In this document: piece by piece, positions 1-64,000 of the stretch
How positions within the stretch are numbered: the first letter of the stretch is position 1
How the letters are laid out: each line of letters opens with the position of its first letter
Assembly (NCBI RefSeq): GCF_026162625.1
Contig: NZ_JAOTBD010000011.1
Span: forward strand, 1-64,000
Reading direction: 5' to 3'
DNA length: 64,000 nt
Source: Paracoccus beibuensis
Lineage (GTDB): Bacteria; Pseudomonadota; Alphaproteobacteria; Rhodobacterales; Rhodobacteraceae
Made by a program: the position numbers and the translations under genes
Notes under the pieces: model-generated
What the model was told of the DNA's origin: nothing
What the model saw: only the letters and a program-made list of their open reading frames with translations
The model's database searches: none

Positions 1-150
1 GCCAAACACCGAAGCGGCATGCCTGCCCAAAGCCCGCTCGATACCACTCAGCGTCTCCCCCGGCCTTCCAACGGCGCCAAAGTTCGGTCTTCTGATCATG
101 CGACAAGCCCGGGCGACCGGTTCGTGCCATCGCGGGTCCCTCCAGAACAT
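1..150 (-). CDS. unidentified reading frame running off the window (5' part)
   Basis: An open minus-strand frame can be read from an ATG at 150 (or 99) to the window edge, giving about 50 residues that start MFWRDPRWHEPVARAC. A stop codon lies just upstream (157-159). No clear ribosome binding site precedes either start and I do not recognise the protein. It could be the beginning of a gene transcribed in the same direction as purU, or chance. The DNA between it and purU (151-328) shows nothing I can name. Confidence 0.2.
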   Translation of the reverse strand, partial: MFWRDPRWHEPVARACRMIRRPNFGAVGRPGETLSGIERALGRHAASVFG

Positions 151-328
151 CTCGGATCAAAGATGTTGCGCTGACAGGTTGAACCCACCCCTGCTTCTCC
201 AGCAAGGGTCCATCATGAACATCATTGCGCGAAAGGGACAACGCGCGGCGATGCTGGTACCGCACCGGAAAAGTGAATGCAGATTTCGGCGTCTGCAGGG
301 CCGGCGCTGGCGCTGCAAACGGTGTGTA

Positions 329-1213
329 TCAGCCCATACGCTCGGAAGCATACTCATTCGGGCTGGCGGGGAAGACAACGGTCTTGTCTCCGCTGATGAA
401 CACGCGGCGGTGGATGTGGGCGTGGATCGCTCGGGCAAGGACTTGGCTCTCTACATCCCGGCCAAGGCTGACATAGTCGCCAGCACTCTGAGCGTGAGTG
501 ACGCGGACCGTGTCCTGTTCGATGATCGGACCTTCATCGAGGTCGGCGGTGACATAGTGGCTGGTGGCGCCGATCAGTTTCACGCCGCGGTCGAAGGCTT
601 GCTTGTATGGGTTGGCGCCCTTGAAGCTGGGAAGGAACGAATGGTGGATGTTGATGATCCGCCCCGACATCTTCTGGCACATCTCGTCGGACAGGACCTG
701 CATATATCGCGCCAGAACGACAAGGTCAGCCCCGGTCTCCTGAACGATACGCATCTGCTCAGCCTCGGCTTTGGCCTTGTTCTGGCTTGAGACCTTGATG
801 CAGTGGAATGGCAGATCGTGGTTCACCACCACCTTCTGATAATCCATGTGATTCGAGATAACGGCAACGATGTCGATGGGGAGGGCCCCGATCCGCCAGC
901 GATACAGCAGGTCGTTCAGGCAGTGTCCGAAGCGGCTGACCATGATGACGACCTTCATCTTCTCGCAAGGATCGTGAAAGGCGAAATCGATGTCCGAGTC
1001 CCTGGCCGCGCTACGGAATTCCTGATCCAGTTCCCCACGGGTCTTGCCCTGCTCGGACTTGAAGCTCAGACGCATGAAGAAGCGATCGTTCTGCAGGTCG
1101 GTGAATTGCGAACTGTCGTGGATGTTGCATCCCGCTGCGGCAAGGAAGTTGGAAATCTGCGCGACAATCCCAATGCGGACGGGGCAGGAGACGGTCAGGA
1201 TGAACTGGGGCAT
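329..1213 (-). CDS. purU: formyltetrahydrofolate deformylase
   Basis: Hydrolyses 10-formyl-tetrahydrofolate to formate and tetrahydrofolate in the cytoplasm. The 294 residues have the family length and layout: an N-terminal ACT domain (about 1-80, from FILTVSCPVRIGIVAQIS) and a C-terminal formyltransferase-type domain. The catalytic region is visible as INIHHSFLPSFKGANPY followed by SHYVTADLDEGPIIEQD, with the conserved His and Asp of the glycinamide ribonucleotide transformylase fold. It sits beside a betaine-type transporter, ETF genes and a folate-dependent demethylating dehydrogenase. It therefore probably recycles tetrahydrofolate and releases formate from methyl groups stripped off substrates such as dimethylglycine, rather than serving purine synthesis. 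It is transcribed divergently from the BCCT transporter across a 485-bp shared upstream region. The frame is intact. Family assignment is sure; the catabolic role is inferred from context. Confidence 0.93.
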   Translation of the reverse strand: MPQFILTVSCPVRIGIVAQISNFLAAAGCNIHDSSQFTDLQNDRFFMRLSFKSEQGKTRGELDQEFRSAARDSDIDFAFHDPCEKMKVVIMVSRFGHCLNDLLYRWRIGALPIDIVAVISNHMDYQKVVVNHDLPFHCIKVSSQNKAKAEAEQMRIVQETGADLVVLARYMQVLSDEMCQKMSGRIINIHHSFLPSFKGANPYKQAFDRGVKLIGATSHYVTADLDEGPIIEQDTVRVTHAQSAGDYVSLGRDVESQVLARAIHAHIHRRVFISGDKTVVFPASPNEYASERMG

Positions 1214-1698
1214 GGAAATTACCTCTTCGCGGCCGCTATCGGGGAATGGCGATCACCCCGCGGACCCTGGCAGCGGGCAGCGCGGGATATCATGACCTCC
1301 ACGCCTAACGCCTCGGCAAGTCACCGGCGTGAAGATTTGCGACGGGGTGCCAGCAACTTTGCGCCAGTGCGCACGATGCACTGCCGTCCCGATCTGCGGA
1401 AAGCAACAAGGGATATGCTTCCGAATTGGATGGGCCTGATGTTCGCGCCGCGAAGCTACCGGCAAAATGTCGCACCCGTTCTGCAATGTTGCAGCACTTC
1501 GACACATAACCGTCGAACTTCACGTTGCTTGTCTCGTCCCCGATCCGAACTCAGCCGCGAAATTACAGGACGAAGCGCGCAGGAGATCAATCTCCCTCGG
1601 CCGCCAAGGCGCAGTGCCTTCTGCCTCGTAAAAGATCAAGACGGCGTCATCGGCATGGACCCTTCAGGCAGGCACGGGCCAACACAGGAGGACAAAGA
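1214..1698. promoter_or_regulatory. divergent intergenic region between purU and the BCCT transporter
   Basis: 485 bases with no convincing gene on either strand. It must hold the promoters of purU (leftward) and of the transporter (rightward). The clearest structure is a nested dyad at 1468-1504, listed separately. A strong Shine-Dalgarno sequence, AGGAGG, lies at 1686-1691, seven bases before the TTG chosen as the transporter start. No convincing -35/-10 pair was found by eye. Confidence 0.5.
1468..1504. promoter_or_regulatory. nested dyad, candidate operator for the GlxA-type regulator
   Basis: TGTCG at 1468-1472 is matched by CGACA at 1500-1504, and between them lies a shorter palindrome, CTGCAA-TG-TTGCAG (1481-1494). 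The structure sits in the divergent region of purU and the BCCT gene, close to the GlxA/AraC regulator. AraC-type dimers usually bind paired half sites of about this spacing, so it is a reasonable operator candidate. Which regulator binds is inference. Confidence 0.4.
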
Positions 1699-3345
1699 TT
1701 GACATTCACCGTAGACCCAGGCGGAGCCGAACAGCGGACAGATGCGCCGCCGCCGGAAAGCGTCATCCACACCGGATATGAAGTGGGGCAGGACAACATC
1801 GAGGGGCGGCTGGGGCCATTGGGGTTCAGCGTCCATAACCCGGTCTTTCTCATCTCGGCCCTCTGCATCGTCGGCTTCGTGGCCTTCACGATGATCTTCC
1901 CGACGCTGGCGGACAACATTTTCTCGGCCCTGTTTTCGGGGGCGACGAAACGGTTCGACTGGTTCTTCATCGGCGCAGCGGACGTCTTCGTGATCCTCTG
2001 CCTGGTGCTGGTCGTCAGCCCGTATGGCAAGATCCGGCTTGGCGGCGCGAACGCGACCCCGGATTTCGGCTACGTCAGCTGGTTCTCGATGTTGTTCGCG
2101 GCTGGCATGGGTATCGGCTTGATGTTTTATGGTGTCAGCGAGCCGCTGAGCCACTTCAGTTCTTCGGCGGGCGGCGTCGTGGCCGCGGCCGACGGGGTCC
2201 GCACGGACTGGGCGCCGCTTGGCGCCGCCGTGACCGAACAGGAGGCCATCCGCCTCGGCATGGCCGCGACGATCTTCCACTGGGCACTGCACCCTTGGGC
2301 AATCTATGCGGTGGTCGGCCTCAGCTTGGCGCTGTTCAGCTATAACAAGGGTCTTCCGCTGACGATCCGGTCCGCCTTCTACCCGATATTCGGAGAACGC
2401 GTCTGGGGATGGCCGGGCCACCTGATCGACATCCTGGCCGTCTTCGCGACACTTTTCGGCCTTGCTACCTCCCTCGGGCTTGGGGCGGTGCAGGCCAATG
2501 CCGGCTTCAACAAGCTGTTCGGCATGCCGATCTCGGAAACCTCGCAGATCATCCTGATCATCGGCATCACGGCGATCGCGCTCTACTCCGTGGTCCGGGG
2601 CCTTGAGGCTGGCGTGAAGCGCATGTCCGAAATCAACATGGTGCTGGCGTTCGCGCTGCTCATGTTCGTGCTGTTCGCGGGGCCGACGCTGCTGTTGATC
2701 ACCGACATGGGCGACTTCCTGGTTGCATACATCCAGTATCTGCCGGCGCTGTCGAACCCCGTCGGACGCGACGACGTGAACTTCATGCAGGGGTGGACAT
2801 CGTTCTACTGGGCGTGGTGGGTCAGCTGGTCGCCCTTCGTCGGCATGTTCATCGCCCGTGTCTCGCGCGGCCGCACGGTCAGGGAATTCCTCATCAGCGT
2901 TCTTCTGATCCCTTCGCTTGTCTGCGTGGTCTGGATGTCGATCTTCGGCGGCGAGGCGATCAGCCAGCTTGTCCGCGAAGGCTCTGGTGCGGTCCGTGAT
3001 GCCGACCTGCCGCTGCAGCTGTTCGCCATGCTGGACGGGCTGCCGCTGGCGCAGATCACGTCGTTCGTCGGCATCGTGCTGGTTGTTGTGTTCTTCGTCA
3101 CCTCGTCGGATTCGGGATCGCTGGTGATCGACACGATCACCTCTGGCGGCAAGGTTGATGCGCCCATCCCGCAACGCGTCTTCTGGTGCGTCTTCGAGGC
3201 GATCGTCGCAATCGTTCTGCTGATGTCGGCGGGCGGGCTGGCATCGCTGCAGTCTATGGTCATCTCGACAGGTCTACCCTTCACGGTGCTGCTGCTGCTG
3301 ATGTGCGTCGCGATCTGGAAGGGCTTGGCCAGCGAACCGCGCTGA
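1699..3345 (+). CDS. BCCT-family transporter (glycine betaine/carnitine/choline type)
   Basis: An inner-membrane secondary transporter of about 548 residues, driven by Na+ or H+, that imports quaternary ammonium compounds. Family signatures are GAGMGIGLMFYGVSEPL in the middle, the tryptophan-rich segment FYWAWWVSWSPFVGMFIARV with VSRGRTVREFL, and FFVTSSDSGSLVIDTITSGG near the end, with about twelve hydrophobic segments throughout. I chose the TTG start at 1699 because AGGAGG lies seven bases upstream. The frame stays open further upstream, but that extension has no BCCT character. The protein ends shortly after the last membrane segment, so there is no long regulatory tail of the osmosensing BetP kind. 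The neighbours (purU, ETF, demethylating dehydrogenase, GbdR-like regulator) point to uptake of betaine, dimethylglycine or carnitine as a nutrient. The exact substrate is not determined by sequence. Confidence 0.88.
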   Translation: MTFTVDPGGAEQRTDAPPPESVIHTGYEVGQDNIEGRLGPLGFSVHNPVFLISALCIVGFVAFTMIFPTLADNIFSALFSGATKRFDWFFIGAADVFVILCLVLVVSPYGKIRLGGANATPDFGYVSWFSMLFAAGMGIGLMFYGVSEPLSHFSSSAGGVVAAADGVRTDWAPLGAAVTEQEAIRLGMAATIFHWALHPWAIYAVVGLSLALFSYNKGLPLTIRSAFYPIFGERVWGWPGHLIDILAVFATLFGLATSLGLGAVQANAGFNKLFGMPISETSQIILIIGITAIALYSVVRGLEAGVKRMSEINMVLAFALLMFVLFAGPTLLLITDMGDFLVAYIQYLPALSNPVGRDDVNFMQGWTSFYWAWWVSWSPFVGMFIARVSRGRTVREFLISVLLIPSLVCVVWMSIFGGEAISQLVREGSGAVRDADLPLQLFAMLDGLPLAQITSFVGIVLVVVFFVTSSDSGSLVIDTITSGGKVDAPIPQRVFWCVFEAIVAIVLLMSAGGLASLQSMVISTGLPFTVLLLLMCVAIWKGLASEPR

Positions 3346-3372
3346 ACCAGAACTTCTCTTGAAAATGAACAC

Positions 3373-3399
3373 GGGCCCCCGCGTGTGCTGCGGGGGTCC
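3373..3399. terminator. GC-rich hairpin between convergent genes
   Basis: GGGCCCCCGC pairs with GCGGGGGTCC (ten pairs, one G-T) around the loop GTGTGCT. It lies in the 61-bp gap between the stops of the BCCT gene and the minus-strand GlxA-type regulator. No T-run follows on either strand. A bidirectional terminator is the natural reading. Confidence 0.6.
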
Positions 3400-3406
3400 G
3401 TATCGT

Positions 3407-4429
3407 TCAGGGCCGCGACACGGACCGCAGCGCCTGGGGGGTCTGGCCGTAGCGGCGGCGGAACATCCGGCTGAGATGCGACGAGTCGCAGAAGCCGCAT
3501 TCCAGCGCGATCTGCGAGATGGCGCGGTCGCCCGTGATGATGAGGTGATGGGCCAGCGACAGGCGCATGTCCAGAAAGGCCGCCTGTGGCGACGTGCCAA
3601 GGGCGGCCTGGAAATGACGTTCGAGCTGTCGCTTACTGTGGCCGATGCGCTTTGCGATCTCGGCCACGGTAAATGGCTGTTCGATGTTCTGCTGCATCAG
3701 CAGCAGCGCCCGCAGGACCATAGGGTCACGCGTCTTGAAGTCCATCGTGATGCCGGGCTGCGGCTTTTCCGCCTGCAGCGCCTCGTCGATGATCATGATG
3801 TGCAGGCTCTTGCTGGCCTGCGCGCGGCCGACATGCTTGTCGACCAGATAGGCGGCCAGATGGGCCGAGCTGGCCCCGCCGGAACAGGTCAGGCGGTCCC
3901 GATCCACCACGAAAATCTGGTCGGTCACGGGGTTCAGACCCTCGAACTGCTCCAGGAAGTCGACGTGGTGGAACCAGCTGACACAGCAGCGATACCCCTG
4001 CAGAAGCCCCGCCTGGTGCAGAAGGAATGCGCCGGTGCAGACACCGACCAGCGGAACCGCCGCCGCCGCCGCGTCGTGCAGGAACTTGTGATAGCCGGGA
4101 GGCAGGATGGCCTCGTCCTCCATCAACCCGCCGATCACGACGACGTAGTCGAACCGGGCGGGATCGCCCAACCGCTCTTTCGGCTGAACGCTGATCCCAC
4201 AGCTTGAGGTCACGCCTTCCATCGTGTCCGACAGGACCGTCCAGTTGCACAGGATTGGCCGCGACCGGTCGCCCTCGTCCGCCGCCAGCCGCAGGACATC
4301 GACGAAATTGGCAAAGGCGCACAGCGTGAACCGCTTGGCCAGGATGAAGCCCACCGACAGTCGCGCCTCGCCCTGCTGGCGGCGAAGCGGGCGGAAATCG
4401 GGGCGGGGCAGGGTGGGGGCAAGGCTCAT
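3407..4429 (-). CDS. GlxA-family (DJ-1/PfpI + AraC) transcriptional regulator, GbdR/CdhR-like
   Basis: A cytoplasmic transcription activator of 340 residues. The N-terminal half (about 25-215) is a DJ-1/PfpI-like ligand-sensing domain with [17 protein letters not shown] at the nucleophile elbow. The C-terminal hundred residues form an AraC-type double helix-turn-helix: the segment starting [17 protein letters not shown], then [20 protein letters not shown] and RRRYGQTP. Relatives with this architecture (GbdR, CdhR) switch on glycine betaine, dimethylglycine and carnitine catabolism when the intermediate binds. The position between a BCCT transporter and the etfBA-dehydrogenase block fits that role exactly. 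It is divergent from etfB across 227 bp and convergent with the transporter. The ligand is inferred from context. Confidence 0.88.
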
Positions 4430-4656
4430 GTCGCGGCCTCAGGCTGACTCTGGCAGTTTCATGTCGTAGCCCTAATCCCGCGATGACGCAATTGTCCTGT
4501 CGCCAGGGGCGGCGCAACGGCAAGGTGGGGGAAAGACCGAACCGGTATCGATTGAGGGTGAATGCACGGCGGAGGGAACCTCTGCGCGGCACCTACCGGG
4601 TCGATGCCCCAATAGAACCTGCCCCGCCGCGGGGCGACCGCCAGAGAGGAAGCGAC

Positions 4657-5406
4657 ATGAAGATCCTGGTCCCGGTGAAGCGGGTGGTCGATCACAACGT
4701 CAAGATCCGCGTGAAAACCGACGGAACCGGCGTTGATCTGGCCAATGCGAAGATGTCGATGAACCCCTTCGACGAAATTGCGGTCGAACAGGCGGTCCGC
4801 ATGAAAGAGGACGGCGAGGCCTCGGAAGTCGTGGTCGTCTCGGTCGGTCCCGCTCAGGCGCAGGAGGTTCTGCGCACTGCCCTGGCCATGGGCGCGGACC
4901 GTGCCATTCTGGTCGTTGCGGAAGGCCGGGTGGAGCCGCTGGCTGTCGCAAAGATCTTGCAGCGCGTGGCGCAGGCGGAGGAGGCGGGGATGATCATCGT
5001 GGGCAAGCAGGCGATCGACGACGACTGCAACCAGACCGGCCAGATGCTGTCCGCCCTGCTCGGCTGGAGCCAGGCGACGTTTGCGTCCAAGATCGAGATG
5101 TCGGGCGGCAGTGCGCTGGTTACCCGAGAGATCGACGGCGGCCTCCAGCAGATCGAACTGACGCTGCCCGCCGTGGTCACCGCGGACCTGCGCCTGAACG
5201 AGCCGCGCTATGCGTCGCTGCCCAACATCATGAAGGCCAAGAAGAAGCCGCTGGTGCAGCAGACCCCAAACGAACTGAGCGTTTCCGTCGCGCCGCGCCT
5301 GAACGTCCTGCGGGTCGAGGAACCGGCAGCCCGCGCCAGCGGCATCAAGGTCGGCAGCGTCGCCGAATTGCTTGACAAGCTGAAGACCGAAGCTGCCGTC
5401 ATCTGA
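4657..5406 (+). CDS. etfB: electron transfer flavoprotein beta subunit
   Basis: The small subunit of ETF, which takes electrons from flavin dehydrogenases and passes them to ETF:ubiquinone oxidoreductase. The 249 residues begin [20 protein letters not shown] and contain the typical [19 protein letters not shown], the AMP-binding-loop region ADRAILV, and [14 protein letters not shown], with [19 protein letters not shown] near the end. The ATG at 4657 follows an AGAGGA Shine-Dalgarno at 4645-4650; the open frame extends further upstream but without ETF sequence. etfA follows 17 bases later, so the two are one transcription unit. Linkage to a sarcosine/dimethylglycine-type dehydrogenase suggests a dedicated ETF for methylamine-type substrates in addition to any housekeeping copy. 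Confidence 0.95.
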
Positions 5407-5423
5407 TCCAGGGAGACATCGAC

Positions 5424-6356
5424 ATGGCAACCCTTCTTTTCGCCGACCACGACAACGCCTCCCTTTCCGAACACAGCGCCCGCGCCCTCGGCGCCGCGCT
5501 GCAGATCGGCGCCGAGGTGGACATCCTGATCGCCGGCCAGGGCGCCGCCCCGGCGGCCGAGGCCGCCGCGGCCCTGGTCGGCGTGCGCCGCGTACTGCTG
5601 GCCGAGGGCGACGCGCTGGCGGAACGCCTGGCCGAGCCCGTCGCCGCGCTGATCGTGCAGCTGTCCGGCGACTACGACACGATCCTGGCCCCGGCGACCA
5701 GCAGCGGCAAGAACGTGCTGCCCCGCGTCGCGGCCCTTCTGGACGTGATGCAGGTGTCCGAGGTGACCGAAGTCGTTTCACCAGACACCTTCAAGCGCCC
5801 GATCTATGCGGGCAACGCGATAGAGGTCGTGCAGTCGGCCGAGGCCGTGCGTGTCCTGACGGTCCGCAGCGCCAGCTTCACGCCCGCCGCTGCCGGCAGC
5901 GCCGTGGCGCCCATAATCGCCATCAAGCCTCCCGTGGCGCCCGTCCTGTCCAGCTTCCGCCAGAACCTGCTGTCGGCGAACGACCGTCCCGACCTTTCCT
6001 CGGCGCGGATCGTGGTCTCGGGCGGTCGCGCCCTCGGCTCGAAGGAGCGGTTCGAGGCGACCATCAACCCTCTGGCCGACAAGCTGGGCGCTGCCGTTGG
6101 TGCCAGCCGCGCTGCGGTCGATGCGGGCTATGCCGCGAACGATTTCCAGGTCGGGCAGACCGGCAAGGTTGTTGCGCCGGATCTTTACATCGCCTGCGGA
6201 ATCTCCGGCGCGATCCAGCACCTGGCCGGCATGAAGGACAGCCGCGTCATCGTGGCTATCAACACTGACGGCGAAGCGCCGATCTTCCAGGTGGCCGATT
6301 ACGGCATCGTCGGCGACATCTTCGACATCGTGCCTCAGATGGAGCGCGCGTTGTGA
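5424..6356 (+). CDS. etfA: electron transfer flavoprotein alpha subunit
   Basis: The large ETF subunit, carrying the FAD that shuttles electrons. It has 310 residues. The N-terminal domain carries [14 protein letters not shown] (about 93-106), and the C-terminal FAD domain (about 190-306) shows [54 protein letters not shown] and [19 protein letters not shown], all characteristic. A GGGAGA Shine-Dalgarno precedes the ATG. The stop TGA overlaps the ATG of the folD remnant (TGATG), so the downstream gene was once translationally coupled to it. The frame is complete. Confidence 0.95.
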
Positions 6357-7007
6357 TGGCCGAAGCCGCCACGCGGAAGCGTCCGGCCACGGGCGCGATC
6401 ATCGACGGCAAAGCACATGCCGCAGGACCGGGCGACCGTATCGTCCATCACGTGCAGGACTTCACCACCCGCATCGGGCGCGCGCCGCGGCTGGCGGTGG
6501 TGCTGGTCGGCACCGGCCCCGGCAGCGAGGTCCATGTCCGCAGCAAGGGCCGCGTGGCCCTCAAGCTGGGGACGAAAAGCTTCGAACATGCCCTGCCCGA
6601 GACGGTGTCCCAGGCAGAGCCGATGGCGCTGGTCGCGCAGCGGAACGCAGATGACGCGGTGGATGGCATGCTTGGTGCAGCTGCCGCTGCCGCTGCCGCT
6701 GCCGGGCTATCTGGACAGCCTGGCGGTGATAAAGGCGATCGACCCGTCCAAGGACGTGGGCGGTCTGCACCCGGAGAATGCGGGCTCCCTGGCGTCGCGC
6801 TTGCCGGGGCTGGTGTCCCGCACACCCCTTGGCTTCCTGATGTTGCCAAGCGTCTTGTGGGCGATGTCGATCTCGCCTTGGCCACCCTGTGCGCACGGGC
6901 CATCAGGCCCGGCCGAGCATGGACCGATGACCATCATGACGCTGATGCACGACACCCCGATTGCGGCCTTCCGCCGCGCAGGGCTGCCTTTGCCGAAGCT
7001 GGACTGA
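6356..7007 (+). pseudogene. folD: remnant of methylenetetrahydrofolate dehydrogenase/cyclohydrolase
   Basis: Pieces of FolD are recognisable in three successive frames. The first frame gives IIDGKAHAAGPGDRIVHHVQ and LAVVLVGTGPGSEVHVRSKG up to VDGML. The second continues the sequence as VQLPLPLPLPGYLDS, IDPSKDVGGLHPENAG and TPLGFL. The first frame then returns as KRLVGDVDLALATLCARAI, and a last shift gives GPMTIMTLMHDTPIAAFRRA to the stop. The first shift is explained by one extra T at about 6672, and an expanded CTGCCG tract follows (6681-6703). About ninety residues of the NADP-binding domain, including the Rossmann motif, are missing near 6845. Even with frameshifts repaired no dehydrogenase could form. 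Its loss removes the step that would feed purU in this operon, so another folD is probably elsewhere. Confidence 0.85.
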
Positions 7008-7142
7008 ATCACCGCCCTGCCGTAGGGGCATAATGCCGTACCGGTGTCATGTGCACCTCTGATCCCGCCGCCGCCGCGGCGGGGCAACAACCCGAAGGAC
7101 CGGCGCAGACGCCGCGCCATAACAGCCGCAAGGATCAAAAAG

Positions 7143-9704
7143 ATGTCCTCATTTCCGCAGCACGCCCGCGTCGTCATCGTCGGCCTTGGCGGTATCGTGG
7201 GTGCCTCGGTCGCCCATCACCTGATCGAGAACGGTTGGGACGACATCGTGGGAATCGACAAGTCGGGCATCCCGACGGATGTCGGGTCGACGGCGCATGC
7301 CTCGGATTTCTGCTACGCCACCAGCCATGACCTGCTGTCTTGCTGGACCACCATGTACTCCATGGATTTCTACGAGAAGCTGGGCCACTACAAGCGCATC
7401 GGTGGCCTTGAGGTCGCGCGCGTGGGCGACGATGCCCGCATGGCAGAACTGAAGCGTCGCGTGGACAGCGGGCGCGCCTTCGGCACCAATGTCAGCATCA
7501 TCTCGGCCGCAGAGGCGAAGGAGAAGTTCCCGCTGCTGGAGGAGGACCAGATCCAGGGCGCGCTGTGGGATCCGGATGCGGGCCTTGTCGTGCCGCGTTC
7601 GCAGACGGTTGCAGGCAAGCTGGTCGATATGGCCGAGGCGGCGGGCAAGCTGAAGGCTTTCGCAAACACTCCGGCGCTCGAACTCCTGCACGAGAATGGC
7701 CGCATCACCGGCGTGCGCACGACGCGCGGCACGATCATGGCCGATCACGTGGTCGTCTGCGCGGGCCTCTGGGGACGCCTCATTGCCGAAATGGCGGGCG
7801 AGGACCTGCCCGTGATGCCGGTCGACCACCCGCTGACCTTCTTCGGCCCCTATGACGAGTTCGCCGGCACCGGCCTGGAAATCGGCCGCCCGCTGCTGCG
7901 CGACCAGGGCAACTCGGCCTACCTGCGCGACACGGGCGACCCCGACACGACCGAGGGCGGCCAGATCGAGTGGGGCTACTATTACGAAAAGGACGTGCGG
8001 ATGGTTCATCCGCGCGAGCTGCTGGAAAAGCACGAGGCGCGCCTCTCGCCCTCGCAGCGCGACCTGGTGCTGGACGACGTGATCGAGCCGCTGGAGCGGG
8101 CGATGGAACTGACGCCGATCCTGGCCGAGCTTGGCTTCAACGAAAGCCATTCGTTCAACGGCCTGCTGCAGACCACCACGGACGGCGGCCCGTCCATGGG
8201 CGAAAGCCGCAAGCTGCGCGGGCTGTGGTATGCTGTCGCGATCTGGGTCAAGGACGGGCCCGGCATGGGCAAGCTGATCGCCGACTGGATGACCAAGGGC
8301 CGCACCGAGATCGACCACCACGCCATCGACTATGCGCGCTTCAACGACTTCCAGCTGACCGAGGACTATATCTGGGGCCGCTGCGAGGAAACCGCCGCCA
8401 AGATCTACAACCCCCCGGTCCATCCGCGCGAGCCCTTCGGCAATGCGCGGGGTATCCGCCGCTCGCCCTTCCACGAGCGTGAGAAGGAACTGGGCGGCTA
8501 TTTCATGGAGCTGGGCGGCTGGGAACGTGCCCACGGCTATGCCGCCAACGAGCACCTGCTGGAGAAATATGCCGACCAGGTGCCGGTGCGCGAGAACGAG
8601 TGGGACAGTCGCCACTTCTGGCGCGTGTCGAACGCCGAGCAGCTGGAGATGAGCGCCGATTGCGGCATCATCAACCTGTCGCACTTCCACATGACGGATA
8701 TCAGCGGTCCCGACCACGTGGCGCTGATGGAGTGGCTCTGCGCGGCCAGGATCGGCGGCGACGGCAACATCGGCAAGGGCATCTACACGCACATGCTTGA
8801 CGAGGAGGGGATGGTCCGCGCGGACTTTACCGTCTTCCGCATGGCCGACCGCTGCCGGCTGGTGAACGGCGCCGATGCCGGGCCGCGCGACCTGATGTAC
8901 ATGCGCCGCGTGGCGCAGGACAAGGGCTTCGACGTCACCGTCACCGACGTGAGCGAATATTATACGACGATCGGCATCTGGGGGCCGAACGCGCGGGAGA
9001 ATTTGAAGAAGGTCGTCGCCGATCCGGACGCGCTGGACGCGGCGACCTTCCCCTTCGCCGCCATCCGCGAGATCGAGATCGCCGGCTGCAAGGTCATGGC
9101 CTTCCGCATCTCGTATGTGGGCGAACAGGGCTGGGAGCTGCACATGCGCTATGACGACGGCCTGGCGGTCTGGGACGCGCTGCGGGGCGCCGGCGTCATG
9201 GCCGTGGGGGTCGAGACCTATGCGAACTCGCGCCGTCTGGAAAAGTCGCTGCGCCTGCAGAACGCCGACCTGCTGACGCAGTACAACCTGCTGGAGGCCG
9301 ACCTCGCCCGTCCCAAGGTCAAGGAGGCGGACTTCGTCGGCAAGGCCAAGCACCAGGAGTTCCGCGCGCGCGAGCACCAGCCCGCGATGCTCTGCACGCT
9401 GGTGATGACCGGCAACGTGGACAGCCAGGGCGTCGCTCGCTATCCGGTGGGCACCCTACCGGTGATGGATCCGGACACCGGCCGCGTGTTGGTCGACGAG
9501 CTGGGGCGGCGGTCCTACACGACCTCGATCGCCTTTGGCCCAAGCATCGGCAAGAACATCGCGCTTGCCTACCTGCCGTGGGGCTATTGCCAGGTCGGCC
9601 GCAAGTTGAAGGTCACATATTTCGATGAGCCCTATACGGTCGAAGTCGCGGGCGTCGGCTACCAGCCCCTCTATGACCCCGAGAACAGCAAGCCGAGGAG
9701 CTGA
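7143..9704 (+). CDS. FAD-dependent demethylating dehydrogenase with GcvT domain (dimethylglycine/sarcosine dehydrogenase type)
   Basis: A flavoenzyme of 853 residues that oxidises an N-methyl group and, in characterised relatives, hands the one-carbon unit to tetrahydrofolate. The N-terminal DAO domain (about 1-360) has the nucleotide-binding segment VVIVGLGGIVGASVAHHLI and GSTAHASDF, where His52 matches the covalent FAD histidine of dimethylglycine dehydrogenase. A linker domain follows, then a GcvT folate-binding domain (about 430-740; ISYVGEQGWELHM, GVETYANSRRLEKSL) and a GcvT C-terminal barrel. I chose the ATG at 7143 because AAGGA lies eight bases upstream; the arginine-rich upstream extension is not family sequence. 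Electrons should go to the adjacent EtfBA. The substrate could be dimethylglycine, sarcosine or a related N-methyl compound. Confidence 0.85.
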   Translation: MSSFPQHARVVIVGLGGIVGASVAHHLIENGWDDIVGIDKSGIPTDVGSTAHASDFCYATSHDLLSCWTTMYSMDFYEKLGHYKRIGGLEVARVGDDARMAELKRRVDSGRAFGTNVSIISAAEAKEKFPLLEEDQIQGALWDPDAGLVVPRSQTVAGKLVDMAEAAGKLKAFANTPALELLHENGRITGVRTTRGTIMADHVVVCAGLWGRLIAEMAGEDLPVMPVDHPLTFFGPYDEFAGTGLEIGRPLLRDQGNSAYLRDTGDPDTTEGGQIEWGYYYEKDVRMVHPRELLEKHEARLSPSQRDLVLDDVIEPLERAMELTPILAELGFNESHSFNGLLQTTTDGGPSMGESRKLRGLWYAVAIWVKDGPGMGKLIADWMTKGRTEIDHHAIDYARFNDFQLTEDYIWGRCEETAAKIYNPPVHPREPFGNARGIRRSPFHEREKELGGYFMELGGWERAHGYAANEHLLEKYADQVPVRENEWDSRHFWRVSNAEQLEMSADCGIINLSHFHMTDISGPDHVALMEWLCAARIGGDGNIGKGIYTHMLDEEGMVRADFTVFRMADRCRLVNGADAGPRDLMYMRRVAQDKGFDVTVTDVSEYYTTIGIWGPNARENLKKVVADPDALDAATFPFAAIREIEIAGCKVMAFRISYVGEQGWELHMRYDDGLAVWDALRGAGVMAVGVETYANSRRLEKSLRLQNADLLTQYNLLEADLARPKVKEADFVGKAKHQEFRAREHQPAMLCTLVMTGNVDSQGVARYPVGTLPVMDPDTGRVLVDELGRRSYTTSIAFGPSIGKNIALAYLPWGYCQVGRKLKVTYFDEPYTVEVAGVGYQPLYDPENSKPRS

Positions 9705-9728
9705 CTGTTCGTTAGCTGACCTAACACC

Positions 9729-9758
9729 ATGGCGCGGCTGGCTGTACAGCCGCGCCAT
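9729..9758 (+). terminator. stem-loop after the dehydrogenase gene
   Basis: A perfect twelve-base-pair stem, ATGGCGCGGCTG with CAGCCGCGCCAT, encloses a six-base loop 24 bp after the stop codon. It lacks a T-run, so termination efficiency is uncertain, but its position marks the end of the one-carbon operon. From here to 9992 nothing else is recognisable. Confidence 0.5.
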
Positions 9759-9992
9759 AACCATGCTGCACCGGCCAAACTGCCAATAGCCGTGCATTTC
9801 GCCGACGCCCGCCCGTGGATCCGAAGTTGGAACGGGCATGGAGACGGCAACGCTTCGAAAACCAGCATCTGAAGGCGCCCCATCTTCAGATGGCATTGCG
9901 AATTCGTTGATCTAACCCTTCTCCGACTTGGAAAGCAGTCTTTCAGGTGCTGGCTCCGATGACCTTGTAAATGCTCCCGAGGTCTTTTCGTC

Positions 9993-10523
9993 ATCAAGGC
10001 GGGCCGCGAGGGCGACCGGCTGACCGCCTATGACGACGCCGTGCGCGGCGGTGCGATCGGGCAGGACCTCAAGCGCGTTGGGCCTGACCGCCAGTATGAT
10101 GCTGGGCGCGGCCGACATGTGGGTGGCGAACCTGACCGGCTGGAACCCGATGGGCACCTGGAAGCACGGCAAGTCCGACGCCGCGGCCACCGGCAAGGCG
10201 CGTGATCACAAGCCGATCGATTATGCCAGGCCCGACGGCGTGCTGTCCTTCGACCGGCTGACGAACGTCGCTTTCAGCTTCACCAACCACGAGGAAAGCC
10301 AGCCCTGCCACCTGAAGCTGCGCGACCCGTCGGTGCCGATCGGGGTGAACCTGCCGGAATATGCCGAACCGGCGCAGCGCTATTGCCCCGCAGGCGTCTA
10401 CGAGGTGGTCGAGGATGCGGACGGCCCGCGCTTCGTCATCAACTTCCAGAACTGCGTCCACTGCAAGACCTGCGACATCAAGGCCCCCAGCCAGAACATC
10501 GTCTGGACCACCCCGAAGGGGGA
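9993..10523 (+). pseudogene. C-terminal remnant of ETF:ubiquinone oxidoreductase
   Basis: ETF-QO carries electrons from ETF to ubiquinone. Only its last third is visible. IKAGREGDRLTAYDDAVRGG and AIGQDLKRV are read in one frame. After a junction near 10080, where a dozen residues are lost and the frame shifts, GLTASMMLGAADMWVANLTG continues into HKPIDYARPDGVLSFDRLTN, FTNHEESQPCHLKLRDPS and the iron-sulfur region RYCPAGVYEVVED ... NCVHCKTCDIKAPSQNIVW. The four 4Fe-4S cysteines are present, but the FAD and quinone domains upstream are gone, as is the normal end after the WTTPKG segment. Sequence beyond 10523 up to the next gene is unrelated and unassigned. It cannot function. It shows that the one-carbon operon once had its own ETF-QO. 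Confidence 0.85.
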
Positions 10524-10737
10524 CAGACTTGCGCGAATATGTGATCTTCCGTCGTGCCCTAAGTCGCCGTTACATCTTGAGGTCCTGCTGGCGGGGCTTC
10601 GAGTTACCGGGATCGCAGAAGGGTATGATGCCTATGCCGACCGTCGAATGCGACTGGTGATGCTGACGCATGCATGCCTGGCAGATCATCGAAAGCTCGG
10701 GCCCAAGGCCGTCGATGACGATGTATTCCATGCATTT

Positions 10738-11856
10738 TCACGTCTGAGGGCACGGTCCCAGAGCGCCTTCGATGTCACACGGCATGTTGTGCCGCGCCAG
10801 CGCGCTGATCAGGTCCGTCCGCGTCACGATGCCGGTGATGCGCTCGTCTTCAAGGATCGGGACGGCATCGACGTCACCCTCGGCCATCAGAGGAAGCAAT
10901 GCACCAAGTGTCGTTGCGGGAGAGGCGTGGGGGACATCTGCCTGCATCAACCTGTCCGCCGGGTCTGCGCTGTCGGCGCCGATCAGGTGGATCTGGTAGA
11001 TGACGCCAAGATAACACCCCTCCTCAACGACAGGGATCGAGGTGAACCGGTGCCGTCGAAACAGGGCGGCGACCTCCTCGGCCGGGGTATCGGGGCCGAC
11101 CGTTACCAGGTCGCGCGACATGATTGTTTCGGCGGTGACAGGTCCGGTCCGCTGTGCTGCGGCTTGCAGCTCTGCAGCGCCCACCAGCCGCGCCAGATCC
11201 TCGGCGCCGAGGTTGAAGTTCTGGCGATAGCGCTCGAGAAGGTCGACGAGCTGCGTTTCCGACAGGCCGATCCTCGTGCTCGGCGACGGATCGGAGGTGC
11301 GGTTGATGTTCGGCTCATCATGCTGCCGCATCGGATAGTGACGACCGGTCAGGCGCGCGTAGACTGCCGCAAGGGCCACCAGCAACAGCGTTCCTGCGGC
11401 GACCGGTGTCACGGCGAAGCGGAACCCGAGATCCGCGATGGCGTCCGGACTCATGGCCGCAGTCATCGCGACTGCGCCTGCCGGGGGATGAAGCGCGCGA
11501 CACAGGATCGTGGCCGTGATGGCAGCCCCGACAGCAACCGCGATACGAAGTGCCGGGTCAGCCACGAGAAGACAGGCAGCGACGCCGATGACTGCGGCCA
11601 CCGTGTTGCCTACAACCGCCGCCCAAGGCTGCGCCAGCGGACTGTTCGGAACGGCAAACAGCAGAACCGAACTCGCGCCGAAGGGGGCGATCAGGTACAA
11701 TCCCAGCTGCGCGTCGACAGCGGGCGACAGCGCGAAGATGCCGGCAATGGCAAGGCCAACCAGCGCGCCGACCCCCGCGCGCAAAGCCTCCGCCCATGAC
11801 GCAGAGGCAATGGACGGTCCGAAAGACCGCAGCGCACGTCTCAGTTCGTGGACCAA
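10738..11856 (-). CDS. HPP-family membrane protein with CBS pair
   Basis: About 372 residues. The first half is an HPP domain with four membrane segments, visible as LGLYLIAPFGASSVLLFAVP, LAQPWAAVVGNTVAAVIGV and ATILCRALHPPAGAVAMTAA with the HPP motif. The second half, after a charged linker, is a pair of CBS modules (ETIMSRDLVTVGPDTPAEEV with FRRHRFTSIPVVEEGCYLGV; LLPLMAEGDVDAVPILEDER with GIVTRTDLISAL), which usually bind adenine nucleotides. Some HPP proteins have been linked to nitrite transport; this one's substrate is unknown. I chose the TTG at 11856 because GGAGG lies eight bases upstream; the frame stays open 41 codons further without family sequence. An NsrR-like remnant lies just upstream, which would fit a nitrogen-oxide theme, but that is inference. 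Confidence 0.75.
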   Translation of the reverse strand: MVHELRRALRSFGPSIASASWAEALRAGVGALVGLAIAGIFALSPAVDAQLGLYLIAPFGASSVLLFAVPNSPLAQPWAAVVGNTVAAVIGVAACLLVADPALRIAVAVGAAITATILCRALHPPAGAVAMTAAMSPDAIADLGFRFAVTPVAAGTLLLVALAAVYARLTGRHYPMRQHDEPNINRTSDPSPSTRIGLSETQLVDLLERYRQNFNLGAEDLARLVGAAELQAAAQRTGPVTAETIMSRDLVTVGPDTPAEEVAALFRRHRFTSIPVVEEGCYLGVIYQIHLIGADSADPADRLMQADVPHASPATTLGALLPLMAEGDVDAVPILEDERITGIVTRTDLISALARHNMPCDIEGALGPCPQT

Positions 11857-11947
11857 AAGCGACACCTCCGCGCATTGGACTGCATGAAAAGGAACCAATA
11901 AGCCTAAACAGGAGGCAGATTGAAGACCTGTGGCTGACACGGCCGCG

Positions 11948-12334
11948 TCATCCGACCTCGGACAGGTGCCAGACGGCATCCGCCGTGCGCGCCAGATCTG
12001 ACACGCGATTCCTGTCGAGCACGGAGAGGAAGGCCTTTACCGATTTGAAAAGTTGGCCAGCAGGCCGCAGCCTTCAGCGCGCGGGCAGGTGCTGCAGTCC
12101 ACCGCGTTGCCATGGACTTGATATGCCGAACGACCTGGCCGACGATCACCTCTGCCGCTGGTCGCGTAAGTCGCAATCCGCCATGGCGACCTCTGACTGC
12201 CTCGATGAAGCTCGCGTTCCCCAGGCGCTGAACGATTCTGATCGGCCGGTTCTGGCAATTGCCGTGCGCATCGGCAATCTGCGAAATCGACCCGAACTCT
12301 CCATCAGCGTGCGGAGCGGGAAGACATTGTGCAG
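11948..12334 (-). pseudogene. remnant of an Rrf2/NsrR-like regulator
   Basis: NsrR-type repressors sense nitric oxide with an iron-sulfur cluster. Three frames in order give the family pattern: LHNVFPLRTLM, SISQIADAHG and RIVQRLGNASFIEAVRGRHG with GLRLTRPAAEVIVGQVVRH (winged helix); then VDCSTCPRAEGCGLLANF, the cysteine cluster; then KSVKAFLSVLDRNRVSDLAR to a stop at 11948. Frame changes near 12120 and 12058 are needed to join them, and the recognition helix (NCQNRPI) looks degraded. Together they cover nearly the whole protein, so this is recent frameshift decay. Assignment to Rrf2 is confident; the NO-sensing label rests on the C-x2-C-x5-C pattern. Confidence 0.7.
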
Positions 12335-12439
12335 GTCAGCGTCCTTTTTTCGACCAAAAGGGCGCAGGTTCAGGAAAGCAAGCGGCAGACCGGGTGGAGC
12401 AGGCAGGGCCAATGGAGACGGAGCATTGCGAGGACGGAT

Positions 12440-12604
12440 ATGGCTGGCAATGCTCTCTTCGTGTCGAACTCCGGAACCAAATTTATCCACCTGTTCGAGA
12501 GCGCCTTCACAACAAGGAAGGACCCAGCCATCGTCCATAGCATGACGCGCACCGTGAAGGGCTTTGAACAGACGCTGATCACGCTGGCAACACGGAGGCG
12601 CTGA
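12440..12604 (+). CDS. possible small protein or gene fragment
   Basis: An ATG preceded by AGGA opens a 54-residue frame that begins MAGNALFVSNSGTKFIHLFE and ends in TLATRRR. The composition is protein-like, with a hydrophobic start and regular codons. It is divergent from the NsrR-like remnant. I do not recognise the family. It may be the stub of a formerly longer gene, since the surrounding DNA is decayed. Confidence 0.25.
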   Translation: MAGNALFVSNSGTKFIHLFESAFTTRKDPAIVHSMTRTVKGFEQTLITLATRRR

Positions 12605-13171
12605 GAGGGCCGCACCTCAGCTTGGCGTGTCGCCTGCCATAGCGTGGTCGATGCCGGCGGAAAGACCACCTGTCCCTTCCGACTTCCAGACAGACCCGCA
12701 AGGGCCATCCTGCCGCCCGGCGATTTTGGACGCTGCCGGGCGACGGCCACCGCCGATGATGAAGCCGGTTCAGGGCGGCGCCATCCCACCAAGTCCGTGA
12801 CTGCGAGTCGGCAGGGACAGTACGACCGGCAGCACATGCAGCAGGATGGCTGCCCTTGCATGGATGCCAAGGCGCGATCCGCGCATTCCGGGGGAAGTCC
12901 CGGGCAGCCGATCATAGCGACGGCAAGCCCAGCAGCGGCCCATGTCAGCATCGCGTCCAACATGGTCGTAGATCCTGAGCGGAGCTAGACTTCCAACGCC
13001 GCCAAGATCAAAGCGGCCGCCCCGGCGACCTGGGCATACGGGCCACAGTTGCCGCGTCAGCAGGGCCGAAGCGGCCGCCAAAGCCGCTCGTTCAGGCGCA
13101 TGGGCAGCTTGACAGCCCGCAACGGCCAAGATCGGGTTGAGCGGCCAGAACAAGCCGTCTTGCCAGATCCC
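12605..13171. other. 567 bp without a confident gene
   Basis: Both strands have open stretches, but none has a recognisable domain. On the minus strand two fragments look protein-like: LTWAAAGLAVAMIGCPGLPP and, in another frame, PERAALAAASALLTRQLWPV, both hydrophobic and directly downstream of the siderophore-interacting protein. They may be the broken remains of one small membrane protein. No promoter, repeat or RNA gene was seen. Confidence 0.4.
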
Positions 13172-14164
13172 TCAGCCCGCAGCGCAGTCGTTGCCGGACC
13201 AATAGCCGATGGCGCTGAAGCGTCCCTTGGGCAGGCCTCGTTCCAGCAGGTCGGACCGCGCGAGGCGGGCTTCGGCCGTGCTGGCGGCGAACCAGACAAA
13301 GCCGTCGTCCAGATCCCGAACCTCTTGGAGCGCAGCCAGCAGGTCGTCGCATCGGGTAACGGCGGGGTGATCCGCAAGTGAGCCGAGATCCTCGGGGGCG
13401 CAGCGCAGGACGGCGCGCACGTCGGCCTCGGTCAGCTGCAGCATCCGGACGATAGCCGGCAGCGCGGTCTCGTCCCCGAACAACCATAGCCGCCGGGCAT
13501 CGGGGCACCAGCCGCCGCCTGGTCCCAGCACACCGACAAGCTGGCCGTCGGGATCGGCTTCGGCCCAGGTGCAGGTCGGGCTGTCGGCGTGGCGGAAGAT
13601 GTCGAAGTCGATCCAGTCCGCACCATGATCCGCAATCGTGTAGACGGGCCGGTGCAGGGCGTCCTCACCTTCGGGCCAGACCGTGCGGCCGGTCTCGGAC
13701 ACCCGCGGCCATTGCGGCGACCGTCCCTGTGGTGGCAACAACAGTCGGAAATGCAAGCTGCCGGTGCCGAACCGTGCGGCATCGGTCCCGCGCAGACGCA
13801 CCCGGATGAAATTCGGCGTCCGGCGGACCACATGCTCGACCCGCAGCAGCGACAGTCCCGGGGCCAACGCGCCGACGTTGACGTGATCCCACTGGACCGC
13901 AAGGCCCACCTCGGCGAAGACGTCGGTCGCGGTGTCTTGAAGGGTGCCGACCAGCCGCTTCTCGGGCGCCAGCAGGTCAATGCGGAGGCTGTCCGTCTGC
14001 CGCGTCAGGCGCAGCTCGCATCCCCAGACCATCATCGACAGGCCGTCATCGTCCTCGACAAGCGGAACCTCCCACGCGGCAGCGCGGGTCTTGAGTGCCG
14101 CCACTGCGGCGCCAGAGGCCGTTGCGACGGTCCCGGTGCTTCGAAAAGTCCGCAGATGCGACAT
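13172..14164 (-). CDS. siderophore-interacting protein with N-terminal DUF2218
   Basis: A cytoplasmic flavin-dependent ferric-siderophore reductase of 330 residues that frees iron after uptake. The first 90 residues form a DUF2218 domain (RTFRSTGTVATASGAAVAAL, WEVPLVEDDDG). A ferredoxin-reductase-like FAD domain follows, with VRRTPNFIRVRLRG and HRPVYTIADHG, matching the R-x-Y-T flavin-binding signature. The SIP domain ends with VWFAASTAEARLARSDLLER and GRFSAIGYWSGN. Family members normally end in this W-rich segment, so it is complete. It is divergent from the TonB-dependent receptor across 127 bp, which makes it part of the same iron-regulated locus. Confidence 0.88.
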   Translation of the reverse strand: MSHLRTFRSTGTVATASGAAVAALKTRAAAWEVPLVEDDDGLSMMVWGCELRLTRQTDSLRIDLLAPEKRLVGTLQDTATDVFAEVGLAVQWDHVNVGALAPGLSLLRVEHVVRRTPNFIRVRLRGTDAARFGTGSLHFRLLLPPQGRSPQWPRVSETGRTVWPEGEDALHRPVYTIADHGADWIDFDIFRHADSPTCTWAEADPDGQLVGVLGPGGGWCPDARRLWLFGDETALPAIVRMLQLTEADVRAVLRCAPEDLGSLADHPAVTRCDDLLAALQEVRDLDDGFVWFAASTAEARLARSDLLERGLPKGRFSAIGYWSGNDCAAG

Positions 14165-14291
14165 GTGTCCCCCGGGCTGTTGCGATGACGGAAAGTGCCA
14201 CCGCGTTTCGATTCGCTGCCCGTTACGGCAGATTGACTATCCCGAGCGAACTAGTCAGATACGACGCGACTCGTCAATCAGCAGGCCGCCC
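14165..14291. promoter_or_regulatory. divergent promoter region of the siderophore locus
   Basis: 127 bp between the siderophore-interacting protein and the receptor. TTGACT at 14233-14238 could be a -35 for the receptor, with a poor -10 (CAGATA) at 14256. A seven-base inverted repeat, GATTGAC at 14231-14237 and GTCAATC at 14273-14279, brackets the candidate promoter and could be a regulator site. No classical Fur or Irr box was recognised. The receptor's ribosome binding site is weak (GCAGG). Confidence 0.35.
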
Positions 14292-16382
14292 ATGTCCACC
14301 ACTATCAGAACCGCCTTCCACACCGGCGTCAGCGTCATCGCCCTTTCAACGTCAGCTGCGGTGGCGCAGAATGCGCAGCAGCCGGTCGCGCTCGATCCTA
14401 TCGTGCTGACGGCGACGACCGACATCGCCGCGCAGCAGGAAGGCTATGTCGCCAGTTACGGACAGGTCGCGACCAAGTCCGACACGCCCCTGGCCGAGAC
14501 GCAGCAGTCGATCTCGGTGGTCACCAGCCAGCAGATCGAGGACCAGAACGCCCAGACCCTGGGGCAGGCCCTGCGCTACACGGCCGGCGTCCTGGGAGAG
14601 CCTTTCGGCACCGATCCGCGCTTTGACAGCCCCACGATCCGCGGCTTCGAGGCGCGCAGCTCGCAGTACGTGAACGGCCTGCGGCAGCTGCGATACATGG
14701 GCGCCCCGGCATTCGAAACCTATGGCGTCCAGCAGGTCGAGGTTCTGAAGGGCCCGAACTCGTCGCTTTATGGCGCGGGGTCGCCGTCGGGGATCATCAA
14801 CCAGGTCCAGAAGCGCGCCCAGGCCGACGACTTCAACGAAGTGGGCGTCGGCTACGACAGCAACGATGCGGGCCAGCTGTTCTTCGACGTGAACCGGGCA
14901 CCTTCGGACGTGCTTTCCTGGCGCCTGACCGGCATCGCGCGCGACAACAAGACCCAGATCAGCGAATTGACCAACGAGCGGGGCTATCTGGGTGCCGCGC
15001 TGCGCTATACGCCAGACGCCATGACGACGATCGACGTCATCGGGTCCTATACCGAGGATGCGCCGATCTCGCCTCCGGGTGTGCCTTATCCGCTGACGCG
15101 GATCGCCGATGGCGAGGACCTGCGCGACGAATATTTCGGCGAGCCGGGGTATGACGACAGTGACCGAAAGATGGCCAATTTCGGCGTCGAGATCAGCCAC
15201 GAGCTGGAGAACGGCTGGACCCTTGGACAGGGCTTCCGCTACGAGAAGTTCGACTGGGAATACACCGGCCATTACGTATCCGGCCTGACCGAAGACGGAT
15301 TGTCTGTCACCCGTGGCGCGAACTACCAGCTCGAGAACACGACGGGCATCAACCTCGACACCCGCATGTCGAACACGCTGAACACCGGCGCCATGACCCA
15401 TGACGTGCTGGTGGGGCTGGATATACGGCAATACGATGCCGATACGACGACCCAGTTCTTCTATGGCCAGCCGATCAATTGGCAGGATCCGGATTACGGG
15501 TCTCTGCCGACGACGCCGGCCTGGTATACCAGCATTCAGGATGTGCAGCTGCGTCAGATCGGCGTTTATGCCCAGGATGAGATCTCGGTCGGCAACTGGC
15601 GGGGCTCGCTCGCCCTGCGCCACGACTGGACCGACCTGTCGGGAACCGACTTCACGAACTTCGCTGGCGAAAGCGAGATCGACCAATCAGACAACGCCCT
15701 GACGGGGCGGGCGGGCCTGTCCTATGTCATGGCCAACGGCGTCATGCCCTATGTCAGCTATTCGACATCCTTCGACCCGGAAATCGGCATCGATGATACC
15801 ACCGGCGAGACGCTGAAACCTACGGAAGGCAAGCAGTGGGAGCTTGGGGTCAAGTACCAGCCGACGGATTACAACGCGCTGTTCACGGCGGCGATCTATG
15901 ACCTGACGCAGGAAAACCTGACCCGGAACGTCGGCGCCGGGGTCATCCGCCAGGTCGGCAAGGTGGAATCCAGGGGGCTGGAGCTGGAGGCGACGGCCGA
16001 ACTGGCACAAGGCTGGGACATCCGCGCCAGCTATGCCTATAACGAGACCGAACAGGTCGGCGGTCCCGAAGACGGGCTCGAGATGCCGAACGCGCCACGC
16101 CACCTGGCAAGCCTGTGGGTGGACCGCAATTTCGACAACGGCTTCCGCGCCGGCGGTGGTTTGCGCCATATCGGGTCGCGCAAGGGTGACTTCGGCAATA
16201 CCTTCGATCTGGACAGCGTGACGATGGTCGATCTGGGCGCCAGCTATACGCAGGGCAACGTCGAGGCGACGCTGAACCTGAACAACATCACCGACGAGGT
16301 CTATCTGGCCAACTGCGGTTCCTTCGGCTGCTACTATGGCGAGGGGCGCACTCTCAGCGCCAAGGTGGCCTACAAGTGGTAA
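14292..16382 (+). CDS. TonB-dependent siderophore receptor
   Basis: An outer-membrane gated barrel of 696 residues that imports ferric siderophores. A signal peptide (about 1-27, ending ALSTSAAVAQN) is followed by the TonB-box region (VALDPIVLTATTD) and a plug domain with DTPLAETQQSISVVTSQQIE, TIRGFEARSSQYVNGLRQLR and YGVQQVEVLKGPNSSLYGAG, as in FhuA/FoxA-type receptors. The C-terminal barrel ends in an aromatic residue (KVAYKW), the usual outer-membrane insertion signal. The frame is intact. The stop overlaps the GTG of the binding-protein gene, so the uptake genes form one operon. Similarity to ferrichrome/hydroxamate receptors suggests that substrate class, but sequence alone cannot fix it. 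Confidence 0.92.
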   Translation: MSTTIRTAFHTGVSVIALSTSAAVAQNAQQPVALDPIVLTATTDIAAQQEGYVASYGQVATKSDTPLAETQQSISVVTSQQIEDQNAQTLGQALRYTAGVLGEPFGTDPRFDSPTIRGFEARSSQYVNGLRQLRYMGAPAFETYGVQQVEVLKGPNSSLYGAGSPSGIINQVQKRAQADDFNEVGVGYDSNDAGQLFFDVNRAPSDVLSWRLTGIARDNKTQISELTNERGYLGAALRYTPDAMTTIDVIGSYTEDAPISPPGVPYPLTRIADGEDLRDEYFGEPGYDDSDRKMANFGVEISHELENGWTLGQGFRYEKFDWEYTGHYVSGLTEDGLSVTRGANYQLENTTGINLDTRMSNTLNTGAMTHDVLVGLDIRQYDADTTTQFFYGQPINWQDPDYGSLPTTPAWYTSIQDVQLRQIGVYAQDEISVGNWRGSLALRHDWTDLSGTDFTNFAGESEIDQSDNALTGRAGLSYVMANGVMPYVSYSTSFDPEIGIDDTTGETLKPTEGKQWELGVKYQPTDYNALFTAAIYDLTQENLTRNVGAGVIRQVGKVESRGLELEATAELAQGWDIRASYAYNETEQVGGPEDGLEMPNAPRHLASLWVDRNFDNGFRAGGGLRHIGSRKGDFGNTFDLDSVTMVDLGASYTQGNVEATLNLNNITDEVYLANCGSFGCYYGEGRTLSAKVAYKW

Positions 16383-17281
16383 GCCGCGGGGCCTCATCCC
16401 TCGGGCCCTCGCGTCGAACCCTCCTGACCGCCGCCGGAGCGCTTCTGGCGGCGGGCTTGCCCTTGCGTGCGGCGCAGCCGGCACCCAGGCTGGCCGCCAT
16501 CGATTGGGCAATGCTGGAAACCGCCATCGCCATCGGCCACATGCCCGTCGCGGCCTGCGAGCTGATCCGCTATCGCGCCGACGCCGTCAGCCCGAAGATC
16601 CCGCAGACCGTCGTGGACCTGGGCCTGCGCGGCGCCCCCAACTTCGAGCTGCTGCAGCTGACGCGGCCGTCGCTGATCCTCAGCTCGCCCTATTACACGC
16701 GCTACGAGGACCGCCTGCGAGAACTTGCCCCGGTCCTGTCGCTGCCCTTCTACCTGCCGGGGGAAGCGCCTTTGCCCAAAGCGATGGATGCGCTGACCAT
16801 GCTCGCCGAGCGCATCGACGATCCCCGGGCGGGCCGGGAGGCTGTCCGGCGGACGAACGCCGCGCTCGATGCGGCTGCCGCGCGGCTGGCGCCGCCCGCC
16901 GCGCGTCCCGTCGCGATCATCAATATCGGCGACGCCCGGCATCTGCGCGCCTTCGGCTTCGACAGCCTCTTCGGCAGCACGCTGGCCCGGATCGGCCTGA
17001 CCAACGCCTGGGAAGGCCAGACCGCCTTCAGTTTCATGGCCCCGGTCCCGATCGAGCGGCTGGCCACCATGCCCGACGCGCGTCTGGTCATCGTCGGCCA
17101 GATCCCGCCAGAGGCGCGCCGCGGTCTGTCCCGCAGCGTATTGTGGCAGGCCCTGCCGCAGGTGGCATCGGGCCGCGTGCATCACCTGCCGAAGGTCAAC
17201 GCCTTCGGCGGCGTCCCCGCCGCGCTGCGCTTTGCCGACCTTCTGGTCGAGGCACTGGCCGGACCGGACGGACGCGCCTGA
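16376..17281 (+). CDS. periplasmic iron-siderophore binding protein, FhuD-like
   Basis: A substrate-binding protein of 301 residues for the adjacent ABC importer. It starts with GTG at 16376, seven bases after AAGGTGG, inside the end of the receptor gene. The N-terminus, SRRTLLTAAGALLAAGLPLRA, is a twin-arginine-type signal without a lipobox cysteine. The mature part has the FhuD layout: PRLAAIDWAMLETAIAIGH, then RPSLILSSPYYTRYEDRLRE in the first lobe, a long helix, and GLTNAWEGQTAFSFMAPVPI and VHHLPKVNAFGGVPAALRFA in the second lobe. Conserved tryptophans match hydroxamate-binding relatives. It follows the receptor and precedes the permease by one base. Confidence 0.87.
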   Translation: MVSRGASSLGPSRRTLLTAAGALLAAGLPLRAAQPAPRLAAIDWAMLETAIAIGHMPVAACELIRYRADAVSPKIPQTVVDLGLRGAPNFELLQLTRPSLILSSPYYTRYEDRLRELAPVLSLPFYLPGEAPLPKAMDALTMLAERIDDPRAGREAVRRTNAALDAAAARLAPPAARPVAIINIGDARHLRAFGFDSLFGSTLARIGLTNAWEGQTAFSFMAPVPIERLATMPDARLVIVGQIPPEARRGLSRSVLWQALPQVASGRVHHLPKVNAFGGVPAALRFADLLVEALAGPDGRA

Positions 17282-17282
17282 C

Positions 17283-19244
17283 ATGCCGCAGGCCCGGACC
17301 ATTCTGCCCGTCGCGGCCGCCGCTGCCCTGGCCCTGTGGCTGCTGGCGGCGCGGCAGCTTCCCTGGCCCGTCTGGCCGCTGGACCCTGACAACATGAGCC
17401 TAGATCAGATCCGGATGGGCTTTGGCCTGATGCCGCGCGGCGTCATCGCGCTGGTGGCCGGTGCCGCGCTGGGGCTGTCGGGGGCCATCCTTCAGGTCGT
17501 CCTGCGCAACCCCGTGGCCGATCCCACGACACTGGGAATTTCATCCGGGGCGCAGCTGTCGCTGGTCCTGGTGACGGTCTTTGCACCGGACCTGCTGGTG
17601 GGCGGCCGCTGGCCCATCGCCATGACGGGCGGCATGTCGGCCGCCGGTCTGGTGCTGGCGATCGGCGCGCAAAGGGCCTTCGCGCCGGTGACGATGGTTA
17701 TCGCGGGAATGCTGGTCGCGCTGACCGCCTCGGCCGTGGCGACGGCGGTGACGCTGGCGCAGGGGCAGTACCTGCTGTCGCTGGTGATCTGGAACGGCGG
17801 GTCGCTGGTTCAGCAGGACTGGACGGGCGTGCGCAACCTGTCGTCGGTGCTGGCGCTTGGCGGCGTATCCGCTTGGGCGCTGGCGCGCCCGCTGCGGGTC
17901 TTGTCGCTGGGGTCCGAAGGCGCGGCGGGACTTGGCCTGAACGTGGCGCTTGTGCGCATGGCGGCGGTGGTGCTTGCCGTCGGGCTTGCCGCCAGCGTCT
18001 CGGCTGAACTGGGACTGATCGCCTTCGTCGGTCTGGCCGCCCCGGCGCTGGTGCGCAGCATGGGCGCGCGCGGGATCGGGCCGCTGCTGCTTTGGTCACC
18101 GGTGGTCGGTGCCTTGGTCCTGTCGGTCTGCGACGGGCTTGTGCTGGCCGTCGCGGGCCTTGGCGGAGAGATGTTCCCGACCGGCGCGCTGACCGGGCTG
18201 GTCGGCGGGCCGCTGCTGATCTGGCTGCTGCCGCGCCTGCGCGGTTCGACCCCGCCGGGAACCGAGGCCGCCGAGGGCATTGCCCTCCGCTTGTCCCGTC
18301 CCCGACGCCTGCTGGCGGCTCTGGCGCTGGCCCTGATCGTGGCGGCATTGCTGCTGCTCTGGATCGGGCGCGTGCCGGGGGGATGGGCGGTCCTGGACCG
18401 CGAAAGCCTGATGGCGTTCCTGCCGATGCGCCTGCCGCGCCTGGTCGCGGCCGCGGCCTCTGGCGCAGCGTTGGCGCTGGCGGGGGCGATGCTGCAGCGG
18501 CTGACTGCCAATCCGCTCGCCTCGCCAGAGGTGCTGGGCGTTTCGGGCGGAGCATCCTTGGGGTTCGCTGCTGTCACCTTCGCGATCGCCGCCCCTTCGG
18601 CGCTGATGCTGACACTTGGCACCATGCTCGGCGGCGCGCTGTCGCTGTTGCTGCTGGTCGCCTTCACCGCAAGGCGGGACATGCCGGCCGAGCGTGTGCT
18701 GCTGGCCGGCATCGCGGTGTCGGCGCTGGCCTCGGCGGTGCTGTCGGCAATGATGGCCGTGGGGGATGCACGATCCTGGGCGATCCTGTCGTGGCTCAGC
18801 GGTGCGACCGGCACCGTCACGCTGACGGGTGCGCTGGCGCTGGCGGCGCTGGCGGGTGCGGTCTGGCTGGCGGGGCTGGCCGCGGGACGGTGGCTGTCGC
18901 TGCTGCCCCTTGGACCCGGCGTTGCCGCCGGGCTGGGCCTGAATCTGCCGCTGGCGCGGCTGACGCTGATCGGGCTGGCGGGGCTCGCCACCGGCGCGGC
19001 GACGGTGATCACCGGCCCGCTCAGCTTCGTCGGCCTCATGGCGCCGCACCTGTCGCGGCGCATCGGGCTGGTGCGCCCGGCGGATCACCTGACGGGGGCC
19101 GCGCTGATCGGCGCCGGCCTGATGTTGGCCGCCGATTTCGGAGCCCGGATGGCGGGCTTTCCCTATGAACTTCCGCTTGGCCTGTTCGCGACGCTGATCG
19201 GCGCGCCGTGGCTGGTCTGGCTGCTGACGAGGACGCCGCGATGA
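17283..19244 (+). CDS. fused FecCD-family permease, FhuB-like
   Basis: An inner-membrane channel of the siderophore ABC importer. The 653 residues are two FecCD domains in tandem. The first carries GAALGLSGAILQVVLRNPVA and GLIAFVGLAAPALVRSMGAR; the second carries GAALALAGAMLQRLTANPLA, SPEVLGVSGGASLGFAAVTF and GPLSFVGLMAPHLSRRIGLV. The repeat of the same signature about 330 residues apart proves the fusion, as in FhuB. About twenty membrane segments are expected. The stop overlaps the ATG of the ATPase gene (ATGA). A single fused permease suggests the complex is one FhuB with two ATPases and one binding protein. Confidence 0.92.
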   Translation: MPQARTILPVAAAAALALWLLAARQLPWPVWPLDPDNMSLDQIRMGFGLMPRGVIALVAGAALGLSGAILQVVLRNPVADPTTLGISSGAQLSLVLVTVFAPDLLVGGRWPIAMTGGMSAAGLVLAIGAQRAFAPVTMVIAGMLVALTASAVATAVTLAQGQYLLSLVIWNGGSLVQQDWTGVRNLSSVLALGGVSAWALARPLRVLSLGSEGAAGLGLNVALVRMAAVVLAVGLAASVSAELGLIAFVGLAAPALVRSMGARGIGPLLLWSPVVGALVLSVCDGLVLAVAGLGGEMFPTGALTGLVGGPLLIWLLPRLRGSTPPGTEAAEGIALRLSRPRRLLAALALALIVAALLLLWIGRVPGGWAVLDRESLMAFLPMRLPRLVAAAASGAALALAGAMLQRLTANPLASPEVLGVSGGASLGFAAVTFAIAAPSALMLTLGTMLGGALSLLLLVAFTARRDMPAERVLLAGIAVSALASAVLSAMMAVGDARSWAILSWLSGATGTVTLTGALALAALAGAVWLAGLAAGRWLSLLPLGPGVAAGLGLNLPLARLTLIGLAGLATGAATVITGPLSFVGLMAPHLSRRIGLVRPADHLTGAALIGAGLMLAADFGARMAGFPYELPLGLFATLIGAPWLVWLLTRTPR

Positions 19245-20008
19245 ACCTGTTCCAGATCCGCAACCTTTCGGTGGACGTGCCCGGGCGCCGCCTGCTGGAC
19301 GACCTGTCGCTGGACCTGCCCGCGGGCCGGGTCATCGCGCTGATCGGACATAACGGATCGGGCAAATCCACGCTGCTGAAGGTGCTGGCGCGGCAGATGG
19401 CGGGGCAGGGGCATGTCGCCTTCGAAGGCCGCCCCCTTGACGCCTGGCGCGCCCGCGACCACGCCCGCCGACTGGCCTTCCTGCCGCAGACGACGCCCCC
19501 GGCGGAAGGAATGCTGGTCCGAGAGCTGGTGGCGCTTGGCCGCTATCCCTGGCACGGCGCACTCGGCCGCTTCGGCCCGGCCGATCACGCCGCCGTCGCG
19601 GACGCGATGGAGGAATGCGGCGTCGACCGCTTCGCCGACCGCCTTGTCGACACGCTGTCCGGCGGTGAACGTCAACGCGTCTGGCTGGCCATGATGGTCG
19701 CGCAGCAGGCAGGCACGCTGCTGCTGGACGAACCCATCAGCGCGCTGGACATCGCCCACCAGGTCGAGGTGATGGACCTTGTCCGCCGCATGTGCCATGC
19801 GCAGGGCCGCAGCGCCGTGATCGTCCTGCACGAGGTCAACATGGCCGCCCGCTTCTGCGACCACGTGGTGGCGCTGAAGGGCGGGCGGCTGGTCATGCAG
19901 GGCGGCCCGGCAGGCCTGATGCGGCCCGACGCGCTGCACGCCATCTATGGCCTGCCCATGCAGGTCCTGACCCGCGACGACGGCCTGCCGGTCGCCACCC
20001 CCGCCTGA
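19241..20008 (+). CDS. siderophore ABC transporter ATPase, FhuC-like
   Basis: A cytoplasmic ATPase of 255 residues powering the importer. The Walker A is GHNGSGKST (about 36-44), the signature is DTLSGGERQRVWLAMM, the Walker B is GTLLLDEPISALDIAHQVEV, and the H-loop is VIVLHEVNMAARFCDH. It translates from an ATGA overlap with the permease. The frame and length are normal for FhuC/FecE. It is followed 11 bases later by an ABC exporter. Confidence 0.93.
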   Translation: MNLFQIRNLSVDVPGRRLLDDLSLDLPAGRVIALIGHNGSGKSTLLKVLARQMAGQGHVAFEGRPLDAWRARDHARRLAFLPQTTPPAEGMLVRELVALGRYPWHGALGRFGPADHAAVADAMEECGVDRFADRLVDTLSGGERQRVWLAMMVAQQAGTLLLDEPISALDIAHQVEVMDLVRRMCHAQGRSAVIVLHEVNMAARFCDHVVALKGGRLVMQGGPAGLMRPDALHAIYGLPMQVLTRDDGLPVATPA

Positions 20009-20019
20009 GAAAGACGACG

Positions 20020-21717
20020 ATGCGCAGCTTCTTCTCCTATTACCGCCCCTTCATGGGACTCTTCTGGCTGGACTTCGGCTGTGCCGTCATGACCGGCCTT
20101 CTGGAACTGGCCTTCCCGTTGGCGGTCACCGGCTTCATCGACCACCTGCTGCCGCGGGGCGACTGGACGCTGACGGTGGCGGCGGCCGTGGGGCTTCTGG
20201 CGCTCTATGCGATCAATGCGGGTCTGCTGACGGTGGTGATCTATTGGGGCCACAAGCTGGGCATCAACATCGAGACGATGATGCGGGCCGAGGCCTTCGA
20301 CCACCTGACGCGCCTGTCGTGGCGCTGGTACGACCGCGCCCGCACCGGCAAGCTGGTCGCACGCGTGACCCGCGACCTGGAGGAGATCGGCGAGGTCGCC
20401 CATCACGGCCCCGAGGATGCGTTCATCGCCATCATGACCTTTGTCGGCGCCTTCATCCTGATGTTCTGGATCAACCCCCAGCTGGCGGTCATCGTGGCGC
20501 TGATCGTTCCGGCCATGCTGGCGCTGGTGATCTTCTATGGCGGGCGGATGACGCGCACCTGGCGCGCCATCTATTCCCGCGTCGGCGACTTCAACGTCCG
20601 GCTGGAAGAGGCCCTTGGCGGCGTGCGCGTCGTGCAGGCCTTCGGCAACGAAAGCCACGAAAGCCACCTCTTTGCCGGGGACAACGCGCGTTACCGGCAG
20701 GCCAAGCTGGACGCCTATCGCGTCATGGCGGCATCGTCGGCTCTGCAATACATGGGGTTGCGGCTGGTGCAGGTCGTCGTGATGGTCGTCGGCGCGGGTT
20801 TCGTGCTGTCGGGCGAGCTGACGACGGGGGCGTTCGTGGGCTTCCTCTTGCTGGTCAGCGTCTTCTATCGCCCGCTTGAAAAGATCGCTGCCGTGATCGA
20901 GACCTATCCGCGGGGCATCGCGGGTTTCCGCCGCTTCCAGGAACTGCTGGCCACCGACCCCGAGATCGCGGACGCGCCCGATGCCGCCGATGCGCCCGCC
21001 CTGCGCGGCGACATCCGCTTCGAAAACGTGGGCTTCGGCTATGATGAGGGGCGGCCGATCCTGCAGGGCATCGACCTGAACATCCGTGCCGGTGAAACGG
21101 TGGCGTTCGTGGGACCATCGGGTGCCGGAAAGACGACGCTGCTGGCGCTGCTGCCCCGCTTCTACGAGGCGACCGAGGGGCGGATCACCATTGACGCCCT
21201 GGCGCTGCCGCAGATGCGGCTGAACAGCCTGCGCCGCCAGATCGGCCTGGTCAGCCAGGACGTGTTCCTGTTCGGCGGCACGCTGCGCGAGAATATCGCG
21301 TATGGTCGGCTGGGGGCCTCGGACGACGAGATCCGGCAGGCCGCCGCGCAGGCGCAGCTGACGACGCTGATCGCGACCCTGCCCGAAGGGCTGGACACCG
21401 TAGTCGGCGAACGCGGTATGATGCTGTCGGGCGGCCAGAAGCAGCGCGTGGCAATTGCGCGGGCGTTCCTGAAGAACCCGCCGATCCTGATCCTGGACGA
21501 GGCGACGAGCGCCCTGGACAGCCAGACCGAGCGCGAGATCCAGGGCGCGCTGGACGCCCTGTCGGTCGGGCGCACGACCTTGGTCATCGCGCACAGGCTG
21601 GGCACGATCCGCAACGCCGACCGGATCGTCGTCATGAACGAGGGCCGCATTGTCGAGGTCGGCAGCCATGCCGAGCTGCTTTCGCTGAACGGGATCTATG
21701 CGGCGCTGGCAGCCTGA
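20020..21717 (+). CDS. ABC exporter (fused membrane and ATPase domains)
   Basis: A 565-residue half transporter. Six membrane segments occupy about 1-310 (FMGLFWLDFGCAVMTGLLEL, FIAIMTFVGAFILMFWINPQ, VMVVGAGFVLSGELTTGAFV). The ATPase domain has Walker A GPSGAGKTT (365-373), signature LSGGQKQRVAIARAF, Walker B LILDEATSALDSQTE and switch IAHRLGTIRNADRIV. It works as a homodimer unless a partner gene is elsewhere. Eleven bases separate it from the FhuC-type gene, so it belongs to the siderophore operon. In other bacteria exporters of this form attached to siderophore loci either secrete the siderophore or, in the YbtPQ/IrtAB type, import it. Which applies here is not visible. Confidence 0.88.
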   Translation: MRSFFSYYRPFMGLFWLDFGCAVMTGLLELAFPLAVTGFIDHLLPRGDWTLTVAAAVGLLALYAINAGLLTVVIYWGHKLGINIETMMRAEAFDHLTRLSWRWYDRARTGKLVARVTRDLEEIGEVAHHGPEDAFIAIMTFVGAFILMFWINPQLAVIVALIVPAMLALVIFYGGRMTRTWRAIYSRVGDFNVRLEEALGGVRVVQAFGNESHESHLFAGDNARYRQAKLDAYRVMAASSALQYMGLRLVQVVVMVVGAGFVLSGELTTGAFVGFLLLVSVFYRPLEKIAAVIETYPRGIAGFRRFQELLATDPEIADAPDAADAPALRGDIRFENVGFGYDEGRPILQGIDLNIRAGETVAFVGPSGAGKTTLLALLPRFYEATEGRITIDALALPQMRLNSLRRQIGLVSQDVFLFGGTLRENIAYGRLGASDDEIRQAAAQAQLTTLIATLPEGLDTVVGERGMMLSGGQKQRVAIARAFLKNPPILILDEATSALDSQTEREIQGALDALSVGRTTLVIAHRLGTIRNADRIVVMNEGRIVEVGSHAELLSLNGIYAALAA

Positions 21718-21901
21718 AGGCGCCGCAGGCGCGCCTGCTGGGAAGGTACGGTCGGGGAACGTGCGGGGTGTGCCAGCTGTTCTGCTGCTGTCACGCGCGC
21801 CCTCGGCTGTTGTCACTGGGCCTTCTTGAATGCCGTGCCTGCGGCCGGTCGGGCTGCCGCCGGGCCAGGCAGGGCGGCTTGTCTTTGCCCGATTGGGCGG
21901 A

Positions 21902-23221
21902 TCAGAAGACGATATCGTCGAAGACCAGACTTGCGCGGAAGCCAGGTGACAAGCTGGTCACATGCAGATGGGCCCCGGCGGCGGCGGCGGCGGCGATGTC
22001 GCGGGCAAGCGCGAGGCCCAGGCCGGTGCTGCCTTCATCGAGGCTCAGTCCCCGGGTCACGATCCGGTTGAGGTCGGCGTCGGACACGCCCCGACCGTCA
22101 TCCTCGACCTGGATGCGCCGCTGGCCGCCGTGGTCGTCGTGGCTGATGCGGACAGGGTGGCCAGCATGGCGCAGCGCATTCTCCATCAGGCTGCCGAGAG
22201 GATCCGCCAGATCCGCGGCATCGATGGGCAGCATCACCCGCTCGGGCAAGTCGTTCCGGATGGCGATGTGATCGCCGCGCGGCGTGCGCGACAGGACCGG
22301 GACAAGCCCCTGCGCGACCTGATGCGCATCGGCGGGACCGCGTCCGCCGATGCGGGCGCGACCCGGTTCCCGGTCGACGCGATCGTGAATGGTGCCGGCA
22401 ATGGCGTCAATGGCCGCCGCGGCCTCGGGCTGGCCGCGCCGGCGCAGGCCGTCGCTTTGCCCCATCAGCGCCTGAAGCGGCGTCTTCAGCGTATGCGCCA
22501 GATCGGCGGCGCGGTGGCGGGCGCGGCGGATGCGGTCGTCGGTCGTCCAGCAACCCGTCTATGGCCTGCGCAAGGGGGCGCAGCTCTTGCGGCAGGTCCT
22601 GCCCGACCCGGGGGCGCGTGCCCGTGCGAGGGCGGTGATGGTCGCCGGGATCCGGTCGAATGGACGCAGGCCCACCGACAGCTGCACCGCAAAGCCCAGG
22701 ATCAGCAGCGCCCCTAACCCCAGCAGGAACGGCAGCAGGTCCCGCTGGAACAGATGCGCCGTCTGCCGCTGAGAGGCGCGGTCGACCGCCACCGTGATGC
22801 GCAGCGGCGTGCGGTCCGCCCCGATGGTCACCGTCCGGTCGATCAGCAGCAGATCCTGCTGGTCCGGGCCGGTGGCTTCCCCCACCACGGTTTCCCCGGG
22901 ACGCGGGGCGACCTCTGGCACCGCCAGCACCGCGTCCCAAAGGCAGGTCGAGCGCGTGGTGCGCCCCGTAGCCTCGATCTGCCAATAGTGACCCGAATAG
23001 GGCTGAGATAACGCGGGTCCCGGCCCATGTCGCGGGGACGGACATCGAGCGACCGACCGGGTTCGCCCGGCCATCAAGGTGTTGCTGTTGGCCTCCAATT
23101 CCTTGACCAGAAGCTGCGTGACCTGCCGGTCGAACAGGATGCCCAGCCCCCGACCCGCCACGACCAGCACGGCCGACAGAAGCGCAAGGCGCAGCCGGAC
23201 CGAAGCACGGGCCAGGATCAC
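21902..23221 (-). pseudogene. broken sensor histidine kinase, PhoQ-like
   Basis: The parts of a PhoQ-type membrane kinase occur in order but in different frames. First come RLALLSAVLVVAG, the first membrane segment, and the periplasmic domain (SQPYSGHYWQIEATG, then VAVDRASQRQTAHLFQRD). The second membrane segment is LLPFLLGLGALLILGFAVQL. After a shift near 22630 comes GQDLPQELRPLAQAIDGLLD. After another near 22540 comes the phospho-acceptor stretch ADLAHTLKTPLQAL and the ATPase domain LMENALRHAGHPVRI, VEDDGRGVSDADL and GSTGLGLALARDIA. A further shift lies near 23005. The GTG start overlaps the stop of the regulator (GTGA), the normal arrangement. With at least three frameshifts it cannot be translated whole. 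Confidence 0.8.
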
Positions 23222-23872
23222 CGCGACTGCTCGACGTGATAGCCGAAGCCGCGGCGCGTCCCGATCACATTGGGGGTCGTCTTGCGGCGCAGGCGGGCGA
23301 CGACCGCCTCGATGGCATTGGTGTCGCGGGCGTCGTCGGTGCCTAGCAGAAGGTCCAGAAGCTCGGTCGGCGGCACGGTCCGGTCGAGGTTCAGCACCAG
23401 GTACGAGATCAGCCGGAACTCCAGCGGGGTCAGGTCCAGGGCGCGACGCTGACGGTCTGGCGGTTCAGATCGAGGGCCAGTCGACCGACCTCTTGCGCCG
23501 GATGCGCGGGGCCCCGCGCCCGCCGCACCAGCGCCCGGGCCCGTGCGACCAGCTCCTCCATGCGGAACGGCTTGGGCAGGTAGTCGTCGGCGCCGGCATC
23601 GATGCCTCGATCCGCTCGCTCCAGCTGCCGCGGGCGGTCAGGATCCGGACCGGCATCTCGGCCCCCTCGGCGCGCCAGCGTTTCAGCAGCGTCAGCCCGT
23701 CCAGCCGCGGCAGGCCAAGGTCCAGCACGACAATGTCCCAGTCCTCGGTCCCGCCGGTGAGCCAGGCGTTTTCGCCGTCGGCCACGCGTTCGGTGACGAA
23801 GCCGGCACGGCGCAAGGCGCAGGCAACCCCGGCGGCGATGGTTTCGTCGTCCTCGACGATCAGGCAGCGCAT
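23218..23872 (-). pseudogene. broken OmpR-family response regulator, PhoP-like
   Basis: The receiver begins [20 protein letters not shown] and carries the phospho-acceptor Asp in [14 protein letters not shown]. Near 23610 the frame shifts, and the sequence continues in another frame as [20 protein letters not shown] with the conserved lysine. Near 23445 it shifts again into the DNA-binding winged helix [35 protein letters not shown] and GTRRGFGYHVEQSR, ending at 23218. Each domain is well preserved, so the lesions look recent. It forms a pair with the equally broken kinase. Confidence 0.82.
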
Positions 23873-23881
23873 CGTCCGCCC

Positions 23882-24122
23882 CGGTCAGTCGCCAATCGTC
23901 GTCCCTGCTGTCGTCCTCGGCCTCGATCTCCAGCACCGTGCCATTCTGCGCATCGATGTCGACTTCGTAGAGATGGCCATTGTTCGCAAGAAGATCGAAT
24001 TCAAATGTCAGGCGGCCGCCGTCATATTCCAGCTGGATCTCGATGATCTGGTCCGTCGTCTCGGCCTGCAGGACGTCCAGGATGCGGTCCAGCGGCAGGA
24101 TCTCGCCGCGCAGGACATGTGT
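23882..24122 (-). pseudogene. PepSY-domain protein remnant
   Basis: One PepSY unit is readable: [20 protein letters not shown], then [39 protein letters not shown]. Such small periplasmic proteins usually sit directly upstream of PhoPQ-like pairs, as here. The signal peptide and start are missing: upstream of 24122 the frame enters unrelated sequence ([17 protein letters not shown]). No stop lies at the expected place before the regulator, and the frame runs on into it. The N-terminal half was therefore lost at a junction near 24125. Confidence 0.6.
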
Positions 24123-24317
24123 CACCTCTATATCGCATTGATGGTGTAGGAGACGATGATCGTTGACTCGTCTGCGAACGCTGCAAGCGAAAGTCTGCGA
24201 GGCGAGGCTCCGGCCTTGCCGGTTTGAGAACCACTTCAGATCGGCACGGGTCGTCTCCTTGCAGGTCAGTTTGTCGAGGTATGGCGCCTTATGCTGAATA
24301 TGCCTGCATAGGCTGTC

Positions 24318-25740
24318 GCCAGTGACCATTTCGACTGCATCGTGATCGGCTCCGGTTTCTGTTCGGCGTTCTTCCTGCACGAGATGCTCGCTCGCGGCCC
24401 TGGCCGGATCCTGCTGCTGAAATGTGGTCAGCATGTGCCGCATGCCTGGCAGGTTATGCATCAGGCGAACAGCCCGATCCCGGACAGCTCGACCTACCGG
24501 TCTGATTCTGACAAGCCTTGGGACTTCACAATCGGCCTGGGTGGCGGCACGAACTGCTGGTGGTGCGCGCCGCCGCCGCGATTGCACCCCAGTGATTCCC
24601 TCTGGAAATCACTTTGTGGTGTGGGGGCAGACTGGCCGATCAGCTACGACGACCTCGAGGGTGCCTGCTGCAGCGCCGAGGCGACCATGTCGATCTCGGG
24701 CGACGGGGACATGGCCCACGTCATGCCGCGATCGCTCCCGTTTCCCCAGCCGCCCCACCGCATGTCGCCTCCCGACCGCATCATGAAGGCCGCGCAACCG
24801 CACCAGCATTTCACCATGCCGACCGGCCGTGCGCGCCAGGCGACAGAGACGCGGATCGCCTACTGCGCCTCGCTGCGGTGTCGATATTGCCCGGCCGACG
24901 CCAAGTTCACGGTCAGCAACGGGCTGATGCATCTGTTCGCCGCCCCCGAGGTCAGTGTCGTAACCGGAGCCGAGGTTCGGCACCTGGGACATGCCAGAAA
25001 CAGCGTCAGCTCTGTCACCTATCGCGCTGGAGGGCGGGATTACACGGCGTCCGCCGACCTCTTCGTGCTGGGCGCGAACGCGATCCAGACCCCCGCGATC
25101 CTGCTGCGATCAGTCCTTTGCGGCGGCCTCGTCGGGCTGGGCCTGCACGAGTCTCACGGCGCCAGCTTCGAAGTGTTCCTCGACGGTATCGAAAACTTCG
25201 ATGGCAGCACCATCACGACGGGCCTGAACTTCGGTCTCTACGACGGCGCGCACCCTACGGAACACGGCGCGGCCCTGGTCTATTTCGAAAATCGCTGGTC
25301 CCACGGCATGCGGGTCGAGCCGGAACGCATGCGCCCGACCTTCCCTATCGTGATCGTCACCGAGGAACTGCTTGACGACCGCAATCGCGTGGTGCTGGAC
25401 GCCGACGACGGTGCCTTCGTCGAATTTGTGGGCTGTCCGACTAGGCCGTTCGGGGGTGGCCGAGGCACGCAGGGAACTGCCCGATCTTCTGGCGCCCCTG
25501 CTGGTCCGGGACATCTTCGATCATCGTGTCCGCGGAACCGAACCACACCTGCAGGGGACGTTGCGGGCCGGCGATGATCCGGCGACCTCGGTTGTCGATG
25601 CCGGGGTGGTCCACCACCGCCTGCGCAATCTTGTCGTTGTGGGCACAAGCACCTTCCCGACCTTCTCTCGCGCCGCCCCCAGTCTGACGGCGGCGGCACC
25701 CTCGGTTTGCGCCGCCCAACAGTTGTTGCAGCCGAGGTAG
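24318..25740 (+). pseudogene. GMC-family oxidoreductase, frameshifted and without a start
   Basis: A flavoprotein of the GMC type that would oxidise a sugar or alcohol. The FAD-binding start [20 protein letters not shown] is present, followed by [20 protein letters not shown] and DLFVLGANAIQTPAILLRS. No start codon precedes it, as a TAG lies at 24309-24311. Near 25430 the frame shifts, and the C-terminal catalytic part continues as VVDAGVVHHRLRNLVVVGTS. The N-terminal ribosome site is lost and several normally conserved residues look substituted. It directly precedes a small Tat-signal protein, the usual partner of this subclass. Confidence 0.75.
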
Positions 25741-25743
25741 ATC

Positions 25744-26085
25744 ATGGCGCTCTCACGAAGATCGACCTTGGCCGTTCTTGTCGGCGGCACCTTGGCTGTC
25801 GCCGGGGCAACCGTCCCTGGCGCCACCCATTCCGATGAGGACTTGGCACATGCCGTGCTTGAGCGGCACCTGGGACCGATCCGCATGTCGCCCGAGGACC
25901 GCACCGCATTTCTTTCCGAGGTGCGGGCACAAAGACCGTGGCTTCTTCTCGCCGAAAAGCTCGCCGTCATCTATGGTGCGGCAGAACGGTTGAATACCTC
26001 TGGGATCGTGCGCCATGCGCCGCCCGGCAATCGCGGAATGATCATCGGACAGTACGAGCGTCACCTTCCGGGCGAGTTTCAGTAA
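25744..26085 (+). CDS. small Tat-signal protein, probable accessory subunit of the GMC oxidoreductase
   Basis: 113 residues begin with a twin-arginine-type signal (MALSRRSTLAVLVGGTLAVA). The mature part is helical and charged (SDEDLAHAVLERHLGPIRMS, AERLNTSGIVRHAPPG). The ATG follows GAGGT and starts three bases after the stop of the broken GMC gene. In related clusters such a subunit escorts or anchors the flavoprotein across the membrane. The frame is open, but the C-terminus may be truncated, because longer versions of these subunits are usual. With its partner broken, the gene is likely on the way out. Confidence 0.5.
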   Translation: MALSRRSTLAVLVGGTLAVAGATVPGATHSDEDLAHAVLERHLGPIRMSPEDRTAFLSEVRAQRPWLLLAEKLAVIYGAAERLNTSGIVRHAPPGNRGMIIGQYERHLPGEFQ

Positions 26086-27067
26086 GTCGCTGCGTGGTGC
26101 TTTTGACCAGTTTGACCAGAAGTTCATTCATGTCCTCGTTCCGCTCCCGCACGGTCGACCAGCCGCTCGACGCCCGGGATGGTCTGGCGGCGCGCCGATG
26201 TGGGCGCTTGCTGGCTTCAGTATCGCGGGCGACTGCCGGCCGCTATCGGGCACCAACGGGCTCTTTCATGCCGTCCCGGCCTAAGCCGTCATCGTCCAGA
26301 GCGTTCTGCTGATCGCCCGCCCCAGGGCGACAGCCGTGCTGCTGTCGCTGGCGGCAACGGTGATGATCCTCTATCCGCTGCGCGCCCAACGCGTCGAACA
26401 AACAGACGATCACGATGGTGATGGACCCCGCCATCCTGCTGCGTGCCGGCTACCTTTACATCAACTCTGGCGCGACGGGCATCGAGCGCATCGCCTTCTA
26501 CGGACAGATCCGCATCGTGGCCCGCGCGCTGCTCGCCGTGATGTACTTCTGGCATCTTCCACAAGATCAACACGGACCTCCTGAACCCGACGGTCAGCTG
26601 CGCCGTCGGCCTTTACCTTCCGCTCGCCAGTCCGTCCGGGCTCTAGGGCAACCTTGTCGGCCGCTACCTCGCGATCTAAGGGACCTTCATGATCGATGCG
26701 ATCGCGATCGTCGCGCTCTACTGGCGCCGCCATTTCGCAGTCGGCTTCGTGCTGGCGATGCTGTTCCGCTTTATCATCCGGATATCGGCCTATTCCTGGG
26801 ATATGGATTTTTCATGCCTGGTCTTCGTGCTTTACATCTCAGCATTCCCAAGCCGGCCGGGGCGATGGCGCAGCACAGCATCCTAGCGAGATCGTCATCT
26901 TCTCGGACCTGCCGGCGCTTGACACGCGAGGTGAACGCTCCAGACGCCGAACCGTTGGTGCAGTGGTCGGGACCCGCGACATGTGCCGCGTCGGGCCCCG
27001 GCTGTTCCGCGAGATGCTGTCCCGACCTCCAGGCTGTCCGGCCGACAGCAGCAGCGGGCCGAAATTT
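26086..27067. other. decayed region
   Basis: Nearly 1 kb in which no complete gene can be built. The most readable part is the membrane-protein remnant at 26415-26886, listed separately. Just before it, VLLIARPRATAVLLSLAATV and MILYPLRAQ look like membrane segments of the same protein in another frame. Between 26890 and 27067 the minus strand may hold the ruined C-terminus of the imelysin gene, without recognisable motifs. No mobile-element ends were seen. Confidence 0.45.
26415..26886 (+). pseudogene. remnant of a multi-spanning membrane protein
   Basis: Hydrophobic segments occur in two frames: MVMDPAILLRAGYLYINSG, then INTDLLNPTVSCAVGLYLPL broken by in-frame stops at about 26645 and 26678, then FMIDAIAIVALYWRRHFAVG, FVLAMLFRFIIRISAYSWDM and VFVLYISAFP. 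The order and spacing suggest one transporter-like or acyltransferase-like protein. I cannot name the family. At least two frameshifts and two stops interrupt it. Confidence 0.5.
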
Positions 27068-27674
27068 TCAGTCCAGCCATGGCGCAGCTGGGCGGCAAGC
27101 CGAGCAAGGTTCTGCGCCGTGGCGCGGATCCCGTACCTTTGTCTTGGCCCACAGCAGGAACTCGATGGCGTGACAGCCCGAGGCGACGTTGGCCTCGACC
27201 CCGTCGGCCTCGTGCAGCGTGTCCAAGACCAGCGCAGGCGTGATCTGGGTCGCTTCGACCTTGGTGCCCGAAAGCGTGAACTGCGGAGCCGCGATGACAT
27301 TCAGCACCGCCAAGTCGTTCTTTTCGTTCTGTGCAGATCCGTCGGCAACATAGTCATCAGCCCCTCGTCCAGCGGCCAGGCGTTCACGCAATCTTCCCCG
27401 TCACCGACGAGCGGATTGCCAAAGCGGAACACCTCGGTCTGCTGATAGGGCACGCGCGCCGAGACCCGGGCCACGCGGGCCGCGGCCTGGGTCTCCTCGG
27501 AGGGCGAGGCGATCAGCGCATCGACTGCAGGTTGCGCACGGTTTTCAGGCTGTCGGAGTATCTGGCCTGCGCCATGTCGGCATGATGGCTCACGACTGCG
27601 GCGGGATCGGCGACAAGCATGGGCGTGGCGATCAACGTGGTCGACGACAAGGCAGAGGCAAAATGGCGCTTCAT
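27068..27674 (-). pseudogene. remnant of an imelysin-family iron-regulated periplasmic protein
   Basis: Imelysins are periplasmic or surface proteins tied to iron uptake. The gene starts at an ATG (27674) as MKRHFASALSSTTLIATPML with YSDSLKTVRNLQ, where the frame stops. In a second frame it continues ASPSEETQAAARVARVSARV and PYQQTEVFRFGNPLV, then VNAWPLDEGL. In a third it reads DYVADGSAQNEKNDLAVLNV, IAAPQFTLSGTKVEATQITP and VASGCHAIEFLLWAK, which includes the family's G-x-H-x-x-E motif. The C-terminal half is missing. Upstream it abuts the sensor-kinase promoter region. Confidence 0.75.
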
Positions 27675-27984
27675 CGCGGTTGCCCGATCAGATCCGGCGT
27701 GTCGAGCGGCGGGACGCGGCTGCCGACGTGCATGGCACCGATCCAGCGCAGAGAAGCCGCACCTACATAGTTGATACTTTTACTTGGTGTGGACCCGCAG
27801 GGCCGGCGGCGGACGTCATGGGAACCTCGACGCCGGGCAGAGCACGCGATGTGAGCCTGGAAATTGACAAATATTAATGAAATCCGGCGTTTCGTCGCGG
27901 GCAATTGTTCTTGATCGGCTTGCATCGGCGTTCGCTTTTTCCGATCAACAGGCAATTGTCCACCATGTGTGCCGAAGGATCGGG
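27675..27984. promoter_or_regulatory. upstream region of the hybrid sensor kinase
   Basis: 310 bases without a gene. An AT-rich patch around 27861-27882, unusual in this GC-rich DNA, contains TTGACA at 27864-27869, a good -35, but no matching -10 was found at the normal distance. AATTG repeats occur at about 27902 and 27953. GAAGGA at 27974-27979 is the ribosome binding site used to choose the kinase start at 27985. The minus strand also reads GSRVPPLDTPDLIGQPR up to a stop next to the imelysin remnant, possibly the end of a lost gene. Confidence 0.35.
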
Positions 27985-30900
27985 ATGAACGACGTGATCG
28001 ACCGCAACGCCTTCGTTCACGCACCGGGCGAGGCGCCGCGCCTTGTGGCCGCCTTTGACTGGTCCAAGACGCCACTGGGCGATATCGCGCACTGGCCCGT
28101 GGCCGTCCGGGCCGTGGTAGGAACGATGCTGCGCTCTCCTCTGCCCATCGTCACGTTGTGGGGCGAGGAAGGCGTGATGATCTACAACGACGGCTATGCG
28201 CAGGTCGCGGGAAGCCGCCACCCCGAGGTCATGGGCGCCAATGTGCGCGAGGCCTGGCCCGAGGTCGCCGAATTCAACGACGGGATCATCGAGGCGGTTC
28301 TCGGTCGTGGCGAGACGGTGTCGCTGAAGGATCAGGAACTGATCCTGCACCGCGGCGCCGCGCCTGCGCCCGCTTGGCTGAACCTGGACTATTCACCGAT
28401 CCTCGGTGACGATGGCACGCCGTTGGGCGTGATCGCGATGGTTGTCGAGACGACCGTTCGCGTCCTGACCGATCGCCAGCTGCAGGACGACCGGCAGCGG
28501 TTGCAGCAGATGCACGAGAAGTCGCCATCGCTCATGGCCATGCTGGAGGGCCCCGAACACCGCTTCGTCCTGGTCAACCCGGCCTTCAACCAGGTCATCG
28601 GCCAACGCGACGTCCTGGGACGCACCGTGGCCGAGGCATTGCCGGACGCGGTGCAGCAGGGCTATCTGGACCATCTGAACAGGGTCTTCGCCAGCGGCGA
28701 GGCGGTTCGGATGAACGGCGCCGTCTACGACGTTTCGGTTGAGCCGACGGGTGCGGTCCAGCGGCGCTATCTCGATTTCGTCTATCAGCCGATGACCGAC
28801 GCCCAACGCAAGGTGACGGGCATCTTCGTCACCGGCATCGACGTGACCGAGCGCATAGCCGCGCAAACCGCCATCAAGGAACAGCATGCGCAGTTCCGGA
28901 CCTTTGCGCAGGCCATGCCGAACCACGTCTGGACGGCGCCGCCAGATGGCCAATCGGACTGGTTCAACGACCGGATGATCGACTATACCGGCCGCGATTT
29001 CGACCAGCTGCTCGACGACGGCTGGCTTGCCGTTGCGCATCCCGACGACCGAGAGACGGCGGCACTCAACTGGGCTGAAGCCATCCGCTCGGGTCGCCAC
29101 TACGAGGCCGAGTTCCGCATTCGCCGCGCCGACGGCGCCTATCGCTGGCACCTTGTGCGTGCGCTGCCGATCCGCCACGAGCTCGGCTATATCACCCGCT
29201 GGATCGGGACCAATACCGACATCCATGAACAGAAGCTGGCCGAGGCGCAGTCGACGCAGGACCGCGACAGGTTGTGGAACCTGTCGCAGGAAATGATGCT
29301 GGTCTGCGACTCGGCCGGCCTGATCACGGCGATCAACCCCTCGGCCGAGCGTCTGTTGGGCTGGTCGCAATCCGAGATGCTGAGAAAGCCGCTGCTGGAT
29401 TTCCTGCACCCTGACGACATTGCAGCGACGCTGGCCGAGCTTGAGGGATTGTCGCGCGGCGAACCGACGCTGGCATTCGAGAACCGCTATCGCTGCAGGG
29501 ACGGCAGCTATTGTCTGCTGGACTGGACGGCTGTGCCGGATGGCGGCCGCATCCATGCCGTGGGCCGCGACATCACGCGTGAGCGCCGCCTTGCCCGAGA
29601 GCGTGAGCGGATCTGGACGCTGTCGCCCGTGCTGCAGATCATCGCCGAACATTCCGGCCGCATTGCCGCCGTGAACCCGGCCTGGACGGATCTTTTGGGT
29701 TGGACGCAGGCGGAAACCGTCGGCCGCACCGCGCTGGAATTCATCCGGCCCGAGGATCAGGAAGAGCTTGGTGCGGCCCTGCGCGCGCTGCTCGGCACCT
29801 CGTCCGACGGGGTTCCGGCGCACCCGCTGCAGGCCACGCTGGTCGCCCGGAACGGCGAGCATCGCCATGTCGAATGGACCACCGTCTTCGACAGCGAGAC
29901 GATCTTTGCCTTCGGCCGCGACATCACCGGCGAACGAGAGACCGCCGCCGCCCTGGCCAGCAGCGAGGCGGCCCTGCGCCAGGCCCAGAAGATGGAGGCG
30001 ATCGGCCAGCTGACCGGCGGAATCGCGCATGATTTCAACAACCTCCTCCAGGTGATCGGCGGCAGCCTGCAACTTTTGGCAGGCAATGCAGCCAACGACG
30101 ACAAGGCGCGCCGCCGCATCCAGATCGCGATGGAGGGCGTGGCCCGCGGGTCCCGGCTGGCCTCGCAGCTTCTGGCCTTCGGCCGTCGCCAGCCGCTGGC
30201 GCCCAAGGTCGTCAACCTGGGGCGGCTGATACCGGACCTGGACGAGATGCTGCACCACGCCGTGGGCGAGGCCGTGCAGGTCGATACCGCCATCGCGGAC
30301 GACTTGTGGAACACGCTGATCGACCGCGGCAACCTGGAAAACGCGCTTCTGAACCTGGCGATCAACGCCCGCGACGCGATGGAGGGGCACGGAAAGTTGT
30401 CCATCCGCGCCGACAACGCGCATCTGGAAGGTCTCCGGATCGGAGATTACCCCGAGGCTGTTTCAGGGCAGTATGTCATGCTGTCGGTGACCGATACCGG
30501 CAGCGGTATCCACCCCGAGATCCTCCACAAGGTGTTCGATCCGTTCTTCTCCACCAAGCCCGAGGGCAGGGGGTCGGGCCTAGGGCTTTCGATGGTCTAC
30601 GGCTTCGTGCGCCAGTCGGGCGGCCATGTCGGGATCGACAGCAAGGTCGGCGTCGGCACGACCATCACGCTCTATCTGCCGCGGGTCCAGCGTCCCGAGG
30701 ACGAGATTGACAGCCGCGACTTCGGTCCCATCACCGGCGGAACCGAGACCATCCTCGTGGCCGAAGACGACCAGGGCGTGCGTGAGACCGTCGTCGAGAC
30801 GCTGCGCGACCTCGGCTACAACGTCCTTCAGGCCTCGGATGCGCAGGGTGCGCTGGCGATTCTGGAAAGCGGCGTCCATGTCGACCTTCTGTTCACCGAT

Positions 30901-31545
30901 GTCGTCATGCCCGGACCGATGAAATCGACCGAGCTTGCGCGGCTGGCCGAGGCTCGGATGCCCGACCTCAAGGTCCTGTTCACGTCTGGATATGCCGAAA
31001 ATTCGATTGTGCATGCCGGTCGCCTGGACGAGGGGGTCGAGCTTCTGAGCAAGCCCTATGGCCGCGAGGATCTGGCCCGCAAGATCCGCCACCAGTTCGC
31101 CAATTCGGCGCAGCGTCGTGCCTCGCCGCCGCAGTCGCCGCAGCCCGAGGCCGCCCCGGCGCCGGAACCGGCGACCAGCAGCGCCCCGGGCCTCTGCATC
31201 CTGGTCTGCGAGGATGACGTGCTGATCCGCATCTCGGTCGTCGACATGCTGAAGGATTTGGGCCACAACGTCCTGCAGGCGGGGCGGGCGACGACGGCGC
31301 TGGATCTGCTGTCCCGGCACAAGGTCGACCTGCTGCTGACGGATGTGGGCCTTCCAGACATGCAGGGCGACGAGCTTGCGCGCCAGGCGCGGGACCGCAA
31401 CCCGACGCTTCCCCTGATCTTCGCGACGGGCCATTCCGAGGTGCCGGGCTTCAAGCCTGACGGTCGCACGCGGCTTCTCTCGAAGCCCTTCGACGACATC
31501 GCCTTGGCGGCGGCCATCGAAGCGCTGGACGTGACGAGGGGCTGA
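27985..31545 (+). CDS. hybrid PAS sensor histidine kinase with two receiver domains
   Basis: A soluble signalling protein of 1186 residues. Four PAS-type sensory domains follow one another: around MIYNDGYAQVAGSRHPEVMG; FVLVNPAFNQVIGQRDVLGR; the pair NHVWTAPPDGQSDWFNDRMI and LITAINPSAERLLGWSQSEM; and IAAVNPAWTDLLGWTQAETV. The kinase core has the phospho-acceptor His682 in GGIAHDFNNLLQVIGG and ATP-binding boxes NLAINARDAM, VTDTGSGIHPEILHKVFDPF and GSGLGLSMVYGF. Two receivers follow: VAEDDQGVRETVVETLRDLG with Asp in LLFTDVVMPG, and VCEDDVLIRISVVDMLKDLG with Asp in LLLTDVGLPD. There is no membrane segment. An ATG at 27877 would add 36 residues, but 27985 has the better ribosome site. No output regulator is adjacent, so targets are unknown. 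Confidence 0.9.
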   Translation: MNDVIDRNAFVHAPGEAPRLVAAFDWSKTPLGDIAHWPVAVRAVVGTMLRSPLPIVTLWGEEGVMIYNDGYAQVAGSRHPEVMGANVREAWPEVAEFNDGIIEAVLGRGETVSLKDQELILHRGAAPAPAWLNLDYSPILGDDGTPLGVIAMVVETTVRVLTDRQLQDDRQRLQQMHEKSPSLMAMLEGPEHRFVLVNPAFNQVIGQRDVLGRTVAEALPDAVQQGYLDHLNRVFASGEAVRMNGAVYDVSVEPTGAVQRRYLDFVYQPMTDAQRKVTGIFVTGIDVTERIAAQTAIKEQHAQFRTFAQAMPNHVWTAPPDGQSDWFNDRMIDYTGRDFDQLLDDGWLAVAHPDDRETAALNWAEAIRSGRHYEAEFRIRRADGAYRWHLVRALPIRHELGYITRWIGTNTDIHEQKLAEAQSTQDRDRLWNLSQEMMLVCDSAGLITAINPSAERLLGWSQSEMLRKPLLDFLHPDDIAATLAELEGLSRGEPTLAFENRYRCRDGSYCLLDWTAVPDGGRIHAVGRDITRERRLARERERIWTLSPVLQIIAEHSGRIAAVNPAWTDLLGWTQAETVGRTALEFIRPEDQEELGAALRALLGTSSDGVPAHPLQATLVARNGEHRHVEWTTVFDSETIFAFGRDITGERETAAALASSEAALRQAQKMEAIGQLTGGIAHDFNNLLQVIGGSLQLLAGNAANDDKARRRIQIAMEGVARGSRLASQLLAFGRRQPLAPKVVNLGRLIPDLDEMLHHAVGEAVQVDTAIADDLWNTLIDRGNLENALLNLAINARDAMEGHGKLSIRADNAHLEGLRIGDYPEAVSGQYVMLSVTDTGSGIHPEILHKVFDPFFSTKPEGRGSGLGLSMVYGFVRQSGGHVGIDSKVGVGTTITLYLPRVQRPEDEIDSRDFGPITGGTETILVAEDDQGVRETVVETLRDLGYNVLQASDAQGALAILESGVHVDLLFTDVVMPGPMKSTELARLAEARMPDLKVLFTSGYAENSIVHAGRLDEGVELLSKPYGREDLARKIRHQFANSAQRRASPPQSPQPEAAPAPEPATSSAPGLCILVCEDDVLIRISVVDMLKDLGHNVLQAGRATTALDLLSRHKVDLLLTDVGLPDMQGDELARQARDRNPTLPLIFATGHSEVPGFKPDGRTRLLSKPFDDIALAAAIEALDVTRG

Positions 31546-31601
31546 CATGGGAACATCGCGGCGCCTCGACGGTTCCCCCTCCGGTCCGGAAGGAGGCTTG
31601 G

Positions 31602-31958
31602 ATGATCCCGCCCGAGAAACACGCGATGCTCGATGCCGCCTCGGCGGCTGCCTTGGCGCTGCTGCCGCCGCTGCTGACGCGGACGCGTCCGCATGTCCGG
31701 CGCAGGTTCCTGGCGGCCGGCGCCTTCGTTGCAGGCTACAGCCTGCTGACCCGCTATCGTCCCGACCAGGACCGGCCTATCGGCATGACGACGCACCGCG
31801 CCATCGATGCCGCGCAGGGCGCGGCCTTCTGCATCGCGGCCATGCGTGTCGGCGACCGGCGCCTGCGGCAGGGGATGCTGGGTTACGGGTTCTTTTCAGT
31901 GGCAGCGGCGGCGCTGACCGATGACAACGCCCGCGGCGCAGACTTCGATAAAGGCTGA
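31602..31958 (+). CDS. small membrane protein of unknown function
   Basis: 118 residues with an AGGAGG ribosome site (31591-31596) five bases before the ATG. Hydrophobic stretches are AASAAALALLPPLLT, FLAAGAFVAGYSLLT, AAQGAAFCIAAM and LGYGFFSVAAAAL, separated by arginine-rich loops, so two to four membrane segments are expected. It follows the kinase by 56 bp and may be co-transcribed. I do not recognise a named family and assign no function. Confidence 0.65.
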   Translation: MIPPEKHAMLDAASAAALALLPPLLTRTRPHVRRRFLAAGAFVAGYSLLTRYRPDQDRPIGMTTHRAIDAAQGAAFCIAAMRVGDRRLRQGMLGYGFFSVAAAALTDDNARGADFDKG

Positions 31959-31964
31959 TCCCGG

Positions 31965-32558
31965 CTAGCCGAGGCCCGGGATCGCCCGCAGGGTCGCGAT
32001 GACGAAGCCATCGCCGATCCAGGCCGACAGCCACAGCTCGACCGCCAAGGCGGCCAGCAGGACCGCCGGAACCGGCAGCAGCCGCGCCATCCCGGCACCC
32101 AGCAGCGCCGCCGCCGTGTCGGCCGAGGCGTTCAGCAGGCTGTCGCCGTGATAGGCCAGGGGGTCGCCTGCGTCATAGTTGAACATCAGGATGACCGGCG
32201 GCAGGTTCTCGGCCAGTTCCCACAGGGTGCTGCTGATGACGACGGCCATCACCAGCGTCCACCCGGTCCAGCGCGGCCGCAGGCGCATCAGGACGACGGC
32301 CAGAACCGCCCCGAACACCACATGCAGCAGCGTATAGGGGTCGAGCATCACCTGAGAGTTCAGCCGCGGTTCCGAAGGAAGCGCCCAGATGCGCCCGCAG
32401 TCGCAGCCGACCGGCCGGTCCAGCCACAGGAAGAACCCGATCTTTGCCAGCGTCGCCCCCAGAAGCGCGGCGATCGCCTGACCACGCGTGATCCCGCGCC
32501 GGGCGCGGGGCGGCGTCGTGGGTGCACCCGGCACGGTCGAGGAGGAGTCGCTGCTCAT
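31965..32558 (-). CDS. DUF2585/UPF0314-type membrane protein
   Basis: 197 residues from the ATG at 32558. Motifs of the family are visible: DPYTLLHVVFGAVLAVVLMR, STLWELAENLPPVILMFNYD and AYHGDSLLNASADTAAALLG. Four to five membrane segments are expected. Only six bases separate its stop from that of the preceding plus-strand gene, so the two are convergent. The function of this conserved alphaproteobacterial family is unknown. The frame is intact, though its ribosome site is weak. Confidence 0.75.
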   Translation of the reverse strand: MSSDSSSTVPGAPTTPPRARRGITRGQAIAALLGATLAKIGFFLWLDRPVGCDCGRIWALPSEPRLNSQVMLDPYTLLHVVFGAVLAVVLMRLRPRWTGWTLVMAVVISSTLWELAENLPPVILMFNYDAGDPLAYHGDSLLNASADTAAALLGAGMARLLPVPAVLLAALAVELWLSAWIGDGFVIATLRAIPGLG

Positions 32559-32821
32559 TGCGCGAAGATTAGGGCAGCGGATGCCGGTGGCAAGACCCGC
32601 CGTGCCGGGTGCGGCAGCGACGAAATAAGAACATGCGGTTCGCAGGGCAGCGACCTTGTGGAACAGCGTTCGCCGCCCTGTCCGTGTCGTTGACGGACGT
32701 CTGCGCAGCGCCGCCTTCCTTGGAACAGCGATCCCGCCCCGCATGGCCTCGGCGTCGCGATCGGGGCTTGCCGGGTGCGGGCGCGCTGGCTAGCTGACGG
32801 GGTGACAGAAGGGGGCGCGCC

Positions 32822-33913
32822 ATGTCGATCACGATCAGCGGAATGACCAAGCGGTTCGACAGGACCGAGGTGCTGCGCGGCATCGACCTCGACGTCGCCG
32901 ACGGAGAGCTGATGGCCCTGCTGGGGCCGTCAGGGTCGGGCAAGACGACGCTTCTGAAGATCATCGCGGGTCTGGAATGGCCGGACGCGGGACAGTTGCA
33001 GGTGGCGGGGCAGGACTGGCTGCAGTTGGCCGCGCGCGACCGCCGCATCGGGTTCGTCTTTCAGCACTACGCCCTGTTCCCGCACATGAGCGTGCGCGAC
33101 AACATCGCCTTTGGACTTGACGTCCAGCCCCGGGGACAACGGCCGTCCCGCGCACAGATCGCCGCCAAGGTCGATGAGCTGATGGCGTTCCTGCAGATCG
33201 ACCAGCTGGCTGACCGCTATCCGGCGCAGTTGTCGGGCGGCCAGCGCCAGCGCGTGGCCCTGGGCCGGGCACTGGCGATCCAGCCGCGCGTGCTGCTGCT
33301 GGACGAACCTTTCGGTGCACTGGACGCCGCGATCCGCCGCGACCTGCGCCGCTGGCTGCGGGGCGTGCACGAGGCAACCGGATCGACCACGATCTTCGTG
33401 ACGCACGACCAGGAGGAGGCGTTCGAGCTGGCCGACCGCGTCGTCGTCATGGGGCAAGGCCAGATCGAGCAGATCGGACATGCCGACGAGATCCACGACC
33501 ACCCGGCCAGCCCCTTCGTCGCCCGCTTCATGGGCGCCACGGTCGAGCTGCCGGTGACGCTGCTCGCCGGTCGTGCCAGCGGGCCGGGGCTGGACCTGAC
33601 CGCCCTGCCGCGCCGCGCGCTGCCGGATGGTCCGGCGCACATCCTTGCCCGCCCCGCCGACATCCGCGCGGTTCCCGATGCCGGCGGCTGCTGGACGGTC
33701 GGCAGCCTAGGCAGCACCGGGGCCGAACTGCATCTGACCGCCTCCCGCCCCGACGGCACCGAGGTCGAGGTCCAGATGCCCCGCCGCGGTGCGCCTGCCC
33801 TGACCCGTGGCGCCACCGTCACCCTCGGCGTCGAAGCCGCCGCGGTATTCCCCTATAGCCGCCGCGACCATGCGGCCCACGTCCTGCCCTTGCGAAAGGA
33901 AATCGCCCGATGA
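32822..33913 (+). CDS. cysA: sulfate/thiosulfate ABC transporter ATPase
   Basis: The ATPase of the sulfate importer, 363 residues. Walker A is GPSGSGKTT (35-43), the Q-loop is FVFQHYALFPHMSV, the signature is [15 protein letters not shown], Walker B is VLLLDEPFGALDAAIR and the H-loop is TIFVTHDQEEAFELAD. The C-terminal TOBE-like regulatory part is HILARPADIRAVPD. AAGGGG precedes the ATG. The stop overlaps the start of the binding-protein gene by four bases (ATGA), as do all later junctions in this operon, giving tight translational coupling. The sulfate assignment rests on the neighbouring binding protein and CysT/CysW pair. Confidence 0.9.
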   Translation: MSITISGMTKRFDRTEVLRGIDLDVADGELMALLGPSGSGKTTLLKIIAGLEWPDAGQLQVAGQDWLQLAARDRRIGFVFQHYALFPHMSVRDNIAFGLDVQPRGQRPSRAQIAAKVDELMAFLQIDQLADRYPAQLSGGQRQRVALGRALAIQPRVLLLDEPFGALDAAIRRDLRRWLRGVHEATGSTTIFVTHDQEEAFELADRVVVMGQGQIEQIGHADEIHDHPASPFVARFMGATVELPVTLLAGRASGPGLDLTALPRRALPDGPAHILARPADIRAVPDAGGCWTVGSLGSTGAELHLTASRPDGTEVEVQMPRRGAPALTRGATVTLGVEAAAVFPYSRRDHAAHVLPLRKEIAR

Positions 33914-34902
33914 AACTGCCCCTTCTGGCCGCCGCCGTTGGCCTGACACTGGCCGGTCCCGCCGCCGCGCAGGACAAGCTGTTGAACGTCAGCTATGACG
34001 TCGCCCGCGAGTTGTTCGAGGTGCTGAACCCGGCCTTTGCCGAACATTGGCAAGAAGAGACCGGCCGGACCATCACCATCGACATGTCGCATGGCGGGTC
34101 GTCCAAGCAGGCCCGCGCGATCCTGGAAGGGCTGCCGGCCGACGTGGTGACCTTCAACCAGGAAACCGATATCGACGTCCTGGCCGAGGGCGGCCTTCTG
34201 CCCGAGGACTGGCGCGACGCGTTCCCGAACGGCGCCTCGCCCTTCTATTCGCTGCCGGCCTTCCTGGTGCGCGAAGGCAATCCGAAGAACATCGACGATT
34301 GGGACGACCTGGCGCGCGAGGATGTGGCGCCCGTCTTCCCGAACCCCAAGACCAGCGGCAATGCCCGCTATACCTATCTGGCCGCCTATGCCTATGCGCT
34401 GGCCCAGAACGATGGCGATGAAGCGGCGGCGCAGGACTTCGTGCGCAAGATCTTTGCCGGTGTGCCGGTCTTTGACACGGGCGGGCGTGCTGCCACCCAG
34501 ACCTTCGCCGAACGCGGCATCGGCGACGTGCTGGTCACCTTCGAAGCCGAGACCGGCCAGATCGCAGAACAATACTCCGCCGAGGGTTTCGAACGCGTGA
34601 CACCGTCGATGAGCCTCTTTGCCGCCTTCCCGGTTGCCGTCGTGGCCGAGAATGCCGAGGATAACGGCACCACCGACGTCGCGCAGGCCTATCTGGATTG
34701 GCTCTATACCCCGGAGGCACAGCGCATTCTGGCCGAGCGTGATTATCGTGTGACCGACGAAGCGGTTGCCGCCGAATTCGCCGACGCACAGGCCCCGGTC
34801 GAACTGGTCACCGTGGACGAGGTCTTCGACGGTTGGGATGCCGTGACCGAAAACCACCTGGCCAGCGGCGGCATCCTGGACCAGGTCTTCGTGAACCGAT
34901 GA
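33910..34902 (+). CDS. sulfate-binding periplasmic protein
   Basis: A periplasmic receptor of 330 residues that delivers sulfate (or thiosulfate) to CysTWA. The signal peptide is MKLPLLAAAVGLTLAGPAAA, with likely cleavage after AAAQ. Family motifs are LNVSYDVARELFEVLNPAFA, DMSHGGSSKQARAILEGLPA, DVVTFNQETDIDVLAE and FPNPKTSGNARYTYLAAYAY. These residues shape the anion pocket in Sbp/CysP. The frame is complete. Sbp and CysP cannot be told apart with certainty by eye, so no symbol is given. Confidence 0.92.
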   Translation: MKLPLLAAAVGLTLAGPAAAQDKLLNVSYDVARELFEVLNPAFAEHWQEETGRTITIDMSHGGSSKQARAILEGLPADVVTFNQETDIDVLAEGGLLPEDWRDAFPNGASPFYSLPAFLVREGNPKNIDDWDDLAREDVAPVFPNPKTSGNARYTYLAAYAYALAQNDGDEAAAQDFVRKIFAGVPVFDTGGRAATQTFAERGIGDVLVTFEAETGQIAEQYSAEGFERVTPSMSLFAAFPVAVVAENAEDNGTTDVAQAYLDWLYTPEAQRILAERDYRVTDEAVAAEFADAQAPVELVTVDEVFDGWDAVTENHLASGGILDQVFVNR

Positions 34903-35747
34903 TCGCGGCGGCCGCCCCCATCCGCGCCAAGCGCGTCCTGCCGGGCTTTACGCTCAGCCTGGGGACGACGCTGCTCTATCTGGTGCTGATCGTTCTGATC
35001 CCGATCGCGGCGCTGGTCCTGAAGGGGGCCGAGATCGGTCCCGCCGCCTTCTGGGCCATCGTCAGCAGCGACCGGGCGGTGGCGGCCTTTCGCATCACGC
35101 TGACTGCGGGGGCCATCGCCACCGCCTTCAACGCCGCTTATGGCCTCTTGATGGCGTGGGTGCTGGTCCGGTACGACTTTCCCGCCAAGCGCCTGCTGGA
35201 CGCGCTGATGGACATTCCCTTCGCGTTGCCGACAGCGGTGGCTGGACTGTCGCTGACGGCGCTGTTTTCCGCCAATGGTTGGTTCGGGTCCGTGCTGGAC
35301 GCCGCCGGGCTGCAGGTCGTCTACACCATCTGGGGAATCGCGCTGGCGATGGCCTTCACCTCGATCCCCTTCGTGGTGCGCACGGTCCAGCCGGTGCTGG
35401 AGGATTTGGACAGCTCGCTGGAACAGGCGGCCGAGACGCTTGGCGCGCGCCCCTGGCAGATCTTTTCCCGCGTCGTCTTCCCGGCGATCCTGCCCGCCTG
35501 GCTGGCGGGCTGCACGACCGCCTTTGCCCGGTCGCTTGGCGAATTCGGGGCGATCGTCTTCATCGCCGGCAACCTGCCGTTCGAGACGGAAATTGCCGCG
35601 CTGCTGGCTTATATCCGGCTTGAGGAATACGACTATAACGGCGCTGCCGCCATTGCGCTGGTCCTGCTGGCTTTCGCGCTGGTGCTGCTGGTCGTTTCAA
35701 ACATCCTGCAATCCTGGGCTGCCCGCCACCGCGAGGCCACCAGATGA
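34899..35747 (+). CDS. cysT: sulfate ABC transporter permease CysT
   Basis: An inner-membrane channel subunit (also called CysU) of 282 residues. The ATG at 34899 overlaps the stop of the binding-protein gene. Six membrane segments run from [20 protein letters not shown] to [20 protein letters not shown]. The ATPase-coupling loop [20 protein letters not shown] and [20 protein letters not shown] are typical of CysT. It pairs with CysW, whose gene overlaps its stop by four bases. Confidence 0.92.
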
Positions 35748-36592
35748 GCGCGCAGCCCCTGATCGCCCCCGGCGCGACGCCACATCACGGCCGCCCCGCC
35801 CGCACCGGCGGCGCGCGCCTGCTGGTGGCGCTGGCCGTTGTCCTGACGCTGCTGGTCGTGGTGGCGCCGCTGACCTATATCTTCGTGCGCGCCTTTTCCG
35901 AAGGCTGGCAGGTTTATGCCGCCAACATCATGGACCCCGACACGCTGCACGCCATCTGGCTGACCAGCCTGATCGCCGTGATCGTGGTGCCGCTGAACAT
36001 CGGCTTCGGCATCGCCGCAGCCTGGGCCATCGCCAAGCACCGCTTCCCCGGACGAGGCGTGCTGGTCACGATGATCGAGATCCCGTTTTCAATCTCTCCG
36101 ATCATCGCCGGCATCTGCTATCTGCTGCTCTATGGCCGGCAGGGGCTGCTGGGCCCATGGCTGCGAGAGATGGACCTGCAGGTGGTCTTCGCATTGCCGG
36201 GCATCGTTCTGGTGACGATGTTCGTGACCGCCCCCTTTGTGGCGCGCGAGGTCCTGCCCCTGATGCAGGCGCAGGGCACCGACCAGGAACAGGCCGCCGT
36301 GACGCTTGGCGCGTCCGGCTGGCAGGTCTTCCGGCGGGTGACGCTGCCCAACATCAAGTGGGCGCTGCTTTACGGCGCGGTCCTCTGCACCGCACGGGCG
36401 GTTGGCGAATTTGGCGGCGTGTCCGTCGTTTCCGGCAGCGTGCGCGGCCAGACGAACACGCTGCCCCTGCATGTGGAGCTGCTGTTCAACGACCTGAACA
36501 CCGTCGGTGCCTTTGCCGCCGCATCCACCCTCACGCTGATCGCGCTGGTCGCGCTGGCGCTGAAGACGGCGCTGGAATCGCGGCGCGGCTGA
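35744..36592 (+). CDS. cysW: sulfate ABC transporter permease CysW
   Basis: The second channel subunit, 282 residues. Motifs are [40 protein letters not shown] and the coupling loop [20 protein letters not shown], followed by [20 protein letters not shown], which is diagnostic of CysW. The N-terminus carries an alanine- and proline-rich extension before the first membrane segment. It is the last gene of the sulfate unit. A 56-bp gap then leads to pxpA, short enough for read-through. Confidence 0.92.
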
Positions 36593-36648
36593 GGGCCTTG
36601 ACGCCCCCTTCCGAACCCCTGATCCTGCCCCGGAAGAAGGGGGCGCAT

Positions 36649-37410
36649 GTGACCACGATCGACCTGAACAGCGACTTGGGCGAAGGCTACGGCGCCTGGC
36701 GGATGGGCGACGACGCGGCGATGCTGGGCATCGTCAGCTCGGCCAATATCGCCTGCGGATTTCACGCGGGCGATCCGGCGGGGCTGCTGGCGACGCTGCG
36801 CGAGGCGGCGCGGCGAGGCGTGGCGGTGGGGGCGCATGTCAGCTATCCCGACCGCGTGGGGTTTGGACGCCGGGCGATGGATGTCGCGCCGGGCGATCTG
36901 GAAGCCGATGTCATCTACCAGATCGGCGCCCTGCAGGGGCTGGCGCGGGCCGCGGGGACGCGGGTTGCCTACGTCAAGCCGCACGGCGCGCTTTACAACA
37001 CCATCGCCCATGACGCGCGGCAGGCCGATGCGGTGATCGCGGCGATGCTGGCGGTCGACCCGTCGTTGGTGCTGATGGGGCTGGCGGGCGCCCCGATCCT
37101 GGACCGGGCCGCCGCCGCCGGACTGTCCGTCGTGGCCGAGGCGTTCGCGGACCGGGGCTACGCCGCCGACGGGACCCTGCTGGCGCGCGGCACCTCCGGA
37201 GCCGTCCTGACCGATCCCGACCAGATTGCCGAACGCATGGTCCGCCTGGCGCGCCAGGGCCAGATCGAGGCGCAGGACGGCACCCTGCTGTCCCTGCGCG
37301 CGGGCAGCATCTGCGTGCATGGCGACAGCCCCGGCGCCGTGGCAATGGCCGCCTGCATCCGAGAGGCCCTGATCGCCGGAGGGGTCGGGATCGCGGCGTT
37401 CGCACCATGA
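36649..37410 (+). CDS. pxpA: LamB/YcsF family, 5-oxoprolinase subunit A
   Basis: 253 residues of the LamB/YcsF family, which in the PxpABC complex hydrolyses 5-oxoproline (pyroglutamate) to glutamate with ATP. Signature motifs are [74 protein letters not shown] and [18 protein letters not shown], which include the Asp/His residues of the active site. The GTG at 36649 is the start; GGAAGAAGG lies upstream, and the frame before it is a shadow of cysW. The stop overlaps the fused pxpB-pxpC gene (ATGA). No frameshift is seen. Confidence 0.92.
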
Positions 37411-38951
37411 TCCGCTTCCTGCCCGTCGGCCCACGCTGCTTCCTGGCCGAGCTTGCGGACCTCGACGCTACCCTGGCGCTTTACGACGCGCTGCTGGCCG
37501 ACCCGCTGCCGGGTGTGATCGACCTGGTGCCCGCGGCGCGCACGATCATGGTGCGCACTGCGCCGGGCATCGCGGCTGACGCGGCGCTTGCCCGTGCGAT
37601 CCGCGGCCGCGCGGCTGCGCCCCCGCAGGCCAGCGACCGGATCGCCGATGTGATCGAGCTGCCGGTCACCTATGACGGCGAGGATCTGGACGAGGTCGCG
37701 TGCCTGATGAACCTGACGGTGGCAGAGGTCATCAAGGCGCACCAGGCCGCCATCTGGCAGGTTGCCTTCTGCGGCTTCGCGCCCGGCTTCGCCTACATGA
37801 CCTGCGACGATGCCCGCTTCGATCTGCCCCGCCGGACCGAGCCGCGGACACGGATCCCGGCAGGCTCGGTCGCCCTGGCGGGTCGGTTCTGCGGCGTCTA
37901 TCCGCAAGAGTCGCCCGGCGGCTGGCAGCTGATCGGCCGCACCGATGCGGCGATGTGGGACCTGTCGCGCGAGCCACCCGCGTTGCTGCGGCCGGGGATG
38001 CGGGTCCGCTTCGTGCCGGGGCGGGTGGTCGTGCGGTCCGACACCCCCGCGCCCACGGCCAAGGTGCAGGGGCTGCGGGTTCAGGAGACGGCGTTTCCGA
38101 TCCTTGTGCAGGATCTGGGCCGCCCGGGGCAGGCAGGGCAGGGGGTCAGTGCGTCCGGCGCGCTGGACCGGGGCGCCTTGCGCCGCGCCAACCGCGCCGT
38201 CGGCAACCCTGCGGGCGCGCCGGCGCTGGAGGTTACCTCAGGCCCCGTGCGGCTTCTGGCGGAAGTCTCGATGACGCTGGCACTTTCCGGCGCGGCGCGG
38301 GCAACCTTCGGCGCCGCTGCGGTCGAGCCGGGCGGGGCCTTCGCGCTGGACGCCGGCGACCACCTGCAGATTGCCGCCGCGACGGCCGGGATGCGCAGCT
38401 ATCTTGCGGTTCGCGGCGGGTTTCAGGTGCAGCGGACGCTCGGCTCTGCGGCGACCGACACGCTGGCGCATGTTGGCCCGTCCCCCTTGGTTGCGGGCGA
38501 TGCGCTGGCGCTGGCGCACCAGGCCGCGATGGCAGTCAGCGATCCCGACCCGGCGCCGGACCTGCCGGCAATCGGCGACGTCGTGAACCTGCCAGTCACC
38601 CTCGGCCCCCGGACCGACTGGTTCGACGACAGCGCGGTCCAAAGTTTCCTGGCGCAGGAATGGCTGGTGACGCGGCATTCGTCCCGCGTGGGGATCCGGC
38701 TCTCGGGCGGCCCGATCCTGCGGCCGGACGCCGCCGAGCTTCCCTCGGAGGGCTGCGCGGCCGGTGCCATCCAGGTGCCGCATTCCGGCCAGCCGGTGCT
38801 GTTCCTGGCGGACCACCCGCTGACCGGCGGCTATCCCGTCATCGCCACCCTGCAACCGGATACGCTGGACCTCGCGGGCCAGCTGCCGCCGGGCGCGCGC
38901 ATCCGCTTCGATGCCGCCGCGCCCTTTGCGCCCATCGATCCGGAAGGCTGA
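37407..38951 (+). CDS. fused 5-oxoprolinase subunits B and C (KipI-KipA fusion)
   Basis: 514 residues join two subunits that are usually separate. The first 220 are KipI/PxpB-like ([80 protein letters not shown]). The rest is KipA/PxpC-like ([96 protein letters not shown]). The same KipI-KipA pair forms the carboxyltransferase domain of urea carboxylase. Here it overlaps pxpA and is followed one base later by a biotin carboxylase, so the module could be biotin-dependent rather than plain ATP-driven. The fusion is direct observation; the mechanism is inference. Confidence 0.9.
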
Positions 38952-38952
38952 C

Positions 38953-40713
38953 ATGACGATCTTCGACGACACGCCGCTTGGCCCCATGTCCCGCGTCCTG
39001 ATCGCCAATCGGGGCGAAATCGCGCTGCGGATCATCCGCGCCTGCCGGGACGAAGGCATTGCCGCAATTGCCGTCTATGCCGATCCCGACCGCGATGCCC
39101 CGTTTGTGCGACTGGCCGACGAGGCGTTCCCGCTGGACGGCACCCGTCCGTCCGAGACCTACCTGAACACCGCGCGCATCCTGGAAGTTGCCCGCCTGTC
39201 GCATGCCGATGCGGTCCATCCGGGCTATGGCTTCCTGTCGGAAAGCGCCCGATTTGCGCGGGCTGTGCAGGATGCCGGCCTGACCTGGATCGGCCCCGAT
39301 CCGGCCGCCATCGACGCGCTTGGCGACAAGATCCGCGCCCGCGAGTTTGCGCGGCAGGTGGGGGCACCGCTTGTCGCGGGCACCCCCGGACCCGTCGCCA
39401 GCGCGGCCGAGGCACTGGCGTTCGCGCGCGACCACGGCCTTCCCGTCGCCATCAAGGCGGCCTTCGGTGGCGGCGGTCGTGGGATGAAGGTTGCCTGGGA
39501 TCTCGACGAGGTCGAGGAGCTGTTTGCAAGCGCCACGCGCGAAGCCGTGGCCGCCTTCGGACGCGGCGAATGCTATCTGGAGCAGTTCCTCGACCGCCCC
39601 CGGCATGTCGAGGTGCAGGTGCTGGCCGACCGCCATGGTACGGTCAAGGTGCTGGGCACCCGCGACTGTTCCCTGCAGCGTCGCAACCAAAAACTGATCG
39701 AGGAAGCGCCCGCACCCTTCCTGACGCCCGATCAGCAGGACCGCATCACCGGCGCCGCCCGCGACATCTGCGCCCGTGCGGCCTATAGCGGCGCCGGAAC
39801 GGTCGAGTTCCTGATGTCGGAAAGCGGGACGATCTCTTTCCTCGAGGTGAACACGCGCCTGCAGGTCGAACATCCCGTGACCGAGGAGACCACCGGCATC
39901 GATATCGTGCGCGCCCAGATCAGCGTGGCGCGCGGGGCGCGGCTGGTCGATGACCGCATGCCCCAGCCGCGGGGCCACGCCATCGAGTTCCGCATCAATG
40001 CCGAGGATCCAGGCCGCGGCTTTCTGCCGACGCCGGGACCGGTCACGCTGTGGCAGCCGCCCGGCGGGATCGGCATCCGCCTCGACAGCGGCGTCGAGCA
40101 GGGGGATGCCGTGCCGCCGCAATTCGATTCGATGATGGCCAAGCTGATCGTCTGGGGACCGGACCGCCAGACGGCGCTGAACCGGGCGGCGCGTGCGCTG
40201 GCCGAGTTCAGGATCGACGGCGTCGCCTCGACGCTGCCGTTCCACCGGACAGTGCTGACCGCGCCAGAGTTTCGGGCCACGGACGGGTTCGCCGTTCATA
40301 CGCGCTGGATCGAGACCGACTTCGCCGACCGCATGGCCACGGCCGTCGCACCGGCGGCGCGGGTGACACCCGCCGACGATCCGCCGATGCTGCGCCTGGC
40401 CATCGAGATCGACGGACGGCGGCACATGCTGGCGCTGCCCCCCGGCCTTATGACAGCGGCACCCGCGAGAACGCAGCAGCAGGACCCGCCCAAGGCCGAT
40501 CCTGAAATCGTTTCGGCCGTCGTGTCGGGGACGTTGTCGCTGTGGAAGGCCGCAGATGGCGCGCAGGTCGAGGCCGGCCAGGTCATCGCCGTGATCGAGG
40601 CGATGAAGATGGAAACCGCTGTCACCGCCCCGATGGCGGGCCGTCTGGCGCACCTTCAGCCGGAAGGCGCATCCGTTACAACCGGAAGCGGAGTTGCGCG
40701 CATCGAGACCTGA
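38953..40713 (+). CDS. biotin carboxylase fused to a biotin carrier domain
   Basis: 586 residues with an ATP-grasp biotin carboxylase (about 10-455) and a C-terminal biotinyl domain. Motifs are RVLIANRGEIALRIIRACRD, HPGYGFLSESARFARAVQDA, the glycine-rich loop KAAFGGGGRGMKVAWDLDEV and EVNTRLQVEHPVTEETTG. The carrier ends with VIAVIEAMKMETAVTAPMAG, where Lys552 receives biotin. No acetyl- or propionyl-type carboxyltransferase gene is nearby; the only candidate partner is the KipI-KipA fusion one base upstream. It is therefore likely the energising half of a split urea-carboxylase-like enzyme acting on 5-oxoproline, another lactam or a urea derivative. It could also be an acetyl-CoA carboxylase subunit working with partners elsewhere. 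Confidence 0.92.
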   Translation: MTIFDDTPLGPMSRVLIANRGEIALRIIRACRDEGIAAIAVYADPDRDAPFVRLADEAFPLDGTRPSETYLNTARILEVARLSHADAVHPGYGFLSESARFARAVQDAGLTWIGPDPAAIDALGDKIRAREFARQVGAPLVAGTPGPVASAAEALAFARDHGLPVAIKAAFGGGGRGMKVAWDLDEVEELFASATREAVAAFGRGECYLEQFLDRPRHVEVQVLADRHGTVKVLGTRDCSLQRRNQKLIEEAPAPFLTPDQQDRITGAARDICARAAYSGAGTVEFLMSESGTISFLEVNTRLQVEHPVTEETTGIDIVRAQISVARGARLVDDRMPQPRGHAIEFRINAEDPGRGFLPTPGPVTLWQPPGGIGIRLDSGVEQGDAVPPQFDSMMAKLIVWGPDRQTALNRAARALAEFRIDGVASTLPFHRTVLTAPEFRATDGFAVHTRWIETDFADRMATAVAPAARVTPADDPPMLRLAIEIDGRRHMLALPPGLMTAAPARTQQQDPPKADPEIVSAVVSGTLSLWKAADGAQVEAGQVIAVIEAMKMETAVTAPMAGRLAHLQPEGASVTTGSGVARIET

Positions 40714-40797
40714 ACCGACGCAGGGCTATGGCGATAACCTGCCCTTGTTGCTAAGCTTCGGGCGTTCAGAGTTCACGCCCGCGTCAAGAGGTATCCG

Positions 40798-41013
40798 ATG
40801 ACTCAAACCTCGGGGGGGACTCCACCCGGCGAATGTTTCCCTACCGTTCGCGTCCCGTTCACGATGAAAATGCTGCGCAACCTGATCGTCGTCTTCGAGG
40901 CCACGGCCGAGGACGACCCGCTGACCGTCGAACTGAGCAGAGATGGCGTGTGGGCCATCACGCCCGATGGCCAGCGGATCTTCGTGGGTCCGCGCCCTTC
41001 CGCAGACGCCTGA
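40798..41013 (+). CDS. small protein of unknown function
   Basis: 71 residues preceded by AGAGGT. The sequence is acidic and soluble, with MKMLRNLIVVFEATAEDDPL in the middle and GVWAITPDGQRIFVGPR at the end, and codon use is like that of its neighbours. It lies alone between the biotin carboxylase and treZ. If the second methionine (about residue 23) is the true start, the product is only 49 residues. The family is not recognised. Confidence 0.45.
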   Translation: MTQTSGGTPPGECFPTVRVPFTMKMLRNLIVVFEATAEDDPLTVELSRDGVWAITPDGQRIFVGPRPSADA

Positions 41014-41084
41014 ACGCCCCCACCTGCGCCCGCGACAGCTTTTTGCGCGGCACGTGGAACGCGCCCGGCCCCGCCGTCATTGAA

Positions 41085-41099
41085 CCTGCAGTTTGCAGG
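41085..41099 (+). promoter_or_regulatory. hairpin overlapping the treZ ribosome binding site
   Basis: CCTGCA and TGCAGG form a perfect six-base stem with a GTT loop. The right arm is the first half of GCAGGAGAG (41095-41103), the Shine-Dalgarno of treZ, so folding would hide part of it. Whether this is regulation or chance is open. Confidence 0.4.
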
Positions 41100-41110
41100 A
41101 GAGACCATCG

Positions 41111-42805
41111 ATGACGCACGGCTTCTGGGGCACCGTTCCGGGTGAGGGCGACAGCACCTTTCGGCTGTGGGCACCGCAGGCATCCGGAGTCGAACTGATC
41201 CTGAACGGCCAGCCCCAGCCCATGGAGCAAGCGGCAGAGGGCACCTGGACGCGTCTTGCGCCTGCGCGGCCGGGCGACACCTACATGTTCCGCATCGACG
41301 GGCAGGACATGCCCGACCCCGCCAGCCGCCTGCAGTCGGGCGGCGTCCACGGCCCCTCGGTCGTCACCGGTCGCGACATGTTCGACTGGAAGGCAGACTG
41401 GCAGGGCCGCCCCTGGCCCGAGGCGTCGATCTATGAGTTGCATGTCGGCTGCTTCACCCCGGACGGCACGTTCAGGGCGGCGGCGGAACGCATGTCCTAT
41501 CTGGCGGATCTCGGCTTCACCGCCGTCGAGCTGATGCCCCTGGGCCAGTTTCCGGGCCAGCGGGGCTGGGGCTATGACGGGGTGCTGCCCTTTGCACCGC
41601 ACCCGGCCTACGGGACGCCCGACGACCTGAAGGCCCTTGTCGATGCCGCGCACCACGCCGGGCTCATGGTCATCCTCGACCTCGTGATGAACCATTTCGG
41701 GCCGGACGGCGCCTGGCTGCACCATTCCTCGCCCGATTTCTTCAACGCCGACCGCCAGACCCCTTGGGGGGCGTCGATCGACTTTTCGCGCAACGCGGTA
41801 CGGGACTACTGGATCTCGTGCGCGCGGCACTGGCTGGTGGATTACCGCATGGACGGGCTGCGGCTGGATGCCGTGCACCAGATCTCGGGTCCGGGGGCGG
41901 ACGGCTTCATGCGCGAACTGGCAGCGTCGGTGCACGACCTGTCGCCCCGCCGCCACCTGGTCACGGAAGACGAGCGCAACATTCCCGACTTGCGTGAAGA
42001 CATGGGCTATGACGCCAGCTGGAACGACGACTTCCACCATGCCGTTCATGTCGCGTTGACTGGCGAGTCCGACAGCTATTACGCCAACTTCGCCGTCGAT
42101 CCGATCGCAGACCTGGCCCTGGCACTGTCGCGCGGGCACATCGAGCAAGGCCAGCCCCGCGCCAGCGCAGAACGTCGCGGCGCACCTTCGGGGCACCTTC
42201 CGCCGACCGCCTTCGTCAACGCGACGCAGACGCATGATCAGGTCGGCAACCGCGCCCATGGCGACCGGCTGCTGACGCTGGCCGACCCTCAGGCCGTCGC
42301 GGTCATGCATGCGCTGCTGCTGGTGTCGCCTTATATCCCGATGGTCTTCATGGGCGAAGAACGTGGCGAGTCGAACCCGTTCCAGTTCTTCGCCGACTTC
42401 ACCGGCGATCTGGCCGAGGCTGTCCGCAAGGGGCGCGCGGCCGAATTCGCGGGCATCGCGGCGCTTGGCGATGCCGTTCCCGACCCGCTGTCGCCAAAGA
42501 CCTTCCAGCGCTCGAAGCTGGGCTGGCGGGAAGACGCGCCGGCGCAGTCGTGGCTTGGCCTGACCCGCCGCGCCCTGGCGTTCCGCAACCGCCATGTCGT
42601 GCCGCTGCTGAAGAGCGGGCTTCTGTCGTCGGACGTGACGCGACCCAAGCCGCGGCTGATCCGCGCCACCTGGCGCTTCAACGACGGTGGGCTGGCGCTG
42701 TCGCTGGCCTTGGGCCAGCCGGACCCGCAACCCCTTCTGGATCCCAACCTGCAATTCGGCCGCCCCGACGAGCCGTTTTCCCTGACCGTGAAGGCCCTTG
42801 CATGA
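41111..42805 (+). CDS. treZ: malto-oligosyltrehalose trehalohydrolase
   Basis: Releases trehalose from malto-oligosyltrehalose made by TreY. It has 564 residues. An N-terminal beta-sandwich (WGTVPGEGDSTFRLWAPQAS) precedes the GH13 barrel with WPEASIYELHVGCFTPDGTF, QRGWGYDGVLPFAPHPAYGT and VILDLVMNHFGPDG. The nucleophile is Asp253 in DYRMDGLRLDAVHQI, the acid is Glu286 in HLVTEDERNIPDL, and THDQVGNRAHGDR holds the transition-state Asp. The ATG at 41111 has GCAGGAGAG upstream. The stop overlaps treY by four bases. This is the first gene of a trehalose/glycogen operon. Confidence 0.93.
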   Translation: MTHGFWGTVPGEGDSTFRLWAPQASGVELILNGQPQPMEQAAEGTWTRLAPARPGDTYMFRIDGQDMPDPASRLQSGGVHGPSVVTGRDMFDWKADWQGRPWPEASIYELHVGCFTPDGTFRAAAERMSYLADLGFTAVELMPLGQFPGQRGWGYDGVLPFAPHPAYGTPDDLKALVDAAHHAGLMVILDLVMNHFGPDGAWLHHSSPDFFNADRQTPWGASIDFSRNAVRDYWISCARHWLVDYRMDGLRLDAVHQISGPGADGFMRELAASVHDLSPRRHLVTEDERNIPDLREDMGYDASWNDDFHHAVHVALTGESDSYYANFAVDPIADLALALSRGHIEQGQPRASAERRGAPSGHLPPTAFVNATQTHDQVGNRAHGDRLLTLADPQAVAVMHALLLVSPYIPMVFMGEERGESNPFQFFADFTGDLAEAVRKGRAAEFAGIAALGDAVPDPLSPKTFQRSKLGWREDAPAQSWLGLTRRALAFRNRHVVPLLKSGLLSSDVTRPKPRLIRATWRFNDGGLALSLALGQPDPQPLLDPNLQFGRPDEPFSLTVKALA

Positions 42806-45045
42806 GCATGCAGTTTCCGACCGCCACCTGTCGCATCCAGTTGCGGGAAGGGTTCGACTTTACCGAGGTGCAGCAGCGGCTGGACCAGCTGGTCAGCCTG
42901 GGCATCTCTCACCTCTACCTGTCGCCGATCTTCACGGCGACGCCGGGATCCACCCACGGATATGACGTGACCGACCCCACAGAGGTAGATCCCGCGCTTG
43001 GCGGCCGCGAAGGCTTTGACCGACTGGCCGCGGCCGCGGCCGAACGTGGCCTGGGCATCATCCTGGACATTGTTCCGAACCACACGGCCTTCACGCCGCA
43101 GAACCCGTGGCTGGCCGACGTGCTGCGCCATGGTCATGCCAGCCGCTATGCACGGCATTTCGACATCGACTGGCACGCCGGGCCGCTGGTCCTGCCCTTC
43201 CTGGCCGAGCCGTTCCGCAAGATGCTGAAGGATGGCGCGTTCCGGGTCATGGGCGACGACTGGATGGTGGGCGACATGGCGATCCCCCTGGCACCGGGCA
43301 GTGCCACGACCGACGACCTGGACATGCTGCACCAGGCGCAGCACTGGCGGCTGGTCCATTATGAAAAGGAACGCGACAGCATCACCCATCGGCGCTTCTT
43401 CAACGTGACCGGCCTGATCGGCATGCGGGTCGAGGACGAGCGCGTCCTCGACGACACCCATGCGCTGATCCTCGACCTGGTGCGGTCGGGACAGGTGCAC
43501 GGGCTGCGCGTGGATCACATTGACGGACTGGCCGACCCCGAGACCTATCTGCGCCGACTGGCCGACCGCCTGCCTGACACGCCGGTCTGGGTCGAGAAGA
43601 TCCTCGTCGGCGACGAGGTCCTGCCGCAGAACTGGGCCACCGTCGGCACGACCGGGTACGAGGCCGCGCGCCTGATCGCGCGGATGCTGACGCCCTCCGA
43701 AGGGATCGCGCGGCTGGATACGGTCTGGCGCGACGCGACGGGTGACCGATCGTCTTTCCGCGAGGTGCTGGCGCAATCGAAGCGCGAGGTCCTGGACCAC
43801 GAGTTGGCGGCAGAGCGTATTCAGCTGGTGCAGCTGGCCACCGCCGCGCTGGACGGCCGGGCCGAGGCCGAGGCGGGCCCCGAGACGCTGCGCGAGGCGG
43901 TGACCCGTCTTCTGGTGGCGATGCCGCGCTATCGCACCTATGTGGAGGGCGGTGATGCCAGGCCCGAGGATCGGCAGCTGATTTCCAAGATCACCGACGA
44001 GGCTGCACAGGGTTTGCGGTCCGACGCCGTTCTCCGGCTGCTGGCAAAGATCTGGGCGGACCCTCAGTCGCGATCGGAACAGGCCTTGGTGACACGGCTT
44101 CAGCAGGTGACCGGCGCCCTTCTGGCCAAGTCGCAAGAAGATACCGCAGGCTTCCGCTGGACCCGCTACCTTCCCGCCAACGAGGTGGGGGCCGAGCCTG
44201 ACGAGCCCTGTATCTCGGCGCATGACGCGACCGCCATGCTGTCTCGGGGGCGTCCGTCCGACATGATCCTGACATCGTCGCACGACACCAAGCGGTCCGA
44301 GGATGCGCGGATGCGGATGGTGGCGATCAGCCATCTGCCCGAGGATTTCCAGGCGCTATGGCAGGCCGCCGGCGACCTTCCGCAGGCTGGGGCGGTCGAT
44401 CCGCGCTGGCGCTGGTATGTCGCACAATGCGCCCTTGGCCTTTTCGGCGCCCCGGACGCTGCCGAGCGGCTTGGCGCGCATCTGCAGAAGGCCATGAGAG
44501 AAGCCAAGGAGACAAGCTTCTGGACACGCCCCGACACCGCGTCCGAGGAGGCCGCGGCATCCTTCGCCGCCGCCCTGCTGGAGCAGTGGTCGGACAAGCC
44601 GCAGGCGCTGTCGCGCCTGTTGGCGCGGGGCGACGCGCTGATCTTGGCGCAGTTGCTGTTCAAGATGGTGATGCCGGGCTTTCCGGACATCTATCGTGCC
44701 ACGGACGCGCTGTTCCTGGCGCTGACCGACCCGGACAACCGCCGGCCCGTCGATTGGGCGGCCCTGAAACGCCTGCACGAAGATCCGGAAATCCCCAACG
44801 AAAGCGCGCGCAAGGCGCACTGGACCTCGACGCTTCTGGCCCTGCGCAAGGAACAGCGGACGTTCCTTGCCGAGGCGACGGCGGAGGCCCGGATGGACGG
44901 GACGGGCATCGCGATCATCCGGCGTCACGGCGACCGGAAGCTGGTCTCCCGGCTGGAGATGCCGGGCACGCCTGCTGGCGACGGCGCACGCATGCTCGAC
45001 TGGTCGGCGCCGGACGGATGCCGCGTCAGCCTGACCTTCGGTTAA
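42802..45045 (+). CDS. treY: malto-oligosyltrehalose synthase
   Basis: Converts the reducing end of malto-oligosaccharides or glycogen chains into a trehalosyl unit. It has 747 residues and a GH13 fold. Typical segments are TATCRIQLREGFDFTEVQQR, LGISHLYLSPIFTATPGSTH, GYDVTDPTEVDPALGG, IILDIVPNHTAFTPQNPW, HGLRVDHIDGLADPETYLRR (nucleophile Asp), VWVEKILVGDEVLPQNWATV (acid Glu), GTTGYE and LTSSHDTKRSEDARMRM. Length and order are normal for TreY. With TreZ it makes trehalose from glycogen, a common osmotic and desiccation response. Confidence 0.94.
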   Translation: MSMQFPTATCRIQLREGFDFTEVQQRLDQLVSLGISHLYLSPIFTATPGSTHGYDVTDPTEVDPALGGREGFDRLAAAAAERGLGIILDIVPNHTAFTPQNPWLADVLRHGHASRYARHFDIDWHAGPLVLPFLAEPFRKMLKDGAFRVMGDDWMVGDMAIPLAPGSATTDDLDMLHQAQHWRLVHYEKERDSITHRRFFNVTGLIGMRVEDERVLDDTHALILDLVRSGQVHGLRVDHIDGLADPETYLRRLADRLPDTPVWVEKILVGDEVLPQNWATVGTTGYEAARLIARMLTPSEGIARLDTVWRDATGDRSSFREVLAQSKREVLDHELAAERIQLVQLATAALDGRAEAEAGPETLREAVTRLLVAMPRYRTYVEGGDARPEDRQLISKITDEAAQGLRSDAVLRLLAKIWADPQSRSEQALVTRLQQVTGALLAKSQEDTAGFRWTRYLPANEVGAEPDEPCISAHDATAMLSRGRPSDMILTSSHDTKRSEDARMRMVAISHLPEDFQALWQAAGDLPQAGAVDPRWRWYVAQCALGLFGAPDAAERLGAHLQKAMREAKETSFWTRPDTASEEAAASFAAALLEQWSDKPQALSRLLARGDALILAQLLFKMVMPGFPDIYRATDALFLALTDPDNRRPVDWAALKRLHEDPEIPNESARKAHWTSTLLALRKEQRTFLAEATAEARMDGTGIAIIRRHGDRKLVSRLEMPGTPAGDGARMLDWSAPDGCRVSLTFG

Positions 45046-45147
45046 CTTTTGACGTCACAAGGAACAACAACCCGTCCGAGAGGTTCATCAACGGGCACGC
45101 GATCATCCGCCGCCCCAGATCAACCTTCAGCCCCCGAGGATGTCGCC

Positions 45148-46321
45148 GTGCCCGCCAAGCATCACCACCCTGACAACCGCCCGATCATCCTCGACGACAG
45201 CCGGGAAAAGCACCCCAGGACGCCCCCGCTGGATCTTGCGACGATCCTGCTGGCGGGCGGCAAGGGCACACGGCTGCACGAGCTGACAGCCACCGACAGC
45301 AAGCCGGCGGTGCATTTCGCGGGGGCGAACCGGATCATCGACTTTGCGATGGCGAATGCGGTGCGGTCGGGCATCCGGCGCATGGTCGTGGCCACCCAGT
45401 ATGCGCCCGAAACGCTGCACGACCACCTGCCCAAGCGCTGGTCGGGGCACCTGGACCGTGGTGGCCTGCAGTTGCGCGACGGTCAGGGCCGATACCTGGG
45501 AACCGCTGATGCGGTGCGGCAGAACTGGGCGGACATGCAGGAGATGGACGGCGACGAGGTGCTGGTCCTGGCCGCCGACCATGTCTACGACATGGACTAC
45601 GGTGCGCTTCTGGCCGCGCACCAGGCACAGGGCGCGGGGGTCACCGTGGCGGTGGACGTGGTCCCACTGGCCGAGGCACGCGGCTTTGGCGTCATGCAGG
45701 CCAACGCGTCGGGGCGCATCCTGTCCTTCCTCGAAAAACCAAGCCAGCCGCCTGCAATCATCGGCCGGCCCGACCGTGCCATGGTGTCCATGGGGATCTA
45801 CGTCTTCTCGAAGGCTTGGCTGCAGACTGCGCTGTTCGACATGCCGGTCGAGGCGCTTGATTTCGGCCACGACGTCATTCCCGCGGCCGTGGCGCAGGGG
45901 GTCGCGGCCGTCTGGCAGCTGCCCTCCGGTCCCTGCGGCGAAAGTTATTGGCGCGACGTGGGGACGCTGGATTCCCTTCGGCTGGCGCAGCTGGACTTTG
46001 CCATGGGGCAGCCCGCGCGCCTGCCGCGGGCCTGCCCGGCGACCGACTGGCACCTGGGCCGGGGCAGCATTGCTATGCCGGGCGCGATCGTTCCCACCTC
46101 GGCGCGGCTCTCCTGCACCATCGTCGCGGCAGGCGCGCGTGTCCCCGACGGCCTGACCACCGGAGAGGACGCCGACGAAGACGCCCGCTGGTTCACCCGC
46201 AGCCCTGGTGGTACCGTGCTGATCACGCAGCCCATGCTGGACCGCCGTGCCGCCCATCGCCGCAGCCGGATTTCCCTTGCGCCGGCCCGAACGACGCTTT
46301 CCCTGAACAGACGAGGACTTC

Positions 46322-46329
<8 letters not shown>
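45148..46329 (+). CDS. glgC: glucose-1-phosphate adenylyltransferase (shortened C-terminus)
   Basis: Makes ADP-glucose for glycogen synthesis. It has 393 residues from a GTG at 45148 that follows GAGGA; the frame stays open to 45049 without family sequence. The nucleotidyltransferase domain has ILLAGGKGTRLHELTATDSK, FAGANRIIDFAMANAVRSGI, GTADAVRQNWADMQ, ADHVYDMDYGALLAAH and GFGVMQANASGRILSFLEKP, then YWRDVGTLDSLRLAQLDF. The C-terminal beta-helix, which in GlgC carries allosteric sites and subunit contacts, is condensed: GSIAMPGAIVPTSARLSCTI is followed directly by GARVPDGLTTGED. About thirty to forty residues seem missing compared with the usual 420-430. It may still be active with altered regulation. 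It overlaps glgX by eight bases. Confidence 0.85.
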
Positions 46330-48394
<2,065 letters not shown>

Positions 48395-48436
48395 GCGGTC
48401 CCGGTTCCGGGCGCGCCGAAAGAGATGGAGGACGAC

Positions 48437-48841
48437 ATGGACAGGAATGAACGCATCAGGGCCCGCGCGCACGAGATCTGGGAAAGCGAGGGCTGCCCAG
48501 AGGGCCGCGAGTCCGAGCACTGGATGCGTGCCGAGGCCGAGATCAGCGACGAGGAAGTCGCCGAAGGCCCGCAGGGCGCGGTGACGCTCCGCGATGCCGG
48601 TGCCGACGTTGACGGGACAGAGGTTCCGGCCGAGGAAGCCGGCGTAACCTCGATCGACAATCCCGTAGAGACCGACGACCTGATCGCGGCGGAACGGTCG
48701 GACATGGCGTCGGGCGATCTTGATGCGACGCCTCCGGCCGAGGAACAGACGGCTGCCAAATCGGCTGCGCCCAGGAAGCGGGCCGCGGCGACGAAGCCCC
48801 GCGCAACCAAACCGCGGGCCAAGCGGACTCCTACCGAATAG
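48437..48841 (+). CDS. DUF2934 protein with a histone-H1-like tail
   Basis: 134 residues from the ATG at 48437, which follows GGAGG. The N-terminus is a DUF2934 domain (RNERIRARAHEIWESEGCPE, ESEHWMRAEAEI). A low-complexity acidic middle is followed by a basic tail of repeated Lys-Pro-Arg-Ala (RAAATKPRATKPRAKRTPTE), which resembles histone H1-like or AlgP-like tails and may bind nucleic acid. DUF2934 genes often sit next to glgX or trehalose genes in alphaproteobacteria, as here. The function is unknown. Confidence 0.75.
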   Translation: MDRNERIRARAHEIWESEGCPEGRESEHWMRAEAEISDEEVAEGPQGAVTLRDAGADVDGTEVPAEEAGVTSIDNPVETDDLIAAERSDMASGDLDATPPAEEQTAAKSAAPRKRAAATKPRATKPRAKRTPTE

Positions 48842-48856
48842 GTCACGACGGTCCCG

Positions 48857-48879
48857 GGCCCCGATCGGGCGCCGGGGCC
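48857..48879. terminator. GC hairpin after the glycogen operon
   Basis: GGCCCCG at 48857-48863 pairs with CGGGGCC at 48873-48879 around a nine-base loop, 16 bp after the stop of the DUF2934 gene. No T-run follows. Likely end of the trehalose/glycogen transcript, with modest certainty. Confidence 0.4.
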
Positions 48880-48953
48880 ATTGGTTGCGCGGAACAAAGC
48901 GCGTGCTGCCATGTTGAACGCGCCACGGCATCGGCCGCAGAAGGGGCAGACCA

Positions 48954-49244
48954 ATGACAACCAACGACCCACGTCCATCCGACGGTGCAACCCACGAAAC
49001 CCCGCAGGTCCATGGCAGCCATGGGCCGGTCGATCCGTCCAGCGGCGACCCTATCACACCTGGTCAGGCGCAGGTCGGCGAGGCGGGCATCGACCGCTCG
49101 GCCGGAGAGACCGGCGCGCCGAGCGACATGGACTATTATCGCACTACGCAGAAGACGGGGGCACGGCTGGCCCTTGGGACCATCGCCATCCCGGTCGTCC
49201 TGGTCATCGTGGTCGCCATCGCCATGATCCTGCTTCGGCCCTGA
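48954..49244 (+). CDS. small single-span membrane protein
   Basis: 96 residues. A hydrophilic N-terminal region rich in Pro, Gly, His and Asp is followed by one membrane segment near the C-terminus (LALGTIAIPVVLVIVVAIAM) that leaves only a few residues outside. It would be a tail-anchored inner-membrane protein. AAGGGG lies upstream of the ATG. Its stop is only 12 bases from the convergent mannitol dehydrogenase stop, with a short CTGAC/GTCAG dyad spanning both. Family not recognised. Confidence 0.6.
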   Translation: MTTNDPRPSDGATHETPQVHGSHGPVDPSSGDPITPGQAQVGEAGIDRSAGETGAPSDMDYYRTTQKTGARLALGTIAIPVVLVIVVAIAMILLRP

Positions 49245-49256
49245 CCGCGGCCGGCG

Positions 49257-50723
49257 TCAGCCGATATAGCGCGCCAGCATCGCACGGACGCCGTCCCGAT
49301 GCAGGCTTGCCAGCGCGGCGGCAAAGGCAGTCACCAGCGTCGCGTTGTCGCCGAGGTCGCCGAAGACAGCGCGGTTGTCCAGGAACGCCTGAGGATTATC
49401 ACGCGCGGCCTGGGCATGCGCTTTGAGGACAGCATGGCTGTCGTCGTTCGGCGCCATCGCCTCTCCGGCCTCGGTTGTGCCCTCGCAATAGCGGCACCAG
49501 AGTGCAAGCTCCAGCGCCAGCCCGTCGATCGGCGCGCCGGCCGCCAGACGGTCGCGCAGCGTCGGCAGGATGAACTTGGGCTGGCGGTTCGACCCGTCGA
49601 GGCACAGCCGCGGGATCGTGTCGCCGATCTGCGGGTTTGAAAAGCGAGACACGATCAGGCCCAGGTACTCGTCGTAGCTGACGCCGGGGATCGGCTGCAG
49701 CGTCGGAATGATCTCTCGCGTTTCCAGCGCCCGTAGCCAAGCGGCGATCTGGTCGTCAGCCATCGCGTCATGCACGAAGTGATGCCCCAGCAGTGCCGAG
49801 GCATAGGCGATGGCCGCATGCCCGCCGTTCAGGATGCGCAGCTTCATCAGCTCGTGACGGGTCACGTCCTCGACGAACTCGACGCCGACGGTTTCCATCG
49901 CGGGGCGGCCTTGGGGAAAGCGGTCCTCCAGCACCCATTGCCGGAACGGTTCGCAGACGACCGGGGCCGCGTCGCTGATCCCGAAGCGGTCACGCACCAG
50001 CGCGCGCTCGCGGTCCGAGGTCGCTGGCGTGATGCAGTCGACCATGCCGCAGGGGAAGGCCACGTTGGCGGTGATCCAGTCGGCAAATGCCGGATCGGAC
50101 AGCCGCGCCAGGCCGACTACCGTGCGGGCGCAGACATGGCCGTTTTCGGGCAGGTTGTCGCAGGACAGGACCGTGACGGGCGGCACGCCCGCGGCCCGCC
50201 GCGCCCGCAGCGCCGCAAGGATCATCCCGAAGACGCTACGCGGATCGTCCGGATGTTCGGCGTCATGGACCATATCGGGATGCGTGGCATCGAAGTCGTC
50301 CGTCTTGGCGTCGACATAGTATCCGCCCTCGGTGATGGTCAGCGAGACGATGCGGATCGCCGGATCGGCCATGGCCGCGATCGTTGCGGCCGGATCCACG
50401 TCCACGAAGTCGATCATGGACCCCAACACCCGCGCCGACAGGCCCTCGGGGTCAAGTTCGACCAGCGTCGTCAGCCAGTCTTGCGCCCGCAGGCGGTCAC
50501 GCATCGCCGCATCGCCCGGGCGCACGCCGGCGCCGACCAGCGCCCAGTCATGGCCTTGGCCCGACTGGAACAGCCGGTCGAGATACCAGGCCAGGTGCGC
50601 GCGGTGAAAGTTGCCGACGCCCACATGCAGTATGCCGCGGGTCAGCGCGGCGCGGTCATAGCCGGGGCGGGCGACCTCGTCGGACAGATGGGGCAGGGCG
50701 GCTTGCGTCAGGGGGGTGGCCAT
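49257..50723 (-). CDS. mtlK: mannitol dehydrogenase family protein (polyol 2-dehydrogenase)
   Basis: Oxidises mannitol, arabitol or sorbitol to the ketose with NAD. It has 488 residues. The N-terminal Rossmann domain starts GILHVGVGNFHRAHLAWYLD. SLTITEGGYYVDAKTDDFDA, VLSCDNLPENGHVCARTVVG and FPCGMVDCITPATSDRERAL follow. The catalytic stretch is MKLRILNGGHAAIAYASALL, with the Lys, Asn and His that define this long-chain zinc-independent family. It is the last gene of the minus-strand polyol ABC operon, 75 bp after the ATPase gene. The symbol follows the equivalent Rhodobacter sphaeroides arrangement; the substrate is inferred. Confidence 0.85.
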   Translation of the reverse strand: MATPLTQAALPHLSDEVARPGYDRAALTRGILHVGVGNFHRAHLAWYLDRLFQSGQGHDWALVGAGVRPGDAAMRDRLRAQDWLTTLVELDPEGLSARVLGSMIDFVDVDPAATIAAMADPAIRIVSLTITEGGYYVDAKTDDFDATHPDMVHDAEHPDDPRSVFGMILAALRARRAAGVPPVTVLSCDNLPENGHVCARTVVGLARLSDPAFADWITANVAFPCGMVDCITPATSDRERALVRDRFGISDAAPVVCEPFRQWVLEDRFPQGRPAMETVGVEFVEDVTRHELMKLRILNGGHAAIAYASALLGHHFVHDAMADDQIAAWLRALETREIIPTLQPIPGVSYDEYLGLIVSRFSNPQIGDTIPRLCLDGSNRQPKFILPTLRDRLAAGAPIDGLALELALWCRYCEGTTEAGEAMAPNDDSHAVLKAHAQAARDNPQAFLDNRAVFGDLGDNATLVTAFAAALASLHRDGVRAMLARYIG

Positions 50724-50798
50724 GGCCGGACCTCTTGTCAGGGCGCCACCGGCGCGTGTCTGGCGCGGGGCAGGGTCTATCGGGCAGCGGTGGACGGA

Positions 50799-51803
<1,005 letters not shown>

Positions 51804-51813
51804 GGTCGTCCCC

Positions 51814-52638
51814 TTATTTCACCGCGCCGAAGGTCAGGCCGCGGACAAGTTGTTTCTGGCTGAACCAGCCCAGGATCAGGATCGGCGCGATGGCCAGGAC
51901 GGACGCCGCCGACAGCTTGGCCCAGAACAGCCCCTGCGGGCTTGAGAAGCTGGCGATGAAGGCGGACAGCGGCGCCGCGTTGGTTGTCGTCAGCTGGATC
52001 GTCCAGAACGCCTCGTTCCAGGCCAGGATGACGTTCAAGAGCAGCGTCGAGGCGATGCCCGGGATCGCCATCGGCGTCAGGACATGGATGATCTCGTCCC
52101 GCAGGGTCGCGCCGTCCATGCGCGCGGCCTCCAGGATCTCGCCGGGGATCTCTCGGAAGTAGGTATAGAGCATCCAGACCACGATCGGCAGGTTGATCAG
52201 CATCAGCATGACCGTCAGGCCGATCCGCGTGTCCATCAGGCCGGTGCGCAGGAAGATCAGGTAGATCGGCACCAGCACCGCCACGGCGGGCATCATCTTT
52301 GTGGACAGCATCCACATCAGAATGTCCTTGGTCCGCTTGGTGGGCGAGAACGCCATCGCCCAGGCCGCGGGGATCGCCACGACCAGCGCCAGCAACGTGG
52401 AGCCGATCGACAGGATCACCGAGTTGGTGAAGGGCTTCCAATAGTCGTTCTGGGTCTGGACGGCGCGAAAGCTTTCCAGCGTGAAGGACGGGATCAGGTC
52501 AAAGCCTGCAATGGCCTCCTGTTCCGATTTCAGGCTGGTGATGATCGTGTAGAGGATCGGGAAGAAGATCAGCAGGGCGACGATCCAGGCGGCGACGGTA
52601 TAGCCGACCTTGGCGCGGGATGAGACGGCGCGGGCCAT
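51814..52638 (-). CDS. smoG: polyol ABC transporter permease, second subunit
   Basis: An inner-membrane channel subunit, 274 residues with six membrane segments. The first is [20 protein letters not shown]; the coupling loop [20 protein letters not shown] is the conserved EAA motif. [20 protein letters not shown] and a basic C-terminus are typical of MalG/SmoG-type proteins. It starts ten bases after the end of the first permease gene, so the two are coupled. Confidence 0.88.
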
Positions 52639-52648
52639 GTGATGCTCC

Positions 52649-53518
52649 TCAATCCAGGTTCTTGCCGACGGCGCGCATCAGGAAGATGGCGACCAGGTTG
52701 GCCAGGATCACCGCGATGATCCCCCCGGCGGCGGCACCGCCGATGTCGAAGTTCAGCCGTGCGGCGCGATAGATCAGGTAGGTCAGGTTGGTCGAGGCAT
52801 TTCCTGGACCGCCGTTGGTCGTCACCAGGATCTCGGCATAGATGCCCAGAAGGAAGATCGTCTGGATCAGGATCACCACGGTGATGGCGCGGGCCATGTG
52901 CGGCAGCGTCAGGTGGATGAAGCGCGACAACGCGCCGGCGCCGTCCATCTCGGCCGCTTCCATCTGTTCGCCGTCCAGCGATTGCAGCGCGGTCAGCAGG
53001 ATCAGCGTGGCGAAGGGCAGCCATTGCCAGGCCACGATGATGATGATCGAGGTCAGCGGGAACTGCGCGAACCAGTCCACCGGCTGCGCGCCGAAGAACT
53101 TCGCGATGTCGGCGAAGACGCCATAGGAGGGGTGCATGATCATGTTCTTCCAGATCAGCGCCGCGACCGGCGGCATGACGAAGAACGGCGAGATGATCAG
53201 GATCCGGACGATCCCCTGTCCCCAGATCGGCTTGTCGATCAGCAGCGCGATGGCGATGCCGCCCACGACCGTGATGACCAGGACGCCCAGCACCAGCACC
53301 AGCGTATTGCGGATCGCGTCGAAGAAAGCCGGATCCGTATAGAAATAGCGATAGTTGAACCAGCCCGCCCAGCTTGTGCCCGCCGGGTTCAGCAGGTTGT
53401 AGTTCAGGAACGAATAATACAGCGTCATCCCCAGCGGGACGATCATCCAGATCAGCAGCAGGATGATTGCGGGTGCGCGCATCAGGCGCGCAAGACTTGC
53501 GGTCTGGCGGGTGGCCAT
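52649..53518 (-). CDS. smoF: polyol ABC transporter permease, first subunit
   Basis: 289 residues, MalF/SmoF-type. Membrane segments include APAIILLLIWMIVPLGMTLY and VLVLGVLVITVVGGIAIALL. The coupling loop is QMEAAEMDGAGALSRFIHLT. The pair GPGNASTNLTYLIYRAARLN and GGAAAGGIIAVILANLVAIF closes the protein. It follows the binding-protein gene by 59 bp and precedes smoG by 10 bp. Confidence 0.88.
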   Translation of the reverse strand: MATRQTASLARLMRAPAIILLLIWMIVPLGMTLYYSFLNYNLLNPAGTSWAGWFNYRYFYTDPAFFDAIRNTLVLVLGVLVITVVGGIAIALLIDKPIWGQGIVRILIISPFFVMPPVAALIWKNMIMHPSYGVFADIAKFFGAQPVDWFAQFPLTSIIIIVAWQWLPFATLILLTALQSLDGEQMEAAEMDGAGALSRFIHLTLPHMARAITVVILIQTIFLLGIYAEILVTTNGGPGNASTNLTYLIYRAARLNFDIGGAAAGGIIAVILANLVAIFLMRAVGKNLD

Positions 53519-53577
53519 GGCTTGCGTCCTTGCGATGGGGAGGTGCGCCGCCCCGAACCGGGACGGCGCGGAACCGC

Positions 53578-54903
53578 TTACTTAGGATAGCCCGCCCGGG
53601 CCATTTCGCGTGCCGTCGCGGATTGCGCTGCGGCCAGCGCATCATCCGCCGACGTCTGACCCGCCAGCGCGGCCGAGAAGGTCTGCCCGACCATCGTGCC
53701 GATGCCCTGGAATTCGGGGATCGCGACGAATTGGCCGCCAGTGTACGGGATGTCCTGGACCGAGGCCTTCTGCGTATCGGCCGAATTGATCGCTTCCAGC
53801 GTCATCGCGGCAAAGGGCGCGGCCTCCTGGTATTCGGGGTTCTCGTAGAGCGAGGTCCGCGTGCCCGGAGGTGCGGCGCGCCAGCCTTCGGCCTCGGCCA
53901 CCATGTTGGTGTATTCCTTGCTGGTCGCCCATGCCACGAAGGTCTTGGCGGCGTCCTGCTTCTGGCTGGAGGCCGGGATCGCCAGGTTCCAGGCCCAGAG
54001 CCAGTTGCCGTGGTTGTCGACGCCTTCCTTGTTGGGGAACTGCGCAAAACCCACGCTGTCGGCGACAGTTGAGTCCTCGGGGTCGGTCACGAAGCTGGCG
54101 GCGACGGTGGCGTCGATCCACATGCCGCACTTGCCCTGCTGGAACAGCGACAGGTTCTCGTTGAAGCCGTTGGACGACGCGCCCGGAGGCCCGTATTCGT
54201 TCATCAGCGTCAGGTAGTCGGTCAGCGTTTCCTGCCATTCGGGGCTGTCGAACTGGGGCGCCCAATCGGCGTCGAACCAGCGCGCGCCATAGCTGTTGGC
54301 CATGGCGGTCAGGAACGCCATGTTTTCACCCCAGCCCGGCTTGCCGCGCAGGCAGATGCCATAGACCTCGTTGTCCTTGTCGGTCATCGCCTCGGCGGCG
54401 GTCTTGATATCGGTCCAGGTCGGGTTGTCGGGAATGGTGACGCCTGCGGCCTCGGCCAGGTCGGTGCGGTACATCACCATCGCCGATTCGGCATAGAACG
54501 GCGCGGCATAGAGCGTGCCGTCCACCGACAGCGCCTCGCGGACAGCGGGGACAAGGTCATCGACGTCGTATTCCGCGGGCAGGTCGTCCAGCGGGGTCAG
54601 CCAGTCCTGGCGCGCCCAGATCGGAACCTCGTAGGTGCCGATGGTCAGGACGTCGTACTGACCGCCATTCGTGGCGATGTCGGTCGTCACGCGCTCGCGC
54701 AGGATGTTCTCCTCGAGCGTGACCCATTCCAGCGTGATGTCCGGGTTCTTTTCGGTGAAATCCTGAGTCAGCGACTGCATGCGGATCATGTCGCCGTTGT
54801 TCACGGTGGCGATCGTCAGCGTCACGGGGTCCTGCGCGGCAGCCGCGCCGCCCACTGCGCACAGGGCCGTAGCGCCCAGAAGGGCGCGGAAAGTCGAGTT
54901 CAT
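53578..54903 (-). CDS. smoE: polyol-binding periplasmic protein
   Basis: The substrate-binding protein of the polyol importer, 441 residues. The start at 54903 follows GGGAGGAC and gives a clean signal peptide (MNSTFRALLGATALCAVGG, cleaved after AAAAQ); the longer upstream frame has no such start. The mature protein shows the MalE-like fold of family 1 (LTIATVNNGDMIRMQSLTQD, DVLTIGTYEVPIWARQDWLT, GKCGMWIDATVAASFV, WAWNLAIPASSQKQDAAKTF). A single binding protein serves the two permeases and SmoK. Sorbitol or mannitol is the likely ligand by context. Confidence 0.88.
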   Translation of the reverse strand: MNSTFRALLGATALCAVGGAAAAQDPVTLTIATVNNGDMIRMQSLTQDFTEKNPDITLEWVTLEENILRERVTTDIATNGGQYDVLTIGTYEVPIWARQDWLTPLDDLPAEYDVDDLVPAVREALSVDGTLYAAPFYAESAMVMYRTDLAEAAGVTIPDNPTWTDIKTAAEAMTDKDNEVYGICLRGKPGWGENMAFLTAMANSYGARWFDADWAPQFDSPEWQETLTDYLTLMNEYGPPGASSNGFNENLSLFQQGKCGMWIDATVAASFVTDPEDSTVADSVGFAQFPNKEGVDNHGNWLWAWNLAIPASSQKQDAAKTFVAWATSKEYTNMVAEAEGWRAAPPGTRTSLYENPEYQEAAPFAAMTLEAINSADTQKASVQDIPYTGGQFVAIPEFQGIGTMVGQTFSAALAGQTSADDALAAAQSATAREMARAGYPK

Positions 54904-54947
54904 GGTGTCCTCCCTTGCCGGTTGGGCAATTGCCCCTCCGATGGGCA

Positions 54948-54977
54948 TATATTCGCCTGACATTGCAAGTCTGTCAA
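54948..54977 (-). promoter_or_regulatory. promoter and candidate operator of the polyol transport genes
   Basis: On the minus strand TTGACA (54977-54972) and AATATA (54953-54948) are 18 bases apart, a good sigma-70-type promoter about 45 bp before smoE. The dyad TGACA-nine bases-TGTCA (54958-54976) lies between and over the -35, where binding by the SorC-type regulator would control transcription. Promoter is probable; the regulator assignment is inference. Confidence 0.5.
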
Positions 54978-55032
54978 CATCCCCGGAACCCCCTTTGCCA
55001 TTCGCACCAAATGAACGGCGAAAGCGGGAGTT

Positions 55033-55989
55033 TCAGCTCAGCAGACGCTCGGCCATGGCTTCGGAGGTGATCAGGCCGTTGATCAGCCGTCCCGCCAATG
55101 CTGCGCGAATCGCCGGCAGCTTGGCAAGGCCCGAGGCGACCGCGACCATCGGCCGTTCCGAGGAATGGGGCAGGGGGGCGGATGCGACGCGGCGGTTGAA
55201 GGCACAATCGATGATGTGGCCGTGTTGGTCATAGACCCAGCTGGTGATCTCGCCCACGGCGCCGGCCCCGGACAGTTCGTCCATCTCGGCGCGGGACAGG
55301 AAGCCGTCGACATGCAGGGGCGCGGTCAGGTCCATCTGGCCGATGCCGACCAGCGACAGGTCGGCCCGCGCGCAGAGGTCAATGGTGTTCCGCGCGGCCT
55401 GCTGCTGCTGCATCGCGGACAGCTCTTGCGTGCTGCTTGCCAGGACGGGCAGGGGATAAGGGAAATGCGGCGCGCCGATCCGCTCGGCCAGGCGGATCGT
55501 GGCGTTGTAGGGCGTGGCCGAGCCGTCGGCCATCATGTTGCCAAGCCGGGACACGACGACGTGCTGCGGGCAGGACATGATCGGCAGCTGCTCGACCATG
55601 GCGCGAAGGTTGCGGCCGGTGCCCAGGCTGACGATCCTGCGCTCGGGCGATTTCAACACGCGCTCCAGCTCGGCCGCGGCGGCGATGGCGATTCCGGTCA
55701 GAAGATCCGGCGCCTCGGGGTCCGAGGGCGCAACCTCGCAGATGCCGAGGTCGAAACGGTCGCGCAGCGCGGCCGCCAGGTCCATGCAGCGGCCGATGGG
55801 ATGATCCAGCCGGACCTTGACCAGGCGTTCGGACAGGGCCATCGCGACCAGGCGCTGCGCCGTCTGGCGACTGACGCCCATCTTGCGCGCGATCTCGTCC
55901 TGCGTGTTGCCCGCGACGTAATAGAGCCACCCGGCGCGGGCGGCATCGTCCAGCCGCGTCGATTCCGGGGTGAAGCGATTCTGGCTCAT
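55033..55989 (-). CDS. SorC-family sugar-binding transcriptional regulator, SmoC-like
   Basis: 318 residues. The N-terminal helix-turn-helix is GNTQDEIARKMGVSRQTAQR with VAMALSERLVKVRLDHP, as in SorC/DeoR-type regulators. The C-terminal domain binds a sugar phosphate or polyol effector (GIAIAAAAELERVLKSPERR, VSLGTGRNLRAMVEQLP, GHIIDCAFNRRVASAPLPH). Its ATG overlaps the stop of the HAD gene by four bases. It should regulate the downstream smo genes, likely releasing repression or activating when polyol is present. Confidence 0.87.
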   Translation of the reverse strand: MSQNRFTPESTRLDDAARAGWLYYVAGNTQDEIARKMGVSRQTAQRLVAMALSERLVKVRLDHPIGRCMDLAAALRDRFDLGICEVAPSDPEAPDLLTGIAIAAAAELERVLKSPERRIVSLGTGRNLRAMVEQLPIMSCPQHVVVSRLGNMMADGSATPYNATIRLAERIGAPHFPYPLPVLASSTQELSAMQQQQAARNTIDLCARADLSLVGIGQMDLTAPLHVDGFLSRAEMDELSGAGAVGEITSWVYDQHGHIIDCAFNRRVASAPLPHSSERPMVAVASGLAKLPAIRAALAGRLINGLITSEAMAERLLS

Positions 55990-56645
55990 GCCGGGGCCCC
56001 CTCGACCGAGGCCAGAAGGCCTAGGAAGTCGCGCCAGTCGGCAAAGCTGCGGGCGCCGTCGGGGGCGGGCTGGCCCGCCAGATGGGCGCCGCCGGCATAG
56101 TGCAGCGCGCGCATCCCTGCGGCGCGAGCGGCCTGCAATCCGGGTACACTGTCCTCGATAACCAGCGCGTGAGCGGGGTCACAGCCCATCCGGTCGGCGG
56201 CCAGCAGAAACAGGTCGGGCGCGGGCTTGCCACGTGCCACCTGACTGGCCGTGAAGACATGCGGGCCAAACCGTTCGGTCAGCCCCAGCAGCTGCAGGGT
56301 CCGGGCCACGCGCGGCGCGCTGGACGAGGTCGCCACGCAGACCGGCCGGGTCAGCGCCGTCAGCACCTCTCCGATGCGGGGCGTCGGCGTCAGGTCCACA
56401 GCGAAGCGCTCCAGCAGGCGGGCACGATAGGTCGCCTCGAACCCCTCGGGCAGGGCGCGGGCGAAGCGGTCGCGGATGCTGGCGGCGACGGTGGGGAAGC
56501 TGCGGCCCAGGAAATCGCGCCGGACGTCGTCCAGCGTAATGACGATCCCAAGCTGCGCCAGCTGGTCGATCAGCACCTCGGCCGACAGGATCTCACTGTC
56601 GGCGATCACGCCGTCGCAGTCAAAGATGATCAGGTCGATCCGCAT
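55986..56645 (-). CDS. HAD-superfamily phosphatase, beta-phosphoglucomutase-like
   Basis: 219 residues. The nucleophile motif is IIFDCDGVIADSEILSAEVL; motif II is PVCVATSSSAPRVARTLQLL; the lysine lies in GKPAPDLFLLAADRM; the acidic pair is in ALVIEDSVPGLQAARAAGMR. It has a cap domain after the first motif, as in sugar-phosphate phosphatases. It is the first gene of the minus-strand unit, preceding the regulator. It could dephosphorylate a sugar or polyol phosphate such as mannitol-1-phosphate, but substrate specificity is not visible. Confidence 0.85.
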   Translation of the reverse strand: MRIDLIIFDCDGVIADSEILSAEVLIDQLAQLGIVITLDDVRRDFLGRSFPTVAASIRDRFARALPEGFEATYRARLLERFAVDLTPTPRIGEVLTALTRPVCVATSSSAPRVARTLQLLGLTERFGPHVFTASQVARGKPAPDLFLLAADRMGCDPAHALVIEDSVPGLQAARAAGMRALHYAGGAHLAGQPAPDGARSFADWRDFLGLLASVEGAPA

Positions 56646-56721
56646 TCGTCAGGCCCCTTCAAGACCGGCAGGCATAATCCCGAATCGCGCTGCGGGGAAT
56701 AGCCGAGGCGCGGGACGGGGT

Positions 56722-56748
56722 GTTCAACAGACTTGCGATTTGTTGAAC
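56722..56748. promoter_or_regulatory. 27-bp palindromic operator, distal copy
   Basis: GTTCAACA is mirrored by TGTTGAAC across 11 bases. Each arm sits in its own nine-base palindrome, TGTTCAACA (56721-56729) and TGTTGAACA (56741-56749). The site lies in the divergent gap between the HAD and nucleotidyltransferase genes. Confidence 0.6.
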
Positions 56749-56756
56749 ATGGCCAT

Positions 56757-56783
56757 ATTCAACAGTTGACCTGACTGTTGAAC
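56757..56783. promoter_or_regulatory. 27-bp palindromic operator, overlapping the gene start
   Basis: ATTCAACAG is mirrored by CTGTTGAAC, with arms of nine matched bases. It is the same length and design as the site 35 bp upstream. Its right arm abuts the ATG at 56784, so a bound protein would block both transcription and access to the translation start. Confidence 0.6.
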
Positions 56784-57800
56784 ATGACCATGCCGACACG
56801 CCATTCCGCCCTTGCCCACGCCGCCTACCACGACCTGCTGCGGTCCCTGCGGGACGAGGGGCTACGCGACCTGCGAGGCACGCCGACGCTGGTGCGCCGC
56901 AATGGCCGCGGCTACTGGTACGACAGCTTCCGCGTCGGAACCGAGGTTCGCAAGCATTATCTGGGCGAGGACAGCCCGGACCTTGCCAGCCGCATGCACG
57001 CCCTGCGCGACGACCGCGCCCCGGCCGAGCAGCGCCGGCGCGACCGGGCGCGGCTTGTCCGCCTGTTGCGGGCCGAGGGGTTCCTGGGCCTCGACCCGAC
57101 CAGCGGCAGCCTGATGGCGGCGCTGGCGGCGTCCGGCGTCTTCCGCCTTGGCGGAACGGTGGTCGGCACCCACGCCTTTCGCCTCTACGAGGGTGAACTG
57201 AACCTGCGCCTGTCGCTGGAGCAGACAGCCCAGACCGACGACCTGGATATCGCCAGCTTTGAACGGCTGTCGCTGGCGCTGGAGGACGCCGCCGCGCCGC
57301 CGGTCCAGCAGGTCTTGGCAGATTTCGACTTTGCCCCCGCCCCCAGTCTGCAACCGGGACGGACGTGGCGATGGCGGCAGACGGCCGGCAATGCGCTGGT
57401 CGAGTTCCTGACCCCCTCTTTCGGAGAAGAGGGCCTGCGCGACCTGCCGGCGCTTGGCGTTCAGGCGCAGGCGCTGCACCATCTGAACTACCTGATCGCC
57501 GATCCGATTCCCGCCGCGATCCCCTATCGCAGCGGCGTCTTGGTCCAGGTCCCGCGCCCCGAGCGCTACGCGGTCCACAAGCTGATCGTGGCCGACCGTC
57601 GCCGGGCCGAGGATCGGATGAAGTCGGCCAAGGATCGTGCGCAGGCCGCCTACCTGATCGAGGCCCTGTCCCAGGACCGCCCGGACGACCTAGCCGAGGC
57701 GCTGGACGACGCCCGCGCCCGTGGCCCGCGCTGGCGGGACCGCATCGACGCCAGCCTGGCCCGGATGCCGGACACCGCCGCCCTGCTGGCCGCGCTTTAG
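56784..57800 (+). CDS. GSU2403-type nucleotidyltransferase-fold protein
   Basis: 338 residues of the NTP_transf_8 kind. The N-terminal region, RHSALAHAAYHDLLRSLRDE with RNGRGYWYDSFRVGTEVRKH, is typical. The nucleotidyltransferase core has FRLGGTVVGTHAFRLYEGEL and TDDLDIASFERLSLALED, where the two Asp would bind metal. VQVPRPERYAVHKLIVADRR closes the core. The biological role is unknown; related nucleotidyltransferase folds occur in toxin-antitoxin and defence systems. The start is uncertain: TTG 56778, ATG 56784 and ATG 56790 are in frame, none with a clear ribosome site. Two 27-bp palindromes cover the promoter and start, so it is tightly controlled. Confidence 0.75.
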   Translation: MTMPTRHSALAHAAYHDLLRSLRDEGLRDLRGTPTLVRRNGRGYWYDSFRVGTEVRKHYLGEDSPDLASRMHALRDDRAPAEQRRRDRARLVRLLRAEGFLGLDPTSGSLMAALAASGVFRLGGTVVGTHAFRLYEGELNLRLSLEQTAQTDDLDIASFERLSLALEDAAAPPVQQVLADFDFAPAPSLQPGRTWRWRQTAGNALVEFLTPSFGEEGLRDLPALGVQAQALHHLNYLIADPIPAAIPYRSGVLVQVPRPERYAVHKLIVADRRRAEDRMKSAKDRAQAAYLIEALSQDRPDDLAEALDDARARGPRWRDRIDASLARMPDTAALLAAL

Positions 57801-58190
57801 TTCCTTCGTCAGTTGCCGCGAGATTGCGCCAGTCAGCGGGCAAGGGCGGTGAAAAACACTTCAAGCTGCGACAACCACCCTAGAGGGCGGCTGCGCTGCA
57901 CGGCCGTCCGGATTGATCGGCGGCGAGAATGCTCCGGCACGACTGCGCCGAATTGGCGGGCGGCAATGTCTTGAACGTTGAAATCCACAGGCTGCCAGCC
58001 GCGGCGGGCAATCGGTGGCAAAACAGGTCGAACCTGACCGGGCGGAGCATTTCGGCCGCCAACGTGCCCGCAGCTGCGACAACACCTGGGTCTGTTCCGG
58101 CTGGGGCAGGTGACGCCGACGGGCAGACGCGCTATGACGCCTCGCAGTCAAGGCGACGGAGTCGCTTGGGGAACGAAAGCAGGGTGGCAT
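57801..58190. other. 390-bp intergenic region with imperfect inverted repeats
   Basis: No convincing gene on either strand. GGCGGCGAGAATGCTCCGG at 57919-57937 is matched in reverse by GCGGAGCATTTCGGCCGCC at 58042-58060 (15 of 19 positions). The DNA between them also reads similarly on both strands near a CCGCGG centre. CTGCGACAAC occurs twice in the same orientation outside these arms. This resembles a worn miniature inverted-repeat element, but its ends are not defined. Confidence 0.35.
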
Positions 58191-59138
58191 ATGGGCAAGC
58201 AAAAGGTCATCTTCGACACCGATCCGGGCGTGGACGACGCGCTGGCGCTGCTCTACCTGCTGCGGCACCCGGAGATCGACCTGCTGGGTGTCACCACCGT
58301 CTTCGGCAATGCCCCCGTCACCCTGACGACGCGGAATGCGCGCTTCCTGCTGCGATCCTGGGGCCAGCCGGTCCCCGTCCATCCCGGTGCGGCTGCGGCG
58401 CTGACGCCGGACATGCCGCAGGACGACTTCCCCGTCCATATCCACGGCCGCAACGGCCTTGGCGATCATCCCGTGCCCGACCAGCCGACGGACGAGCCCG
58501 AAACGGCCAGCCAGTTCCTTGTCGATACGATTCGCGCGCATCCGGGCCAGATTCGCGTGCTGGCCGTGGGCCGGATGACGAACCTTGCCCGCGCGCTGCA
58601 GATCGCGCCGGACATCGCGGACCTGGTGCGCGACGTGGTGATCATGGGTGGGGCCTTTCGCGTCCCTGGCAACATCACGCCGGCGGCCGAGGCTAATATC
58701 TGGGGCGATCCGCTGGCCGCCGACATCGTGTTCGGCGCCGACTGGCGCGTCACCGCGATCCCGCTGGACCTGACGACGCGGACCTTCATGACGCGGCCGA
58801 TGCTGGCCCGGCTGGCGCAAGAGGGCGGTCCCGACATGCAACTGGTTGCCGACCTGTCCCAGGGCTATGTCGGGTTCTACAAGCGATCCGGTTATGACGG
58901 GATGCTGGTTCATGATTGCTGCGCATCGGTGTTCCTGACCGACCCTGACCTGTTCACCCTGACCGAGGGCGAGGTCCGCGTCCCTTGGGAAGGCATCGCG
59001 CTTGGCACCACGATGATGAATCCCACCGACCGCCAGGGGCCGCTGGATGCCTGGGCGGACCGGCCGCGCCAGGCGGCGGCGCTGGACGGGCAGGCCGAGG
59101 CGATCCTGGCCCGCATCGCGCAGATCTGCACCGCCTGA
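58191..59138 (+). CDS. inosine-uridine-type nucleoside hydrolase
   Basis: Splits ribonucleosides into base and ribose in the cytoplasm. It has 315 residues. The calcium-binding signature KVIFDTDPGVDDALALLYLL starts the protein. GVTTVFGNAPVTLTTRNARF, GLGDHPVP and DVVIMGGAFRVPGNITPAAE ... ANIWGDPLAADIVF follow the family order, and SGYDGMLVHDCCASVFLTDP carries the C-terminal catalytic Asp/His region. GGTGG lies before the ATG. It stands alone, without a transporter, so it is probably a salvage enzyme. Confidence 0.9.
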   Translation: MGKQKVIFDTDPGVDDALALLYLLRHPEIDLLGVTTVFGNAPVTLTTRNARFLLRSWGQPVPVHPGAAAALTPDMPQDDFPVHIHGRNGLGDHPVPDQPTDEPETASQFLVDTIRAHPGQIRVLAVGRMTNLARALQIAPDIADLVRDVVIMGGAFRVPGNITPAAEANIWGDPLAADIVFGADWRVTAIPLDLTTRTFMTRPMLARLAQEGGPDMQLVADLSQGYVGFYKRSGYDGMLVHDCCASVFLTDPDLFTLTEGEVRVPWEGIALGTTMMNPTDRQGPLDAWADRPRQAAALDGQAEAILARIAQICTA

Positions 59139-59216
59139 ACCCAGGGACGAACGGCCGGCTTTGCGCAGCCCGCGTCAAGCTGACCACATGTCGGCATGAC
59201 CCTGAGCGGGGCAGGC

Positions 59217-60149
59217 ATGGAGGACAGGCTGGACGTCGCGATCATCGGCGCGGGCATCACCGGGATCACCTGTGCGCATGACCTGCAGGCGGCAGAGCTT
59301 CGCGTGCGGTTGTTCGACAAGCGGCGCGGCGTCGGCGGGCGGCTGGCGGCGCGCTGGACCGACGGCGGTCTGCGCTTCGATCACGGCGCGACACCTGCAG
59401 CCCCGCCACCCCGATTTCCGGACCCCGCTGGGGGATCTGCGCGGCGAGGGCCAGATGGCGGAGTGGGACGAGACTGCGGGCGCGCCGATCGGTGCACCGT
59501 CGATGTCGCAGCTGCCGCGCGCGCTGTCGCGTGACCTCGATGTGGTGCAGGGCGCGCGGGTGACGAACCTCGTGCCGGACGGGGGCGGCTGGCGGCTGCG
59601 GATCGATGTCGGGGATCACCTGGCGGCGCGGTTGATCGTCGCAATTCCCGCCCCGCAGGCCCGGGATCTGCCGGGCGCGAACAATGCCTTTGCCGCGCCG
59701 CTTGCGCAGGTGCATAATCAGGCCAACGTCACCGTGATGGTCGGACTGGACACCTCCGCGCCACGCCCCCTTCGTGACGCGGGACGGGCAGGGGCCTTTG
59801 GCCTGAGTTGCGCAGGACGGCGCGAGGCCGGCCGCGGCGGGCCGCCGCTGACGACATGGGTCGTGCAGGTCGACCCGGACTGGAGCATGGCGAACATCGC
59901 CCTGCCCTTCGACGGACTAGCCGACAGGTCGCGCCGCTGCTGCAGGCGCTTGGCGCGGAACCGCACCACCTCCGCCACAAGGAGGCGCACCGCTGGCTTT
60001 ATGCGCGCACTGACCGGCCCCTGGACCAGCCGTTCCTGGCCCACGATGCCGCAGGTCCGTCGGTGGGCGGCGACTGGACCCTTGATCACACGACCGAGGA
60101 TGACGGGGCCAGCGGCCGCGCCATGGCCGCGCACCTGCTGGCGGGCTGA
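59217..60149 (+). pseudogene. frameshifted FAD/NAD(P)-dependent oxidoreductase, renalase-like
   Basis: An amine-oxidase/renalase-type flavoprotein in three frames. The start is MEDRLDVAIIGAGITGITCA with VGGRLAARWTDGGLRFDHGA. After a shift near 59400 it continues GQMAEWDETAGAPIGAPSMS, IVAIPAPQARDLPGANNAFA and NVTVMVGLDTSAPRPLRDAG. After a second shift near 59920 come LGAEPHHLRHKEAHRWLYAR, then VGGDWTLDHTTEDDGASGRA to the stop, which includes the C-terminal FAD-binding part. All domains are present, so only the two shifts stop it. It is followed four bases later by another broken gene. Confidence 0.75.
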
Positions 60150-60153
60150 GGCG

Positions 60154-61483
60154 ATGGCCGATGACCACCGCCCGCGTGAGGGGCGGATGCTGTGGATCGG
60201 CGGGCTGACCTCGGGGATCGGCGGGCGGGCGCTGGCGCAGGGGCGCGGCAGATCGTCAGCGGACAGCGGCCGCGAGCGCAGGACCTGCTGCTGACGTCGG
60301 CCAACGCGGCGCGACTGACGGCGCAACTGAAGCAACTGAAGCAACTGAAGCAACTGGCGCAGATGCGGGGGCCGCGATGAAGCTGGGACACCTGATTTCG
60401 ATGGACGCCGGCGATTTCCTGCCGCAGAGCGGGCGCAGATCCTGGCCCGGCTGTATGCCGATGCCGACCCGATGCCGCCCAAGCAGTTGCAGCGGGTGCT
60501 TGACTCGGCCTGGGGCGACGGCTGGCCGCGGCAATTCAGCCGGTTCCAGGGTCGCCCCATCGCGGCCGCCTCGATTGGGCAGGTGCACCAAGCGCAGACC
60601 AGTGACGGACGCGATCTGGCGACCAAGGGCCAATATCCGGGCGTCAGGGCCAGCACCGACAGCGACATCGCTAACCTGCGCCTTTTGTTTCGCGTACCGG
60701 GCGCCGTCCCGCAGGGGATCGACCTGCCCGCCCTGATGGCCGAGGCTCGCCAGCAGTTGCATGCCGAAGCGGATTATACGCAAGAGGCCGCGCAGATGCG
60801 CCGCTTCGGCCAGCTTCTGGTGGACAGGCCTGACTCCCGGCTGCCCGCCCCAGACGACCAGTTCTGCACACGCGACACGCTGGCGATGGACTTCATCGAC
60901 AGTCGCCCTATCGAGACGCTCGTGGACGCGCCGCAGGCGCTGGTGACGGCGTCGGCACCGATCGGGTGCGGCTTGTCATGGACGAGCTGTTCGCCCTCAA
61001 CCTGATGCAGACCCATCCTTCCGCTGGCAGCCTGACAGCGGGCGCATCGTTCTGCTGGATTCCGGCGCGTCGCGCGGCTTCTCGGACGCCGTCGCACTGC
61101 GCTAACTGGCGCTGCTGCGGGCGGCGCTGGCGGATGATGGGGCCGCGATCCCGCGGGCGACCATCGACATCGGCTATCTCCGCGACGACACGGATGCAGA
61201 TCACCAAGCGCTGCTGCAGGTGATGGATATGGCCTTTCAGCCGCGGCGCCGGAGCGGCGTCTGCGACGTCGCCTCGATCGACATTCCGCAGCGCGTCGCG
61301 GAAAAGGCGATGCAGATCGCCCGCAGCCGCCAGCGGGCCGAGATGCCGCCGCCCAAGATCCTGTTCCTGCACCGCAAGTTCGGCGGACTCTACCTGCTGC
61401 TGGCGCGGATCGGGGCGGGCGTAGACCTGGACGCCCTGATCGACCCCGACCGGCTGCAGGCCCAGCTGGCGGCGCGGCGCTAG
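60154..61483 (+). pseudogene. shattered ABC1/UbiB-type kinase
   Basis: Pieces of an ABC1 atypical kinase, a ubiquinone-related family, appear in order but in at least four frame changes. They are GARQIVSGQRPRAQDLLLTS, MKLGHLISMDAGDFLPQ (with the KxGQ-like motif), RFQGRPIAAASIGQVHQAQT, GRDLATKGQYPGVRASTDSD, AEARQQLHAEADYTQEAAQM, FIDSRPIETLVDAPQAL, RLVMDELFALNLMQTHP and FLHRKFGGLYLLLARIGAGV. The expected VAIKVQYPGV lysine region reads LATKGQYPGV, and the DFG-like region is destroyed. A 9-bp tandem repeat (CAACTGAAG, 60324-60356) is expanded within it. Confidence 0.75.
60324..60356 (+). repeat. 9-bp tandem repeat inside the ABC1 kinase remnant
   Basis: CAACTGAAG occurs three times in tandem, followed by a partial CAACTG, encoding KQLKQLKQL. 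It is probably a slippage expansion at the site where the normal protein has a single copy. The frame shifts a short distance downstream. Confidence 0.7.
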
Positions 61484-61746
61484 TCGCCCATCTCGTGCAG
61501 GCGGTCGGCGACAAGGCGGCGGATCATCAGGAATTCCTCGGCCATGGCGATGCCGGGACCGTTTTCCTCGACGGGGACGGCGCCGGGGTCCTCTTGGCCG
61601 TCGCGCATGGTCTCGCGCTGGCTCAGCCAGTCGATCAGCGGCGTACGGGCGGCGGGGTCAAGCGCCGCGACCAGCTTGGCCAGCAGGCGGCGGTGCGCGT
61701 CAACCCGCGCCTCCAGCGTTTCGATATAAGCGTGATCGTTGGGCAT
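61480..61746 (-). CDS. small protein next to ligD, unknown function
   Basis: 88 residues, with GAGGAGG six bases before the ATG. Predicted helical: YIETLEARVDAHRRLLAKLV, then LIDWLSQRETMRDGQEDPGA and AMAEEFLMIRRLVADRLHEM. It starts 17 bases after the ligD stop, so it is co-transcribed with the repair ligase, and its stop overlaps the end of the ABC1 remnant. I do not recognise the family. Confidence 0.65.
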   Translation of the reverse strand: MPNDHAYIETLEARVDAHRRLLAKLVAALDPAARTPLIDWLSQRETMRDGQEDPGAVPVEENGPGIAMAEEFLMIRRLVADRLHEMGD

Positions 61747-61763
61747 CGTGGCCTCCTCGTTTC

Positions 61764-64000
61764 TCAGGCGTCTTTCAGGGCGCGGTCCAGCGCGGCGATG
61801 ACCTTCTGCGTCAGCCCCTGCGCCGGTGGCGGCGTGACCCCGGCCCAGCCCCGCTTGCAGGCGTCGCGCAGGCTGAAGGGGGCGGGACGACGCAGGCGCG
61901 ACAGCTCGTCCCAGGTGACGGGGCAGGCGACGGGCGCACCGGGGCGGGCACGGACCGAAAACGGCGCGACCGAGGTCGAGCCGCGCTCGTTTCTCAGCCA
62001 GTCGATGAAGATCCGGTCCTTGCGGCGGGCCTTGGACATCTCGGCGGTGAATCGGTCGGGTTCAGACTGCGCGGCCAGTGTCGCGACGCCGCGGGCGAAC
62101 AGCTTGACGGCTTCCCAGCCCACGCTGCGCCGCAGCGGCACGACCAGGTGGACGCCCTTTCCGCCCGACAGCATCGCCCAGCAGTCCAGCCCCAGATCGG
62201 CCAGCCGGTCCCGCAGGTCCATGGCGCCGCGGCGGGTGACGGCAAACCCCAGGTCCTCGTCAGGGTCCAGGTCGAAGACCAGCCGGTCGGGCCGGTCCAG
62301 CTTGTCGCGGCGGGCGCCCCAGATGTGAAATTCGACCGTCCCCATCTGCACCGCGGCCACAAGCCCGGCAGCATCCGTTCCATAGGCATAGGGGTGGGGG
62401 TCGCCGTCGCTTTCGGCGATTTCGGTCGTCTTCAGCGCATCGGGAAAGCCCTTGCCGGGGTGCTTCTGGAAGAACCGTGGCCCGTCCAGCCCATCGGGCA
62501 GGCGCACAAGCGACATCGGGCGGTCCGCAATCTCCGGCAGCATCAGCGGCGCGATGTCGCGGTAATAGCGGGCCAGGTCCGCCTTCGTCACCTTCGCATC
62601 GGGAAAGACAACCCTGTCGCCGCTGCTCAGCGCAATGCCGGCGATGTCCTCACGGTCGCTGCTGGTCATGGGCTCCTCCACCTGGACGTGATCGGCGGGC
62701 TTGTCGTCGCGCAGGCCCAGGAAGACCGCGTGGCGCAGCCGGCCTTCTCCGGTCGTCTCGGCATAGTCGACTTCGGCCACCAGTTGCGGTTCGATCCAGG
62801 TGACACCGCGCGTCCCGGACCTCGGCGCCTCGACCGGCGGCTTCGTGCGCTTCAACGGGGCCATCCGGGCCGCCAGATCGGTCATCGCGTCCTGATCGTA
62901 GCCGGTCCCGACCTTGCCCATGTAGGCCAGCGTTCCGCCCTTTCGCGCCGCCACCGCAAGCGAGGCGAAGGGCCGCGCGCGGCTGGAGCTGGCCTGCCAG
63001 CCGACGATCACGAATTCGGCCCGTCGGCGGCACTTGATCTTCAGCCAGTCGCGCCCCCGCCCGCCGCGATAGGGCGCGTCGCGGCGCTTGGCGATCACGC
63101 CTTCGCCGCCCGCTTCGCAGACCAGGGCGAAGGCCTCGTCGGGCTCGGCGTCGATCACCGGCGACAGGTCCAGCGCGCCCATCGGCGGCAGGGGGGCGAA
63201 CAGCGTCTCGAGCGCGCGACGGCGGTCGGTCAGCGGCCGCTTGCGCAGGTCGGTTCCGTCAAGCTGCAGCAGGTCGAACGCGACGAAGCCGAAGGGTCCG
63301 CCGGCGCCGATGGCGTTCTGCAGCGCGCCGAAGCCCTGCAGGCCCGCGCCGGCCACGATCTCTCCGTCCAGCAGCGCCGAGTTGCAGTCGATGTCGTCGA
63401 AAGCCGGCACGATACCGGCAAAGCGGTCGGTCCAGTCATGTCCGTTGCGCGTCCAGACCCGCGTGCCGCCCTTGCCAAGGGCCACCTGCGCGCGATAGCC
63501 GTCCAGCTTCAGTTCGTGCCAATGGCTGCCGTTGTCGGCCAGATCGTCCGTCAGCGTGGCCAGCTGCACGGGAACCGGGCGGGGACGTTTGCCGCTGCGG
63601 TCGCCTTGGACGGTGGGCTTGTCGGCGGCAATGGCGGCAAAGTTGCGCCCAGTGGCGATGCTGCTGCGATACGTCTCGACCGGGTCGGCGCGGTGCGCGG
63701 CATCGTCGTCGGACTTGATCAGCAGCCAGTTCTCGCGCTTGGCGTCGCCCGACTTGCGGCCCTGCATGCGGACCAGGTTCCAGTCGCCGGTCATCCGCCG
63801 GCCATGCAGGCGAAATCGCAGATGGCCTTTGGACAGCCCCCGCCCTGCCGGCTCCAGCGGCTGCCACCAGCCCAGATCCCACAGCATGACCGTGCCCGCG
63901 CCGTATTGACCCTCGGGGATTCGCCCCTCGAAACGCAGGTAGGAGAGCGGGTGATCCTCGGTCCGCACGGCCAGCCGCTTATCGGCCGGGTCCAGCGACG
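61764..64000 (-). CDS. ligD: multifunctional DNA ligase D (5' end beyond the window)
   Basis: The non-homologous end-joining ligase that works with Ku. More than 740 residues are visible, in the order phosphoesterase-ligase-polymerase. The phosphoesterase part reads HPLSYLRFEGRIPEGQYGAG and GDWNLVRMQGRK. The ligase has the adenylated lysine in ELKLDGYRAQVALGKGGTRV, then LLDGEIVAGAGLQGFGALQN and GEGVIAKRRDAPYRGGRGRD with WLKIKCRRRAEFVIVGWQ. The polymerase has MGTVEFHIWGARRDKLDRPD, RLVFDLDPDEDLGFAVTRRG with the metal-binding Asp pair, and MLSGGKGVHLVVPLRRSVGW. The reading frame continues unbroken to the window edge; the missing part is the start of the phosphoesterase domain. No ku gene is in the window. 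Confidence 0.93.
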   Translation of the reverse strand, partial: SLDPADKRLAVRTEDHPLSYLRFEGRIPEGQYGAGTVMLWDLGWWQPLEPAGRGLSKGHLRFRLHGRRMTGDWNLVRMQGRKSGDAKRENWLLIKSDDDAAHRADPVETYRSSIATGRNFAAIAADKPTVQGDRSGKRPRPVPVQLATLTDDLADNGSHWHELKLDGYRAQVALGKGGTRVWTRNGHDWTDRFAGIVPAFDDIDCNSALLDGEIVAGAGLQGFGALQNAIGAGGPFGFVAFDLLQLDGTDLRKRPLTDRRRALETLFAPLPPMGALDLSPVIDAEPDEAFALVCEAGGEGVIAKRRDAPYRGGRGRDWLKIKCRRRAEFVIVGWQASSSRARPFASLAVAARKGGTLAYMGKVGTGYDQDAMTDLAARMAPLKRTKPPVEAPRSGTRGVTWIEPQLVAEVDYAETTGEGRLRHAVFLGLRDDKPADHVQVEEPMTSSDREDIAGIALSSGDRVVFPDAKVTKADLARYYRDIAPLMLPEIADRPMSLVRLPDGLDGPRFFQKHPGKGFPDALKTTEIAESDGDPHPYAYGTDAAGLVAAVQMGTVEFHIWGARRDKLDRPDRLVFDLDPDEDLGFAVTRRGAMDLRDRLADLGLDCWAMLSGGKGVHLVVPLRRSVGWEAVKLFARGVATLAAQSEPDRFTAEMSKARRKDRIFIDWLRNERGSTSVAPFSVRARPGAPVACPVTWDELSRLRRPAPFSLRDACKRGWAGVTPPPAQGLTQKVIAALDRALKDA

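Follow-up and report, generated by a model that had tools for sequence, protein, structure and literature searches.

We analysed a 64,000-nucleotide stretch of Paracoccus beibuensis DNA (hereafter the window), in which ORF calls and a Pfam search revealed a tight operon of three genes, as follows:

36649..37410, + strand: pxpA, LamB/YcsF-family subunit (PF03746, E 8.6e-99)
37407..38951, + strand: pxpB-pxpC fusion, KipI-KipA / urea-carboxylase-type carboxyltransferase (CT), with CT_C_D and CT_A_B domains
38953..40713, + strand: biotin carboxylase-biotin carboxyl carrier (BC-BCCP) fusion, AccA3-like, 586 aa

The three ORFs lie where a preliminary description of this DNA had put them: pxpA begins with a GTG at 36649 and runs, stop included, to 37410, sharing 4 bases with the start of the PxpB-PxpC fusion, and the BC-BCCP ORF opens with an ATG at 38953, 1 base past the stop of that fusion. 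PxpA, the proposed hydrolase that would open an activated lactam, scored 360 bits against the NCBIfam subfamily model NF003814 (cut-off 226), which places it in the PxpA family. In a count that left the window protein out, it matched 31 of the 31 positions conserved to at least 95% in each of three PxpA groups, the sole difference at the 80% level being position 64 (V against P). The BC-BCCP protein contains Biotin_carb_N, CPSase_L_D2, Biotin_carb_C and Biotin_lipoyl domains and thus a BC domain; it carries the motif EVNTRLQVEH, also found in 87 of 88 relatives, which we take to be the sign of an intact BC domain, and the biotinyl motif EAMKME of a carrier domain with a biotinyl lysine. AMKME or AMKTE occurs in 87 of the 88 relatives, and the remaining one (L142) ends at the edge of the fetched DNA. 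The best PDB match of BC-BCCP, over nearly its full length, was the AccA3 alpha subunit (653.8 bits), followed by a 614-aa alpha subunit (5mlk; 649.7 bits) and then by a match of 459.5 bits.

The PxpB-PxpC fusion (514 aa) comprises CT_C_D at residues 3-194 (E 8.6e-63) and CT_A_B at residues 246-502 (E 2e-76). We regard it as a divergent family member because it missed the curated NCBIfam cut-offs, falling below the equivalog thresholds of both PxpB (131.7 bits, cut-off 145.55) and PxpC (165.8 bits, cut-off 500); it also fell below that of TIGR00724 (226.7 bits, cut-off 230.2). Against the urea carboxylase model TIGR02712, which describes one chain in the order BC - CT_A_B - CT_C_D - BCCP, the scores were 145.1 and 502.4 bits in two separate chains, with a cut-off of 1303.85. 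A single-sequence fold of the fusion was discarded (pLDDT 34.5) in favour of an alignment-based AlphaFold model (mean pLDDT 94.2). As measured by VIA-align, this model superimposed on TTHA0988 (Z 39.4, rmsd 2.9, 468 aligned), Mycobacterium smegmatis MSMEG_0435-0436 (3mml_G; Z 39.0, rmsd 1.5, 284 aligned), E. coli YbgJK (5dud_A; Z 35.3, rmsd 1.8, 276 aligned) and K. lactis urea amidolyase (Z 34.0, rmsd 1.8, 290 aligned), the last of these bearing out the homology with urea carboxylase CT structures that had been proposed earlier.

Five residues common in biotin-free PxpB and PxpC (Q161, Q402, Q471, T472 and K/R478), a criterion derived in this analysis, are replaced in the fusion by F, R, P, L and V, respectively, at the following codons:

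37887..37889, + strand: codon of F161, PxpB half (Q in 40/41 biotin-free PxpB; F/Y in all biotin-linked)
38610..38612, + strand: codon of R402, PxpC half (Q in 36/41 biotin-free PxpC; E in E. coli)
38817..38822, + strand: codons of P471-L472, PxpC half (in biotin-free PxpC, Q in 36/41 and T in 38/41)
38838..38840, + strand: codon of V478, PxpC half (K/R in 39/41 biotin-free PxpC)

These counts out of 41 are unthinned, and residue percentages refer to sets thinned at 75% identity with the long-branch L209 excluded from the plain group (PxpB: 40 of window type, 3 separate-subunit, 6 urea carboxylase and 39 plain; PxpC: 45, 6, 8 and 38, respectively). The same five positions are also replaced in urea carboxylase, the one exception being position 402, which is Q in 1 of 10 sequences. 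This comparison took the place of a direct reading of the carboxybiotin-contact residues on which the preliminary description had made its claim depend. Position 402 in biotin-linked PxpC is R, Y or H and position 478 is V, I, T, M or C; 3 of the 41 plain PxpC share S at position 472 with urea carboxylase. Q161 is present in B. subtilis KipI and E. coli YbgJ. We note that MSMEG_0435-0436, a pair that had no part in selecting these positions, carries biotin-type residues at all 5. When 169 loci were scored (L234, which has no PxpC, was omitted from 170, and histidine at 478 counted as kept), BC was found in 118 of 118 loci lacking both Q161 and K/R/H478, as against 5 of the 51 retaining either or both; two locus pairs had been fetched twice, giving 116 distinct loci among the 118 and the same verdict.

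At five loci (L047, L210, L307, L308 and L314), AccB/AccC-like genes adjoin a PxpBC with biotin-free residues, so that adjacency by itself is no proof of biotin use, and we dropped the rule that a BC next door means biotin dependence. The five clusters also lend something to a reading in which the window's PxpABC is the usual ATP-dependent enzyme and BC-BCCP is a passenger or serves a distant CT such as PccB or MccB, as does the presence of further CTs in the window genome. Against that reading, the fusion has lost the residues common in biotin-free PxpBC, and the genes have stayed together. Relatives were chosen by similarity to the CT only, with the window CT and four relatives as queries, and neighbourhoods were counted in the best 80 of 465 relatives, from named genomes, some species contributing two loci. 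BC lies beside the CT fusion in 80 of these 80 loci, as expected of a dedicated carboxyltransferase, and PxpA is kept in 79; the trio, whose conservation the preliminary description had proposed to check, is thus largely kept together. The 80 loci span two phyla, Pseudomonadota and Actinomycetota, and 21 named genera, including Plasticicumulans, Cryobacterium, Agrococcus and Friedmanniella. Within the genus Paracoccus, BC lies no more than 4 kb from the CT fusion in 64 of 66 cases, and the other two are on separate contigs of fragmented assemblies.

The window genome contains a single PF02682 match, the fusion itself, and none of its four PF01039 matches is on the window's contig, which agrees with the earlier statement that no other carboxyltransferase gene is near. 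From their positions and sizes, the four are probably PccB, MccB, AccD and AccA. Five biotin carboxylases are encoded, the trio's BC-BCCP included, and open-frame lengths and neighbourhoods suggest that the other four are pyruvate carboxylase, AccC, PccA and MccA; BC-BCCP would then be the only one of the five to which no classical carboxyltransferase can be assigned. The preliminary description had held that co-occurrence with another carboxyltransferase would count against the partnership: such genes do exist in the genome, but each is assignable to its own carboxylase. On its contig BC-BCCP has no PF01039 gene with which to pair as an acyl-CoA carboxylase alpha subunit, which leaves room for a distant PF01039 partner. 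The claim that BC, BCCP and a KipI-KipA-type CT all come from the two fusions is upheld, and what ties the fusions to each other is their conserved order together with the residue pattern that they share with other biotin-linked sets. The partnership of BC-BCCP with PxpB-PxpC is well supported, and we consider a passenger role for BC-BCCP improbable.

Genes neighbouring the trio in the 80 best relative loci point to its substrate. A PxpT-type NRAMP protein is encoded near the trio in 53, D-glutamate cyclase in 45 and a GntR regulator in 62; at least one of the three occurs in 67 loci and none in 13, and 27 relatives have no PxpT in the fetched DNA. Growth of C. glutamicum on 5-oxoproline requires PxpT and PxpABC, and its GntR regulator PxpR binds 5-oxoproline (PMC13274462). 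A sulfate importer just upstream had been taken as a hint of 5-oxoproline, which did not hold up: of the 88 relative loci fetched, 1 has orthologous cys genes next to the trio and 2 others have homologues of a more distant kind, and we rejected the importer as a general functional partner.

Of 125 genomes of the genus, 52 have the set only, 51 another PF02682 gene only, 13 both and 9 neither (Fisher odds 0.044, p 1.1e-13; figures after reassigning two contig-split cases; the other PxpB-type genes take in a small number that belong to urea carboxylases, to separate-subunit sets or to AccB/AccC-type clusters). In this genus, then, a genome with the set mostly lacks other PxpB-type genes, and vice versa. 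AccC trees were built from 59 and 71 of the 125 genomes, mostly those with the place of AccC listed. The 59-genome tree required at least 10 switches between types, 8 of them forced by well-supported branches; its genomes were picked as set-only or other-only, so that just the number of switches is informative. In the 71-genome tree, 10 independent pairs gave 0 changes in the same direction, a mean of 6.1 in opposite directions and 3.9 without difference (median p 0.031), 2 of the 7 genomes with both types counting as such via AccB/AccC-type clusters. PF02538 (OplAH-type) proteins occur in 67 of the 125 genomes. The nine genomes without a PF02682 match imply that a cell can deal with 5-oxoproline by other means or put up with it.

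It is the PxpT, D-glutamate cyclase and GntR partners, together with the near-exclusion of other PxpB-type genes, that link the trio to 5-oxoproline. We weighed these against the possibility that the trio does form a biotin-dependent carboxylase, its CT being of the KipI-KipA type, but one that acts on another small amide (another lactam, urea, guanidine or a ureide), with PxpA hydrolysing the product. The CT fold common to the fusion and urea carboxylase fits such an enzyme. So do two sources: PMC4617892, in which M. smegmatis msmeg_0435-0436 is up under nitrogen limitation and grouped with urea metabolism, and PMC10308929, in which SAR11 clusters of a biotin-dependent carboxyltransferase and carboxylase, relevant here if akin to the window set, are suggested for urea. 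None of the PxpT, D-glutamate cyclase and GntR genes lies within the window, a search run with no positive control detected no PxpT homologue in the window genome, and no PF02538 protein was found there; the missing PxpT also suits another amide. However, the partners in relatives and the near-exclusion in the genus argue against it, as do the conservation of PxpA, in which a single position differs at the 80% level, and the finding of PxpA beside urea carboxylase at 0 of 10 loci, and we judge another amide unlikely.

The biotin-linked CTs of the 169 loci form essentially two lineages and hence reflect few independent events. Sets of separate subunits, PxpA-(BCCP)-BC-PxpB-PxpC, were found at 19 loci (e.g. 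L078 and L215) and constitute the second sequence lineage. The two are joined in the PxpC tree and apart in the PxpB tree; a smaller, first PxpB tree had united all biotin-linked PxpB (0.97), and the larger one did not (L214 and L234 were excluded from the larger PxpB and PxpC trees). Beyond what the preliminary description had covered, we observed that the arrangement is no local oddity, occurring in Pseudomonadota and Actinomycetota with a separate-subunit counterpart in the second lineage. In the PxpB and the PxpC tree alike, the window set is joined by the MSMEG_0435-0436 CT (0.90 and 0.96). PDB entry 9YX5 (released 2025-11-26) has, by its title and chains, which say nothing on catalysis, MSMEG_0435-0436 in association with an AccA3-containing long-chain acyl-CoA carboxylase complex; among the matches listed for papers with this code, the titles were unrelated. 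As far as its title and chains go, 9YX5 also speaks against BC-BCCP being a passenger.

Binding of a household acyl-CoA carboxylase by MSMEG_0435-0436, as that entry is titled, would suit a broader scheme in which all PxpBC, stand-alone ones included, take carboxybiotin from household AccB/AccC and the window set brings its own supply. The homology of PxpBC to the urea carboxylase CT agrees with this scheme, and AccB/AccC-like genes also accompany E. coli-like PxpBC. Yet the residue pattern splits the family sharply, and co-purified PxpB-PxpC reportedly hydrolyses ATP (PMC8453981, citing others), and we think household supply throughout the family very improbable.

We conclude that the three genes probably encode a biotin-dependent 5-oxoprolinase, for which 5-oxoproline as the substrate, the order of steps and N- rather than O-carboxylation are our inference. 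The BC domain would carboxylate biotin on the fused carrier domain, using ATP and bicarbonate, and the PxpB-PxpC fusion, as the carboxyltransferase, would pass the carboxyl group to the 5-oxoproline lactam, whose nitrogen is the simplest acceptor to propose; the intermediate would then be N-carboxy-5-oxoproline. PxpA would hydrolyse the activated ring to N-carboxyglutamate, which would lose CO2 to yield L-glutamate, for a net reaction of 5-oxoproline + ATP + 2 H2O -> glutamate + ADP + Pi, in which the bicarbonate would be regained. More tentatively, and with rather less confidence than even chances would warrant, carboxylation might be a general second bacterial route to lactam opening. PxpBC would then have become a lactam carboxylase on several occasions, served by biotin proteins of its own in proteobacteria and part of the actinobacteria, whereas mycobacteria would lend it their household AccA3, so that their 5-oxoproline recycling would depend on a carboxylase of lipid synthesis. 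Urea carboxylase would on this view belong to a broader family of biotin enzymes that activate amides.

Every cell is expected to produce 5-oxoproline. In PMC13274462, PxpABC is found in most genomes of a cited survey and is assumed to activate the ring via ATP-dependent phosphorylation. Ring activation by carboxylation would be different chemistry for the same task and, if true, would connect two families of enzymes that are usually kept apart, explain the carboxyltransferase-like look of PxpB and PxpC, and show what genes annotated as 'urea amidolyase family protein' or 'allophanate hydrolase subunit' do. It would also offer a reason for a mycobacterial acyl-CoA carboxylase to bind a PxpB/PxpC-like pair. 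No biotin-dependent 5-oxoprolinase is named in the titles or abstract openings that our searches of open-licence papers returned, and passages of PMC11001197, PMC11647477 and PMC4347857 contain nothing on such an enzyme or its CT beyond labels.

Among known systems, PxpABC (E. coli YbgJKL, B. subtilis, C. glutamicum) shares with the window set a PxpA with all conserved residues and homologous PxpB and PxpC, and the PxpT-type transporter and GntR regulator of PxpABC are also found beside many relatives of the window set, which differs in having PxpB and PxpC fused, in adding the BC-BCCP protein (80/80 relatives) and in replacing the five common residues. CapAB caprolactamase and OplAH-type 5-oxoprolinase open lactams with ATP, as proposed for the window set, and a carboxyester intermediate is among the mechanisms proposed for CapAB (PMC8453981), but they belong to an unrelated protein family and use no biotin. 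In the MSMEG_0435-0436 complex the partner is AccA3, to which the window BC-BCCP is closer than to any other PDB match; unlike the window set, its CT is in two chains and its biotin protein belongs to acyl-CoA carboxylases. The separate-subunit sets likewise cluster PxpA, BC and CT with biotin-type residues, whereas every subunit is separate and the CT is sister to urea carboxylase rather than to the window set. Finally, urea carboxylase (TIGR02712; K. lactis 3VA7, 5I8I) likewise combines BC and BCCP with a CT that folds as that of the window set does, and, with one exception, it differs from biotin-free PxpBC at the five positions given above, but it is a single chain of ~1200 residues with CT_A_B ahead of CT_C_D.

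We propose that three adjacent genes in the window encode a biotin-dependent 5-oxoprolinase. The three open reading frames claimed by the preliminary description are indeed present, and lie immediately downstream of a sulfate importer:

32822-36592, cysA-cysP-cysT-cysW, sulfate/thiosulfate importer, immediately upstream of the trio
36649-37410, + strand, pxpA, GTG start, LamB_YcsF (Pfam), 4-base overlap with the start of the next gene
37407-38951, + strand, PxpB-PxpC fusion, the KipI-KipA-type carboxyltransferase (CT), CT_C_D and CT_A_B (Pfam)
38953-40713, + strand, fusion of biotin carboxylase (BC) and biotin carboxyl carrier (BCCP), ATG start 1 base past the stop of the PxpB-PxpC fusion, complete biotin carboxylase and biotinyl domain (Pfam)

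The biotinyl motif of the BC-BCCP protein is EAMKME. PxpA scores above its NCBIfam subfamily cut-off, and the PxpB and PxpC halves of the fusion score below theirs. When named genomes were scanned with an alignment built from the window CT plus four relatives, 465 relatives emerged, and we retained the best 80. The gene order was conserved throughout these best 80, with a BC protein following the CT fusion in 80/80, and PxpA was present in all but one (79/80; the exception is L154). The same 80 loci span 21 named genera, with Paracoccus contributing 35 loci, and include other Rhodobacterales, Rhizobiales, a Sphingomonas, Plasticicumulans (a gammaproteobacterium), and Cryobacterium, Agrococcus, and Friedmanniella (actinobacteria). 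In an Ensifer locus, a DUF1989 protein is encoded immediately 3' of the set (L162:10351-11208).

As for the neighbors, the best 80 loci had nearby a GntR regulator in 62, an NRAMP-family protein in 53, and a D-glutamate cyclase (PF07286) in 45; at least one of the three was found in 67/80 and none in 13/80. None of these partners was found in the window. According to PMC13274462, growth of C. glutamicum on 5-oxoproline requires PxpT (NRAMP type) together with PxpABC, and the GntR regulator PxpR binds 5-oxoproline. The NRAMP gene of the relatives probably corresponds to PxpT, as judged by family and position rather than by direct alignment with the C. glutamicum protein. A PxpT relative also adjoins a pxp cluster of another type (L210); there, next to PxpT and in a cluster that also holds a true BCCP, we note a 141-aa biotinyl-like protein (L210:1897-2319, - strand) with KLM in place of the biotinyl lysine motif. 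The link to the sulfate importer suggested by the preliminary description was not supported: cysAPTW stands beside the trio in only 1/88 relative loci (L113, P. rhizosphaerae), with more distant homologues in 2, and is therefore a local arrangement.

We aligned PxpB and PxpC of this set with those of biotin-free ("plain") pxpABC, of urea carboxylases, and of sets in which PxpA, BC, PxpB, and PxpC are all individual chains (separate-subunit sets). Five positions common in plain PxpB/PxpC are altered in the biotin-linked groups.

Table. Residues at five positions of PxpB/PxpC (window fusion numbering; counts unthinned)
F161: plain Q 40/41; this set F 89; separate-subunit F 19; urea carboxylase Y 10
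R402: plain Q 36/41; this set R 89; separate-subunit Y 19; urea carboxylase H 9, Q 1
P471: plain Q 36/41; this set P 89; separate-subunit V 19; urea carboxylase P 10
L472: plain T 38, S 3 of 41; this set L 87, V 1, M 1; separate-subunit S 19; urea carboxylase S 10
V478: plain K or R 39/41; this set V 88, I 1; separate-subunit T 15, M 4; urea carboxylase C 10

The M. smegmatis pair MSMEG_0435-0436, which was outside the filter that picked the five positions, has F, R, P, V, and V. Gln-161 is found in E. coli YbgJ and B. subtilis KipI, and E. coli has Glu at 402. Loci with neither Gln-161 nor Lys, Arg, or His at 478 had BC attached or within 3 kb in 118/118 cases, compared with 5/51 of those keeping one or both, the 169 loci representing few independent origins. 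In these five exceptions (L047, L210, L307, L308, and L314), AccB/AccC-like genes adjoin an E. coli-like PxpBC of the plain type that retains biotin-free residues, and adjacency is therefore unsafe as a sign of mechanism. Support for the grouping of this set with the M. smegmatis pair is 0.90 in the PxpB tree and 0.96 in the PxpC tree; this set by itself reaches only 0.19 in the PxpB tree. The separate-subunit sets form a group with urea carboxylase (0.98 and 0.92, respectively). The two biotin-linked groups come together in the PxpC tree (0.997, the odd L209 falling among them) and do not do so in the PxpB tree. The separate-subunit sets (L078, L079, L207, L208, and L215-L229) occur in Rhodobacterales and beyond, with the gene order PxpA-BCCP-BC-PxpB-PxpC; the BCCP is small and was detected in some of them, and PxpB is long (~291 aa).

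A model of the window CT, built from an alignment of the fetched loci, had a mean pLDDT of 94.2 and matched TTHA0988 (Z 39.4, rmsd 2.9, 468 aligned), MSMEG_0435-0436 (Z 39.0, rmsd 1.5, 284 aligned), E. coli YbgJK (Z 35.3, rmsd 1.8, 276 aligned), and K. lactis urea amidolyase (Z 34.0, rmsd 1.8, 290 aligned). By its title, PDB entry 9YX5 is the M. smegmatis long chain acyl-CoA carboxylase complex with bound MSMEG_0435-MSMEG_0436; its listed chains include AccA3, the best PDB match of the window BC-BCCP, and both KipI-KipA chains.

In a survey of 125 Paracoccus genomes, BC-BCCP scores fell into two groups, at least 632.8 bits or at most 452.1 bits. The high-scoring group comprised 66 loci in 65 genomes, 64 of them with a PF02682 match less than 4 kb away; the two others are close to the beginning of contigs that lack PF02682, and their assemblies are fragmented. 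Uncorrected, 50 genomes had the set only, 51 other PF02682 genes only (mostly plain pxpABC, plus small numbers of urea carboxylases, separate-subunit sets, and AccB/AccC-type clusters), 15 both, and 9 neither (Fisher p 1.8e-12). Once the two genomes with the set split across contigs were reassigned, the counts became 52, 51, 13, and 9 (p 1.1e-13); for the 113 genomes with a completeness of 90% or more they were 50, 45, 12, and 6 (p 6.4e-14). An AccC tree built from 59 genomes requires at least 10 changes between the two kinds, 8 forced by well-supported branches. With 71 genomes, including some with both or neither, 10 independent pairs were obtained, on average 6.1 differing in opposite ways, 0 in the same way, and 3.9 not at all (sign test, median p 0.031, range 0.016-0.125). 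Because the two systems swap so often, this set and the other PxpB-type genes probably do the same job. We also note that one genome (G178) has the CT and BC-BCCP pair in duplicate. In another (G186, contig C10, near 177000), BC-BCCP is intact and the adjacent CT gives weak, overlapping partial matches to PF02682; this CT may be a disrupted gene or reflect a sequencing error.

The window genome is 99.99% complete, with 3.94 Mb on 99 contigs, and encodes one PF02682 protein and five biotin carboxylases. Other carboxyltransferases do exist in this genome: four PF01039 proteins were found, each of which can putatively be assigned to its own carboxylase. Judged by size and position, the remaining four carboxylases are probably pyruvate carboxylase (open frame of 1153 aa), AccC, PccA, and MccA, with PccA ~3 kb from the likely PccB on one contig, MccA ~1 kb from the likely MccB on one contig, and the presumed AccA and AccD on other contigs. 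Given these names, the window BC is the sole BC of the genome for which no classical carboxyltransferase is left over. Hydantoinase_B (OplAH-type) proteins are absent from the genome, and a search run without a positive control found no PxpT homologue in it.

What the data show is the gene content, its conservation, the exclusion of other PxpB-type genes, the switch in residues, and a relative bound to an AccA3 complex. We infer 5-oxoproline as the substrate, together with the order of steps and the site of carboxylation; most simply, BC would make carboxybiotin, PxpB-C would transfer its carboxyl to the 5-oxoproline ring, PxpA would open the ring, and CO2 would be lost last. Window PxpA keeps 31/31 positions conserved in all groups (the window being outside that count). 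At position 64 (window ~36838-36840), adjoining invariant His-63, this set has Val compared with Pro in plain and separate-subunit PxpA; this is the one difference from plain PxpA at the 80% level, and there is none at 90%. Such conservation is compatible with an unchanged ring-opening step. PMC8453981 considers a carboxyester route among the options for caprolactamase, which is unrelated, and describes co-purified PxpB-PxpC as hydrolyzing ATP.

Relatives of the CT also occur in 704 plasmid records, including those of Rhizobium, Klebsiella, Pantoea, and Salmonella; among the matches listed, full-length fused CTs are on plasmids of Paracoccus, Sinorhizobium, Rhizobium, and others, often labeled "urea amidolyase family protein." Searches of open-licence literature, which leaves most subscription journals outside, gave no title or abstract opening naming a biotin-dependent 5-oxoprolinase. 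Lombard and Moreira (2011; PMC3199775) describe homologues of the urea carboxylase CT that are split, without functional data, and in PMC12427679 pxpB and pxpC are reported along with an additional BC/BCCP pair, not connected to each other.
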